A stretch of 64,000 bases of DNA, taken from assembly GCF_024171895.1 (NCBI RefSeq), contig NZ_JAMTCQ010000013.1, positions 1-64,000 on the forward strand. The letters are read 5' to 3'. The translations under genes were made by a program, and so were the position numbers. Below the pieces are notes generated by a model. It had not been told where the DNA came from. It ran no database searches and worked only from the letters and a program-made list of their open reading frames with translations. Shown in pieces: positions 1-64,000 of this stretch; position 1 is the stretch's first letter; each line of letters starts with the position of its first letter. The stretch comes from Prauserella halophila. Its GTDB lineage: Bacteria > Actinomycetota > Actinomycetes > Mycobacteriales > Pseudonocardiaceae.

Positions 1-122
1 TACCCACGTGTTACTCACCCGTTCGCCACTCATCCACACCCGAAGATGCTTCAGCGTACGACTTGCATGTGTTAAGCACGCCGCCAGCGTTCGTCCTGAG
101 CCAGGATCAAACTCTCCAACAA
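1..122 (-). rRNA. rrs: 16S rRNA, 5' end (partial)
   Basis: Read on the minus strand, 115 down to 105 is the universal 5' 16S motif AGAGTTTGATC, followed by CTGGCTCAGGACGAACGC and the TAACACATGCAAGTCG segment. By alignment to E. coli numbering (motif at position 8), the mature 5' end falls near 122. The gene runs off the left edge, so only the first ~120 nt are present. It is the first gene of an rrn operon reading out of the window. Confidence 0.97.
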
Positions 123-250
123 TGCATTGAAAAATCCAAACCAAGCAAAAAACACAACACCACAACCAACCACGCCAAACACGCGATCAACCATGGCCCT
201 GCGCTAGCTCAAAAAAACCCCAAAAAAGAGGCACTAAGCAACAAAACAAA

Positions 251-284
251 GCTCACAAACACACTGTTGAGTTCTCAAACAACA
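251..284 (-). promoter_or_regulatory. rrn leader boxA-type antitermination/processing element
   Basis: The minus strand here reads GTTTGAGAACTCAACAGTG and continues GTTTGTGAGC. The core closely resembles the conserved element (TGTTTGAGAACTCAA) found in actinobacterial rrn leaders, where it is associated with boxA/NusB antitermination and with RNase processing. It lies about 130 nt upstream of the 16S 5' end. The identification rests on motif recognition only. Confidence 0.7.
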
Positions 285-298
285 CGCAGTTGGTCTTT

Positions 299-512
299 AT
301 CGTCGAGGCGCGACGAACTCACTGTCAAACCTACCGGCTTGTTATGAGCTAATCGCTTCGACTGGGAACACCCACTCTACCACACCTGTGGGAGCTTGGT
401 TCATGTCCCCTCGCCTGGTAACCCGGGGCTTCCGACTTGGCCTTTCGGCTTCCGTCTGCCCGGTCTCCCTGGCGACAAAGAGAACATTACACGGCCGCGA
501 AACCCTCTGAAA
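299..512 (-). promoter_or_regulatory. rrn promoter/leader region with two or three candidate sigma-70 promoters
   Basis: No gene is visible between tyrS (stop at 556) and 16S. On the minus strand there is a TTTCAG box (512-507), 17 nt, then TAATGT (489-484). There is also TGAACC (403-398), 18 nt, then TAGAGT (379-374). A TTTGACA box lies at 329-323, but its -10 is unclear (GACGAT at 304-299). Tandem promoters ahead of rrn are usual in actinobacteria. Which of these are used cannot be told from sequence. Confidence 0.5.
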
Positions 513-551
513 CAGGGGGGTCCCTTTATGGCGAACCCCCTGGTCAGAGGG
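503..551 (-). terminator. Hairpin terminator downstream of tyrS
   Basis: CCCTCTGA at 503-510 pairs perfectly with TCAGAGGG at 544-551. An inner G-run (515-520) faces a C-run (536-540). It starts 5 nt after the tyrS stop codon. There is no U tract, as is normal in high-GC actinobacteria. It would insulate the strong rrn promoters from the arg/mpg/tyrS transcript, although the most distal rrn promoter candidate overlaps its far stem. Confidence 0.65.
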
Positions 552-555
552 CAGA

Positions 556-1830
556 TCACGCCAGCAGGCGCAGTCCGGCCAGGTTCCGTTTGCCGCGGCG
601 CACGACGAGCCACTGCCCGTGCAGCGCGTCGGACGTCGCCGGTCCCCACTCCTCGTCGGTGATCTTCGTGTTGTTCACGTACGCCCCACCCTCCTTCACG
701 GTGCGGCGCGCGGCGCCCTTGCTCTCCACCAGACCGGTGGCCACGAGTACGTCCACAATGGTCGGCCCGTCGGACAACGTCACCTCGCCGACAGGCACCT
801 CCGCGAGGGCGGCGCGCAACGTGGGCTCGTCGAGCCCGGCCAGGTCGCCCCGGCCGAACAGTGCCTGGCTCGCGGCCACCACCTGGGCCGTCTGCTCCGG
901 ACCGTGCACGAGATCGGTCAGCTCCTGAGCCAGCCGCCGCTGTCCCGCCCTGGCCGCGGGCCGCTCCACCGTGGCGTTCTCGAGTTCGGCGATCTCGTCG
1001 CGGTCGAGGAAGGTCAGCAGCTTGAGGTACTCGGACACGCTCGCGTCCGGCAGATTCAGGAAGTACTGGTACCAGGCGTACGGCGAGGTCAGCTCCGGAT
1101 CGAGCCACACGTTGCCGCCACCGGTGGACTTGCCGAGCTTGCGGCCGTCGGCGTCGGTGACCAGCGGCGTGGTCAGTCCGTGCACCTGCGCACCGTGCAC
1201 GCGCCGGACGAGGTCGACCCCCGCCACGATGTTGCCCCACTGATCGGATCCGCCGACCTGGAGCGTGACCCCGTGCCGTTCGTAGAGCTCGCGGTAGTCG
1301 TGCGCCTGCAGCAGCATGTAGCTGAACTCGGTGTAGGACATGCCGTCGCCGTCCAGCCTGCGCTTGACCGTGTCGCGCGCCAGCATCGTGTTGACCGAGA
1401 AGTGCTTGCCCACGTCCCGCAGAAAGACCGGCACGGACATCTCCCCGAGCCAGTCGAGGTTGTTGACCTCGACCGGCTTCAGCTCGGGGTCGTCGAAGTC
1501 GACGAACCGGGCCAGCTGGCCGCGGAGGTTCTGCGCCCATTCGCGGACGGTCTCCTCCGAGTTGAGCGTGCGCTCCCCCACATCCCGTGGGTCACCGATC
1601 AGGCCGGTGCCACCGCCCGCGAGCAGAACCGGCCGGTAGCCGGCGTTCTGGAACCGCCGCAGCGTCAGCATCTGCACGAGATGCCCTGCGTGCAGGCTGG
1701 GCGCGGTCGGGTCGAATCCCGTGTAGACGGACACGGGGCCGTCGCTGAGGTCGCGCCGCAGCGCCTCGGCATCCGTGGACTGCGTGATCAGTCCCCGCCA
1801 GGTCAGCTCGTCAACGATGTGCTCACTCAC
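556..1830 (-). CDS. tyrS: Tyrosine--tRNA ligase
   Basis: This class I aminoacyl-tRNA synthetase charges tRNA-Tyr in the cytoplasm. The class I HIGH-type motif is seen as PSLHAGH (about residue 44). The KMSKS loop appears as KLGKS, after the tyrosine-binding [10 protein letters not shown] segment. The C-terminal ~70 residues form an S4-like RNA-binding domain ([20 protein letters not shown]). The start chosen is GTG at 1830, giving [14 protein letters not shown], which matches the usual N-terminus of the family. An in-frame ATG lies at 1839, and the frame stays open to 1923. The product is 424 aa, of normal length. It follows mpg by 70 nt and is the last gene before the rrn promoters. Confidence 0.96.
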
Positions 1831-1900
1831 GCGGCCCATTGTCCCCGGCCCGCCGCCGGGTGACGCCGCGGGGACCGGGGACGGCGCCGGTCGGCCCCGG

Positions 1901-2527
1901 TCAGCGGCGTACGCGTCCGCCACGCCGGTACGTGCTCACAGCGGGCGAGCCGTCGATCCAGAACCGCCACGGCACGTCCTGGGCCGCCGCCACCCCGACC
2001 CGCGGCCCGGTGCGGATGCTCTCGGCAGCGACGTCGTCGCCCTGCAGCAGCCGCACCGGCGAAGCCGCGTCGGTGAGATCGACGCCGTTGTGGGCGGCCT
2101 CGAGCCCGAGCAGCGAGGTCAGTACCGCCGGGCCCTTGGCAACGGTGCCGTTCCCGCGCGCCGTCGGCCGCCGCGACCGCGCCAGCTCCTGCCCCTCGAT
2201 CACCTCGCCCGCGCGCACCAGCACCGCGCCCGGCTTGCCGTCCGTGAGGCCCACGACGTTGGCGCAGAAATGCATGCCGTAGACGAAGTAGACGTACAGA
2301 TACCCGGCCGGGCCCCACATCACGTCGTTGCGGGACGTCCGGCCGCGGTAGCAGTGCGACGCCGGGTCGTCGAGTCCGCGGTACGCCTCGACCTCGGCGA
2401 GGCGCACCCGCACCGTGCCCTGGTCGCCGCGCGATTCGAGCACACAGCCCAGGAGCCACGGCGCCAGGGCGACGGGATCGACGGCGAGGTCCTCGCGGCT
2501 CACCACCCGCGCTGTGTCGTCGATCAT
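1901..2527 (-). CDS. mpg: DNA-3-methyladenine glycosylase (AAG/MPG family)
   Basis: This monofunctional base-excision repair glycosylase removes alkylated purines such as 3-methyladenine. The 208-aa protein has the family's landmarks: [20 protein letters not shown] near residue 45 (the Glu is the expected general base), [19 protein letters not shown], and a C-terminal GPRVGV segment. ATG 2527 opens [15 protein letters not shown]; more upstream in-frame sequence lies inside argH and is not family-like. It sits 31 nt downstream of argH on the same strand and is probably co-transcribed with the arginine genes, as in related actinobacteria. Confidence 0.93.
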
Positions 2528-2558
2528 GCTCGGCAGGATAACGGCCGCACGGTGACCC

Positions 2559-8034
<5,476 letters not shown>

Positions 8035-8035
<1 letters not shown>

Positions 8036-8957
8036 CACACGTCCTCCTGCACGCCGTCGGGCAGCACCATCGTGCCGATGCCGCGTTCGGTGAACACCTC
8101 GAGCAGTACCGAATGCGGAATCCGGCCGTCGATCACGTGCCCGCGGCGCACCCCACCGCGGATGGCGCGCACGCACGCCTCCATCTTCGGGATCATGCCG
8201 CTGGCCAGCTCCGGCAGCATCGCCTCGAGCCTGCTCACCCCGAGCTGGTCGACGAGCGACGAACGGTCCGGCCAATTCGCGTACAGACCTTCGACATCGG
8301 TCAGCACGACGAGCTTCTCCGCCCCGAGCGCCCCCGCGAGCGCACCGGCCGCGGTGTCGGCGTTCACGTTGTGCACCACACCGTCGGCATCCGGGGCGAC
8401 CGTCGACACGACCGGGATGCGCCCGGCGTTGACGATGTCCTGCACCGCTTCCGGGTTCACCCCGGCGACCTCGCCGACCAGCCCGATGTCGACACTCTCA
8501 CCGTCCACCGTGGCCTGTTTCCGCTCCGCGGTGAACAGGCGTGCGTCCTCGCCCGAGATGCCGACAGCGTAGGGGCCGTGCGCGTTGATCAGGCCGACCA
8601 GCTCCCTGCTGACCTGGCCCACCAGCACCATCCGCACGACGTCCATGGTCTCCGGCGTCGTGACCCGCAGCCCGCCCTTGAACTCGCCCTCGATCCCGAG
8701 GCGGTCGAGCATCGAGTTGATCTGCGGTCCACCACCGTGCACCACCACCGGGTGCACCCCCGCCAGCCGCAGGAACACCATGTCCTCGGCGAACGCGCGC
8801 TTGAGTTCCTCGTCCACCATCGCGTTGCCGCCGTACTTGACGACCACCGTGGCTCCGTGGAACCGCTGCAGCCACGGCAGCGCCTCGATCAGCACACCCG
8901 CCTTCTCCGACGCCGTGGCGAGGCGTTCGTCGGCGGGGATCAGGGATTCGGGATCAC

Positions 8958-8961
<4 letters not shown>
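8035..8961 (-). CDS. argB: Acetylglutamate kinase
   Basis: It phosphorylates N-acetylglutamate, often the feedback-controlled step. It has the amino-acid-kinase fold: KYGGNAM near the N-terminus (ATP-phosphate Lys), VHGGGPQIN (substrate glycine loop), and [15 protein letters not shown]. An N-terminal helix ([21 protein letters not shown]) of the type linked to arginine feedback in hexameric enzymes is present. Start ATG 8961 shares ATGA with the argJ stop. The product is 308 aa. Confidence 0.96.
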
Positions 8962-13887
<4,926 letters not shown>

Positions 13888-14002
13888 TACGCCTCCTTGC
13901 TGCCGCGGTGCGGACGCATCCGGGTCCGGACCGCAGGATTACCGGAACGGTGGTGGGATCGGGCGCCGGCCACGGTCGGGTGCTCGGGTCCGGGGACGGC
14001 CA

Positions 14003-15100
<1,098 letters not shown>

Positions 15101-15146
15101 TCAGGACACGGGACATGCCCCGCGGCGTCTGCCGACGCCTCATCGG

Positions 15147-15182
15147 ATTCTAAGTGACCGGCCGTGCCCTGCTGCCGGTCAC
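15147..15182 (-). promoter_or_regulatory. pheS promoter -10 box and adjacent inverted repeat
   Basis: TAGAAT on the minus strand (15152-15147) is a good -10 box about 70 nt before pheS; its -35 is poor. Just upstream, GTGACCGG (15154-15161) pairs with CCGGTCAC (15175-15182), an 8-bp stem with a 13-nt loop. The stem may end the preceding tsnR-like transcript or serve as a binding site. I see no T-box or leader peptide. Confidence 0.4.
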
Positions 15183-15216
15183 CCTCAGTGGGCGCGGACC
15201 CGCAACCGGGCGGCGG

Positions 15217-15984
15217 TCATCCCCCGCGGATCACGCGGGCGTACAGGCACACCGCGGCGGCGGTGGCGAGGTTCAAGCTCTCGGCGTTGCCGGAGATCGG
15301 GACGCGGACCGTCTCGTCGGCGGCGCCTGCCACCTCGGCGGGCAGGCCGTGGGCCTCGTTGCCGAACAGCCATGCGATCGGGCCGTCGAGCGAGACACCG
15401 GTCAGGTCCTGTTCGGCGTCGCTCTCCGTGGCGATCGTCCGCAGGCCCGCACGGCCGCAGGCGTCGAGGACGGCGGCCGGGTCCCGCTCGCGCGCGACGG
15501 GCAGGTGGAACAGGCTTCCGGTGGAGGCGCGCACGCACTTGCCGTTGTGCACGTCGACGGTGTCCCCCGCGAAGACGACGGCGTCGGCACCGGCGGCGTC
15601 GGCCACGCGCAGCACGGTGCCGGCGTTACCGGGGTCGGCGATGCCGCACAGCACCGCCACCAGCCGTGGCTGCCCGCTGAGCGCCTCGTCGAGCGGCACC
15701 GTCACGGCGTCGCACACCGCGACCAGTCCCTGCGGCGAGACGGTCTCGGACAGCAGTTCGGCGGCGCGGCTGTCGATCAGCGACACGCGCGGTGCCCCGG
15801 CGACGAGGTCGGCGTGCCGCTCGGCCGCCGTCTCGGTGACGAACAGCTCGTGCACCCGCCCGAAGCGCAGGGCCTCGCGCACGGCCTGGGCACCTTCGAC
15901 GAGGAAGCGTCCGGCGTCGTCGCGGCCCGGCTTCGTGGTCAGGCGCCGAGCAGCAACGACCCGGGGCGTCTTGTGTGTGAACAC
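15217..15984 (-). CDS. TrmH/SpoU-family RNA methyltransferase (TsnR-like)
   Basis: This SAM-dependent SPOUT methyltransferase probably 2'-O-methylates a ribose in 23S rRNA or tRNA. The three SPOUT motifs are visible: IADPGNAGTVLRVADAAGAD, LFGNEAHGLPAEV, and the knot-forming SLNLATAAAVCLYARV near the C-terminus. The N-terminal ~90 residues form a substrate-binding domain (RFLVEGAQAVREAL). The start is taken as GTG 15984 (VFTHKTPRVVAARRL), giving 255 aa. It follows rplT by 32 nt, the position of tsnR in mycobacteria. The exact target nucleotide is not decidable. Confidence 0.9.
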   Translation of the reverse strand: MFTHKTPRVVAARRLTTKPGRDDAGRFLVEGAQAVREALRFGRVHELFVTETAAERHADLVAGAPRVSLIDSRAAELLSETVSPQGLVAVCDAVTVPLDEALSGQPRLVAVLCGIADPGNAGTVLRVADAAGADAVVFAGDTVDVHNGKCVRASTGSLFHLPVARERDPAAVLDACGRAGLRTIATESDAEQDLTGVSLDGPIAWLFGNEAHGLPAEVAGAADETVRVPISGNAESLNLATAAAVCLYARVIRGG

Positions 15985-16016
15985 GGTGACAGCCCCGGGT
16001 CGTGTCGTGTGCGCGG

Positions 16017-16394
16017 TCAGGCCGACTTCTTCTCGTCGGTGTTGACGTGCTGCTTGGCCACCTCGGCCAGCGAGGCGAAGGCCTCGGCGTCGTTCACGGC
16101 GAGTTCGGCCAGGATCTTGCGGTCCACCTCGACACCGGCGGCCTTCAGGCCCTGGACGAGCCGGTTGTAGGTGATGCCGTTCTGGCGGGCCGCCGCGTTG
16201 ATCCGGGTGATCCACAGCTGGCGGAAGTCACCCTTGCGGGCACGGCGGTCCCGGTACGAGTACTGGAACGAGTGGAGCGTCTGCTCCTTGGCCTTGCGGT
16301 ACAGCCGCGAACGCTGGCCACGGTAGCCGCTGGCCATGTCTAGTGTTGCGCGACGCTTCTTCTGGGCGTTCACCGCCCGCTTGACGCGTGCCAC
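16017..16394 (-). CDS. rplT: 50S ribosomal protein L20
   Basis: This 23S rRNA-binding protein is needed early in 50S assembly. The 125-aa sequence starts [18 protein letters not shown] and contains the L20 signature region [18 protein letters not shown] at residues ~58-75. The very basic, elongated N-terminus is typical. It is the third gene of infC-rpmI-rplT, 65 nt after rpmI. The C-terminus ends in a short acidic/lysine tail. Confidence 0.98.
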
Positions 16395-16459
16395 GGATCC
16401 ATCCTGTCGTTCAGGGGGCGCAGGGGGCGCCCCGGGTGGTTACGGCGGGTGCGAAAAGG

Positions 16460-16654
16460 TCAGCGACCGAGGAGCCGCTTGACGCGAGGCACGTCGGAGG
16501 CGTCGACGTCGGTCGTGCCCTCGAGGCGACGGGTGAGCTTCGTCGGCTTGCTCTCCATCAGGTGTCGGCGGCCGACCCGCTGGCGACGAAGCTTGCCCTT
16601 GCCCGTCACACGGACGCGCTTGGCCGTCCCCTTGTGCGTCTTGTTCTTCGGCAT
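16460..16654 (-). CDS. rpmI: 50S ribosomal protein L35
   Basis: This is a small basic ribosomal protein of 64 aa, starting MPKNKTHKGTAKRVRVTG and followed by a GKLRRQRVGRRHLMESKP segment that matches L35. It lies between infC and rplT in the conserved three-gene operon. The ATG at 16654 follows a GAAAGAGGGAAGA-type ribosome-binding site (revcomp of 16655-16668). Confidence 0.97.
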   Translation of the reverse strand: MPKNKTHKGTAKRVRVTGKGKLRRQRVGRRHLMESKPTKLTRRLEGTTDVDASDVPRVKRLLGR

Positions 16655-16760
16655 TCTTCCCTCTTTCGAACGGCAGCACGCCGGCTCGCGGCGTGCTGCA
16701 CACGTGGCCGCCCGGCAACGTTCGTGTCGCCGCCGGGCGAGCTGCCGTGATCGGGGCCGG

Positions 16761-17321
16761 TCAGGACTCGGCGCCCTCGGCTTCCTTCGTCGCCTTCGAC
16801 TTGGTCTTCGTCTTCTTGTGCGGGGCCAGCACCATGATCATGTTGCGGCCGTCCTGCTTCGGCTTCGACTCGATGAAGGCGAGGTCCGACACGTCGTCGG
16901 CAAGCCTCTCCAGCAGCCGGAATCCCAGCTCCGGGCGGGACTGCTCGCGACCGCGGAACATGATCGTGACCTTGACCTTGTTGCCCTGAGCGAGGAAGCG
17001 GGACACGTGCCCCTTCTTCGTCTCGTAGTCGTGCGGGTCGATCTTCGGCCGCAGCTTCTGTTCCTTGATGACAGTCATCTGCTGGTTGCGGCGCGATTCA
17101 CGAGCCTTCTGCGCGGACTCGTACTTGAACTTTCCGTAGTCCATGAGCCGGGCTACCGGCGGCCGCGCCTGCGGCGCCACCTCGACGAGGTCGAGGTCGG
17201 CTTCCTCGGCGAGCCGGAGCGCGTCCTCGATGCGGACGATGCCGACCTGCTCGCCGTTCGGTCCCACGAGACGAACCTCGGGGACTCGGATGCGCTCATT
17301 GATGCGCGTCTCGGAGCTGAT
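16761..17321 (-). CDS. infC: Translation initiation factor IF-3, with an AUC start codon
   Basis: IF-3 binds the 30S subunit, keeps the subunits apart, and monitors start-codon/initiator-tRNA pairing. The conserved N-terminus [20 protein letters not shown] and the linker/C-domain segments [10 protein letters not shown] and [12 protein letters not shown] are present. The reading frame has no ATG/GTG/TTG at the conserved N-terminus. A strong AAGGAGG sits 4 nt before ATC at 17321, giving [12 protein letters not shown] (186 aa). This is like E. coli infC, whose AUU start allows autoregulation. The next usable ATG upstream (17384) lacks a ribosome-binding site and would add non-conserved sequence. 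Confidence 0.95.
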
Positions 17322-17389
17322 GGGGCCTCCTTGGTCCAAGTGTCGCTGGTTCTCGTTCGACCCTGGTGCCCACAGTGCCCACATACCAC

Positions 17390-17432
17390 GGGCCCCGGTC
17401 ACCGGTACTCCGAGTACCACGGTGAGGGGCCC
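17390..17432 (-). promoter_or_regulatory. Long inverted repeat upstream of infC
   Basis: GGGCCCC (17390-17396) pairs with GGGGCCC (17426-17432). Inside it CACCG pairs with CGGTG, and GTACTC pairs with GAGTAC around a single-base loop. This nearly continuous 43-nt hairpin begins about 70 nt before the infC ATC codon. It could be a leader attenuator of the infC operon or a regulatory site in the divergent promoter region. Neither is shown by sequence alone. Confidence 0.45.
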
Positions 17433-17610
17433 ATCAATCCGATCACGGTCCGCAGCAGTGCTGCGAGACGTTCCGCGCATTCACCGGACGGCGAATACTG
17501 CGGGACCGGACCCGGCCGCCTTTCGCATGGCGGCGACTCGGGTGGGAGCGGGGCTCCACTTGCGGCCCCCGATCGCTCGGGAGCTGGTCGCACATGGAAG
17601 GGTAGCAGAC

Positions 17611-18030
17611 GTGGTCGACGACTCTTTCAACACACCGGATACCGGCGATAATCCCGTGGCCGGAGCGGCTGAAGCGGCCCGAGCGGCCGGAGCCACGGAC
17701 GTGACCGACGCCGTGCGGGAGCTCGACGAGATCCCGAGTGTCGAGGTGATCAGCCGCGCCGCAGTGATGCTGCTGTCGGCGGCGGCCGAACGACTCGGCC
17801 TCTCCGACGAGGACCCCGAGGGCAGCCCACGCCGTGACCTGGACGAGGCCCGCAGGCTCATCACCGCGCTGGCCGGCCTGATCACCGCGTCGGCCGAGTA
17901 CCTCGGCGTGCACGCCGCTCCCCTGCGGGACGGCCTGCAGTCGCTGCAGAAGGCCTTCCGCGAGGCGTCCGCCGTACCCGACGCCCCCGGCCAGGGACCC
18001 GGCGAGAAGTACACCGGCCCCGTCCACTGA
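17611..18030 (+). CDS. DUF1844 domain protein
   Basis: This is a small cytoplasmic protein of unknown function, 139 aa. The DUF1844 core is IPSVEVISRAAVMLLSAAAERLGL (about residues 42-65), followed by a helical region. Such genes lie next to infC throughout the actinobacteria. The start is GTG 17611 with a GGAAGGG ribosome-binding site 8 nt upstream. The 3' end lies inside a 24-bp tandem duplication, so the last codons and the stop are repeated downstream. It is divergent from infC. Confidence 0.85.
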   Translation: MVDDSFNTPDTGDNPVAGAAEAARAAGATDVTDAVRELDEIPSVEVISRAAVMLLSAAAERLGLSDEDPEGSPRRDLDEARRLITALAGLITASAEYLGVHAAPLRDGLQSLQKAFREASAVPDAPGQGPGEKYTGPVH

Positions 18031-18067
18031 CCCGCACTCGGCCCCGTCCACTGACCCGCACTCGGCC
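18016..18067. repeat. 24-bp tandem duplication spanning a stop codon
   Basis: Positions 18016-18039 and 18040-18063 are identical, and the next 4 nt begin a third copy. The first unit contains the last codons and the stop of the DUF1844 gene. It ends at a hairpin terminator. It looks like a slippage or replication duplication. Confidence 0.9.
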
Positions 18068-18095
18068 GTGGCCGCCTCGGCCGGGGCGGCCACGG
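18066..18095 (+). terminator. Terminator hairpin after DUF1844 gene
   Basis: CCGTGGCCGCC (18066-18076) pairs perfectly with GGCGGCCACGG (18085-18095), an 11-bp stem and 8-nt loop located 35 nt after the stop codon. There is no U tract. Confidence 0.65.
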
Positions 18096-18134
18096 TGTCG
18101 GTGTCGCACCCGCGACGAATCGGAAACACCCCCG

Positions 18135-19127
18135 ATGGACCTGTCCTCCCCCGCTGCCGCCGCGACCCGGGAACGGCTGCGCGCCCGATTCGGGGCCACC
18201 GCCGAGACGTGGTGGTCGGGGTTGCGGGAGCGGCTCGACGCGCTGACCGCCGACTGGGAACTGGAGCTGGGCGAGCCGGTGGGCAGCGGCAACACATCCC
18301 TGGTCGTGCGGTGTCACGTCGGAACCCGCCCGGCGATCCTCAAGCTCACCCCCGACGCGGCGATCGCCGGGACGGAGGCAGCGGCACTCCGCGTCTGGCA
18401 ACCGTCGGGCCGGGTCCCGGCGGTGTACGCCGAGGCCGACGGCGCACTGCTGCTCGAGGCGATCCCGTCGGAAACGACGCTCGCCGACGCCGCAGAAGAC
18501 GCTGCGCTCCGGGACGTCGCCGCGCTGATCCGTGCCCTCCACGACACGACGCCCGAGCAGGCGATCCCCACGCAGCACGACACCACGCCGCACGGCACAG
18601 CGTGGCACGACCCAGTGCAGCATGACCCGGCGCAGCACGGCACGGCGCAGCACGACACAGAGCAGTACGACACAGAGCAGCACGACACAGCGGATGCCCG
18701 CTTCCGCCCACAGGCCGAGCGCACGGAGCTGTTGTTCGACCTGTGGCGGCGGCGCGGCCACGACGACGCCGAGTACGTCGCGGCGCTCGATCGTGGGCAG
18801 GCACTCGCGGCGGAGCTCGCCGCGAGTACGCCACGGGGCGCGCTCGTCCACGGCGACCTCCACCCCGGCAACGTCCTGGCCGGAGGTGGGCGGGGACTGG
18901 TCGCGATCGACCCGCGGCCGTGCCTGGGCGATCCGGCGTCCGACGCGATCGACTGGGTCGTCCGCGACGATCCCGCGCGCTGGCGCACCACTGCCGGCGA
19001 ACTCGCCGAGCTGATCGACGCCGACGCCGACCGGTTGTGGGCGTGGTGCCGCGCGTTCGCGGCCCGGCTGGCGGCCACCGACGGCGATGCCGCCCGCCGT
19101 CAGGCCTTCCGCGGCATCGCCGTGTAA
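18135..19127 (+). CDS. APH-family phosphotransferase with a His-rich pentapeptide repeat
   Basis: This belongs to the aminoglycoside 6-phosphotransferase / hydroxyurea phosphotransferase group, a kinase-like fold acting on small molecules. The catalytic loop LVHGDLHPGNVL and the metal-binding VAIDPRPCLGDPASDAIDW segment are intact near the C-terminus. The N-lobe carries LGEPVGSGNTSLV and AILKLTP (ATP Lys). Between the lobes, residues ~147-186 are eight consecutive pentapeptides of the form QHDTx, encoded by a 15-bp minisatellite. Total length is 330 aa. The 3' end overlaps the convergent response-regulator gene by 28 bp. The substrate cannot be named. Confidence 0.85.
   Translation: MDLSSPAAAATRERLRARFGATAETWWSGLRERLDALTADWELELGEPVGSGNTSLVVRCHVGTRPAILKLTPDAAIAGTEAAALRVWQPSGRVPAVYAEADGALLLEAIPSETTLADAAEDAALRDVAALIRALHDTTPEQAIPTQHDTTPHGTAWHDPVQHDPAQHGTAQHDTEQYDTEQHDTADARFRPQAERTELLFDLWRRRGHDDAEYVAALDRGQALAAELAASTPRGALVHGDLHPGNVLAGGGRGLVAIDPRPCLGDPASDAIDWVVRDDPARWRTTAGELAELIDADADRLWAWCRAFAARLAATDGDAARRQAFRGIAV
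18573..18692 (+). repeat. 15-bp x 8 coding minisatellite
   Basis: Eight direct 15-bp units without indels follow one another, consensus CAGCACGACACAGNG. They translate to QHDTT, PHGTA, WHDPV, QHDPA, QHGTA, QHDTE, QYDTE and QHDTA. The three 3' units are nearly identical; the 5' units have diverged. Confidence 0.95.
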
Positions 19128-19861
19128 CGCACCTCGGGCCTGCCGACGCCGCCGTAGTGCGGCTTGCGCCGGGCCAGTCCGTTGTCGGCCAGATACTCCA
19201 GGTACCGGCGCGCGGTGACTCTCGCGACGCCGACGGCGTCGGCCACCGCGGCCGCCGACATGCCGTCCCCGTCCCCGTCGCCGCCGTCCCCGTCTCCGTC
19301 TCCGTCCGCGCCGTCGTCGTCGGAGGTTCCCCCGCACCCGTCGCGCACGGACTCGGCGAGCACGGCGGAGATCGCCTCGAAGGTCTCCCCGCTCATGCCC
19401 TTCGGCAGCGCGACGTGCTCCGTGGTGCGCAGCGTCGCGAGCATCCGGTCGACCTCATCCTGCCCGTCGACCTCGCCGGACCGGGCGGCACTGTCGCGGT
19501 ACCGCACATAGCTCTCGAGCTTGCCTCGCAGCGCCGCGAACGTGAACGGCTTCAGCAGGTACTGCACCACGCCCGCGGACACGGCGGCCCGCACGACGCC
19601 CAGGTCACGGGCCGACGTGACGGCGATGACGTCGACGGTGTTGCCCTCGGCCCGCAGGGTGCGGCATACGGCGAGGCCGTGGGTGTCGGGCAGGTAGAAG
19701 TCCAGCAGCACGAGGTCGACGGGATGCGTCCGGCAGAACCGCACCGTCTCGGTGCCGGAACGGACGACGCCTGCGACCGTGAAACCGGGAATCCGCTCGA
19801 CGTAGGCACGATGCGCGTCGGCCGCGACCGGGTCGTCCTCCACCACCAGCACCGCAATCAT
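19100..19861 (-). CDS. Response regulator, CitB/DcuR-type
   Basis: This is the output half of a two-component system for C4-dicarboxylate/citrate-type signals. The receiver domain (residues ~1-115) has the acidic pair in VVEDD, the phospho-Asp in LVLLDFYLPD, and Lys in YLLKPF. The C-terminal helix-turn-helix is AAAVADAVGVARVTARRYL. The linker carries an unusual Asp-Gly repeat (residues ~178-200). The start is taken at ATG 19861 (MIAVLVVEDD). A GTG at 19888 would overlap the kinase stop as GTGA and is an equally possible coupled start. The neighbouring dctA is the probable target. Confidence 0.9.
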   Translation of the reverse strand: MIAVLVVEDDPVAADAHRAYVERIPGFTVAGVVRSGTETVRFCRTHPVDLVLLDFYLPDTHGLAVCRTLRAEGNTVDVIAVTSARDLGVVRAAVSAGVVQYLLKPFTFAALRGKLESYVRYRDSAARSGEVDGQDEVDRMLATLRTTEHVALPKGMSGETFEAISAVLAESVRDGCGGTSDDDGADGDGDGDGGDGDGDGMSAAAVADAVGVARVTARRYLEYLADNGLARRKPHYGGVGRPEVRYTAMPRKA

Positions 19862-19884
19862 CCTGGCGCGCAGCCTACCGGGCG

Positions 19885-21552
19885 TCACCGCAGGCGGCCG
19901 TCTCCACTCGGGTCACCAGGAACGTCCCCGGACGGACGACCTGCCAGCGGAAGCCGAACGGTGAACACCGCTCCGTCGTCGCTGTCGACGTCGAGGGTGC
20001 CGCCGTGCCGACGCACCGTCTGGCCCACGAGCGCCAGACCCAGCCCGCGACCGCCCGCGGCCCCGCCCGGCTTGGTGGACCAGCCACGCCGGAAGATGCC
20101 CGGCACGCCGTCCGGCTCGACGCCCGCTCCACTGTCGGCGACCCGCAACAGCAGCTCGGTCTCGTCGGCGCGAACGGTGACGGCGACCCGCGGCGCACGC
20201 TCGGCCGCATTCTCGACGACCGCGTCGACGGCATTGTCGATCAGGTTTCCCAGGATCGTGATGAGGTCCCGGGCCGGCACCGTGGGCGCGGTGTCGTCCA
20301 TCGAGCTGTCGGGCGTCAGCGTGAGCTCGGCACCGCGTTCGTCGGCCTCACTGGACTTGCCCAGCAGCAGCGCTGCCAGCACCGGTTCGGCGACCGCGCC
20401 GACGACCCGGTCGGTCAACTGCTGTGCCGTGTCCAGTTCCGCCGTCGCCAGTTCCACGGCCTCGTCGGTCCTGCCGAGTTCGACGAGCGAGACCACGGCG
20501 TGCAGCCGGTTGGCCGACTCGTGAGCCTGGGAACGCAGCGATTCGGCGAACCCGCGCACGGTGTCGAGCTCGCCGGTGAGCGACTGCAGCTCGGTGTGGT
20601 CGCGGAGCGTCACGACGTTGCCCATCGCCCGGTCACGCGAGTGCACCGGCACCGTGTTCACCAGCAGCACCCGCGTGTCGGTGACGTGCAGTTCGTCGGT
20701 GGCGGGCTCGCGCGACGTGAACGTGCCGGTGAGGTCGGCGGCGAGTCCCAGATCGGCCACCCGCGTGCCCGCGGGATCGGCAGCCAGGCCCAGCAGATCA
20801 CGCGCCGCGTCGTTGCACAGCACCACGTTCCCGTCCCGGCCGACGAGCACCAACCCTTCCCGCACCGACCGCAGGATCGCCTCGTAGTACTCGAACATCG
20901 ACGACAGCTCCGCCGGGGCGACGCCACGGGTCTGCCGGGCGAGCCGCCTGCTGACGAGATAACTGCCCGCGCCGCCGACCAGCAGGACGCCGCCTGCCAC
21001 CAGCGCCACGACCACGAGCCGCCCGGCGAGCTCGTGCGACAGGGCCTCCACCGTGAGGCCGACGGCGACCAGCGCCACGATCCCGCCGTCGTCGTCGCGC
21101 ACCGGAGCGACCGCTCGCACCGAAGGGCCGAGCGTGCCGGCGTAGGTCTCGGTGAACAACCTGCCCCGCAGCGCCGGTTCGACCGTCCCGATGAACGGCT
21201 CGCCGATGCGCTGCGGGTCCGGATGGCTGAACCGCGTGCGGTCCGGCGCCATGATCGTGACGAAGTCGACGCCGGTGTCGGCACGGACCTGCTCGGCGAA
21301 CGGCTGCAGCCTGCGGCTCGGTTCCGGGCCGCCGACGGCCGCAGGCACGACCGGGGAATCGGCCAGCGTCGCCGCAACCGACGTCACTTCTTCCGTCGCC
21401 GCGTCCTCGGTCGCCTCCGACGCGTCGACGTAGGCCAGGACGGCGCCGACCGTGACCAGAACGGCCACCACGGCCAGCTGCAGCACCAGCAGCTGCCGCG
21501 CCAGACTCCATTTCCCGGACCGCACGGCCGATCGAACACGCACGACCGCCAT
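19885..21552 (-). CDS. Sensor histidine kinase, CitA/DcuS-type
   Basis: This membrane sensor of about 555 aa has one transmembrane helix near residue 20 and an extracytoplasmic PAS-like ligand domain (residues ~35-175, with TIMAPDRTRFSHPDPQRIG, the family's ligand-pocket signature). A second transmembrane helix near residue 190, a cytoplasmic PAS domain, a short HisKA region (SQAHESANRLHAVVSL) and an HATPase domain (NLIDNAVDAV, GRGLGLALV) follow. It is expected to sense an external dicarboxylate and phosphorylate the regulator encoded just downstream. The start at ATG 21552 has no clear ribosome-binding site, and the frame remains open to 21597. It is divergent from dctA. Confidence 0.9.
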   Translation of the reverse strand: MAVVRVRSAVRSGKWSLARQLLVLQLAVVAVLVTVGAVLAYVDASEATEDAATEEVTSVAATLADSPVVPAAVGGPEPSRRLQPFAEQVRADTGVDFVTIMAPDRTRFSHPDPQRIGEPFIGTVEPALRGRLFTETYAGTLGPSVRAVAPVRDDDGGIVALVAVGLTVEALSHELAGRLVVVALVAGGVLLVGGAGSYLVSRRLARQTRGVAPAELSSMFEYYEAILRSVREGLVLVGRDGNVVLCNDAARDLLGLAADPAGTRVADLGLAADLTGTFTSREPATDELHVTDTRVLLVNTVPVHSRDRAMGNVVTLRDHTELQSLTGELDTVRGFAESLRSQAHESANRLHAVVSLVELGRTDEAVELATAELDTAQQLTDRVVGAVAEPVLAALLLGKSSEADERGAELTLTPDSSMDDTAPTVPARDLITILGNLIDNAVDAVVENAAERAPRVAVTVRADETELLLRVADSGAGVEPDGVPGIFRRGWSTKPGGAAGGRGLGLALVGQTVRRHGGTLDVDSDDGAVFTVRLPLAGRPSGDVPGDPSGDGRLR

Positions 21553-21725
21553 GAGACCAGGCGGCGACGAACGAAATGAACACAAGGTGGACCTCACTCA
21601 CTGCGGCACCGATAGTCGCCGTCGATCCAGCGGTGAATTCGTGACGGTCCCGCACACCCACGACCACGTCGTCAGGCGGGCACGTCACGGCCTCATCGCA
21701 GGCGATAACCCGTGAGGAGGCAACG

Positions 21726-23168
21726 TTGCCTGAACCGTCCACGACCGAGCCCACCGAGCAGGCGCCACGACGCCGCGACAGGATGCACTACCTGTACATC
21801 TTCGTGATCGTTGCCGTACTGCTGGGCATCATCGTCGGTTTCGCATTTCCCGACGTGGCCGCGAATCTGAAACCGCTCGGCAGCGGCTTCGTCGATCTGA
21901 TCAAGATGATGATCAGCCCGATCATCTTCTGCACCATCGTGCTGGGCATCGGCTCGGTCGCGAAAGCCGCGAGCGTCGGCAAGGTCGGGATACTGGCCGT
22001 CGGCTACTTCCTGCTGATGTCGACCTTCGCGCTCGGCATCGGCCTGGTCGTCGGCAACATCCTGCACCCCGGCGAGGGCATGCGACTGGAACAGGACGCC
22101 GTGTCCGAGGTACAGAACCAGGCCTCCGACGGCGGCGAGAGCACCGCCGATTTCCTGCTCGGCATCATCCCCGAGTCCATGGTGTCCGCTTTCACGGACG
22201 GCTCGGTGCTGCAAACGCTTCTCGTCGCGCTGCTGGTCGGCTTCGCCCTCCAGAAGATGGGGAATGCCGGTAAACCGGTGCTGCGGGGTATCGAGCACAT
22301 CCAGCGGCTCGTGTTCCGGGTCCTCGGCATGATCATGTGGGTCGCCCCGGTCGGCGCGTTCGGCGCGATCGCCGCGGTGGTCGGCGAGACCGGCTGGGAC
22401 GCGCTGCGCAGCCTGGCCGTGATCATGATCGGGTTCTACCTGACCTGCCTGGTGTTCATCTTCGGCGTGCTCGGCGTCGTGCTGTGGTTCGGCGCCCGGG
22501 TGAACATCTTCCGGCTGCTCGCCTACCTGGGCCGCGAGTTCCTGCTGATCGTGTCGACGTCGTCGTCCGAGTCGGCGCTGCCGCGGCTCATCGCGAAGAT
22601 GGAACATCTCGGCGTGTCGAAACCGGTCGTCGGGATCACTGTGCCGACGGGGTACTCGTTCAACCTCGACGGCACCGCGATCTACCTGACGATGGCCACC
22701 CTGTTCATCGCGACGGCGCAGGGCAGCCCGCTCTCGATCGGCGAGCAGATCTCCCTGCTGGTGTTCATGATCATCGCCTCGAAGGGTGCAGCGGGCGTGT
22801 CCGGCGCGGGCATCGCGACACTCGCGGGCGGCCTGCAGGCCCACCGGCCCGAGCTGGTCGACGGTGTCGGGTTCATCCTCGGCATCGACCGGTTCATGTC
22901 GGAGGCGCGTGCGCTGACGAACTTCGCGGGCAACGCCGTGGCCACCGTCCTCATCGGCTCGGTGACCAAGGGGCTCGACCGCGAACAGCTGCATCGGGTA
23001 CTCACGAAGCAGGACCCGTTCAACGAGGCGACGCTGGTCGACGACCACGCCTCGTCCGACTCGGCAGACCCGGGCGAGGCGAGCGACTCGGGCGATTCGG
23101 GTTCGGGTAGGCCGGAATCCGGCGAGTCGGGCCCCGCGCAGCAGGGCAAGCAGCCCGCGACGGTCTGA
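21726..23168 (+). CDS. Dicarboxylate/amino acid:cation symporter (DctA family)
   Basis: This is a secondary transporter of the DAACS (SDF) family with about eight transmembrane helices and two re-entrant loops. Signatures seen are VSTSSSESALPRLI (serine-rich re-entrant loop), GITVPTGYSFNLDGTAIYLT, and GIDRFMSEARALTNFAGN. It probably imports C4-dicarboxylates with Na+ or H+. The start is TTG 21726, preceded by GTGAGGAGGCAACG, which decides it. The product is 480 aa, with a Ser/Gly/Asp-rich C-terminal tail of ~40 residues. The CitA/CitB-type pair on the other strand is its likely regulator. Confidence 0.93.
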   Translation: MPEPSTTEPTEQAPRRRDRMHYLYIFVIVAVLLGIIVGFAFPDVAANLKPLGSGFVDLIKMMISPIIFCTIVLGIGSVAKAASVGKVGILAVGYFLLMSTFALGIGLVVGNILHPGEGMRLEQDAVSEVQNQASDGGESTADFLLGIIPESMVSAFTDGSVLQTLLVALLVGFALQKMGNAGKPVLRGIEHIQRLVFRVLGMIMWVAPVGAFGAIAAVVGETGWDALRSLAVIMIGFYLTCLVFIFGVLGVVLWFGARVNIFRLLAYLGREFLLIVSTSSSESALPRLIAKMEHLGVSKPVVGITVPTGYSFNLDGTAIYLTMATLFIATAQGSPLSIGEQISLLVFMIIASKGAAGVSGAGIATLAGGLQAHRPELVDGVGFILGIDRFMSEARALTNFAGNAVATVLIGSVTKGLDREQLHRVLTKQDPFNEATLVDDHASSDSADPGEASDSGDSGSGRPESGESGPAQQGKQPATV

Positions 23169-23185
23169 TCCGCGCGACCGCCCGG

Positions 23186-23217
23186 CCCGCGTGCGCCCCA
23201 TCCGTGGCGCACGCGGG
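23186..23217. terminator. Bidirectional terminator between the symporter and SRPBCC genes
   Basis: CCCGCGTGCGCC (23186-23197) pairs perfectly with GGCGCACGCGGG (23206-23217), a 12-bp stem and 8-nt loop, between two convergent genes. Confidence 0.75.
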
Positions 23218-23239
23218 CTCGGCACGTCGGCCGGCGCCG

Positions 23240-23701
23240 TCAGGTCCCGGTGGCACTCAGGTGGGCCCGTAGGCCGCGCAGGCCGCGGCGCATCATCAGC
23301 GCGTGGTTGAGCCGGAACACCGGATGAGCCACCGGAGACAGGCTCCGCAGCACCGGCTTGCGCGCGACGACCTGCTGCCGGATGTCCAACCGCGTGCGGC
23401 TGCCGCCGGGCACGAGCTGTCCGGTGAGTGTGCCCTCCAGATCACCCGACAGGGCCACCGCCACCCGGCCCGCGGACGCGTTCTCCTCGACGCGCGTCAT
23501 GCGTAACCGCAACGCCAGCGGCAGACTCGCACAACAGACGAGTTCGGCCGTGTCGTCGTCCACTTTGGTCACCGACCGCACGTCCGGCCACCAGTCCGGG
23601 TAACCGGCGAGGTCGACCAGTGCCGCGAAGACGGCGTCCGACGGCGACGGCACCAGCCACGTGGTGCGGAACAGATAGCGATTCAGCGGCACGTCCCGCA
23701 T
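23240..23701 (-). CDS. SRPBCC-family (START-like) protein
   Basis: This 153-aa soluble protein has a polyketide-cyclase/dehydrase-type hydrophobic pocket fold. The N-terminal YLFRTTWLVPSPSDAVFAAL leads into YPDWWPDVRSV, a common SRPBCC start. The C-terminus is basic and Leu-rich. No catalytic residue can be assigned and the ligand is unknown. It follows uvrA's strand and is 49 nt upstream of the uvrA stop, so it is transcribed towards the symporter terminator. Confidence 0.75.
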   Translation of the reverse strand: MRDVPLNRYLFRTTWLVPSPSDAVFAALVDLAGYPDWWPDVRSVTKVDDDTAELVCCASLPLALRLRMTRVEENASAGRVAVALSGDLEGTLTGQLVPGGSRTRLDIRQQVVARKPVLRSLSPVAHPVFRLNHALMMRRGLRGLRAHLSATGT

Positions 23702-23749
23702 TGTCCGGCACCCCCGGGCGCGGCGTCGGTGGACCGGTGGAACTGTGGA

Positions 23750-26608
<2,859 letters not shown>

Positions 26609-26777
26609 CGGCGATGGTCCCTTCACTGGTGCATGGCGGTGCGGGCCGAACAACCGGGCCCGCGTCACGCGAGGTCGGGCGCGGGGCGAGCAGCACGCGG
26701 GCCCCGGCGCCTCCATGCTAGGTCGGACCCCTGACAGAACCGGCGCCGCCGTCACCCGCCGCCTTCATCGGTCGCAG

Positions 26778-27974
26778 TCACGTGCGCGTGACCGCGACCG
26801 TGTCACCGGCCCCGCCGGGCTCGCCGGAACCCGCACCGGCCTCCGCGGTGGTGCTCACACCGCCGCCCGTGCGGCCGCCGATGTCCCCGTCCTGACGACG
26901 TCCGGTCTGCCGCCTCCTCGACGGTCCCAGCAACCGGTACAGCGGACGTTCCACGAGAACGGTCAGCGCCCACGCCGCCAGCACGATCGCCGTCACGACC
27001 AGGCCCATGCGGAGCCACCACGGCTCGATCTCCATGCCGGTGAGCACCCGCGCGACGACGTAGCCGAGCTTCTGGTGCACGAGGTAGATGCCGAAGCTGA
27101 TCCCGGCCAGCCACGAGATCGGCCTCCGCAGCAACCCCAGCATCCGATCCCAATCCGGCCCCCGCGCTGCCAGGCACATCAGCCCGAGCATCACCCCGAG
27201 ACAGGTGACGATCAGCCACTGCGGCTCACTCGACCGGAAGAGCTGGAGCCCCAGAACCGCCGACAGCACCGCGGCGAGGTTCGGCCCGGCGAGCCGCCGC
27301 TGCGACCACAGCCAGATCGCCGCACCGGCCGCGAACAGGTGCGCGAAGTACAGGCCCGTCGCCGTCGGCACGACCCGGGCGATCCCGCTCAGCACCGGCG
27401 AGACGGCGGACACGGCGACCACACCCCACACCGCGACCGCGGGCCGGAACCGGTGGGCCCAGTGGCGGCGCCAGTACCAGCACAGCAGCGCCGCCGTGGC
27501 GAACGCGGCGACCTGCACCGGCAGCGTCCAGTACGACGCGTCGATCCGGCGGTGCATGTTCCCCGTCCACTCCTGCACGAGCAGCAGGTTCCGGACCAGG
27601 TCGCCCGCCCCCGGCAGGTACCACGGGCCGTCCTCCTCACCGTTGAAGATCGGCGCGACGATCCGCAGGACGAGGAACGTGACCAGCAACGCGACCACGT
27701 AGGCCGGCAGGATGCGCGCCAACCGGGAGTGCAGCCACCGGCCCGCGCTCAGCTTCCGCAGGGTCGGCCCCATGAAGTAGCCCGACAGGACGAGCAGGGT
27801 GAACGTGCCGAACGGCAGCCGCAGCGACACCGGATACGCCTCGATGTCGGGGATCAGCGCGGCCCCGCCGGTGACGTGGCCCGCGACGACGAACGTGATC
27901 GCGACGACCCGGATGACGTCCCAGCTCATGCGCCGATTCGTGGTGCCGGTCCGGCCCGGTGCCGCTGCCGTCAC
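26778..27974 (-). CDS. Acyltransferase family 3 membrane protein
   Basis: This integral membrane O-acyltransferase (OafA/NodX type) has about ten transmembrane helices. The N-terminal segment MSWDVIRVVAITFVVAGHV holds the family's catalytic-His region. The C-terminal ~55 residues (after LYRLLGPSRRR) are a Gly/Thr-rich hydrophilic tail. The start is GTG 27974 behind GGAGGGGGAGCGAC. The product is 398 aa. It presumably acetylates an exported glycan or lipid; the acceptor is unknown. It is divergent from the MBL gene. Confidence 0.85.
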   Translation of the reverse strand: MTAAAPGRTGTTNRRMSWDVIRVVAITFVVAGHVTGGAALIPDIEAYPVSLRLPFGTFTLLVLSGYFMGPTLRKLSAGRWLHSRLARILPAYVVALLVTFLVLRIVAPIFNGEEDGPWYLPGAGDLVRNLLLVQEWTGNMHRRIDASYWTLPVQVAAFATAALLCWYWRRHWAHRFRPAVAVWGVVAVSAVSPVLSGIARVVPTATGLYFAHLFAAGAAIWLWSQRRLAGPNLAAVLSAVLGLQLFRSSEPQWLIVTCLGVMLGLMCLAARGPDWDRMLGLLRRPISWLAGISFGIYLVHQKLGYVVARVLTGMEIEPWWLRMGLVVTAIVLAAWALTVLVERPLYRLLGPSRRRQTGRRQDGDIGGRTGGGVSTTAEAGAGSGEPGGAGDTVAVTRT

Positions 27975-28089
27975 GTCGCTCCCCCTCCGAGTTCGCCCGC
28001 CCGCCCGTCGCGGCAACGTGGTCCGGACCGGGGACTGTAGCGACGGTGCCCGTCGCCTCCGAGCGCGGGCACGTAATACGGTGTGGAAC

Positions 28090-28767
28090 GTGAACGTCGT
28101 CGAGTCCTACACCGGTCATGTCGAACCCGGCGGAGATGCCGCCCGCCGCACCCTCGAGGCGCTGACCGTCACGAAACTGTCGGTCGGCCCCATGGACAAC
28201 AACGCGTACCTGTTGGTGTGCCGGGCGACGAACGAAGCGCTGCTGGTCGACGCCGCCAACGACCCCGAGCGTCTCTCGGACCTCATCGGCCACGCCGAGG
28301 ATCGGCCGACCCTGCGCACGATCGTCACCACGCACCAGCACGGCGACCACTGGCAGGCGCTCGGTGCGGTCGCGGGCGCCAACGGGGCCTACACCGCGGC
28401 GCACCCCGCCGACGCCGGTCCGCTGCCTGTGCCACCGGACCACCTCGTCGAGCACGGCGACACACTGTCGGTCGGCGACTCGACCCTCGAGGTCATCCAC
28501 CTGCGCGGGCACACTCCCGGCTCGATCGCGCTGCTGTACCGCGACCCGGCGGGGCACCCGCACCTGTTCACCGGCGACTCGCTGTTCCCCGGCGGCGTGG
28601 GCAAGACGAACTCGGCGGAGGAGTTCCGCTCACTGCTCGACGACGTCGAGACGCGGGTGTTCGGCGAGCTGCCGGACGAGACGTGGTTCTACCCGGGGCA
28701 CGGTGACGACTCCACCCTCGGCGCCCAGCGCTCGAAGCTGCCGGAGTGGCGCGAACGCGGCTGGTGA
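28090..28767 (+). CDS. MBL-fold metallohydrolase (glyoxalase II-like)
   Basis: This is a metallo-beta-lactamase-fold hydrolase of 225 aa. The metal ligands are visible as TTHQHGDHW (HxHxDH), HLRGHTPGS (His), the Asp in LFTGDSLF, and the last His in FYPGHGDDS. SVGPMDNNAYLLVCRATNEALLVDAA is the usual start of the fold. The start is taken at GTG 28090; GTG 28081 is in frame as an alternative. TAATAC at 28074-28079 is a possible -10 box giving a very short leader. The substrate is unknown. Confidence 0.87.
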   Translation: MNVVESYTGHVEPGGDAARRTLEALTVTKLSVGPMDNNAYLLVCRATNEALLVDAANDPERLSDLIGHAEDRPTLRTIVTTHQHGDHWQALGAVAGANGAYTAAHPADAGPLPVPPDHLVEHGDTLSVGDSTLEVIHLRGHTPGSIALLYRDPAGHPHLFTGDSLFPGGVGKTNSAEEFRSLLDDVETRVFGELPDETWFYPGHGDDSTLGAQRSKLPEWRERGW

Positions 28768-28782
28768 GCCGAGGGCCGGCCG

Positions 28783-29445
28783 TCAGTCGCGGCGGATGCG
28801 CGCCAGCCATGCGGGCAGGTCGACGACCGTGCCCGGTTCGACACCGAGCGGCCCGGCATCGGTTCCCTTGGCCACCGCACGGTAGCGGTGTGACGTCAGC
28901 TCCTCGACCGTCCAGCCGTCGGCGAACGCCTCCCGGATCGCCGCAGCGCTGATCCTCGGCCCGAAACCGGGCTCGTCGCTGTCCGCGAGCGCCAGTACGT
29001 GCACCACCCCGCCGGGTCGCGTGATCCGGTGCAGCACGTCGGCGTACCGCCGCTGGTCCCCGGGCTCGAAGACATGAAACAAGGCGCTGTCGACGACGGT
29101 GTCGAACGGGACGCCGACGTCCTCGCCGAGCTCCCGGTCCAGTTCGAACGCATCCGCGACGCGGAACGCCGCGTCGGCCCGGGAGCCGAAGCCGCGGGAA
29201 CGGGCGAGCTCACGCGCCCGTTCCACGGCGTGCGGCGCGAAATCGATGCCCAGCACGTCGTAACCCCGGCCTGCCAACAACATCGTGTGTTCCCCGGCCC
29301 CGCACCCGGCGTCGAGCACCCTGCCGCCGATCCGGCCGTCCCGTTCCAGTGCCACGACCGCGGGTTGCGGCTGGTCGATCACCCAGGGCGCGCCACCCCC
29401 GGTGTAGGACTCGTCGAAGCTGCGCTGCGCCGCGGTGTCGGTCAT
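28783..29445 (-). CDS. Class I SAM-dependent methyltransferase (paralogue 1)
   Basis: This 220-aa Rossmann-fold methyltransferase has motif I as RVLDAGCGAGEHTMLLA. The acidic post-I motif is VLGIDFAPHAVERAR. DTVVDSALFHVF and RYADVLHRITRPGG are typical of the family that includes thiopurine/thiol methyltransferase-like proteins. ATG 29445 is preceded by GGAAGAGG. It is the second of a tandem pair with the gene at 29527-30183; a 92-bp segment is almost identical between them. The substrate is unknown. Confidence 0.85.
   Translation of the reverse strand: MTDTAAQRSFDESYTGGGAPWVIDQPQPAVVALERDGRIGGRVLDAGCGAGEHTMLLAGRGYDVLGIDFAPHAVERARELARSRGFGSRADAAFRVADAFELDRELGEDVGVPFDTVVDSALFHVFEPGDQRRYADVLHRITRPGGVVHVLALADSDEPGFGPRISAAAIREAFADGWTVEELTSHRYRAVAKGTDAGPLGVEPGTVVDLPAWLARIRRD
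28901..28992. repeat. 92-bp near-identical segment, copy A
   Basis: Identical to 29648-29739 at 91 of 92 positions. It encodes the C-terminal part of the SAM methyltransferase core (PGFGPRISAAAIREAFADGW). The rest of the two genes is much more diverged. Confidence 0.9.
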
Positions 29446-29526
29446 CGCTGTACCTCTTCCTCCGAAGCCGGATCGGCGGTCTGTGCCGGATCGTCGGCCG
29501 GTGCAGGGCCGTCCGGCGGTGCAGGG

Positions 29527-30183
29527 TCAGTCGCGGCGGATGCGTGCCAGCCACGCGGGCAGATCCACCAGACCACCCGGCCGGACACCGAGTGCGTCGG
29601 CGTGTTCCTGCGAATGGGCCACCGCGCGATAGCGAGAACTCGCCAGTTCCTCGACCGTCCAGCCGTCGGCGAACGCCTCCCGGATCGCCGCAGCGCTGAT
29701 CCTCGGCCCGAACCCGGGCTCGTCGCTGTCCGCGAGCGCGAGGAGATGCACCGTCGCGCCCGAGCGCGTGACCCGGTGCAGCGCCTCCGCGTAGCGGAGC
29801 CGGTCCTCGGCGCCGAAGACGTGGAACAGGGCGCTGTCGATGACCGTGTCGAATGCGGCACCGAGGTCGCCGTCCCGTGTCCCGTCCCCGAGCACCAGGG
29901 CGTCGGCGACGTCGAACGCGGCCTGGACGCCCCGTTCGGCCGCCGTACGGCGGGCGAGCTCCACGGCCGCATCCGAGAAATCGATGCCGAGCACGTCGTA
30001 ACCGCGCGCTGCAAGGTGGATCGTGTGCTCGCCGGCGCCGCAACCGGCGTCGAGCACCCGGCGGGCGATCCGGCCCGTCCGCTCCAGCTCCAGGATCGCG
30101 GGCTGCGACCGGCCGATCACCCAGCCCGCCGTTCCCTCCGCGTAGGCACTGTCGAAGGTCTCCCGTCCGACCGTTTCCGTCAT
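29527..30183 (-). CDS. Class I SAM-dependent methyltransferase (paralogue 2)
   Basis: This 218-aa sister of the downstream methyltransferase has motif I RVLDAGCGAGEHTIHLA, post-I VLGIDFSDAAVELAR, and FDTVIDSALFHVF. The C-terminus LVDLPAWLARIRRD is the same as in paralogue 1. The start is ATG 30183 with AGGAG 7 nt upstream. The two genes are 81 nt apart and presumably one transcript. Sequence shared at the 3' half suggests gene conversion between them. Confidence 0.85.
   Translation of the reverse strand: MTETVGRETFDSAYAEGTAGWVIGRSQPAILELERTGRIARRVLDAGCGAGEHTIHLAARGYDVLGIDFSDAAVELARRTAAERGVQAAFDVADALVLGDGTRDGDLGAAFDTVIDSALFHVFGAEDRLRYAEALHRVTRSGATVHLLALADSDEPGFGPRISAAAIREAFADGWTVEELASSRYRAVAHSQEHADALGVRPGGLVDLPAWLARIRRD
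29648..29739. repeat. 92-bp near-identical segment, copy B
   Basis: The partner of 28901-28992, one mismatch in 92 bp, inside the upstream methyltransferase gene. Confidence 0.9.
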
Positions 30184-30445
30184 GGACGCTCCTGTCCGGT
30201 TGCTGTCTGGTCCGATTGCTGGGTGGTGGCGTGGGCGGTTGCCGGGTGGCCCGACTTCCGGGTACGCGATGGCCGTACCGAGCGGCCGTTCCGATGGCGA
30301 GGTTCCGGCCGGTCGTCCCGGCCGGCCTCCAGCGTGCAACTTCGAGCGCACTCGAGGTCAAGTCCGGCCGCATCGCGCACGTCGTGGGAACGGCGCCCGA
30401 CTTCCGGTGGTTGTCGGCCCGTGACCCTGCGGCCAGCCTGATCAC

Positions 30446-31720
30446 ATGCGGATCACACGTCGAACACTCAGCGTGACCACCGGACTGTTGTTACTGCTCG
30501 CCACGGCGGCGCCCGCGGGTGCCCAGGGCCCGACGACGGGCGCGAACCCGGCGGCTCCCGACCGTGGCGTCTACGAGATCACCCCCGACGCGGCCGACCG
30601 GGATGCGATCTCCCGGTCGGGCGTTGACGTGCTCGGCTCCCGCGGCGGCACGCTCGCCGTCGTCGCCGACCCGGCACAGGCCTCGCAGCTGCGCGGAACG
30701 GGGGTCGAGCTCACCACGATCGGCGACTTCGACGCTCTGCTCGCCGAGCGCAACCCGGCCCCCTCGGAGGCAAGGGCCGCCGCGGACGAGTTCCCCGCGG
30801 GAGACGAGGGCTTCCACACCTATTCCGAGCTGACCACGGAGCTCGAGGATGCAGCGGCCGACCATCCGGACATCACGCAGCTCTCGGACGTCGGCAGCAG
30901 TCACGAGGGCCGCACGATCCCGCTCCTGAAGATCAGCGGCGATGCGGCACGGGACGCCGACGAGCCGGAGGTCCTGTTCACCTGCAACCAGCACGCCCGC
31001 GAACACCTGACCACGGAGATGTGCCTGCGCATCGTCGAGCGCTTCACCGACGACTACGGCACGGACCGGACGGTCACCGATTTCGTCGACAGCCGCGAGA
31101 TCTACGTCATCCCGACGGTCAACCCGGACGGCTCCGAGCACGACATCGAGGGTGGCCAGTACCAGGGCTGGCGGAAGAACCGGCAAGGACGGGGCACCGA
31201 TCTCAACCGCAACTGGGGTTACAAGTGGGGCTGCTGCGGCGGATCCAGCGGCTACCCGGGCTCCGAGACCTACCGCGGCGAGGCGGCGTTCTCCGCGCCC
31301 GAGACGGCGGCCGTGCGCGACTTCGTCGACTCCCGCGTCGTCGACGGCGAACAGCAGATCGAGGGCCACATCGACTTCCACACCTACGGTGAACTGGTGC
31401 TGTGGCCGTTCGGGCACACCACCGACGACGTCACCGAGGACATGACCGAACAGCAGGCGCAGCGGTTCCGGGACGTGGGCCGGGAGCTGGCAGACAGCAA
31501 CGGCTACACCCCGCAACAGTCCAGCGATCTCTACGTCACCGACGGCGACGTCAACGGCTGGATGTGGGGCGAGCACCGGATCCTGAGCTTCACGTTCGAG
31601 ATGTATCCGGCCGACGGCTCCGGCCTCGACGGGTTCTATCCCGACGACGAGGACATCGCGCCGGAGACCGAGCGCAACGACGAAGCCGTCGACATCCTCC
31701 TGCGCGAGGCGGGCGCGTAA
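30446..31720 (+). CDS. Secreted M14-family zinc carboxypeptidase
   Basis: This is an exported carboxypeptidase of the carboxypeptidase T/A type. A Sec signal peptide (RRTLSVTTGLLLLLATAAPAGA) is followed by a ~100-residue propeptide-like region and the catalytic domain. Zinc ligands are in NQHAREHLTTE (His, Glu) and HIDFHTYGEL (His). The catalytic Glu is in LSFTFEMYP. NRNWGYKWGCCGGSSG is typical of Streptomyces-type enzymes. The product is 424 aa, starting at ATG 30446. No cell-wall anchor is seen, so the enzyme is probably released. A strong hairpin follows the stop. Confidence 0.93.
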   Translation: MRITRRTLSVTTGLLLLLATAAPAGAQGPTTGANPAAPDRGVYEITPDAADRDAISRSGVDVLGSRGGTLAVVADPAQASQLRGTGVELTTIGDFDALLAERNPAPSEARAAADEFPAGDEGFHTYSELTTELEDAAADHPDITQLSDVGSSHEGRTIPLLKISGDAARDADEPEVLFTCNQHAREHLTTEMCLRIVERFTDDYGTDRTVTDFVDSREIYVIPTVNPDGSEHDIEGGQYQGWRKNRQGRGTDLNRNWGYKWGCCGGSSGYPGSETYRGEAAFSAPETAAVRDFVDSRVVDGEQQIEGHIDFHTYGELVLWPFGHTTDDVTEDMTEQQAQRFRDVGRELADSNGYTPQQSSDLYVTDGDVNGWMWGEHRILSFTFEMYPADGSGLDGFYPDDEDIAPETERNDEAVDILLREAGA

Positions 31721-31736
31721 CCGGTGCGAACGGGCC

Positions 31737-31770
31737 GGTGGGCCGGCGGACCGACGTCCGCCGGCCCACC
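31737..31770 (+). terminator. Terminator after carboxypeptidase gene
   Basis: GGTGGGCCGGCGGAC (31737-31751) pairs perfectly with GTCCGCCGGCCCACC (31756-31770), a 15-bp stem and 4-nt loop, 17 nt after the stop codon. Confidence 0.8.
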
Positions 31771-31841
31771 GCGTGTCCTGCACTCGGCACCGCTGTTCTG
31801 AATGCGCGGCTCGGTGAGCGTCGGCCGATTTGGGCGCACGA

Positions 31842-31871
31842 ATGCGCACGGCCGTGTTAACATGGGCGCAT
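31842..31871 (+). promoter_or_regulatory. Candidate promoter/operator of the HTH-RES pair
   Basis: ATGCGC (31842-31847) and GCGCAT (31866-31871) form an inverted repeat with an 18-nt spacer. It encloses a TAACAT -10 box (31858-31863) that lies 6 nt from the ATG. The right half-site overlaps the start codon. A further AATGCGC lies at 31801. This layout suggests a leaderless, autoregulated toxin-antitoxin promoter. Confidence 0.5.
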
Positions 31872-32463
31872 GACCAGTGCGACGACAGCGTTGGAGGATG
31901 TCCTCGCCCGCACCGGGCTCAAGGTGGACGCCACCGAGTTCCTGGCACTCATCGAGCAGGCCGCCCGCCGCCTGTCCCCCGGCGACCCGGACCCGGCACA
32001 CTTCTTCTCCGGCGAACAACGCGCCGTCCTCGGCGACGTCGGCCTCGACCTGTCGGCGACCCGCGCGGACGAGCCCGACCCGCGCGCGAACGCCGTCGCC
32101 ACCCGGGCCGTGTTCGCCGATTCCGCACTGACCGTCACCGAGGCGGCCGCGCGACTCGGCGTCGACGACAGCCGCATCCGCCATCGCCTCAAGCAGCACC
32201 GGCTCACCGGCTGGAAGGGACACGGCGGATGGCGGCTGCCCGCGTGGCAGTTCTCCGCCGACGGTGCCGTGCCCGGCCTCGATGTCGTACTGCACGCCGT
32301 ACCCGACGACCAGCCCGCACTGGTGGTCGCCGGATTCATGACCACGCCGCAGCCCGACCTGCCGATCCACGACACGCCGGCGACACCGCGCGACTGGCTA
32401 CTCGCGGGCGGCGACCCTGCGCGCGTGGCCGAACTGGCCGCTACCCTCGGAACACCCGCCTGA
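31870..32463 (+). CDS. HTH antitoxin-like protein (Xre/MbcA/ParS type, partner of RES toxin)
   Basis: This 197-aa cytoplasmic protein has a central helix-turn-helix (LTVTEAAARLGVDDSRIRHRL, about residues 86-107). Its C-terminal segment (ATPRDWLLAGGDPARVAELA) looks like the Xre/MbcA/ParS toxin-binding domain. It is followed 75 nt later by a RES-domain gene, the standard antitoxin-toxin order. It likely neutralises the RES protein and represses the shared promoter. The family assignment rests on the C-terminal motif and the partner gene. Confidence 0.75.
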   Translation: MTSATTALEDVLARTGLKVDATEFLALIEQAARRLSPGDPDPAHFFSGEQRAVLGDVGLDLSATRADEPDPRANAVATRAVFADSALTVTEAAARLGVDDSRIRHRLKQHRLTGWKGHGGWRLPAWQFSADGAVPGLDVVLHAVPDDQPALVVAGFMTTPQPDLPIHDTPATPRDWLLAGGDPARVAELAATLGTPA

Positions 32464-32538
32464 CGCCCGGCGCCCGGCGGCGCCCGTTCCCCGACCCGTC
32501 CGCCCCGACCGCGCACCGAGGAGCACGTCGGCACAGCC

Positions 32539-33192
32539 ATGGCACGGTTACCCCTGCCTCCACCGGGCGAGGTCCTGCGGCAGCACCTCCGCCCCGATGA
32601 GGACATCGTCGCGGTCCATCCGGCCACGCGGCTCGTGCGCGTCTTCGCCGCGCGCGGCAACCATCCGCAGCGCTGGGACACGTTCCGCCGCACCGGGCCG
32701 ATCGCCCACGCCCGGTTCGAACCGCAGCCGGCCGCACCCACGCCGTCGCATCAGCCCGATCACGGTGTCCTCTACTTCGGACTGTCGGTACGTACCAGCA
32801 TCGCCGAGGTCTTCCAGACGACGTCCACAGTCGACCGCACGACGCGTGGTCCTCACCTCGTGGTCGTCCGGCCGTCCCGCACGCTGCGACTGCTCGACCT
32901 GTCCGGCCTGTGGCCGACCCGGCTCGGTGCGTCGCAGGAGATCTCCAGCGGACCGAAGAAGGTCACCCAGGCGTGGGCGCGCGCGATCCGCACCGAGCTG
33001 CCGGATCTCGACGGGCTCTGGTACCGGTCGTCGATGGACGGGGGCGAGCCCGCGGTGTGCCTGTGGGATCCGCCTGCGGGCTCGGCGCTGCCCGCGTCAC
33101 CGGACATCCTGCTCGGGCTCGACCACCCGGGCCTGGACGTACCGCTGGCCCGGGTGTGCCGCGAACTGGGCTACGTGCTGCTCGACCAGTGA
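32539..33192 (+). CDS. RES-domain toxin-like protein
   Basis: This 217-aa protein has the RES domain, named for its conserved Arg, Glu and Ser. RLVRVFAARGNHPQRW holds the Arg, YFGLSVRTSIAEVFQ the Glu, and GLWYRSSMDGGEPAVCLWD the Ser. Characterised RES toxins, such as MbcT, degrade NAD+ by phosphorolysis or hydrolysis. All three key segments look intact, so the toxin is probably active. The start is ATG 32539; the ribosome-binding site is poor (GAGGAG is 17 nt away), which could keep expression below that of the antitoxin. Confidence 0.82.
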   Translation: MARLPLPPPGEVLRQHLRPDEDIVAVHPATRLVRVFAARGNHPQRWDTFRRTGPIAHARFEPQPAAPTPSHQPDHGVLYFGLSVRTSIAEVFQTTSTVDRTTRGPHLVVVRPSRTLRLLDLSGLWPTRLGASQEISSGPKKVTQAWARAIRTELPDLDGLWYRSSMDGGEPAVCLWDPPAGSALPASPDILLGLDHPGLDVPLARVCRELGYVLLDQ

Positions 33193-33246
33193 TCCGCCCG
33201 TGATCGCCGAGCGCGACGGGATCGCGCCCGGTATCGGTGCTGTGCG

Positions 33247-33275
33247 TTGACCGACCGGTCAACTACGGTTACGGT
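33247..33275 (+). promoter_or_regulatory. TetR operator embedded in a leaderless promoter
   Basis: TTGACC-N4-GGTCAA (33247-33262) is a perfect inverted repeat whose left arm is also a -35 box. TACGGT (33270-33275) follows at 17 nt. The ATG of the TetR gene lies 7 nt later, so transcription would start at the A of ATG. Confidence 0.75.
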
Positions 33276-33282
33276 CCCCGCC

Positions 33283-33885
33283 ATGGGCAGGACCGGCGGC
33301 ACCCGCGAGCGGATCGTCCGCACCTCCGCCCGGCTGTTGCTGTCCCGCAGTTACGGCTCGGTGAGCGTGGACGACGTGTGCACGGCGGCCGACGTGCGCA
33401 AGGGCAGCTTCTACCACTTCTTCCCCTCGAAGGCCGAGCTGGCGAAGGCCGTCGTCGACCTGCACACGGAAGCCCTGCTCGACCGGCTCTCGGCCGCACC
33501 CGGCGCGTCCGCGGCGGAGCGGCTCCACGGAGTCGCCGACGCGCTGGGAACCATCCAGACCGGGTTCGAATCCACGTTCGGCCGAGTGGTGGGCTGTCCG
33601 TTCGGCAACCTCGCGGCCGAATTGTCCACAGTGGACGACACGTTGCGCGACCATCTGGCCTCGGCCTTCGCGCGATGGGAACGGGAATTCGCGGCGATCT
33701 GCCACCGGGCACAGGACGACGGCGTACTGCGCGACGGTGTCGACCCCGACCGCCTGGCACACTCGCTGCTCGCCCACGCCCAGGGCCAGATCCTGCTGGC
33801 GAAGGTCGGCGGTCACTCGGCGGCCGAGGTCGCCGCGATGCTGCACGACCTCATCGACGTACACCTGCACGAAGGGGCCGTATGA
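33283..33885 (+). CDS. TetR-family regulator
   Basis: This 200-aa repressor has an N-terminal helix-turn-helix ([21 protein letters not shown], residues ~25-45) and a C-terminal TetR_C-like ligand domain with [10 protein letters not shown]. The start ATG 33283 lies 7 nt after a TACGGT -10 box without a ribosome-binding site. A perfect inverted repeat over the -35 suggests autorepression. The stop overlaps the DsbA-like gene by ATGA, so all three genes of this operon are coupled. Confidence 0.9.
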
Positions 33886-34598
33886 CAGTGCAGTCCGAGC
33901 AGCCCGAGGTGGACTTCCACTTCGACCCGATGTGCCCGTTCGCCTATCACACCTCGCGTTGGATCCGGGAGGTCCGCGCGCACACCGGACTGACCGTCAA
34001 CTGGCGGTTCTTCAGCCTGGAAGAGGTCAACCGGTTCGAGGGCAAGAAGCACCCGTGGGAGCGGTCGTGGTCGTACGGCTGGTCCCTGATGCGCATCGCC
34101 GCACTGCTGCGCCGCCGCGACCCCGCGCTGCTCGACGCCTGGTACGCGAGGATCGGCCGGGAGCTCCACCTCGACGGCGGCACACCGCACGAACCGGAGA
34201 CGGCACGGCGGCTGCTCACCGAGATCGGCGCTGACGCCGCGCTGCTGGACGAGGCGCTCGCGGACCCGTCCACCCATGAGGACATCAAGGCGGACCACCA
34301 GCGCGTGCTCGACGCGGGCGGCTTCGGCGTACCCACATTGTTCTTCCCCGACGGGCAGTGCCTGTTCGGCCCGGTGCTGGTCGACCCGCCCTCCGGTGCC
34401 GCCGCCGTACGACTCTGGGACGTCGTCACCGGCATGCTGGAGTTCCCGCACGTCTACGAGTTGCAGCGACCCAAGGCCCCGGGCGACCAGCAAGCCGTCG
34501 CGGAGGCACTCGCCCCGTACCTGCGGGGCAGGGACTGGAAGAGCGTCGACAGAGGACAGATCATCGAACTCGGAGACGAACGGGAGACCACCTCGTGA
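33882..34598 (+). CDS. DsbA/FrnE-like thioredoxin-fold oxidoreductase
   Basis: This 238-aa cytoplasmic protein has the DsbA fold, close to the mycothiol-dependent nitroreductase Rv2466c group. The active-site region reads [18 protein letters not shown] (residues ~10-27), and the cis-Pro loop is [10 protein letters not shown]. Rv2466c-type proteins have CPWC. Here the motif is CPFA, so only the first Cys is present, which suggests a monothiol or S-transferase-like mechanism. It overlaps the TetR gene by 4 nt and the mycothiol-type isomerase gene by 4 nt. Confidence 0.85.
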
Positions 34599-35422
34599 CC
34601 ACGACGACCGGCTTCGACAAGGACACGATCACCGGGGCGCTCGCCACGCAGTGGGAGTCGCTGGACACGCTACTGGCATCGCTGCCCGCAGCGGCCTGGG
34701 ACGAACCGAGCACGCTGCCCGGCTGGACCGTGCGCGACGTCGTCGCGCACGTCATCGGCACCGAGGCGTCGCTGCTCGGCGAGCAGGCGCCGGACCCGGA
34801 CATCGACGTGACCGAGCTGGCCCACGTCCGCAACGACGTCGCCGCGTTCAACGAACGCTGGGTGCAGTCCATGCGGGACCGGGACCCACAGCGCATGCTC
34901 GACCGGTTCCGCGATGTCATCTCCCGCCGCGGTGTTGCGCTGCAGGCAATGACGCAGGACGACTTCGACGCGCCCTCGTGGACGCCGGTGGGACACGCCA
35001 CCTACGGCCGGTTCATGCGCATCCGGATCTTCGACACCTGGCTGCACGAGCAGGACATCCGCGACGTGGTCGGCCTGCCCGGACACGAGGACGGCCCGTG
35101 CGCCGAGCAATCGCTCGACGAACTCACCGAATCGCTCGGCTTCGTCATCGGCAAGCGGGCGGGCGCTCCGGACGGTGCCGGCGTGACCCTGGAGCTCACC
35201 GGACCATTGCGGCGCACCGTGCACGTCGCCGTCGACGGCAGGGCCTCCGTGGTCCCCGAACTCCCCGGTCCGGCGACCACCACGCTGCGGCTGAACTCGG
35301 GACTGTTCGCGCGGCTCGCCGGTGGCCGCGTCGCCGCCGCGGACCGGCTGTCCGATGTGGAGTACTCCGGCGACACGGAGCTCGGCAGGCGGATCGCGGG
35401 CAACCTGGCCTTCACCATCTGA
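34595..35422 (+). CDS. Maleylpyruvate isomerase-family mycothiol-dependent enzyme
   Basis: This 275-aa DinB-like/MDMPI protein has an N-terminal four-helix bundle with putative metal ligands His in [12 protein letters not shown] and in [14 protein letters not shown], the usual pattern of mycothiol-dependent enzymes. A C-terminal SCP2-like domain (residues ~180-275) contains [11 protein letters not shown]. The start is GTG 34595, overlapping the preceding stop as GTGA. With the thioredoxin-fold partner this suggests mycothiol-based detoxification of an electrophile, controlled by the TetR protein. The substrate is unknown. Confidence 0.85.
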
Positions 35423-35439
35423 CCCGCCGGGTCCCGCCG

Positions 35440-35473
35440 ACCGCCTCGTCCGCGACCTCGCGGACGAGGCGGT
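35440..35473. terminator. Bidirectional terminator between MDMPI and S9 peptidase genes
   Basis: ACCGCCTCGTCCGCG (35440-35454) pairs perfectly with CGCGGACGAGGCGGT (35459-35473), a 15-bp stem and 4-nt loop between convergent genes. Confidence 0.8.
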
Positions 35474-35495
35474 CCCGGCACACCGGGATGCGGTC

Positions 35496-37472
35496 TCAGT
35501 GCACCGGCAGGTGGCGGGCCCACCAGTCGAGCACGGCCTCGAACCGCTGGACACGATGCCGCGGCCGGCCACTGCGGGTCAGCTCGTGCCCCTCGCCGGG
35601 GAACAGCAGGAACTCGGTGTCCGCGCCGGCCTTCTTCAGCGCGACGAACAGCCGCTGTGCCTGTTCCAGCGGGCACCGCCAGTCCTGTTCGGAATGCACC
35701 ACCGCGAACGGGATGCCGATGTCCGCGGCGTAGGTCAGCGGACTGCGCTTGCGCTGCTCCTCCGGATCGCCGCCGACGTAGACGTCGGTGAACGTCCAGC
35801 CGATGTCCGAGCTCCCCGCGAACGAGTCCCACGCGTTGACCGCACGCTCGCTCCACGCGGCACGAAAACGCCGCCCGTGGTGCGCGGCGAGCCACCCGGT
35901 CATGAATCCGCCGTACGAACCGCCCATCACCCCGACCCGGTCGGCATCGGTGTCGGGACGCTCGAGCACGGCATCGAGCAGCGCCAGCAGGTCGTCGGCG
36001 TCCACCGTGCCAAGGGCGTGCAGCACCGCGCGGCCGTGCGACTCACCGTATCCGGCCGAGCCGCGCGGATTCGCCAGCACCACAGCGTATCCGGCCGCCG
36101 CGTAGACCTGCGCCTCGTCGAACAGGCTCCACTCGTAGGCCGCGAACGGTCCGCCGTGGACGACGAGCAGCACCGGATGCGGGCCGTCGCCCTCGGGCGT
36201 GACGACCCAGCCGTGCACCGGATAACCGTCGGCCGACGTGGTGGTGATCTCCTCGGCGGGACGGACGCCGCTGTCGCGCAACGGTGCCGAGAACGCTGTC
36301 AGCGCCGTGAACGCGCCGTCGCCGTCGGCGAGCAGCACCTCGCCCGCGTCCCCGGGCCCGGCCTGCACCACGGCGATCCGCTCCCCCGCCACTGCGAACG
36401 ACCGCACGGCCGCCCGCTCACCGGTGAGCACCGGCAGCTCCGGCAGGCTCACGTCGGAGCCCGCTCGCGGCACGCGCCGCAGCCCGGCGGCACCGCGGTC
36501 GGCGACGACGACGAGCACGTCGTCGCCGTACGGCGCGGGCGGCCCCGCGGACGCGACGCAGTCCACCGATTCGGCGTCGGTGAGCCTGCGCGGTGGCTCG
36601 GATCCGTCGAGCGGCGCCGCCCACAGCCCCGCATTGGTCGCCGCGCGCGCGAAACCCTCGAACGCGGCCGCGTAGAAGAAGACGGTGCCGTCGGCGGCCA
36701 CGGCCGGGTTCTCCGCACGCCCCTCGGTCCGCACGACCAGGCGCGGGACCCCGCCTGCCGCGGGCACGGCGTAGAGATCGGCGTGCATCGTCTCGGCTCG
36801 GTCCCAGTCCCGTGGTGCCGTGACCAGCACCGCCTCGCCGTCCGGGGTCCACGCCGGGTCGGCGACCGAGGCCGCGTCATCGGTCAGCGGCTCCGGCTCG
36901 AGTTCCGGCTCGCCGGCCAGCACGTCGAGGACGAACAGCCGCTGCGGCCGGTCGCGCAGGAAGCCGACGTTGTCGATGCGGTAGTCGTACCGCGTGATCC
37001 GCCGGGGCGCCTCGTCACCCGGTTCCGGGGTCACGTCACCGACGGTCGTGCCGTACCGGCCGGGTTCCGGCACTCGTGCGGTGAACGCGATCCGCCGCGA
37101 GTCCGGTGCCCACACGGGCCCGCCGGCCCCCAGCGGCAGCGCGGTCAGCGCTCGTGACTCCCCGCCTCCGGCCGGCATGACGTGCAGCTGCGCGGACTCG
37201 CCCGCATCGCTGCGCAGGAACGCCACCCACCGGCCGTCCGGGGAGATCGCAGGGGCCGAATCGTGGCGCCGGTCCGGACCGGCGCCGTTGCCACTCCCCT
37301 GCCGACCCTCGGCGTGGGTCCACGCCGTCACCCCGTCGCGGCCGACGCGCTGCAGTCCGCCGACATAGGCGTTCGCGGCGACGTCGGGGCGCGTGACGGA
37401 GACGAGAAGGAGGTCCCCGGACAGGGCGGGCCTGCCGGGGACCTGCTGCAGTTCGATATCGATAGGACGCAC
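35496..37472 (-). CDS. S9-family peptidase (prolyl oligopeptidase/acylaminoacyl-peptidase type)
   Basis: This is a cytoplasmic serine peptidase of 658 aa. An N-terminal beta-propeller (residues ~1-390; repeats such as SPDGRWVAFLRS, APDSRRIAFTA) gates a C-terminal alpha/beta hydrolase. The nucleophile Ser is in MGGSYGGFMT, the Asp in HSEQDWRCP, and the His in GEGHELTRSG. HGGPFAAYEW forms the oxyanion region. No signal peptide is seen. The start GTG 37472 lies 7 nt after TAGGCT (37485-37480) with no ribosome-binding site, so it is probably leaderless. Confidence 0.93.
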   Translation of the reverse strand: MRPIDIELQQVPGRPALSGDLLLVSVTRPDVAANAYVGGLQRVGRDGVTAWTHAEGRQGSGNGAGPDRRHDSAPAISPDGRWVAFLRSDAGESAQLHVMPAGGGESRALTALPLGAGGPVWAPDSRRIAFTARVPEPGRYGTTVGDVTPEPGDEAPRRITRYDYRIDNVGFLRDRPQRLFVLDVLAGEPELEPEPLTDDAASVADPAWTPDGEAVLVTAPRDWDRAETMHADLYAVPAAGGVPRLVVRTEGRAENPAVAADGTVFFYAAAFEGFARAATNAGLWAAPLDGSEPPRRLTDAESVDCVASAGPPAPYGDDVLVVVADRGAAGLRRVPRAGSDVSLPELPVLTGERAAVRSFAVAGERIAVVQAGPGDAGEVLLADGDGAFTALTAFSAPLRDSGVRPAEEITTTSADGYPVHGWVVTPEGDGPHPVLLVVHGGPFAAYEWSLFDEAQVYAAAGYAVVLANPRGSAGYGESHGRAVLHALGTVDADDLLALLDAVLERPDTDADRVGVMGGSYGGFMTGWLAAHHGRRFRAAWSERAVNAWDSFAGSSDIGWTFTDVYVGGDPEEQRKRSPLTYAADIGIPFAVVHSEQDWRCPLEQAQRLFVALKKAGADTEFLLFPGEGHELTRSGRPRHRVQRFEAVLDWWARHLPVH

Positions 37473-37538
37473 GATGCGCAGCCTACCCGGTTATTAGCGG
37501 GGCTAACGACCTGTTCCCGGGGACGTCACCCCACACCG

Positions 37539-38594
37539 TCACCGTTCGTCGTCCGGCCCGGCCGGATCGACGGCCCTCTCCTCCGGAGCCGAGGCGTTGA
37601 GCTCCTCCGGAGCTGCGGCGTTGAGGTTCAACCCGGATTGGCCCACCACGCTCGGGTCGCGCTTGGCCTTGACGAGGCTCGCCACGGTGGTCGCGGTCAG
37701 CACGACGACGATGACGCCGAGGGACATCCAGTTGTTGATCTCCAGCCACGGCGGCGTGACGTGGTACTCGTGGAATGCGTGGAGCACGAGCTTCACGCCG
37801 ATGAACGCGAGGATGATCGCCAGGCCCTGCGACAGGTACACCAGCCTGCTCACCAGGCCGCCGAGCAGGAAGTACAGCTGCCGCAGGCCCATCAGCGCGA
37901 ACGCGTTGGCCGTGAAGACGAGGAACGCCTCCTGGGTGATGCCGAAGATCGCCGGGATCGAGTCGACCGCGAACAGCAGGTCCGCACTCCCGATCGCCAC
38001 GATCACGAGCGCCATCGGCGTCAGGTACCGCTTGCCGTTCCTCTTGACGACCGAGTGGTGACCCTCGTAGTCGTCGGTGACGCGGAAGGCCTTCCGCGTC
38101 AGGCGCGTGACCAGGTTCTCGTGGTACTCCTCGTCCTCGTCCTTCTTCCGCACCATGTTGATCGCCGTGAAGATCAGGAACGCGCCGAACAGGAAGAAGA
38201 TCCACACGACCTGCGCGATGGCCCACGCGCCGATCGCGATGAACACGCTGCGCATGGCCAACGCGATCACGATGCCGATCAGCAGCACGCGGTGCTGGTG
38301 GATCGCAGGCACCTTGAACGACGACATGATCACCATGAAGATGAAGAGGTTGTCGACCGACAGCGAGTACTCGGTGATGTAACCGGTGAAGAACTCGACC
38401 CCCGAATCGTGCCCGGCCAGCAGCCATATGCCGACGCCGAACACCACAGCACACCCGACGTAGAAGGTCACCCAACGAGCCGCCTCCCCGGTGGTGACCT
38501 CGTGGGGTTTGCGGTCGACGATGATCAGATCGATCGCAAGCAGCGCGATCAGACCGCCGATGGTGGCGGCCCACAGCCAGAACGGCACGGACAT
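37539..38594 (-). CDS. TerC/Alx-family membrane protein (probable Mn2+ exporter)
   Basis: This 351-aa integral membrane protein has about eight to nine transmembrane helices. The family's acidic intramembrane motifs are seen: SLSVDNLFIFMVIM (near residue 77) and SADLLFAVDSIPAIFGIT (near residue 205). TerC/Alx proteins are linked to Mn2+ export and metal loading of secreted enzymes. A cytoplasmic charged loop (RKKDEDEEYHENL) and a hydrophilic C-terminal tail are present. ATG 38594 has GGAGG 8 nt upstream. A yybP-ykoY riboswitch precedes it, supporting the Mn2+ role. Confidence 0.94.
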   Translation of the reverse strand: MSVPFWLWAATIGGLIALLAIDLIIVDRKPHEVTTGEAARWVTFYVGCAVVFGVGIWLLAGHDSGVEFFTGYITEYSLSVDNLFIFMVIMSSFKVPAIHQHRVLLIGIVIALAMRSVFIAIGAWAIAQVVWIFFLFGAFLIFTAINMVRKKDEDEEYHENLVTRLTRKAFRVTDDYEGHHSVVKRNGKRYLTPMALVIVAIGSADLLFAVDSIPAIFGITQEAFLVFTANAFALMGLRQLYFLLGGLVSRLVYLSQGLAIILAFIGVKLVLHAFHEYHVTPPWLEINNWMSLGVIVVVLTATTVASLVKAKRDPSVVGQSGLNLNAAAPEELNASAPEERAVDPAGPDDER

Positions 38595-38603
38595 CGACGA
38601 CTT

Positions 38604-38741
38604 CCTCCGGTCAGCGTGACGGTGCTATCCGGAGGTCTCTTCCACCCGCGGCCTGCGACAGGCACACCGGCCGGCGACACCGGGTGCGGCGGGAGCGCAA
38701 CCGTGCTGACGACGTCGCCGTGAGGGAATACTCCCCTCCGT
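38604..38741 (-). promoter_or_regulatory. yybP-ykoY manganese riboswitch of terC with Shine-Dalgarno-sequestering stem
   Basis: On the minus strand CGGAGG (38740-38735) begins P1 and is followed at once by the invariant GGGGAGTA. GTCGTCA and the 3' loop motif AAGAGACCTCC follow, ending P1 with CCTCCGG (38635-38629). CCTCCGG is also the exact complement of the terC ribosome-binding region CCGGAGG (38610-38604), with an 18-nt loop. Mn2+-stabilised P1 would free the ribosome-binding site; its loss would sequester it. Translational control of this kind is known for the alx and mntP switches. Confidence 0.85.
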
Positions 38742-38911
38742 GGGGAACAACCGTCCCATCCTGACTCCCCGGTAGGACCCGGCGCCACTTGTGGTGGCCG
38801 TCCGGGGTCATCACCACACACGTAACATCGGTCACACGAGACCGTCCCGACGCCGGAAACCGGGCATGCCCGGACGAACCGCCTGCGTCCCACCCCAATA
38901 GTGTGAGCACC

Positions 38912-41900
38912 GTGTCCCGCCTTCTCCACAGCCGCGGCCGCCGTCTGACGGCGCTGGTCGCCGTCGTCGTGCTCCTCGCCGCAGGCGGCCTCCTGTTGTT
39001 CCGTGACGGCGAGCGGCCGCCCACGTACCGCACCCAGGCCGCGACCATCGACGTCGCGACCTCCCCGGGGTCGTCCGAGCGCGAGCAGCTCGACACGACG
39101 GTCTACGTGCCGGAGGACACGCCCGCACCCGCCGTCCTGCTGCCGCACGGTTTCGGCGGCGACAAGGACAGTGTCGCCCGCGACGCCCGGGAACTCGCCG
39201 AACGCGGGTTCGTCGTGCTGACCTGGTCGGCGCGTGGTTTCGGTGACAGCACGGGCATGATCTCGCTCGGCGCACCCGACCGCGAGGTGGCCGACGCCTC
39301 CCGACTGCTCGACCACCTGGCCGGCATGCCCGAAGTGGTCTCCGACGACGACGGCGACCCGCGCGTCGGCGTGACCGGCGCCTCGTACGGCGGTGCGCTG
39401 GCACTGCTGCTGGCGGGCACGGATTCGCGGGTGGACGCCATCGCGCCTGCGATCACGTACAACGACCTGCGGCAGTCCCTGCTGCCGAACAACGCCACCG
39501 ACGGCCGACTCGACACGGCCACCCCGGCACCCGGCGCGGGCACGGAATCCGGCGTACTCAAGCGGTCGTGGATCGGCACGCTCTTCTCCGCGGGCTCGAG
39601 CGCCCCGTCGGCGACCGCAGGTGCGGGACCCGACGCCGTCGAACCCGGCGACGACGAGGAGAACGACGACCTCGCCGCACCACCGGGCCAGGCAGGCGAC
39701 ACCGGCTCGACGTCCGACGCAGGCCAGGGGCAGAGCGGCGCCGGGGGAAACACGCGCGGCGACGCCGGTGCGTGCGGCCGGTTCAGTGCCGAGGTCTGCG
39801 CGGCCTACGCCGACGTCGCGACCGACGGGGTCGCCGAACCGGAGACGCTCGACCTGCTGCACCGCGTCTCGCCCGCCTCCGTCACCGGTGACATCACCGT
39901 GCCGACGTTGCTGGTGCAGGGCGAACACGACACCCTGTTCGGTCTCGACCAGGCCGACGCCAACGCCCGCCAGATCGCCGAGGCGGGCGGCGAGGTGTCC
40001 GTCGCCTGGTACGCGGGTGGCCACGACGGCGGCGGCCCCGGCTCGAACCTGCGCGGTGTCATGGCCGACTTCCTCTGGCATCACCTGACCGGCGAGGGCA
40101 ACGACCCCGCTGCGCCCTTCTCCTACGACGTGACCGGTGCATTGCGCCCCGACGGCGCCCCGTCGGTCCGTAACGTCGAAGCGGGCTCCTATCCCGGCGT
40201 CAACGGCGACGACGTCGGGCGCCGGACCGTGCGGCTCCTCGGTGAACAGCAGACCGTCGTACGCCCGCCCGGCGGCACCCCCGCCTCGGTGAGCGGCATC
40301 CCCGGGCTGAACCGCGTCGTGTCGGGCTCGTCCCGGTTGTCGAGCCTGTTCACCCTCGATCCTCCCGGCCAGTCCGCCGTGTTCACGTCGCGGCCCATGA
40401 CCGAGCAGCTGCTCGTCTCCGGCGCGTCGACGGTGCGACTGTCCATCACGCCCGAGCCCACGCAGGCCGCCACCGGCCGCAACGCCGACGACACCGGCGG
40501 TACCGGCAACGAATCCGGGCAGGAGGACGGCGACTCCGGGCGGGACGGCGGCTCCGGGCAGGAGGACGCGAACCCGAGCGCCGACGCACCGGGCGCCGGC
40601 GCCCCGTCCGAGGCGGTGCTGTTCGCCAAGCTGTACGACGTCGGCCCCGACGGCACCCGCACGCTGCCCGGCAACGCCGTGTCACCGATCCGGGTGCCGC
40701 TCGCCGACGACGGCTCGCCGACCGAAACGACCGTCACGTTGCCCGGAATCGTCCGGCCGGTCGAGGCCGACCACCGGCTGCAGCTGGTGGTCGGCACGAC
40801 GGACCAGTCGTACACCACTCCCGACCAGCCCGCCGCCTTCCGCGTCGCGCTCGCCGGCCCACCCGAGGTGGCGGTACCGGTGGTCCCGGGTACGGCGGCG
40901 ACGTCCGGGTGGCCGGTGGCCCAGCTCGCGGGCGTCGGCGGTGCACTCGCCCTCGCCGTGCTCGTGGCCGCGATCGGCAGGATCCGCCGCAGGCGTTCGC
41001 ACCGCATGGACCCGGAGCTGGCCGACACCCCGATGGTGATCTCCGGGCTGACGAAGTCCTATCCCGGTGGGCTGACCGCGGTCAGCGACCTCTCGTTCCG
41101 GGTCGAGCCCGGCCAGGTGCTGGGCCTGCTCGGGCCCAACGGCGCGGGCAAGACGACGACGCTGCGCATGCTGATGGGCCTGATCTCGCCGTCCGACGGC
41201 GAGATCAGGGTGTTCGGCCACCGGGTGACACCGGGCGCGCCGGTACTGTCGCGCATCGGGTCCTTCGTCGAAGGCTCCGGGTTCCTGCCGCATCTGTCGG
41301 GCGCGGCGAATCTCGAACTGTTCTGGCAGGCGACCGGCCGCCCCACGGACAAGGCCCACGTCGACGAAGCCCTCGAGATCGCCGGGCTGGGCGATGCGGT
41401 GCACCGCAAGGTCCGCACGTACAGCCAGGGCATGCGGCAGCGCCTGGCCATCGCACAGGCGATGCTCGGGCTGCCGGAACTGCTCGTGCTCGACGAACCC
41501 ACCAACGGGCTCGACCCGCCCCAGATCCACCAGATGCGCGAGGTACTGGGCCGGTACGCGGCGACGGGCCGCACGGTCGTCGTGTCCAGCCACCTGCTGG
41601 CCGAGGTGGAACAGACGTGCACCGACGTCGTCGTCATGCACCGCGGCAGGCTGATCGCATCCGGCGGCGTGCACGACATCATCGCCGCGGGCGGCGAGGC
41701 CACGTTCCGCGTGGACGACGCGGAACGTGCCGCGGAGATCCTGCGCGGGCTCGACGGCGTGTCCGACGTGGAGATCGCCGACGGCCTCGTGCACGCCGAC
41801 CTCGACGGCCTGCCGCGCAGCGAGGCCGTCGCGGCGCTGGTGCGTGCGGACGTGTCCGTGGAACAGGCCGGACCGCGGCGCAGGCTCGAAGACGCGTTCC

Positions 41901-41929
41901 TGCAACTCGTCGGAGAAGGTGAGGGCTGA
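38912..41929 (+). CDS. Membrane-anchored CocE/S15-type hydrolase fused to an ABC transporter ATPase
   Basis: This 1005-aa fusion begins with a transmembrane helix (LTALVAVVVLLAAGGLLL, residues ~12-30). A CocE/S15-type alpha/beta hydrolase follows, with Ser158 in GASYGG, Asp340 in QGEHD and His371 in AGGHDGG, then a beta-rich domain. A second transmembrane helix is LAGVGGALALAVLVAAI (residues ~670-690). The C-terminus is a complete ABC ATPase with Walker A GPNGAGKTTT (Lys747), signature YSQGMRQRL and Walker B LVLDEPTNGLDP. The topology fits an outside hydrolase and an inside ATPase. Two Gly/Asp/Ser-rich inserts interrupt the hydrolase half. The start could be GTG 38912 (7 nt after TAGTGT) or GTG 38903. 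Its stop overlaps the permease gene. Confidence 0.88.
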   Translation: MSRLLHSRGRRLTALVAVVVLLAAGGLLLFRDGERPPTYRTQAATIDVATSPGSSEREQLDTTVYVPEDTPAPAVLLPHGFGGDKDSVARDARELAERGFVVLTWSARGFGDSTGMISLGAPDREVADASRLLDHLAGMPEVVSDDDGDPRVGVTGASYGGALALLLAGTDSRVDAIAPAITYNDLRQSLLPNNATDGRLDTATPAPGAGTESGVLKRSWIGTLFSAGSSAPSATAGAGPDAVEPGDDEENDDLAAPPGQAGDTGSTSDAGQGQSGAGGNTRGDAGACGRFSAEVCAAYADVATDGVAEPETLDLLHRVSPASVTGDITVPTLLVQGEHDTLFGLDQADANARQIAEAGGEVSVAWYAGGHDGGGPGSNLRGVMADFLWHHLTGEGNDPAAPFSYDVTGALRPDGAPSVRNVEAGSYPGVNGDDVGRRTVRLLGEQQTVVRPPGGTPASVSGIPGLNRVVSGSSRLSSLFTLDPPGQSAVFTSRPMTEQLLVSGASTVRLSITPEPTQAATGRNADDTGGTGNESGQEDGDSGRDGGSGQEDANPSADAPGAGAPSEAVLFAKLYDVGPDGTRTLPGNAVSPIRVPLADDGSPTETTVTLPGIVRPVEADHRLQLVVGTTDQSYTTPDQPAAFRVALAGPPEVAVPVVPGTAATSGWPVAQLAGVGGALALAVLVAAIGRIRRRRSHRMDPELADTPMVISGLTKSYPGGLTAVSDLSFRVEPGQVLGLLGPNGAGKTTTLRMLMGLISPSDGEIRVFGHRVTPGAPVLSRIGSFVEGSGFLPHLSGAANLELFWQATGRPTDKAHVDEALEIAGLGDAVHRKVRTYSQGMRQRLAIAQAMLGLPELLVLDEPTNGLDPPQIHQMREVLGRYAATGRTVVVSSHLLAEVEQTCTDVVVMHRGRLIASGGVHDIIAAGGEATFRVDDAERAAEILRGLDGVSDVEIADGLVHADLDGLPRSEAVAALVRADVSVEQAGPRRRLEDAFLQLVGEGEG

Positions 41930-42921
41930 TGAGCGACTCCGAACGCGGTACCCCGGAGCCGTCCGGCGCCGCAACGGCGCACCCGCACGCGGTGGACCAG
42001 CACGGCGTGCACACCGACCCGGCCGCGCTGGACGAGCTCACCGACGTGGCCGGGGCGGAACCGGCCACGGGATCCGGGCCGGACGGCGCCGTCACCGGCT
42101 ACCGCCCAGCCCGGACGCTCCGGCTCGGCGTGGAACTGCGGAGGCAACTGCGCAGACGGCGCACCCAGCTGCTGCTGGCGTTCGTCGCGCTACTGCCGTT
42201 CATCCTGGTCGCGGCGTTCGAGATCGGCGAGGCAGAAGCCGACCCGCGCTCGGGCGGGTTCATCGACCTCGCCACTGCCAGCGCGCCCAACTTCGTCGTC
42301 GTGGCACTGTTCGTGTCCGGCTCGTTCCTGCTGCCGATGATCGTGGCGCTGTACTTCGGCGACACGATCGCCAGCGAGTCGTCGTGGTCGAGCCTGAAGT
42401 ATCTGCTGGCGATACCCGTACCCCGGCACCGGCTGCTGCGGCAGAAGGCGATCGCGTCGGCGCTGCTGTCGGCCCTGGCGATCGTGATCCTGCCCCTGTC
42501 GGCGCTCGTCGCGGGAATGATCTGGTACGGCGCGGGCGAGGCGATCAGCCCGACGGGCGATTCGATCCCGTTCGCGGACAGCCTCGTCGCGCTCGCACTG
42601 GCGACGGTGTACCTGATCGTCCACCTGGCGTGGGTGGCCGGGCTGGCACTGCTGCTGAGCGTGTCCACCGACGCTCCGTTGGGCGCCGTCGGCGGCGCCG
42701 TGCTGGTCTCGATCCTGTCGCAGATCCTCAACCGGATCACCGCGCTCGGGGACCTGCGGGACTTCCTGCCGACCCACTTCTCGTTCGCGTGGATGGACCT
42801 GATCGCCACCGACATCGAGTGGACCCGCATGGCCTCCGGCGTCCTGTCGGCGACACTGTTCGCCACGGTGTTCGGGCTGCTCGCGGCCCGGCGGTTCGCG
42901 ACGAAGGACGTCACGAGCTGA
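41929..42921 (+). CDS. ABC transporter permease (ABC-2 type)
   Basis: This 330-aa protein has a hydrophilic N-terminal ~65 residues and then six transmembrane helices, starting at TQLLLAFVALLPFILVAAF. IASESSWSSLKYLLAIPVPRHRLL is a typical ABC-2 coupling region. ATG 41929 overlaps the stop of the hydrolase-ATPase fusion as TGATG. It is surely the membrane partner of that ATPase. The transport substrate is unknown; drug/peptide export or membrane remodelling are possible. Confidence 0.9.
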   Translation: MSDSERGTPEPSGAATAHPHAVDQHGVHTDPAALDELTDVAGAEPATGSGPDGAVTGYRPARTLRLGVELRRQLRRRRTQLLLAFVALLPFILVAAFEIGEAEADPRSGGFIDLATASAPNFVVVALFVSGSFLLPMIVALYFGDTIASESSWSSLKYLLAIPVPRHRLLRQKAIASALLSALAIVILPLSALVAGMIWYGAGEAISPTGDSIPFADSLVALALATVYLIVHLAWVAGLALLLSVSTDAPLGAVGGAVLVSILSQILNRITALGDLRDFLPTHFSFAWMDLIATDIEWTRMASGVLSATLFATVFGLLAARRFATKDVTS

Positions 42922-43072
42922 CGGCGCGGCCCGCTTGCACCGCACCCGGTGCGATCACTGCCCCGGGCCGGTGACGATCACGGTCAGGGCATGACATGTG
43001 GCCGGGAATGACCGACAATTCCGAAACAGAATCGTCCCCGCCGCACGCGGCCCCATCCGGCAAGGAGGCCCC

Positions 43073-43453
43073 ATGCCTCGTCCCGTGTACTTCGAGGTCT
43101 ACGCGAGCGATCCCGAACGGGCGATCACCTTCTACACGACCGTGTTCGAGTGGCATTTCGAACGCTGGGCTCCGGACGCGGCGTGGGCGATCACGACGGG
43201 CAGCGGCGCCGGCATCGACGGCAGCCTCGTACAGCGGGACGAGCCGCCACCCGAGAACGGCGCGGCCGCACCGACGTGCTCGCTCACGATGGAGGTCGAC
43301 GACCTGGACCTGATGGTGCGCGAGGTGCAGCAGGCGGGCGGCTCGCTCGCCGCGTCGGCACGGACCGTCCCGGAGATGGGCAGGCTCGTCCACTGCCGCG
43401 ATCCGGAAGGCACGCTGTTCGGCATGCTCGAACCCGATCCGAACGCGGCCTGA
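43073..43453 (+). CDS. VOC-family (glyoxalase-like) protein
   Basis: This 126-aa vicinal-oxygen-chelate protein has MPRPVYFEVYASDPERAITFY at the start and a second half ending GRLVHCRDPEGTLFGMLEPDP, with the usual metal-site Glu. ATG 43073 follows AAGGAGGCCCC, which decides the start over the longer frame from 42998. The function is unknown; relatives are dioxygenases, lyases or resistance proteins. Confidence 0.88.
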   Translation: MPRPVYFEVYASDPERAITFYTTVFEWHFERWAPDAAWAITTGSGAGIDGSLVQRDEPPPENGAAAPTCSLTMEVDDLDLMVREVQQAGGSLAASARTVPEMGRLVHCRDPEGTLFGMLEPDPNAA

Positions 43454-43471
43454 CCTCCGCGATTCACCGCC

Positions 43472-43569
43472 CGAGTGCCGCCGTCCGAGCGCCACCATCC
43501 GAGCGCCACCGTCCGAGTGCCGTCGGCCACTCACGGCCTCATGCCGATCGCTCACGGCCTCGTGCCGGT
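43472..43569. repeat. Two adjacent tandem repeats between VOC gene and uvrB
   Basis: 43472-43524 holds 3.7 copies of a 14-bp unit (CGAGNGCCNCCNTC). 43528-43569 holds two copies of a 21-bp unit (CTCACGGCCTC-TGCCG core). The second array runs into the uvrB stop codon. No gene is seen here. Confidence 0.85.
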
Positions 43570-45728
43570 CACTGCTGTCCGGCGGCGTCCATCCCGCGGA
43601 GCTCCTTCTTCAGCTCGGAGATCTCGTCGCGCAGCCGGGCGGCCAACTCGAACTGCAGGTCTCGGGCGGCCTGCATCATCTGGTCGGTCATCTGCTGGAT
43701 GAGGTCGGCGAGTTCGGCCCGCGGCATCGAGCTCGGTTCGCGGTCCACGAGCACGCCCGAGCTGCGCACCTTGTCGCCCTGCTCCGGCTTCTTGCCCCGC
43801 GAGGCGTTGCGCCCGGAACCGCCGACGTCGACCTCCTCCTCGGAGTCCTCGGCCTCGGTGTAGACGCGGTCGAGGATGTCGGCGATCTTCTTCCGCAGCG
43901 GCTGCGGGTCGATACCCCGCTCGGTGTTGTAGGCGACCTGCTTCTCGCGCCGGCGGTTCGTCTCGTCGATGGCGTACTGCATCGAGGCGGTGATCGTGTC
44001 GGCGTACATGTGCACCTGGCCGGACACGTTCCGCGCCGCACGGCCGATCGTCTGCACCAGGGACGTGCCGCTGCGCAGGAAGCCCTCCTTGTCGGCGTCG
44101 AGGATCGCCACGAGTGACACCTCGGGCAGGTCCAGGCCCTCGCGCAGCAGGTTGATGCCCACGAGCACGTCGAAGTCACCGGACCGCAACTGCCGCAACA
44201 GCTCGACACGGCGGAGCGTGTCGACCTCGGAGTGCAGGTAACGCACCCGGATGCCCAGTTCGAGCAGGTAGTCGGTGAGGTCCTCGGCCATCTTCTTCGT
44301 GAGCGTGGTGACCAGCGTCCGCTCGTCCTTCTCCGCGCGCGTGCGGATCTCGTGCACCAGGTCGTCGATCTGCCCCTCGGTCGGTTTGACGACGACCTCG
44401 GGATCGACCAGCCCGGTCGGGCGGATGACCTGCTCGACGAACTCGCCGCCGGCCTGCCCCATCTCGTACGGACCGGGTGTGGCCGAGAGGTACACGGTCT
44501 GGCCGATGCGATCGGCGAATTCCTCCCACGTCAACGGCCGGTTGTCGAGCGCGCTCGGCAGGCGGAAGCCGTGATCGACGAGCGTGCGCTTGCGCGACGT
44601 GTCGCCCTCGAACATCGCGCCGATCTGCGGCACCGTCTGGTGCGACTCGTCGATGACCAGCAGAAAGTCCTCAGGGAAGTAGTCGATCAACGTGGCCGGA
44701 GCGGACCCGGGTGCACGGGCGTCGATGTGGCGCGAGTAGTTCTCGATACCGGAGCAGAACCCGACCTGCCGCATCATCTCGATGTCGTAGCTCGTGCGCA
44801 TGCGCAGCCGCTGTGCCTCGAGGAGCTTGTTCTGCTTCTCGAGCTCGGCCAGCCGCTCCTCGAGTTCGGCCTCGATGGCGTGTACGGCCTTTTCCATGCG
44901 CTCGGGCCCCGCGACGTAGTGCGTGGCCGGGAAGATGCGCACCTCATCGATCTCGCTGACGATGTCGCCGGTCAACGGGTGCAGATAGTAGAGACTGTCG
45001 ATCTCGTCGCCGAAGAACTCGACGCGGATCGCCAGCTCCTCGTAGGCGGGGATGATCTCGACGGTGTCGCCGCGCACGCGGAAGGTACCGCGGGCGAAGG
45101 CCAGGTCGTTGCGGGTGTACTGGACGTCGACCAGCGCGCGCAGGAACACGTCACGATCGACCTCCTCGCCGACCGCCAGCCGCGTCGACCGGTCGAGGTA
45201 CGACTGCGGTGTGCCGAGGCCGTAGATGCAGGACACGCTCGCCACCACGATCGTGTCGCGGCGCGAGAGCAGGTTCATGGTGGCCGAGTGGCGCAGCCGT
45301 TCCACGTCGTCGTTGACCGACGAGTCCTTCTCGATGTAGGTGTCCGTCTGCGGAACGTACGCCTCGGGTTGGTAGTAGTCGTAGTAGCTGACGAAGTACT
45401 CGACGGCGTTGTTCGGGAACAGTTCCCGCAGCTCGTTCGCCATCTGCGCGGCCAGCGTCTTGTTCGGCTGGAGCACCAGCGTCGGCCGCTGCACCCGCTC
45501 GACCAGCCAGGCCGTGGTCGCCGATTTACCCGTACCGGTCGCACCGAGCAGGACGACGTCCTTCTCGCCCGCCGCCAGCCTGCCGTCGAGTTCCTCGATC
45601 GCCGCGGGCTGGTCACCGGCGGGCTGGTAATCGCTGACGACCTCGAACCGCCCGCCTTCACGCGGGATGTCGGAGACGGGGCGGAACTCGGAGTGCGCCA
45701 GCACGGGATACTCGGTCGCGAATGCCAC
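43569..45728 (-). CDS. uvrB: Excinuclease ABC subunit B
   Basis: This is the DNA-loading helicase-like subunit of nucleotide excision repair. Walker A is [15 protein letters not shown] (near residue 65). The beta-hairpin is [26 protein letters not shown], Walker B is [11 protein letters not shown], motif VI is QTIGRAARN, and the C-terminal UVR domain that contacts UvrC covers the last ~45 residues. A Glu/Gly/Ser-rich linker precedes the UVR domain. The start is GTG 45728 ([15 protein letters not shown]), 7 nt after TATGCT, giving 719 aa. In-frame starts at 45740 and 45758 are less likely. Confidence 0.96.
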
Positions 45729-45735
45729 GCCATCC

Positions 45736-45758
45736 AGCATAAGCGTGCCCACCGACAC
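45736..45758 (-). promoter_or_regulatory. uvrB promoter resembling the RecA-independent DNA-damage (PafBC) promoter
   Basis: On the minus strand GTGTCGGTG (45758-45750) is followed by 8 nt and TATGCT (45741-45736). The RecA-NDp/PafBC consensus is TTGTCRGTG-N8-TANNNT; only the first base differs. The uvrB GTG start lies 7 nt after the -10 box. Confidence 0.78.
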
Positions 45759-45937
45759 TCTCCGCCCCGCGGGCGTACCTGCTCACCGCAGCGTGGCCGT
45801 CCCCGCGCCGCAGTAAAAGGCGCCCCGGCCCGGCCGCTTTCCGAACGTGAGCAGCCCCCGATCGGGGGACAGCGCATCGCACGCCGGCTCCGGCACCGGT
45901 GTGGTCCGACTCGACGCACACCGGTGCGCGCAGCAAG

Positions 45938-46459
45938 ATGATCGGCATGCATCCGCCGAAGCGGGAGACGTTCGACGTTGCAGCCGGCACCAACACCGAC
46001 CCGAAGGGCGTCGTCCGCGACGTCGAGGAGTACCGCGTCGAGGACTGCGGCCTGTACATGGCGCGGCCGACACCGGGACGGGCACAGTTCCGGTATCTCG
46101 AATCGTGGCTGTTGCCCTCGCTCGGGCTGCGGATCAGCGACTTCTGGTTCAACCCCGGTCACGAGAAGGACCAGGACTTCTATCTCGACGTCGTCGGTGT
46201 CACCACGACTCCCGACGGGGTGTGGCACACCACCGACCTGTACCTCGACCTCGTCCTGCGGCAGCACCGCGGTGTCGACGTGATCGACACCGGCGAGCTG
46301 CTCGAGGCCGTGCAGGACGGGCTGGTGAGCTGCGGCGAGGCCACCCGGGCACTGGAGACGGCCTACAGCACGGTCGGCGCGCTCGCCCGGCACGACCACG
46401 ACCTCGGTGCCTGGCTGGCGAGCCGAGGCATCGCACTCACCTGGAAACGTCACCCCTAG
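45938..46459 (+). CDS. DUF402 (FomD-like) protein
   Basis: This 173-aa protein has the DUF402 fold. HPPKRETFDVAAGTNTDPKG opens it, and FWFNPGHEKDQDFYLDVVGV and TTDLYLDLVL carry the conserved acidic and aromatic residues. Family members include nucleoside phosphate hydrolases such as FomD. No catalytic activity can be assigned here. The start is ATG 45938 or 45947. It is divergent from uvrB, a neighbour relationship common in actinobacteria. Confidence 0.85.
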   Translation: MIGMHPPKRETFDVAAGTNTDPKGVVRDVEEYRVEDCGLYMARPTPGRAQFRYLESWLLPSLGLRISDFWFNPGHEKDQDFYLDVVGVTTTPDGVWHTTDLYLDLVLRQHRGVDVIDTGELLEAVQDGLVSCGEATRALETAYSTVGALARHDHDLGAWLASRGIALTWKRHP

Positions 46460-46495
46460 CGCGCAGACCCCTGTTCGGTGGCTTCTCCCGAACGA

Positions 46496-46533
46496 CGAGT
46501 GACCTTATCGTCACGCTACGGGCACTTCACTCG
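46496..46533. repeat. Inverted repeat in front of the Beta-family gene
   Basis: CGAGTGA (46496-46502) and TCACTCG (46527-46533) are perfect complements with a 24-nt spacer. A smaller hairpin GTGAC/GTCAC lies inside. It lies 18 nt before the Beta-family TTG start and 37 nt after the DUF402 stop, so it could be a terminator or an operator. Confidence 0.5.
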
Positions 46534-46550
46534 TGGCCGGGGAGGCTCTG

Positions 46551-47609
46551 TTGCCACACGATGCACACGCCTGGGTCGCCTTGCGGGCCAAAGAGGGTGA
46601 GGCCGAGGCACTCACTCATGCCGACGAAGCCCACCTCGGCCGGATACAGCCGCTGATGATCCTCGACCAGGCGACGTCGGCAGCACGTCAGATCGGCCGC
46701 GCAGAAGGAGTTGCGCGACACCTTCACACTCACCACCGGGTACTCGCCGTCGACGCATCGGACGTCGACCGTTCGACCTTCACTCCGGTCGGAGCCCTCG
46801 GCGAACTCGTCGACCGGCTGAGCTACGGCGTGGACCTCTTCGACGTCGGCGCCCCGATCCCGATCCTGCCCGTGCTCCGGGAAGGAGCGTCGGCCCGGAC
46901 TGCCGCCGATACCGGCCGGCTGGGCGAGGAGACAGGGACCGGAGTCGCCCTGCGCATCCGGTGGAGGCCGGGAATTCCGGCCGAGTTCGAGCGCATTGTC
47001 GAGGCTCTGAACGTCGACCCGCGCAGGATCGACATCGTCGTCGACCTGGGATTCATCGAGGCCGTACCCACCGAACACGCTCACGCCGTGCATACCGCCG
47101 TGGCGACGGTCCGAGCGATCGGACCGGTGCGCAACCTCGTTCTTCTGAGCGGCTCGGTGCCCTCACGACTGTCACACCATGGAAACTGGCAGCAGGACCG
47201 ATACGAGGAACAACTGTGGCGTGAGGTCTCGGCGCGACACAGCGACGTGTTGTTCGGCGATTACGGCGTGGTCCACCCGAAGCAGGCACCCGGATGGCCG
47301 CCCAAGAACATCACCGTGCGCTACACCTGCTCGACCGGATGGGCCTACTGGCGTCGGCCCATCGAGGAATCAGCCCCCGCGCATGAGGGCGACGGGTCGA
47401 CCGACGAGCCACCACGAGCACGTACCTTCCGAAAGCTGTGCCGCGAGCTGGTCGACGCCGACATCTTCGCGGGGCGGTACTTCTCGTGGGGCGATCACGA
47501 GCTGTCCGACGCAGCACACGGCAACGGGCGAGCTCTGGGCCGCTCGAGCGCACCGATCGCTTTCGCGACGTCCCATCACCTTGCCTATCTGGCCACCATG
47601 CCTACCTAG
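46551..47609 (+). CDS. Beta-family protein (PF14350-like, T4-type Beta protein)
   Basis: This 352-aa cytoplasmic protein looks like the Beta protein family found in phages, mobile elements and scattered bacterial genomes. Typical segments are the N-terminal AWVALRAKEGEAEAL, the central RIDIVVDLGFIE, and the C-terminal YFSWGDHELSDAAHGNG and ATSHHLAYL. The function is not established. The start is TTG 46551 behind GGGGAGG (46539-46545); GTG 46533 lies upstream of that ribosome-binding site. Its codon use is slightly less GC-biased than its neighbours by eye. It stands alone, with no phage genes nearby. Confidence 0.75.
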   Translation: MPHDAHAWVALRAKEGEAEALTHADEAHLGRIQPLMILDQATSAARQIGRAEGVARHLHTHHRVLAVDASDVDRSTFTPVGALGELVDRLSYGVDLFDVGAPIPILPVLREGASARTAADTGRLGEETGTGVALRIRWRPGIPAEFERIVEALNVDPRRIDIVVDLGFIEAVPTEHAHAVHTAVATVRAIGPVRNLVLLSGSVPSRLSHHGNWQQDRYEEQLWREVSARHSDVLFGDYGVVHPKQAPGWPPKNITVRYTCSTGWAYWRRPIEESAPAHEGDGSTDEPPRARTFRKLCRELVDADIFAGRYFSWGDHELSDAAHGNGRALGRSSAPIAFATSHHLAYLATMPT

Positions 47610-47629
47610 ACACAGGGACCGCTGGCCGC

Positions 47630-48823
47630 TCAGCCGTCCCAGCCCGTCTCGGCGGCCCAGCGTTCGGCACGGACGAACGCGGCATCCACCCAGGACTGTT
47701 TCTCCTCGGAGTAGTTCAGCGAACTCGCATCACCCGCGTGCGCGCGGGCGAGCCGCTGTTTGATGTCCGCGTACACACCGGCCTCGGCCGGATGCGCCCG
47801 CAGCCAATCGCGGAACAGGAGTGCGAGCCGCCACGCCGGACCTTGCGCCGAGCGGACGTGCAGGTTCACGGGCCGCTGCGGATCGGCACCGTAGTGGAAC
47901 CGTTTGTCCCACCGGGCCGGCGCGGTCGTCCCGTCCTGCGGTTGGTCGAACCAGTGCCCCTCGGCCCGCACGAAGCCCGCATCGGACAGTGCCTCGGAGA
48001 CCAGATCGGCCTCGGCCAGCGACGGCACGACGAGCTGCAGATCGAGCGTGTCCTTGGCGGGCAGTCCGGGCACGGCGGTCGAACCGATGTGGTCGGCGCG
48101 CTCGGCCTTGTCGCCCGCCGCCGCACGCACCCGTGCCAGTAGCCGTTCGGCCTGCGCGGGCCATGCCGGGTCGGGTTCGACGAGCGTGGGCGGCTTCGGC
48201 GCACGGGGCTGCCGCAGGCGCACATTGGCCTCGAAGGGCACGATCCGCTCGTGCCAGAGGGCATCCACCTGCGCCTGCACCAGGTCGGCGGTGCCGCTGT
48301 TGTCGAGCCACACGTCGGCCGCGGCTTCACGCTGTGCCCGCGTCGCCTGCGCGGCGATCCGGGACCGCGCGTCCTCGGCGGCCATTCCCCTGCTCTCGCC
48401 GAGCCGCCGGACGCGGGTTTCCTCATCCGCATCCACGACCAGCACCAGGTGGTAACTGGCGCCCATGCCGCCTTCGACCAGCAACGGGACGTCGTGCACG
48501 ACGACGGCGTCGGCGGATGCCTGCGCCATCAGTTCGGCCGTCCGCCTGCCGATCCGCGGATGGGTGATCGCGTTCAGCCGGGCACGCGACTCGTCGTCGG
48601 CGAACGCCCTCGCGGCGAGAGCCGCACGGTCCAGTTCACCGTCGGCCGTGAGCACGTCCTTGCCGAACGCCTCGACGACCTCGGCCAGTCCGTCCGTCCC
48701 GGGCTCGACGACCTCCCTGGCGATGCGATCCGCATCGATCACCGTGGCCCCGAGTTCGGCCAGCCTGACCGCCACCGTCGATTTTCCCGCACCGATTCCA
48801 CCGGTCAGCCCTACACGAAGCAT
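47630..48823 (-). CDS. coaE: Dephospho-CoA kinase with C-terminal GrpB/UPF0157 domain
   Basis: This catalyses the last step of coenzyme A synthesis. The kinase (residues ~1-200) has the P-loop GLTGGIGAGKSTVAVRL, DADRIAREVVEPG, and HDVPLLVEGG. The C-terminal ~180 residues are a GrpB-type nucleotidyltransferase-superfamily domain (ADHIGSTAVPGLPAKDTLDLQ), a fusion typical of actinobacteria, including M. tuberculosis CoaE. The start ATG 48823 gives MLRVGLTGG; the frame upstream is unrelated. The product is 397 aa. It is on the same strand as rpsA but separated by the 49204-49372 region. Confidence 0.94.
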   Translation of the reverse strand: MLRVGLTGGIGAGKSTVAVRLAELGATVIDADRIAREVVEPGTDGLAEVVEAFGKDVLTADGELDRAALAARAFADDESRARLNAITHPRIGRRTAELMAQASADAVVVHDVPLLVEGGMGASYHLVLVVDADEETRVRRLGESRGMAAEDARSRIAAQATRAQREAAADVWLDNSGTADLVQAQVDALWHERIVPFEANVRLRQPRAPKPPTLVEPDPAWPAQAERLLARVRAAAGDKAERADHIGSTAVPGLPAKDTLDLQLVVPSLAEADLVSEALSDAGFVRAEGHWFDQPQDGTTAPARWDKRFHYGADPQRPVNLHVRSAQGPAWRLALLFRDWLRAHPAEAGVYADIKQRLARAHAGDASSLNYSEEKQSWVDAAFVRAERWAAETGWDG

Positions 48824-48978
48824 GCGCGCATTCAACCAGTCGTCACCACCGGCGCACTCTCCGGCGTCGATCGAACCGTTATCCAGCAAATTCGAGTGAC
48901 ACGCCGCGACGTTCCACCACAGTCCGGCGTTGATTACCTACTCTTCCGCGCATCGGCTATCGCCCACTCGGAGGAACG

Positions 48979-49203
48979 ATGCCAGCCAACACGTACGCCG
49001 GGAAACATCGTCTGGGAACCCCGGGCCTGGTGCACTGTGTCATGCACCAGGCCGTTGCGGCGGCACTCGACGAGCACCGCCGCAACTGGCTGACCGCGCT
49101 GCTCGTGCCGGCCAAGCACAGCCTGGCGGGCCTCCGCCGCCGCGCCCGTGCCGCGGCGCACGAACGCGCCTGGGCACCCCTGCCCGCCCGCGCGGCCGCC
49201 TGA
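48979..49203 (+). CDS. Small protein of unknown function (74 aa)
   Basis: I do not recognise this protein. It has a very good ribosome-binding site (GGAGGA, 5 nt before ATG 48979). The sequence is basic and Ala/Arg-rich, with a Cys-His pair in GLVHCVMHQAVAAALDEHRRNW and an amphipathic C-terminal half. It ends 56 nt before a perfect 18-bp terminator. It lies divergently from coaE and convergently to rpsA. The ribosome-binding site and terminator argue that it is real; composition alone would be weak evidence. Confidence 0.55.
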   Translation: MPANTYAGKHRLGTPGLVHCVMHQAVAAALDEHRRNWLTALLVPAKHSLAGLRRRARAAAHERAWAPLPARAAA

Positions 49204-49259
49204 CCGACACGACCCCGGTACCCCCGGTCGGCCGGTTCCGTCGCTCGACCCTCTGACAC

Positions 49260-49299
49260 GACAGTGGCCCCGGTCCGTGATCGGACCGGGGCCACTGTC
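49260..49299. terminator. Bidirectional terminator at the end of rpsA and the small gene
   Basis: GACAGTGGCCCCGGTCCG (49260-49277) pairs perfectly with CGGACCGGGGCCACTGTC (49282-49299), an 18-bp stem and a TGAT loop. It serves both the plus-strand small gene and the minus-strand rpsA. Confidence 0.85.
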
Positions 49300-49336
49300 G
49301 GTTCATCGCGCGGGGTTCATCGCGCGGGGTTCACCC
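49300..49336. repeat. 14-bp tandem repeat beside the rpsA terminator
   Basis: GTTCATCGCGCGGG occurs twice in tandem, followed by a partial third copy (GTTCACCCGCG), between the terminator and the rpsA stop codon. Confidence 0.8.
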
Positions 49337-49372
49337 GCGTGACGTCACGCCTCGCCGAGGCGTTCACGCCAC

Positions 49373-50953
49373 TCACGCACCGCCGGAGAGCTTCTCCCGC
49401 AGAGCCGCGAGCTGCTCGTCGCTCGCCAGCGTTCCGCCGCTCTGGGCGGGCTGCTCCGACGAGCCCGTCGACGGGGCCGACGGGGCGGAGGACGAGGACG
49501 AGGACGACGAAGAGGAGGAGGAGGACGAGGAGGAGGACGTCGACGCCCCGCCACCAGAGGTGTAGCTCTGGTCGCCGCCCTCGACGCCGGTCGCGGCGTC
49601 GGCCGCCGCGGCGGCGTTGGCGGCGGCCGCCTCGGCGACCTGCTTCATGTGCTGCTCGTAACGCTCGTGGGCCTCGGCGTACTGCCGCTCCCACTCCTCA
49701 CGCGCAGTCTCGTAGCCTTCCTGCCACTCCTGCGTGTCCGGGTCGAAGCCCTCGGGGTAGATGTAGTTGCCCTGGTCGTCGTACTCGGCGGCCATGCCGT
49801 ACTGCGTCGGGTCGAAGTCGGCGTCCGCCGTGAAGCCCTCGTTGGCCTGCTTCAGCGACAGCGAGATGCGGCGACGCTCGAGGTCGATGTCGATGACCTT
49901 GACCATGACCTCGGTACCGACCTGGACGACCTGCTCCGGGATCTCCACGTGGCGCTCGGCCAGCTCGGAGATGTGCACCAGGCCCTCGATGCCCTCCTCG
50001 ACGCGGACGAACGCACCGAACGGGACGAGCTTGGTGACCTTGCCCGGGACGATCTGGCCGATCGCGTGGGTACGGGCGAACTGGCGCCACGGGTCTTCCT
50101 GGGTGGCCTTCAGCGACAGGGACACGCGCTCGCGGTCCATGTCCACCTCGAGCACCTCGACCGTGACCTCCTGGCCGACCTCGACGACCTCGGACGGGTG
50201 GTCGATGTGCTTCCAGGACAGCTCCGAGACGTGCACCAGGCCGTCGACGCCGCCGAGGTCCACGAACGCACCGAAGTTGACGATCGAGGACACGACGCCC
50301 TTGCGGACCTGACCCTTGGCGAGCGCGTTGAGGAACTCGCTGCGGACCTCGGACTGGGTCTGCTCCAGGTAGGCGCGGCGGGACAGGACCACGTTGTTGC
50401 GGTTCTTGTCCAGCTCGATGATCTTGGCCTCGAGCTCGCGGCCGACGTACGGCTGCAGGTCGCGCACCCGGCGCATCTCGACGAGCGAGGCGGGCAGGAA
50501 GCCACGGAGACCGATGTCGAGGATGAGGCCGCCCTTGACGACCTCGATGACGGTGCCCTTGACGGGCTCGTCCTTCTCCTTGAGGTCCTCGATCGTGCCC
50601 CAGGCGCGCTCGTACTGGGCGCGCTTCTTGGACAGGATCAGCCGGCCTTCCTTGTCCTCCTTCTGCAGGACAAGGGCCTCCACCTCGTCACCGACGGCGA
50701 CAACCTCGGCCGGGTCGACATCGTGCTTGATGGACAGCTCACGAGAGGGGATGACGCCCTCGGTCTTGTAACCGATGTCGAGCAGCACTTCGTCGCGGTC
50801 GACCTTGACGATCGTGCCTTCGACGATGTCACCATCGTTGAAGTACTTGATGGTCTTGTCGATCGCGGCGAGGAAGTCTTCCTCCGTCCCGATGTCGTTG
50901 ACGGCGACCTGGGCCTGCTCGGCACTCGGGGCGGTGGTGGTGTCGATGGTCAT
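49373..50953 (-). CDS. rpsA: 30S ribosomal protein S1
   Basis: This mRNA-binding S1 protein has four S1/OB repeats, at about residues 40-105, 125-190, 205-275 and 290-360. Examples are GTIVKVDRDEVLLDIGYKTEG and GKVTKLVPFGAFVRVEEGIEG. A C-terminal extension has acidic residues, an Ala-rich stretch, and 17 consecutive serines (49537-49487) before the conserved end ASDEQLAALREKLSGG. The start is ATG 50953 (MTIDTTTAPSAEQAQ), giving 526 aa. Four S1 repeats are usual in actinobacteria. The poly-Ser linker is unusual. Confidence 0.97.
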   Translation of the reverse strand: MTIDTTTAPSAEQAQVAVNDIGTEEDFLAAIDKTIKYFNDGDIVEGTIVKVDRDEVLLDIGYKTEGVIPSRELSIKHDVDPAEVVAVGDEVEALVLQKEDKEGRLILSKKRAQYERAWGTIEDLKEKDEPVKGTVIEVVKGGLILDIGLRGFLPASLVEMRRVRDLQPYVGRELEAKIIELDKNRNNVVLSRRAYLEQTQSEVRSEFLNALAKGQVRKGVVSSIVNFGAFVDLGGVDGLVHVSELSWKHIDHPSEVVEVGQEVTVEVLEVDMDRERVSLSLKATQEDPWRQFARTHAIGQIVPGKVTKLVPFGAFVRVEEGIEGLVHISELAERHVEIPEQVVQVGTEVMVKVIDIDLERRRISLSLKQANEGFTADADFDPTQYGMAAEYDDQGNYIYPEGFDPDTQEWQEGYETAREEWERQYAEAHERYEQHMKQVAEAAAANAAAAADAATGVEGGDQSYTSGGGASTSSSSSSSSSSSSSSSSSAPSAPSTGSSEQPAQSGGTLASDEQLAALREKLSGGA

Positions 50954-51319
50954 TAGGTGGGTTGCTCCGGTAGCGGATAGATGTCGTGGGGTTTGCAGTT
51001 TGCCGAAACCCGCCATCGCCGGGACCGGCCTCGGGGATCCGGAGACGGTCGATCGGTCGACGTCGGGCAGCGCAGGACGGGCCACCGGGTGATGACCGTG
51101 CATTCGTCCAGGCGTCTCCGACGCTGATCGCGCCACTTGCGCCGCAACGGCCGCCGAGGATCATCTCGAGGTGCGCGACCACACCACCTCACACGAACCC
51201 GGGAGGCGAGAGGAAGCGCGGAACCCACTGCGCTAACAAGCATCGTACGCGGCTGGCTGTGACCCACACAATCAGGGGTGCACGCGTGATCACGCCGCTT
51301 CACGGCGGAGAATGGCACC
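50954..51319. promoter_or_regulatory. Divergent rpsA / methyltransferase intergenic region with rpsA promoter
   Basis: There is no gene in this 366-nt gap. On the minus strand TTGTGT (51271-51266), 18 nt, then TACGAT (51247-51242) is a good rpsA promoter. It gives a leader of about 280 nt, long enough for regulation, as is common for S1. For the plus-strand methyltransferase, GAGAAT lies 6 nt before the GTG start and may be a weak -10 box. I see no further gene or known RNA motif. Confidence 0.55.
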
Positions 51320-52198
51320 GTGTCCGAGACGCCTCCCCCGGCCGGTTCCGCCGCCCGCGATCCACGGTATGCGGACACCGAACGCGCTCTCGGCACAGCC
51401 CGTGTCGCCCACCGCACCGTCGGGTCCACCGAGGCCGAACGCGCGAACCTGGCCTGGTGGGACGCCGACGCGGACACCTATCTCGACGAACACGGCGATT
51501 TCCTCGGTGAGGCGGATTTCGTGTGGTGCCCGGAAGGGCTCCGGGAGGAGCAGGCCCGGCTCCTCGGACCGTCCGGCACTCTCGCCGGAGCCGACGTGCT
51601 CGAGATCGGCTGCGGTTCGGCGCCCTGCGCCCGCTGGCTCACGGCACAGGGGGCCGACGCCGTCGCGCTCGATCTGTCGGCGGGCATGCTCCGGCACGCC
51701 CGCACCGCAGCGCGGCGCAGCGGCCTGACACCGGCACTGCTCCAGGCCAACGCCGAAGCCCTGCCGCTGTCGGGCGCCACGTTCGACATCGCGTGCTCGT
51801 CGTTCGGCGCACTGTTGTTCGTCCCGTCCCTGGAGACCGTGTTCGCCGAGGTGGCACGGGTCCTGCGGCCGGGCGGCAGCTGGGTGTTCTCGGTGACACA
51901 CCCGATGCGGTGGATCTTTCCTGACGACCCCGGGCCGACCGGGCTCACGGCCGTTCAGCCGTACTTCGACCGCACCCCGTACGTCGAACAGGACGAGAGC
52001 GGCACCGCGACCTACGTCGAGTACCACCGCACCTTCGGCGACTACGTCCGCGCACTGACCTCGACCGGCTTCCGTCTGCTCGAGGTCGTCGAGCCCGAAT
52101 GGCCCGACGGGCACACCCGCGTCTGGGGCCAGTGGAGCCCACTGCGCGGCAAGCTCTTCCCCGGAACCGCGATCTTCCGGGCCGAACGAGCCCACTGA
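51320..52198 (+). CDS. Class I SAM-dependent methyltransferase (UbiE/COQ5-like)
   Basis: This 292-aa methyltransferase has motif I as VLEIGCGSAPCARWL (near residue 93). The second motif is AVALDLSAGMLRHAR, and FDIACSSFGALLFVPSLE and VARVLRPGGSWVFSV follow. The C-terminal part (YVEYHRTFGDYVRALTSTGF) is the usual lid region. The start is GTG 51320. This family sits next to rpsA in other Pseudonocardiales genomes as far as I recall. The substrate is unknown. Confidence 0.87.
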   Translation: MSETPPPAGSAARDPRYADTERALGTARVAHRTVGSTEAERANLAWWDADADTYLDEHGDFLGEADFVWCPEGLREEQARLLGPSGTLAGADVLEIGCGSAPCARWLTAQGADAVALDLSAGMLRHARTAARRSGLTPALLQANAEALPLSGATFDIACSSFGALLFVPSLETVFAEVARVLRPGGSWVFSVTHPMRWIFPDDPGPTGLTAVQPYFDRTPYVEQDESGTATYVEYHRTFGDYVRALTSTGFRLLEVVEPEWPDGHTRVWGQWSPLRGKLFPGTAIFRAERAH

Positions 52199-52401
52199 CC
52201 GCCGGCTCGTCCTCACGCACCCGGGCTCCGTGCCCGCACCGCGTCGAGGCGCGGCACGGGCGGCAGCGTTCCCTCGGTTCCCTCGGTTCCCTCGCACCCG
52301 GCCGGCCCGGATCGCGCAACCGTTCCCCCGTTACGGGCATGCTGCGGCGTCGATCCTCCGCCCGCGCCGACACCCGCGACACACTTCGGGATCGACGGAC
52401 C

Positions 52402-52426
52402 TAGAGTTAGAACTGACCAGTCAGTT
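52402..52426 (+). promoter_or_regulatory. TetR operator and -10 box of the pseudo-ABC/YhgE/TetR operon
   Basis: AACTGAC-CA-GTCAGTT (52411-52426) is a 7-2-7 perfect inverted repeat of the TetR type. It lies just after a TAGAGT -10 box (52402-52407) and before AAAGGATG. The operon's last gene is a TetR regulator, its probable ligand. Confidence 0.72.
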
Positions 52427-52440
52427 CAAAAGGATGACGT

Positions 52441-53366
<926 letters not shown>

Positions 53367-53370
<4 letters not shown>

Positions 53371-55259
53371 ACGCCGTTCACCTCGCTCACAACGAGCTGC
53401 GCAGGCTCACCACAGGCACGCTGCCCAAGCTCGCCATCGCCGCGATCGTGCTCGTACCCCTGCTGTACGCGTCCCTGTACCTGTACTCCAATTACGACCC
53501 GTACGGCCGACTCGACAATCTCCCGGCCGCGATCGTCGACAACGACGCGGGCTCCGGCACCGGGGACGACCACCGCAACGTCGGCCGAGACGTCACCGAC
53601 GAACTCCTGCGATCCGGCGACTTCGACTGGCAGTCGGTGTCGGCGGAGGAGGCCCACAACGGTGTCCGGGACGGCGACTACGCGTTCGCGATCACCATTC
53701 CCCGCGGCTTCAGCAAGGCACTGACGTCGAGCGCCGATTTCGAGCCACGTCAGGCCGGGATCACGCTGACCACCAACGACACGAACAACTACCTCTCCCA
53801 CACGATCGCCGATCAGGTCGCAGAGAAGGTGCGGGACACGATCGCGAAGAAGGTCGGCACGCAGGCGGCCGACCGGTTCCTCGTCGGGTTCTCCACGATC
53901 CACGAACGCACCGCGAAGGCCACGGACGGAGCACGGCAGCTCGCCGACGGCGCCCGCGAACTCCGCGACGGCCAGCAACAGCTCGCGAACGGCGCATCGC
54001 AGCTCGACACGAGCAGCAGCCAGCTCGCGTCGGGACTGGCGACGCTGAAGTCGAGTACCGAGAACCTGCCCGAGCAGGCCCGCAAGCTCGCGAACGGCGC
54101 CAACCAGGTCGCAGCCGGCAACGAGCAGATCGCCGCGAAGGCGTCGGCCCTCGCGCAGGGATCGACGGACCTGCAGAACAGCCTGAACAACGCGGACGAC
54201 CAGCTCGGGCAGCGACTCCGCGAAGGTGGGCTCGGCGAACAGGAGGTCCAACACGTCCTGGGGGTGCTCGGGGAACTGCGCACACCGATCGACGAAGCCG
54301 ACGGCCGGATCCAGCAGACATCGTCGCAGCTGAACACCCTCGCCACCGGTGCGCGGGAGGTCGCGAACGGCGCGCAGCGCATCGCGGGCAGCGCACCGCA
54401 GCTGAGCAACGGTATCGCCAGCGCAGCCGACGGGGCGCAGAAGCTCTCGAACGGAGCAGCGAGCCTCGACAGCGGTGAGCAGGACGCCCTGGCCGGTTCG
54501 AAGGAACTCGTCAGCGGCGCGAACGAACTCCGGGACGGGCTCAGCGAAGGGCTCGACCAGATTCCCGACACCGACGACGACACGCGGGAGCAGACGGCAC
54601 GCACCATCGCCGATCCCGTCTCCGTCGACAACGCGAGCATGGCCAGCGCGGGCACGTACGGGGCCGGGCTCGCCCCGTTCTTCATCGGCCTGGCGACATG
54701 GATCGGTGCCTTCGTGTTGTTCCTGCTCCTGCGCCCGTTGTCGACGCGTGCCCTCACTGCGGGTGCGTCGCCGCTGCGGGTCGCCGTCGGCGGGTGGCTG
54801 TCGGCAGCCGCGCTCGGGATCGCCCAGGTGGTGGTGCTGTTCGGCGCCGTGACCTGGCTCGTCGGCATCCCGGTCGCGGATCCGGTTGCGGCGCTGGGCT
54901 TCGTGATCCTGACGTCGCTGACGTTCACCGCGATCGTGCACGCGCTCAACGCGCTCTTCGGTGCGGTCGGCAAGTTCCTCGGGCTCGTGCTGCTCGTACT
55001 GCAGCTCGTCAGCGCGGGAGGCACGTTCCCCTGGCAGACCTTGCCCGACGCGCTGCAACCGCTGCACGCGGCGCTGCCGATGGGCTATGTGATCGACGGA
55101 CTGCGGCACCTGCTCTACAGCGGAGCGTCGGCAGAGATGCTCATCGACGTCGGCGTCCTCGTGGCCTATCTCGCGGCCGGGCTCACGGCCTCGACGCTGG
55201 CCGCACGGCGACGTCGCATGTGGACGGTCGGCAGTCTCAAACCGGAGCTGGCGCTGTGA
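53367..55259 (+). CDS. YhgE/Pip-family membrane protein
   Basis: This 630-aa protein of the YhgE/phage-infection-protein (ABC-2 membrane) family has one N-terminal transmembrane helix (LAIAAIVLVPLLYASLYLYS). A large extracytoplasmic domain follows, with many short heptad-like repeats (DGARQLADGARELRDG, NGASQL). Five C-terminal transmembrane helices start at GLAPFFIGLATWIGAF. Relatives include the T7SS-linked EsaA and the L. lactis phage c2 receptor Pip. The start is GTG 53367 with GGAGGA upstream, overlapping the preceding stop. It probably forms a complex with the pseudo-ATPase. Its transport role is unknown. Confidence 0.9.
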
Positions 55260-55843
55260 CCGCTCGGGCGGAGGCGACCCGCAGGCGGCTGTTCGAGGCG
55301 ACGATGCGCCTGGCACGTGGCACGGGACTGGCCGGTGTCACCGTCGACGACATCGCCGCCGAAGCCGGTGTCGCCAAGGGCACCGTGTACTACAACTTCG
55401 GCAGCAAGAACGGGCTCGTCGAGGCGCTGCTGCGCTACGGCGTCAACGACCTCGCCGAGCGGTTGACCGCCGCCGTCGAGAGCTCGGACGACCCGTCCGC
55501 CGGACTCGCCGCACTGGTGGACGCCGCGTTGGCCTTCATCGAGCAGTACCCGGGGTTCTCACAGATCCTCGTGAGCGAGCTCTGGCGGACGCCGGGCCGT
55601 TGGGCCGAGACACTCGCACCGCTGCGGGAGGAGATCCTCACGATCCTCGAAGGCCAATTGGAACGGGTCGCCGCCACCCGGCGGTTCCCGGTGGACGTGC
55701 CCGCGCGGAGGGCGGCGACGGCGCTGTTCGGGACGCTGCTCGTGTCGGCGCTCGACTGGCTGGTCTTCGAACCGCACCGGGACCGGGCAGAGGTGCGGGA
55801 CGGGGTGCTCACCCTCCTCGCCGCACGGGCCGACACCGGGTGA
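55256..55843 (+). CDS. TetR-family regulator of the YhgE operon
   Basis: This 195-aa repressor has a helix-turn-helix VTVDDIAAEAGVAKGTVYYNF (residues ~25-45) and a C-terminal domain of the YhgE-associated TetR_C type. The start is GTG 55256, overlapping the YhgE stop as GTGA. It probably binds the AACTGAC-CA-GTCAGTT operator at the start of the operon and closes an autoregulatory loop. The inducer is unknown. Confidence 0.9.
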   Translation: MTARAEATRRRLFEATMRLARGTGLAGVTVDDIAAEAGVAKGTVYYNFGSKNGLVEALLRYGVNDLAERLTAAVESSDDPSAGLAALVDAALAFIEQYPGFSQILVSELWRTPGRWAETLAPLREEILTILEGQLERVAATRRFPVDVPARRAATALFGTLLVSALDWLVFEPHRDRAEVRDGVLTLLAARADTG

Positions 55844-55874
55844 GCGCACCCGGACCGGTGCGCTCACCCGCTGG

Positions 55875-56465
55875 TCAGGGTCTGCGCACCGGCCTCCGCT
55901 CCCCCAGCTGATGCGCCGAGGGCGGCCTGCCGTCGAGCGCACGCCCAACCGCGTCGAGCACTCCCCGCTCGATCTCCTCGTGCCTCAGTGGCCTGCCCAC
56001 CGCAACGTCCGAGGTGGACCCGAGCAGCACCTGCTGGGTCGGCCGGTGCGGGTAGTACGGGGCCGGTGGTGCGACGACCTCGCGGTGCGTCGGGATGGTG
56101 GTCACCTCGACCACGGGAGCAGCGGCCGAGAGCAACGGGGCGACGGCGGCCAGCACGGCCTCCCGGTAGGTCTCGTGCACCCACGCGACGAGCAGATCGG
56201 CAGGCTCGACCAGCACCTCGCCCGCTTTCCGGGCGAGCTCGGCCGGCTCGTCCCACTGCGCCCGCACCCACGTCGCCCGGCCGGCACCGATCGTGGTGCG
56301 GCGGTTGCCCGCCGTCCAGCGGACCGCGTGCGACTCGGGGTCTCCTGCCGGAACGGGTGCGTACCGCCGGCTCGGCAGTACGACCTGCCAGCCGTCGACC
56401 GCGAGCTCCCTCGCAACCCGGCGGAGCATCCCGGTCCCGGCGAGCAGCAGCGCGCGGCGCGTCAT
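55875..56465 (-). CDS. Rossmann-fold NAD(P)-binding-like protein of unknown function
   Basis: This 196-aa protein begins MTRRALLLAGTGMLRRVARELAVDGW, a dinucleotide-binding turn seen in short-chain dehydrogenase-like proteins. No YxxxK catalytic motif is visible, and ARWVHE-type residues (LLVAWVHETYREAVLAAVAP) follow. I cannot assign a reaction. ATG 56465 lies 7 nt after TATCGT (56478-56473) without a ribosome-binding site, so it is probably leaderless. It follows polA by 108 nt. Confidence 0.7.
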   Translation of the reverse strand: MTRRALLLAGTGMLRRVARELAVDGWQVVLPSRRYAPVPAGDPESHAVRWTAGNRRTTIGAGRATWVRAQWDEPAELARKAGEVLVEPADLLVAWVHETYREAVLAAVAPLLSAAAPVVEVTTIPTHREVVAPPAPYYPHRPTQQVLLGSTSDVAVGRPLRHEEIERGVLDAVGRALDGRPPSAHQLGERRPVRRP

Positions 56466-56573
56466 GACGAGCACGATAGTGACCGAGCACCGCGCCCGCA
56501 GTGCTCGAGCCGCAGTGCCCGATACCCCGGTGTTCGAGCCGCAGTGTTCGATGCCGCAGGCCGTGCCGGGTGG

Positions 56574-59351
56574 TCAGTGCGCGGCGTCGTTCCAGGAGCG
56601 CCCGAACCCGACGGACACTTCCAGCGGCACGGCGAGCTCGCACGCCGCGCCCATCTCGCGGCGCACCAGCTGCTCGACCTCGGCGTGCTCGCCCTCGACG
56701 ATCTCGAGGATCAATTCGTCGTGCACCTGAAGCAGCGTGCGGCTGCGCAGGTCCGACGAGGCCAGCGCGCCGCAGACGCCCAGCATCGCGACCTTGATGA
56801 TGTCGGCGGCACTGCCCTGAATGGGCGCGTTGAGCGCCATCCGTTCGGCCATCTCACGCCGCTGCCGGTTCTCGCTCGTCAGGTCCGGCAGATACCGCCG
56901 CCTGCCGAAGATCGTCTGCGTGTAGCCGGACTTCGCGGCCTCGTCGACGACGGTCTGCAGGTAGTCGCGAACCCCGCCGAAGCGCGCGAAGTAGTTGTCC
57001 ATCAGCCCGCGGGCCTCCTCGGTGGAGATCCGCAGCTGCTGCGAGAGCCCGTACGCCGACAGTCCGTAGGCGAGGCCGTAGTTCATCGCCTTGATCTTGG
57101 CGCGCTGGGGACCGGTCACCTCGGCCGGATCGACGCCGAACACCGCGGCGGCCGTCGCGGCGTGGAAATCGGTCCCGGATTGGAACGCCTCGATCAGGTC
57201 GGTGTCGCCGGACAGGTGCGCCATGATCCGCATTTCGATCTGGCTGTAGTCGGCGGTCATCAGCTGGTCGTAGCCCTCGCCGACGACGAACGCCTCCCGG
57301 ATCCGCCTTCCCTCGTCGGTGCGGATCGGGATGTTCTGCAGGTTCGGGTCCACAGAGGACAGCCGGCCGGTCGCGGCGATCGTCTGGTGCAGCGTCGTGT
57401 GGATCCGGCCGTCGGGCGCGACGGCCTTGATCAGCCCTTCGACCGTACTGCGCAGCCGTGCGGCGTCGCGGTGTTCCAGCAGGTGCTGCAGGAACGGGTG
57501 CTCGGTCTTCTCGTACAACGTCTGCAGCGCATCGGCGTCGGTCGTGTACCCCGTCTTGGTGCGCTTGGTCTTCGGCATGCCGAGCTCGTCGAACAGCACG
57601 ACCTGCAACTGTTTCGGTGAACCGAGGTTGATCTGCTTGCCGATGACGCCGTAGGCGCTTTCGGTGGCCTCCTTGACCCGGCTCGCGTAGTGCGCCTCGA
57701 GCGTCGTCAACTGCTCCTGGTCGACAGCCACGCCCGCGGCCTCGAGCTCGGTGATCACCGACAGCAGCGGCAGTTCGATCTCCGCCAGCAGCCGGCCCCC
57801 GCCGATCCCTTCGAGCTCCGTGGTCAGCGCCTCGGCCAGCTCGGTGGTCGCCCGCGCGCGCACGAGTTCGTCGTGCACGAGTTCGGCGTCGTCGTCGGAG
57901 TCCGAACCCCCGGAGGTGTCGAGCAGCGAGAGCTGTCCCTCACCGCCGGAGGATTCGGAGCGCAGTTCCCGCTGCAGGTACCGCAGCACGAGATCGGCGA
58001 GTTCGAACGTGCGCTGGCCCGGCCGCACCAGATACGCGGCCAGCTCGGTGTCCATCGTCAGGCCGCGCACCCGCCAGCCGCGCGCCAGCAGGCCGTGCAA
58101 CGGGGCCTTGAGCGCATGCCCGGCCTTGTGCACCTCGGGATCGGCGAGCCAGGAGCCCAGGGCCGCCTCGTCCTCCGGGTCGAGCGCGGTCAGGTCCAGG
58201 TACGCACCCTCTCCGTCGGACGCGGCGAGGGCGATCGACGAGGCGTCCGCCGCGACCGACGCACCCGTGACCCGTACGGCGAGCCCCGTGGTCGTGCCGG
58301 CCGTCGCGTGCTCGGCCAGCCACCCCGCGACCGTGCCGGGTGCCAGGGCGCCGCCGTTGACGCTGAACCCCTCGTCGGCCTCGGGCTCGGCGCTGGAGAG
58401 CGTCGCGAACAGCCGGTCACGGAGCACGCGGAACTCGAGCTCGTCGAACAGCCGGTGCACCGCGTCGCGGTCCCACGCCTTGACCTCGAGGTCCGCGGGA
58501 GCCGCCTCGAGCGGCACGTCCCGCACCAGCTCCGTGAGCTGCCGGTTGAGCAGCACGCCGTCGAGGTGCGAGCGCAGCGCGTCGCCGACCTTGCCCTTGA
58601 CCTCGTCCACCCGGTCGACCAGCTCCCCGAGGGAGCCGAACTGGCGGATCCACTTCGCCGCCGTCTTCTCCCCCACGCCCGGGATGCCGGGCAGGTTGTC
58701 CGACGGGTCGCCGCGCAGTGCCGCGAAGTCCGGGTACTGCACCGGGGACAGGCCGTACTTCTCCTGCACGCCGTCCGGGTCGAACCGGACGAGCTCCGAC
58801 ACGCCCTTCTTCGGGTACAGCACCGTGATGGTGTCGGTGACGAGCTGCAGCGCGTCCCGGTCGCCCGTACAGATGAGGACCTCGTAGCCGGAATCGGTCG
58901 CCTCGGTCGACAGCGTGGCGATCAGGTCGTCCGCCTCGTAGCCGGACTTCTCCAGCACCGGGATCGTCAGCGTGCCGAGGACCTGCTTGATCAGCTCGAC
59001 CTGACCCTTGAAGTCGTCCGGGGTGGCCGAGCGGTTGGCCTTGTACTCGGCGAACGTCTCCGAGCGGAACGTCTGCCGGGAGACGTCGAACGCCACGGCC
59101 AGGTGCGTCGGCTCCTCGTCCCGCAACAGGTTGATCAGCATCGACGTGAACCCGAAAACCGCGTTCGTCACCTGTCCCGTCGACGTCCGGAAGCGGTCCG
59201 CGGGCACCGCGTAGAACGCGCGGTAGGCCATCGAATGGCCGTCGATCAGCAGCAGCCGCTGCGTCCCCGCTCCGGCTGAGGCCGGCGACGACACAGCCGG
59301 CGACGCGGGCGGCGTGGCGGACGGTTCTTCGGTCTTCGCGTCTGGACTCAC
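56574..59351 (-). CDS. polA: DNA polymerase I
   Basis: This is the gap-filling polymerase for Okazaki-fragment and excision repair. The N-terminal 5'-nuclease domain has LLLIDGHSMAYRAFYAV and GDPSDNLPGIPGVGEKTAAKWI. The central exonuclease-like domain (about residues 310-500) lacks the DEDD acidic residues and is probably inactive, as in mycobacteria. The polymerase domain has motif A DYSQIEMRIMAHLSGD, motif B KAMNYGLAYGLSAYGL (Tyr at the E. coli F762 position), and motif C LQVHDELILE. The start is GTG 59351, 7 nt after TAGACT, giving 925 aa with a Pro/Ala/Ser-rich N-terminal tail of ~30 residues. Confidence 0.96.
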   Translation of the reverse strand: MSPDAKTEEPSATPPASPAVSSPASAGAGTQRLLLIDGHSMAYRAFYAVPADRFRTSTGQVTNAVFGFTSMLINLLRDEEPTHLAVAFDVSRQTFRSETFAEYKANRSATPDDFKGQVELIKQVLGTLTIPVLEKSGYEADDLIATLSTEATDSGYEVLICTGDRDALQLVTDTITVLYPKKGVSELVRFDPDGVQEKYGLSPVQYPDFAALRGDPSDNLPGIPGVGEKTAAKWIRQFGSLGELVDRVDEVKGKVGDALRSHLDGVLLNRQLTELVRDVPLEAAPADLEVKAWDRDAVHRLFDELEFRVLRDRLFATLSSAEPEADEGFSVNGGALAPGTVAGWLAEHATAGTTTGLAVRVTGASVAADASSIALAASDGEGAYLDLTALDPEDEAALGSWLADPEVHKAGHALKAPLHGLLARGWRVRGLTMDTELAAYLVRPGQRTFELADLVLRYLQRELRSESSGGEGQLSLLDTSGGSDSDDDAELVHDELVRARATTELAEALTTELEGIGGGRLLAEIELPLLSVITELEAAGVAVDQEQLTTLEAHYASRVKEATESAYGVIGKQINLGSPKQLQVVLFDELGMPKTKRTKTGYTTDADALQTLYEKTEHPFLQHLLEHRDAARLRSTVEGLIKAVAPDGRIHTTLHQTIAATGRLSSVDPNLQNIPIRTDEGRRIREAFVVGEGYDQLMTADYSQIEMRIMAHLSGDTDLIEAFQSGTDFHAATAAAVFGVDPAEVTGPQRAKIKAMNYGLAYGLSAYGLSQQLRISTEEARGLMDNYFARFGGVRDYLQTVVDEAAKSGYTQTIFGRRRYLPDLTSENRQRREMAERMALNAPIQGSAADIIKVAMLGVCGALASSDLRSRTLLQVHDELILEIVEGEHAEVEQLVRREMGAACELAVPLEVSVGFGRSWNDAAH

Positions 59352-59358
59352 GCCCGTG

Positions 59359-59380
59359 AGTCTAGGGTGAGGGCCCGACA
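59359..59380 (-). promoter_or_regulatory. polA leaderless promoter with PafBC-like element
   Basis: On the minus strand TGTCGGGC (59380-59373) is followed by 8 nt and TAGACT (59364-59359), then 7 nt and the GTG. This is the same geometry as the uvrB promoter. Two of eight bases differ from TGTCRGTG, so it is a weaker match. Confidence 0.5.
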
Positions 59381-59413
59381 GCGCCGTCTGTCGCATAGAC
59401 CGAGGAGAGACGA

Positions 59414-59857
59414 GTGACCAACAACGGTTCTGAGCAGGCATTTCGGGAGTCGCTGGCGGGCCTCACGCCCGAGATCGCAGCCCAGCAACTCAACGACAAG
59501 ATCGGCATGGAATTCGGCCAACTCTCGCCCGAACGCGTGACAGCCACCATGCCCGTCGAAGGCAACCTCCAGCCGTACGGGCTGCTGCACGGCGGCGCCA
59601 ACGCCGTGCTCGCCGAGGCGCTCGGCTCGACCGTCGCGGCACTCAACGCCGGTGACGGCCGCATCGCGGTCGGGGTCGACCTGAACTGCACCCATCACCG
59701 GGCGGTCACGTCCGGCACCGTCTCCGCGGTCGCGACGCCCGTGCACGTGGGGCGCTCCGCCGTGACCGCCGAGGTCGTCATCTCCGACGACGCGGGCCGC
59801 CGCAGCTGCACCGCCCGGCTGACCTGCATGGTCCGCGACGCGCCTCCCGCGGCCTGA
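59414..59857 (+). CDS. PaaI-family hotdog thioesterase
   Basis: This 147-aa hotdog-fold protein of the PaaI/YbgC thioesterase group has GLLHGGANAVLAEALGSTVA, the usual active-site helix with its acidic Glu, and VGVDLNCTHHRAVTSG. It probably hydrolyses an acyl-CoA thioester, and the substrate is unknown. The start is GTG 59414 with GGAGAG 6 nt upstream. It is divergent from polA by 62 nt, an arrangement also found in mycobacteria near polA. Confidence 0.88.
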   Translation: MTNNGSEQAFRESLAGLTPEIAAQQLNDKIGMEFGQLSPERVTATMPVEGNLQPYGLLHGGANAVLAEALGSTVAALNAGDGRIAVGVDLNCTHHRAVTSGTVSAVATPVHVGRSAVTAEVVISDDAGRRSCTARLTCMVRDAPPAA

Positions 59858-59935
59858 CCACCGGGCGTCATCACTCCGGTACCCGTCGCCCACCGGGGCG
59901 GCGGGTACCGCCCGGCCTGCCGATAGCCTGACCGG

Positions 59936-61669
59936 ATGAACTCCGACGACGTGCGGCTCACCGCGGTCGAGCTGACCTCCTACATCGAGGACTACCTCTC
60001 CGACGAACCGGAATTCGAGGTCGATCCCGCCGTCGCGACGACCGCCCTGCAGCTGCTCGCCGACGAGTGCGGAGTGCGCGACCCCGGCGAACTCGCCGAC
60101 GGCGACGTGACCCGGCTGCTGCTCCAGGTGTATCCGGCGGCCCGGCCGGACGACGACCCCAACGACGTCGTCAACGCGGTCGACCTGATGATCGACTTCG
60201 CGTTCGACAGCGAGCGCATCGACGAGGGCCGGCACGCCACGCTGCTCGGTGAACTCGACGACGCCGAGACGGCCCTGTTCGGCGCGCTCGACCGGCCGCG
60301 GCTGGCCGAGAACGAGCCGGACCTCAAGACGCTCTACAACCTCCCCGACCGGCTGGGCCCGATCCGCCTGCCCGCCGAGGACGAACTCGCCGCGGCCGCA
60401 CGCCGTTCGCCGTTGCTCACGCAGGCGCGCGCGCTGGCCGCGAGCGTGGCCGACGGCCACGATCTCGCCGCGGCCGCCGACACGGCGGGTGTGGCCGAAA
60501 CGGATCTGCCCACCGTGGCGGAGCTCGCCTCGCACGTCGGTTTCGTCGAGTTCGACAGCGACGACAGCGACGACAGCGACGAGTCCGACACAGCCGACGA
60601 GTCCGACGAGTCCGACGAGGACGGTGTCGGCGAGACCGTGCCGTCGGCGGGGCCCGCCTTCGACGAATGGCCCGGCGGTGACGATGACGACGTGCTCACG
60701 GTGTGGGGGCATGCGCTCAACACACTGCTCGCCTGGAGCCTGCCCGCCGACGCGGACCGCGCGGGCGAGGAGACCCTCGACTTCACCGGCACGTCCGCGT
60801 GGTTCGTCCCGCTGCTGCTCACCTGGCGGGTCGGCCTTCCCGTGCGCGCGATCAGCGACATGATGGCCGACCTCGCGACCGACGACCTTCCCGCCGACGA
60901 CGCCGACGCCGCGTGGCGCAGGTGGTCGGCCGAGCACGGCGACCCGGCCGAGGTGCTCCTGGGCAGACTCGCCGGACTCGGAGCCGTCGAACTCGACGAG
61001 GAGCACGACTCCGCCTCCACCGAGGGCACCCTCGTCCGGCTCACACCGCTGGCCGCCGCCTCGTTGCGCGGCGAGCTCGTCGCGTCCGGTGTGGACATGC
61101 CGCTACTGCCCGCGCCGGAGGACATGACGGCCGCCGACCTGATCGACGTCGCCACCCACGGCCTCGACGGCGAGATCGGCGTCGAGGCACCGGCGTGGTT
61201 CACCGCCCACCCACCGCTCGACGGGGCGCGCGCCCTGTTGGCCGTGGCCGCCGACGCCGAGGCATCACGCCGCGCGGAGGCCGTCGCGCTGCTGCGCCAG
61301 TACGCGGGTGCCGACGCGGAGGCCGCATGGCGGGAGGTACTGGACTCGGCGAACCTGCAGCTGCACGCACGCCTGGAGATCGCTGCGCTGCGCGGCGAGG
61401 AGACCGACCTCTCCGACGGAGAACTCGCCTGGCTCGCCGTCGACACGATCGCGGGCAAGCTCGGCCACCACGACACCGACGTGATCACCGCGGTCATCGA
61501 GCACATCATCCCCGCGGGTGCCACAGGGCCGGTCGACGGCATGGGGCGGGTCGACCACCCGGACGCGGTCGCCGTGCTCACCGCGGTGGGCCAGCACCAT
61601 CCCGACAAACCCGTCGCGAAGGCCGCGCGCAAGGCGCTCCACAGGGCCGCCGACCGCGCCCGCTCGTAA
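59936..61669 (+). CDS. Acidic protein of unknown function (577 aa)
   Basis: I do not recognise a domain. The protein is soluble, highly acidic, and mostly helical by residue pattern. Residues ~203-230 are an Asp/Ser/Glu repeat (DSDDSDDSDESD-type). The C-terminal half (AEAVALLRQYAGADAEAAWREV, KPVAKAARKALHRAAD) looks like HEAT-type helical repeats. It has no signal peptide or transmembrane segment. ATG 59936 lies 6 nt after TAGCCT with no ribosome-binding site, so it is probably leaderless. It is followed by a perfect 34-nt palindromic terminator. Confidence 0.75.
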   Translation: MNSDDVRLTAVELTSYIEDYLSDEPEFEVDPAVATTALQLLADECGVRDPGELADGDVTRLLLQVYPAARPDDDPNDVVNAVDLMIDFAFDSERIDEGRHATLLGELDDAETALFGALDRPRLAENEPDLKTLYNLPDRLGPIRLPAEDELAAAARRSPLLTQARALAASVADGHDLAAAADTAGVAETDLPTVAELASHVGFVEFDSDDSDDSDESDTADESDESDEDGVGETVPSAGPAFDEWPGGDDDDVLTVWGHALNTLLAWSLPADADRAGEETLDFTGTSAWFVPLLLTWRVGLPVRAISDMMADLATDDLPADDADAAWRRWSAEHGDPAEVLLGRLAGLGAVELDEEHDSASTEGTLVRLTPLAAASLRGELVASGVDMPLLPAPEDMTAADLIDVATHGLDGEIGVEAPAWFTAHPPLDGARALLAVAADAEASRRAEAVALLRQYAGADAEAAWREVLDSANLQLHARLEIAALRGEETDLSDGELAWLAVDTIAGKLGHHDTDVITAVIEHIIPAGATGPVDGMGRVDHPDAVAVLTAVGQHHPDKPVAKAARKALHRAADRARS

Positions 61670-61735
61670 CCGCGCCGACACGGCCCCGTCCGGCGACACG
61701 GCCCTTCGGACGACTACGGTCCCTTCCGACGACAC

Positions 61736-61769
61736 AAGCCCCCGTCACCACGCGTGGTGACGGGGGCTT
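61736..61769. terminator. Bidirectional terminator between the 577-aa gene and pdtaR
   Basis: A perfect 34-nt palindrome: 61736-61752 (AAGCCCCCGTCACCACG) is complementary to 61753-61769. The two genes converge on it. Confidence 0.85.
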
Positions 61770-61811
61770 CGTGCGGCTCGGCGGCCCGGAACGGCTCCCG
61801 GGTCGGTCCGG

Positions 61812-62426
61812 TCAGCTGTCGATACTCTCGATCACGGCCTCGGCGACGTCCTTCATCGTCGACCGCCGGTCCATCGCCGTGCGCTGGATCCACCGGAACG
61901 CGTCCGGCTCACTCAGCCCCTGCTGCGTCATGAGCAGGCCCTTGGCGCGGTCGATCACCTTCCGGGTCTCGAGGCGATCCGTCAGACCCGCGACCTCGGA
62001 CTCCAGCGCCTGCAGCTCGGCGAACCGGCTGACGGCGAGTTCGATCGCCGGCACCAGGTCTCGCTTTGCGAACGGCTTGACCAGGTAGGCCATCGTGCCG
62101 GCCTCACGGGCCCGTTCGACGAGGTCACGCTGCGAGAACGCGGTCAGGATCACCACCGGGGCGATCCGGTCACCCGTGATCTTCGAAGCGGCCTCGATAC
62201 CGTCGAGCTTCGGCATCTTTACGTCGAGGATGACGAGGTCGGGCTTCAGCTCGGTCGCCAGCTTGATGGCCTCCTCGCCATCGCCGGCCTCCCCGACCAC
62301 TTCATAGCCTTCCTCGCGCAGCATCTCGACGAGGTCGAGGCGAATCAGCGCCTCGTCCTCTGCGACCAGCACGCGCCGCTGGGGTGCGGCGGCGCCTTCG
62401 CCGGCGTCGGTAGCCGCTTCGGTCAC
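61812..62426 (-). CDS. pdtaR: ANTAR-domain response regulator (PdtaR)
   Basis: This 204-aa regulator has a receiver domain and an RNA-binding ANTAR domain. The receiver has AEDEALIRLDL, the phospho-Asp in LVILDVKMPKLDG, and Lys in YLVKPF. The ANTAR domain (residues ~135-200) has KVIDRAKGLLM and SEPDAFRWIQRTAM. In mycobacteria PdtaR, phosphorylated by PdtaS, controls nutrient-responsive antitermination. The start is GTG 62426 with AGGAGGAG upstream. No pdtaS is in the window. Confidence 0.93.
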   Translation of the reverse strand: MTEAATDAGEGAAAPQRRVLVAEDEALIRLDLVEMLREEGYEVVGEAGDGEEAIKLATELKPDLVILDVKMPKLDGIEAASKITGDRIAPVVILTAFSQRDLVERAREAGTMAYLVKPFAKRDLVPAIELAVSRFAELQALESEVAGLTDRLETRKVIDRAKGLLMTQQGLSEPDAFRWIQRTAMDRRSTMKDVAEAVIESIDS

Positions 62427-62604
62427 AGGGCTCCTCCTGGGACGATCAATCAGGCAAAAACATAGCGGGGTCCGCTAGGTGCAGGTTACCGGTTCTCCGG
62501 CCCGTCGTGACGATGGGCTTCGCCACGACAGATGATCACATGGCGGAAACCACGGCAGCCGCCAAGCGTGGTAACCCGAATGCCGTCTCGTATCCCGCAT
62601 CGAG

Positions 62605-62697
62605 TACAGTCAGCAACCCGCACGCCCCCGTAGCCCAATCGGCAGAGGCGCACGACTCAAAATCGTGGCAGTGTGAGTTCGAGTCTCACCGGGGGCA
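62605..62697 (+). tRNA. leuX: tRNA-Leu (CAA), gene body 62624-62697, with -10 box
   Basis: The gene is 62624-62697 (74 nt). Acceptor GCCCCCG (62624-62630) pairs with CGGGGGC (62690-62696), with discriminator A. The anticodon arm is CACGA-CTCAAAA-TCGTG, anticodon CAA, reading UUG. The T arm is GTGAG-TTCGAGT-CTCAC. No CCA is encoded. The D arm is of the leucine type (GGCAGA). The variable region is only 5 nt (GCAGT), short for a leucine tRNA. A TACAGT -10 box is at 62605-62610. The gene symbol is a guess by convention. Confidence 0.85.
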
Positions 62698-63031
62698 CTC
62701 GCTGACCAGGCATTTTCCTGCCGACAACAGAAGGCCCGCCCCGGTGCGTCCAGGGTTCATCACACGGCACTCGTGATCCTCACGGCACTCTCGCGCTCGT
62801 GAGTGCGCCGTCGGCCCCGCACGGGACCGTGTCACCGTCCCGATCGTGCCCGCGGCGACGGACGATACGGATGCGACCGATGAGACGGCGGCCTGCCGAA
62901 ATGAGCAGCACGATGCCGGAATCCGGAACGACGTGAGCACCGGTGCTGCCGGTCGGCCCACTTGGTCGTTGACCCATCTGCCGGATGGTCTCTCCCGGGT
63001 CCGAGCAGCGAGGCCCGGTTCTGGATCACTC
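62698..63031. other. Intergenic region without recognisable gene
   Basis: About 330 nt between tRNA-Leu and the DUF222/HNH gene. GCACTC (62785-62790) and GAGTGC (62801-62806) could form a small hairpin that ends the tRNA transcript. Frames that cross this region have no ribosome-binding site and no family-like sequence. I see no integrase or attachment repeat. Confidence 0.6.
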
Positions 63032-64000
63032 CTAGAAGGGCGGGCCGTCGTCGTCGTGGTGCTCCGGGGCGGTGGTTTCTCGTTCCGGTTCGGCACGGGC
63101 GGCGTGGCGGTGTGCGGGGGCGCGGCATTCCGGCGCCTCGCGTCCCGGGTCCTCACGTTTCGGGGCGTCGCGTGCCGGGGTGTCGCGTCCCGGGGCCTGT
63201 CCCGTCGGGGTGAGGACGGGTTCGCGGTGTGCGGTGTAGGTCGCCCCGTGCGGAGTTGTCACACGGGTGACGCCGCGGACCGGGTCGTAGCGGGCATTCC
63301 AGCCGGGCCGGTCTTTGAGTCGGTGATGTCGTCGGCAGCGGGGTCCGCCGTTGGCGACCGACGTCGACCCACCACCGCCACCGCCGTTGTCATTGGTGGT
63401 CCAGGGGTGTTCGTGGTCGTGGTCGCAGTGCCGGGCCGGTCGATGGCACCAGGGCATGACGCATTCCCGGTCCCGCACCCGCACCAACTCCCGGATCACC
63501 GCACTCGGCCGCCGCCTCCTGCGCCCCAGATCCACCGGCTCACCCGTGCCCGGGTCACACAACACCGCCCGCCAAATACTCCGCTCGTTGGTCATGATCT
63601 CCCGCGCGATCGGGGCCGGGACGGGTCCGTACCCGTCCAACTCACACCCGTCGTCGGACAGCGACAGGGCCGCATCGACAGGCACATGCAGATACACCAT
63701 GGCCGCCGCCTCCGGCGGCGAAACACCGGGGTAACGCCCCAACAGCAGGTCCGCGGCCACGTCGGCGCGTAGCTGGTCCAGGGTGCGGAGGTCACCACCG
63801 TGCCGCAGCGATCGGGCCATCGCATCCACCCGCGAATAACAGGCACCCGCCCGTTCGGCCGGCAGACTCACCTCCAGCGACGACACAGCATGCTCACCCG
63901 GCGTGAGTTCGACTTTCCGTTCCGCCCGTGCCCGCCGGGCCCGTTCGGTCTGCCCGTCGGGATCGGTCTTCTCCACGAGCCGGCGCACCCGCTGCGCGAG
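63032..64000 (-). CDS. DUF222 / HNH endonuclease family protein (5' end outside window)
   Basis: The C-terminal 322 residues of an actinobacterial 13E12-type protein are present. The DUF222 part has SLRHGGDLRTLDQLRADVAADLLLG. The HNH nuclease motif is seen as RDRECVMPWCHRPARHCDHDH and GGPRCRRHHRLKDRPG, with two Cys pairs. A Pro/Arg/Glu-rich tail of ~80 residues follows. The reading frame is open to the window end, so the N-terminus lies beyond 64000. These proteins are often repeated in a genome and are linked to mobile DNA, but their function is unknown. Confidence 0.88.
   Translation of the reverse strand, partial: LAQRVRRLVEKTDPDGQTERARRARAERKVELTPGEHAVSSLEVSLPAERAGACYSRVDAMARSLRHGGDLRTLDQLRADVAADLLLGRYPGVSPPEAAAMVYLHVPVDAALSLSDDGCELDGYGPVPAPIAREIMTNERSIWRAVLCDPGTGEPVDLGRRRRRPSAVIRELVRVRDRECVMPWCHRPARHCDHDHEHPWTTNDNGGGGGGSTSVANGGPRCRRHHRLKDRPGWNARYDPVRGVTRVTTPHGATYTAHREPVLTPTGQAPGRDTPARDAPKREDPGREAPECRAPAHRHAARAEPERETTAPEHHDDDGPPF

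Follow-up and report, generated by a model that had tools for sequence, protein, structure and literature searches.

A predicted alx-like Mn2+ riboswitch of the yybP-ykoY class in the terC leader of Prauserella halophila

The leaders of Escherichia coli alx and mntP have both been described as manganese-regulated members of the yybP-ykoY riboswitch class (PMC9603457). According to the structural account in PMC6754395, Mn2+ is contacted through N7 of an adenosine in L3, namely A41 of the Lactococcus lactis RNA (Llac; UCAAUUC) and A48 of the Xanthomonas oryzae RNA (Xory; ACAUACU). Since the leader of Corynebacterium glutamicum terC was placed under RF00080, the Rfam family of this class, in 2013, an actinobacterial terC gene with a switch of this class was already known. 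Here we describe the terC leader found in a 64,000-nt stretch of the P. halophila genome (the window). On sequence grounds it is highly likely that this leader acts in cis as an alx-like Mn2+ riboswitch of the yybP-ykoY class, which we infer to be specific for Mn2+ and to work in the ON direction.

The gene itself lies on the minus strand at 37539-38594, starts with the ATG at 38594 and encodes 351 aa with a clear TerC domain (Pfam TerC, E 7.1e-49). Its product shares 38% identity with E. coli Alx across 296 aligned positions, and the nearest named relatives are the TerC proteins of five Prauserella species (89-91%) and one Saccharomonospora (89%). TerC is a target of the Mn2+-homeostasis type, as is characteristic of the yybP-ykoY class. 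All elements of the leader are carried by the minus strand: GGGGAGTA at 38736-38729, the 3' motif GAAGAGACCTCC ending at 38631, and CCTCCGG (38635-38629) and CCGGAGG (38610-38604), which are exact 7-nt complements of each other; GGAGG is separated from the ATG by 9 nt. The first-pass annotation had named these same elements, and each of them was recovered in its place. A three-part pattern derived from the leader and its relatives has one match in the window and none in 100 Markov surrogates of 64 kb, while CCGGAGG would occur by chance in about 0.9% of random 60-nt stretches. The folding energy of the single sequence is unremarkable (z 0.06 and -0.79), and folding statistics of this kind were dropped as uninformative. 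A search of 38540-38960 revealed neither a terminator-like nor a sigma-70-like site.

Several other features of the window were noted in passing. A palindrome-like sequence, TGTGACCGATGTTACGTG, lies at 38836-38819 (minus strand), about 77 nt upstream of the aptamer, and it resembles a CRP-type site; among 13 upstream regions, that of the window included, the TGTGA half is present in 12 and the GTTAC half in 11. On the plus strand, a long open reading frame at 38789-41929 fuses an S15-type alpha/beta hydrolase and an ABC ATPase domain in one frame; an ABC-2 membrane gene comes after it (41929-42921). The window edge cuts the 5' end of a 16S rRNA gene (122-1, minus strand).

The leader was compared with those of 98 terC loci, consisting of the window's genome, 29 relatives (one locus each) and 68 loci on named contigs; these are best TerC matches, so that paralogues are incompletely represented, and 11 of them are identical repeats of others. 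The aptamer motif (GGRRAGTA and GAGACCTC at the right spacing) is present in 97 of the 98, the sole exception being Mycobacterium kyorinense (L093); one locus, L038, has the variant GGGAAGTA. Because loci were selected by the pattern GGRRAGTA followed 60-135 nt on by GAGACCTC, the near-invariance of these two motifs is partly due to selection. Selection did not involve L3, P1.2, P3.1 or P4, and the Shine-Dalgarno pattern served only to set the row ends. The 85 distinct aptamers were reduced to 55 at 90% identity and to 54 after leaving out L026, a divergent leader in which the aptamer is present and the Shine-Dalgarno complement is poorer. In the resulting alignment (A1), CCTC(C/T)GG and CCGGAGG are kept in all 54 rows. 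The proposed pairs are formed in 98.6% of 1402 cells, compared with 37-63% in control structures slid along the same alignment. Two-sided changes affect 12 of 26 pairs (62 cells), a level of covariation reached by none of 500 shuffles.

RF00080 has no match at gathering score in the window and none at E ≤ 10 in the terC leader, where the gathering cut-off of 45 bits was not reached. Across the whole genome it finds nothing at E ≤ 0.001 and, at E ≤ 1, a single 26-nt stretch elsewhere (E 0.76). Fourteen related loci chosen from the 98 have no Rfam family at gathering score. A search with this model had been proposed in the first-pass annotation, the lack of a hit being regarded as a refutation. 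The search was indeed negative, but the same model also misses E. coli alx (nothing at E ≤ 0.01 in 501 nt, nor at E ≤ 10 in 151 nt) and finds E. coli mntP at 41.6 bits, below the cut-off of 45. Because alx is missed too and mntP falls under the cut-off, the absence of a match is not diagnostic, and its use as a refutation was rejected after these two controls.

A covariance model built from 35 of the 54 A1 leaders (R1) gave a different picture. The whole aptamer (38629-38742, minus strand), which is conserved in relatives and is itself one of the 35 rows, scores 90.7 bits (E 1.1e-19), L026 scores 51.4 bits, and the RF00080-type actinobacterial leaders L099-L102 score 26.7-58.9 bits; other sites of the window reach at most 15.7 bits. 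R1 also finds E. coli alx (35.8 bits, E 2.4e-6), thus connecting the leader by homology with a member described as Mn-regulated, and gives no match with E. coli mntP at E ≤ 10. As R1 finds alx and not mntP, the terC leader groups with alx, on a side of the class that RF00080 covers poorly, and on sequence evidence it is very probably a member of the yybP-ykoY class. A new class or specificity variant, considered in view of the missing P2 and the altered L3, was dropped once R1 found alx.

In an alignment of 102 wider R1 matches, fitted to the R1 model, 96.1% of 2536 cells are paired and 22 of 26 pairs show two-sided changes (445 cells; 0 of 500 shuffles reach this level). A first wide alignment of 92 matches was made without L026, L224, L225, L227, the RF00080-type L099-L102, L182, L183 and many near-copies. 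The third position of L3 is A in all 92 of these matches and in 98 of 102 after the ten named loci were restored. R1 fails to align L3 as a 7-nt bulge in L099, L100 and L227, and in L225 a stretch of 13 nt stands at L3, with C at the third-position site.

The leader, 38742-38629 on the minus strand, folds into P1.1, L1 (GGAGUA/GAGA), P1.2, P3.1, the L3 bulge and P4, without P2. The 5' strand of P1.1, CGGAGG (38735-38740), pairs with 38635-38630, and this helix is 97.8% paired in the 54 leaders and changes on both sides in five of six pairs of the wider matches. The L1 internal loop closes P1.1, with GGGGAGUA on its 5' side and GAGACC on its 3' side. The 5' strand of L1, GGAGUA (38729-38734), is GGAGTA in 53 of 54 leaders (partly selected on), and its 3' strand, GAGA (38636-38639), is present in all 54 (selected on). 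P1.2 consists of UUCC (38725-38728) paired with GGAA (38640-38643); covariation is seen in both sets, with two-sided changes in one of four pairs in the 54 leaders and in all four in the 102 wider matches. P3.1 is formed by GGCGACGUCG (38710-38719) and its 3' strand (38673-38682), which covary in the 54 leaders, with two-sided changes in 6 of 10 pairs. The variable P3.2 and its loop occupy 38683-38702, and their first two pairs (GG/CC) are formed in 100% of the 54 leaders. The P4 hairpin (38645-38670) shows two-sided changes in all four basal pairs; in the window sequence its third pair is G.G. The two legs expected of the class, P1.1/P1.2 and P3.1/P3.2, are thus backed by covariation.

Between the legs, L3 is a 7-nt bulge, UCAGCAC (38703-38709), with A at the third position in all 54 leaders. 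By its place in this bulge, A38707 is the positional counterpart of the Mn-contacting adenosine A41/A48. The P2 hairpin that stands between P1.2 and P3.1 in the four-way junction of Llac and Xory was not found here, and its place is taken by a 5-nt junction linker (38720-38724). Five is the commonest linker length (51 of 102 wider matches, as aligned to a P2-less model), and the linker extends up to 14 nt in this set. The identification of the aptamer as yybP-ykoY made in the first-pass annotation therefore stands, being borne out by conservation and covariation, with the refinement that the P2 hairpin of the Rfam consensus is absent.

The distal strand of P1 is shared with a second structure. 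In CCUCCGG (38629-38635), nucleotides 38635-38630 form the 3' strand of P1.1, and the whole is an alternative anti-Shine-Dalgarno, with OFF pair probabilities of 0.88-1.0 without ligand. Its partner is CCGGAGG (38604-38610), the ribosome-binding region of terC and the exact complement of 38635-38629. P1.1 (38740-38735 with 38635-38630) and the Shine-Dalgarno hairpin (38635-38629 with 38610-38604) use one strand and are mutually exclusive. The 18-nt spacer of the OFF hairpin lies at 38611-38628; in it UAGC (38627-38624) can pair with GCUG (38615-38612), with pair probabilities of 0.87-1.0, and this extension is weakly kept, 14-26 of the 54 leaders being unpaired at each pair.

In every one of the 54 leaders the Shine-Dalgarno region finds its complement in the 3' strand of P1.1. 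Since CCGGAGG is invariant among these, joint change was examined in the wider matches, of which 94 have at least 70 nt downstream and 53 of these a P1 3' core other than CCTCC. In the 53, which include alx and six RF00080-type elements and contain related leaders that are not independent, the longest helix with the own downstream region averages 7.72 bp, compared with 6.57 bp when downstream regions are exchanged (maximum 7.06; 0 of 1000). Helices of at least 7 bp are formed by 40 of 53 with their own region and by 25.5 on exchange (maximum 34; 0 of 1000), and 13 of the 53 lack a 7-bp alternative helix. Without G-U pairs (61 matches) the mean helix is 4.92 compared with 4.39 (maximum 4.80 of 2000 shuffles), and helices of at least 6 bp number 19 compared with 9.8, which is below the largest shuffle value of 20. 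In L150, L160, L175, L176 and L179 P1 and its downstream complement depart together from the common sequence. The overlap of P1 with the anti-Shine-Dalgarno and their mutual exclusion, as first annotated, are thus conserved, and P1 and the downstream strand covary in distant relatives. Such complementarity of P1 to the Shine-Dalgarno region, maintained through joint changes, is what a translational ON platform would show.

In the computed OFF fold the 5' strands of L1 and P1.2 (38738-38724) can pair with each other in a small hairpin, and such a hairpin occurs in 83 of the 86 wider matches (of 92) in which the L1 pattern was found. It was not adopted as a second switch, as P1.2 covaries with its 3' partner; the hairpin probably arises without selection because the P1.2 strands are pyrimidine-rich.

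The proposed mechanism is as follows. Mn2+ would dock L1 on L3 and stabilise P1.1, which would hold CCUCC; the terC ribosome-binding site would then be open and TerC made. Without Mn2+, CCUCCGG would pair with CCGGAGG and initiation would be blocked. Computed energies, which leave out tertiary contacts, favour the OFF state in all 54 leaders, by a mean of 12.4 kcal/mol and by 10.6 kcal/mol in that of the window; the energy model contains neither the non-canonical L1 pairs nor docking. For relatives, affinities of about 30-55 uM are cited, as is a value of 7 nM for mntP (PMC9603457). In free energy, a Kd of tens of micromolar corresponds to about 6 kcal/mol and one of 7 nM to about 11.6 kcal/mol. 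Given the far greater computed stability of the OFF hairpin, the choice is probably kinetic and would be made once the polymerase has passed the end of P1 but has not yet reached the Shine-Dalgarno. As described for a transcriptional member of the class, P1.1 folding depends on a nearby polymerase (PMC11087558); on the modelled energies, the terC leader may well make its choice kinetically, during transcription.

Other explanations of the leader have to be weighed against Mn2+-dependent translational control. The leader could respond mainly to alkaline pH, or jointly to pH and Mn2+, as reported for alx and mntP. TerC is a relative of Alx and R1 groups the RNA with alx, which is described as pH-responsive (PMC3874183), and maximal switching of mntP is described as needing both Mn and alkaline pH (PMC9603457). 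The L3 adenosine, however, is retained in all 54 leaders and in 98 of the 102 wider matches, and cation ATPases and exchangers are among the targets of the wider matches; we leave this explanation a real but small chance. Somewhat less likely again is transcriptional control by early termination, possibly factor-dependent, instead of control of ribosome access. Xory and related members in single-molecule studies are described as acting by antitermination (PMC6754395, PMC11087558), and in three of the 54 leaders the hairpin is followed by 8 nt of which six are T, so that termination may occur in these, but 38540-38960 is without a terminator-like site and the Shine-Dalgarno lies within the 3' strand of the hairpin in all 54.

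That the aptamer is a specificity variant recognising another metal or ligand is improbable. The four L3 residues that follow the conserved A do differ from those of Llac and Xory, P2 is missing and RF00080 gives no match; against this, alx, with a very similar L3 (UCAUUAC) and a 6-nt linker for P2, is described as Mn-regulated (PMC9603457), and the target here is TerC. Chance GC-rich hairpins without a regulatory role would agree with the unremarkable folding energy (z 0.06 and -0.79), but are hardly credible in view of the covariation and clade-wide conservation, the absence of the motif from 100 surrogates and the poor pairing of the slid controls (37-63%, compared with 98.6%). A Mn2+ riboswitch of the alx-like form is accordingly the reading that we prefer.

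Of the genomes scanned, R1 at E ≤ 0.01 has matches in 186 of 249 from the order, in 77 of 148 from the class and in 76 of 396 from the phylum. These counts are lower bounds, since the filters were strict and between 10 and 26 candidates were scored in each genome. RF00080 matches 9 of the same 148 class genomes at E ≤ 0.01, none over the cut-off, and in the order 16 of 101 genomes at E ≤ 1, again none over it. Two of the nine (G665 and G764) are missed by R1, so that the two models complement each other. A second R1 copy in the window's genome (L171, G000:C5:302177-302280; 42.7 bits) precedes another TerC gene (46% identical). In this copy the P1 strand is CCTCGAA, for which the downstream sequence offers a perfect complement of just 4 nt. 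Among 53 downstream open reading frames of the wider matches, 28 encode TerC (probably a lower bound, as the longest downstream frame was taken by a crude rule), five P-type cation ATPases and four Na/Ca exchangers. In L172, L173 and L185 tandem R1 switches stand about 1.2-1.5 kb apart, each ahead of an open reading frame. A literature search by titles and abstract openings, covering few subscription journals, showed among the entries listed no account of the element in Pseudonocardiaceae and no report of an alx-like form missed by Rfam.

It can be tentatively hypothesized that Mn2+ riboswitches occur in two forms, the mntP/Xory form, which has P2 and is covered by RF00080, and the alx/terC form with a P2-less three-way junction. 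The latter would be a common and largely unannotated Mn2+ control of actinobacterial terC and cation-pump genes that switches kinetically through an OFF hairpin far stabler than P1. We hold this possibility at somewhat less than even weight, since L101, L102 and L183 are mixed: in the R1 alignment they combine GGGGAGUAGCC and an ACAUNCU L3, as in RF00080, with a 5-7 nt linker replacing P2. The alx/terC and mntP/Xory forms may thus grade into each other. As a switch the terC leader is ordinary, and its interest comes from the widespread and missed alx-like form. It adds a probable Mn2+-responsive control of the metal protein TerC in an actinomycete and exposes a blind spot of RF00080, which overlooks relatives of this leader although they are common among actinobacteria. 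A P2-less aptamer that retains the L1-L3 site would show how far Mn2+ sensing depends on the four-way junction, and the compact platform, with one strand for P1 and the anti-Shine-Dalgarno, would make a clean case for kinetic switching.

Among the known systems, E. coli alx shares with the terC leader the L1 signature (GGGGAGUA/GAGACC), P1.2, P3 with a 7-nt L3 bulge (UCAUUAC), a TerC-family target (38% identical) and the replacement of P2 by a short linker, 6 nt in alx, which is too short for a hairpin, and 5 nt here. It differs in P1.2 (ACUU/AAGU in alx, UUCC/GGAA here), and P4 is shorter here. In P. halophila the Shine-Dalgarno region follows 18 nt past the P1 strand, whereas the computed fold of alx has two post-aptamer hairpins, the first of which uses the P1 strand. 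E. coli mntP and X. oryzae yebN share the L1 signature, the P1/P3/P4 plan and the L3 adenosine (for Xory, PMC6754395), but mntP differs in having GGGGAGUAGC, a P2 hairpin and the L3 sequence ACAUACU in the RF00080 alignment; RF00080 finds mntP and not the terC leader, while for R1 the reverse is true. The L. lactis yybP-ykoY RNA (4Y1I) shares the initial UCA of L3 (UCA41AUUC; PMC6754395) and is built on a four-way junction, whereas the terC leader has no P2 and carries a Shine-Dalgarno-sequestering platform. C. glutamicum terC (cg2157), as described in PMC3890552, is likewise an actinobacterial terC, whose leader has been placed in RF00080 (49.13 bits with the model of 2013) and whose 5'-UTR was seen by RNA-seq.
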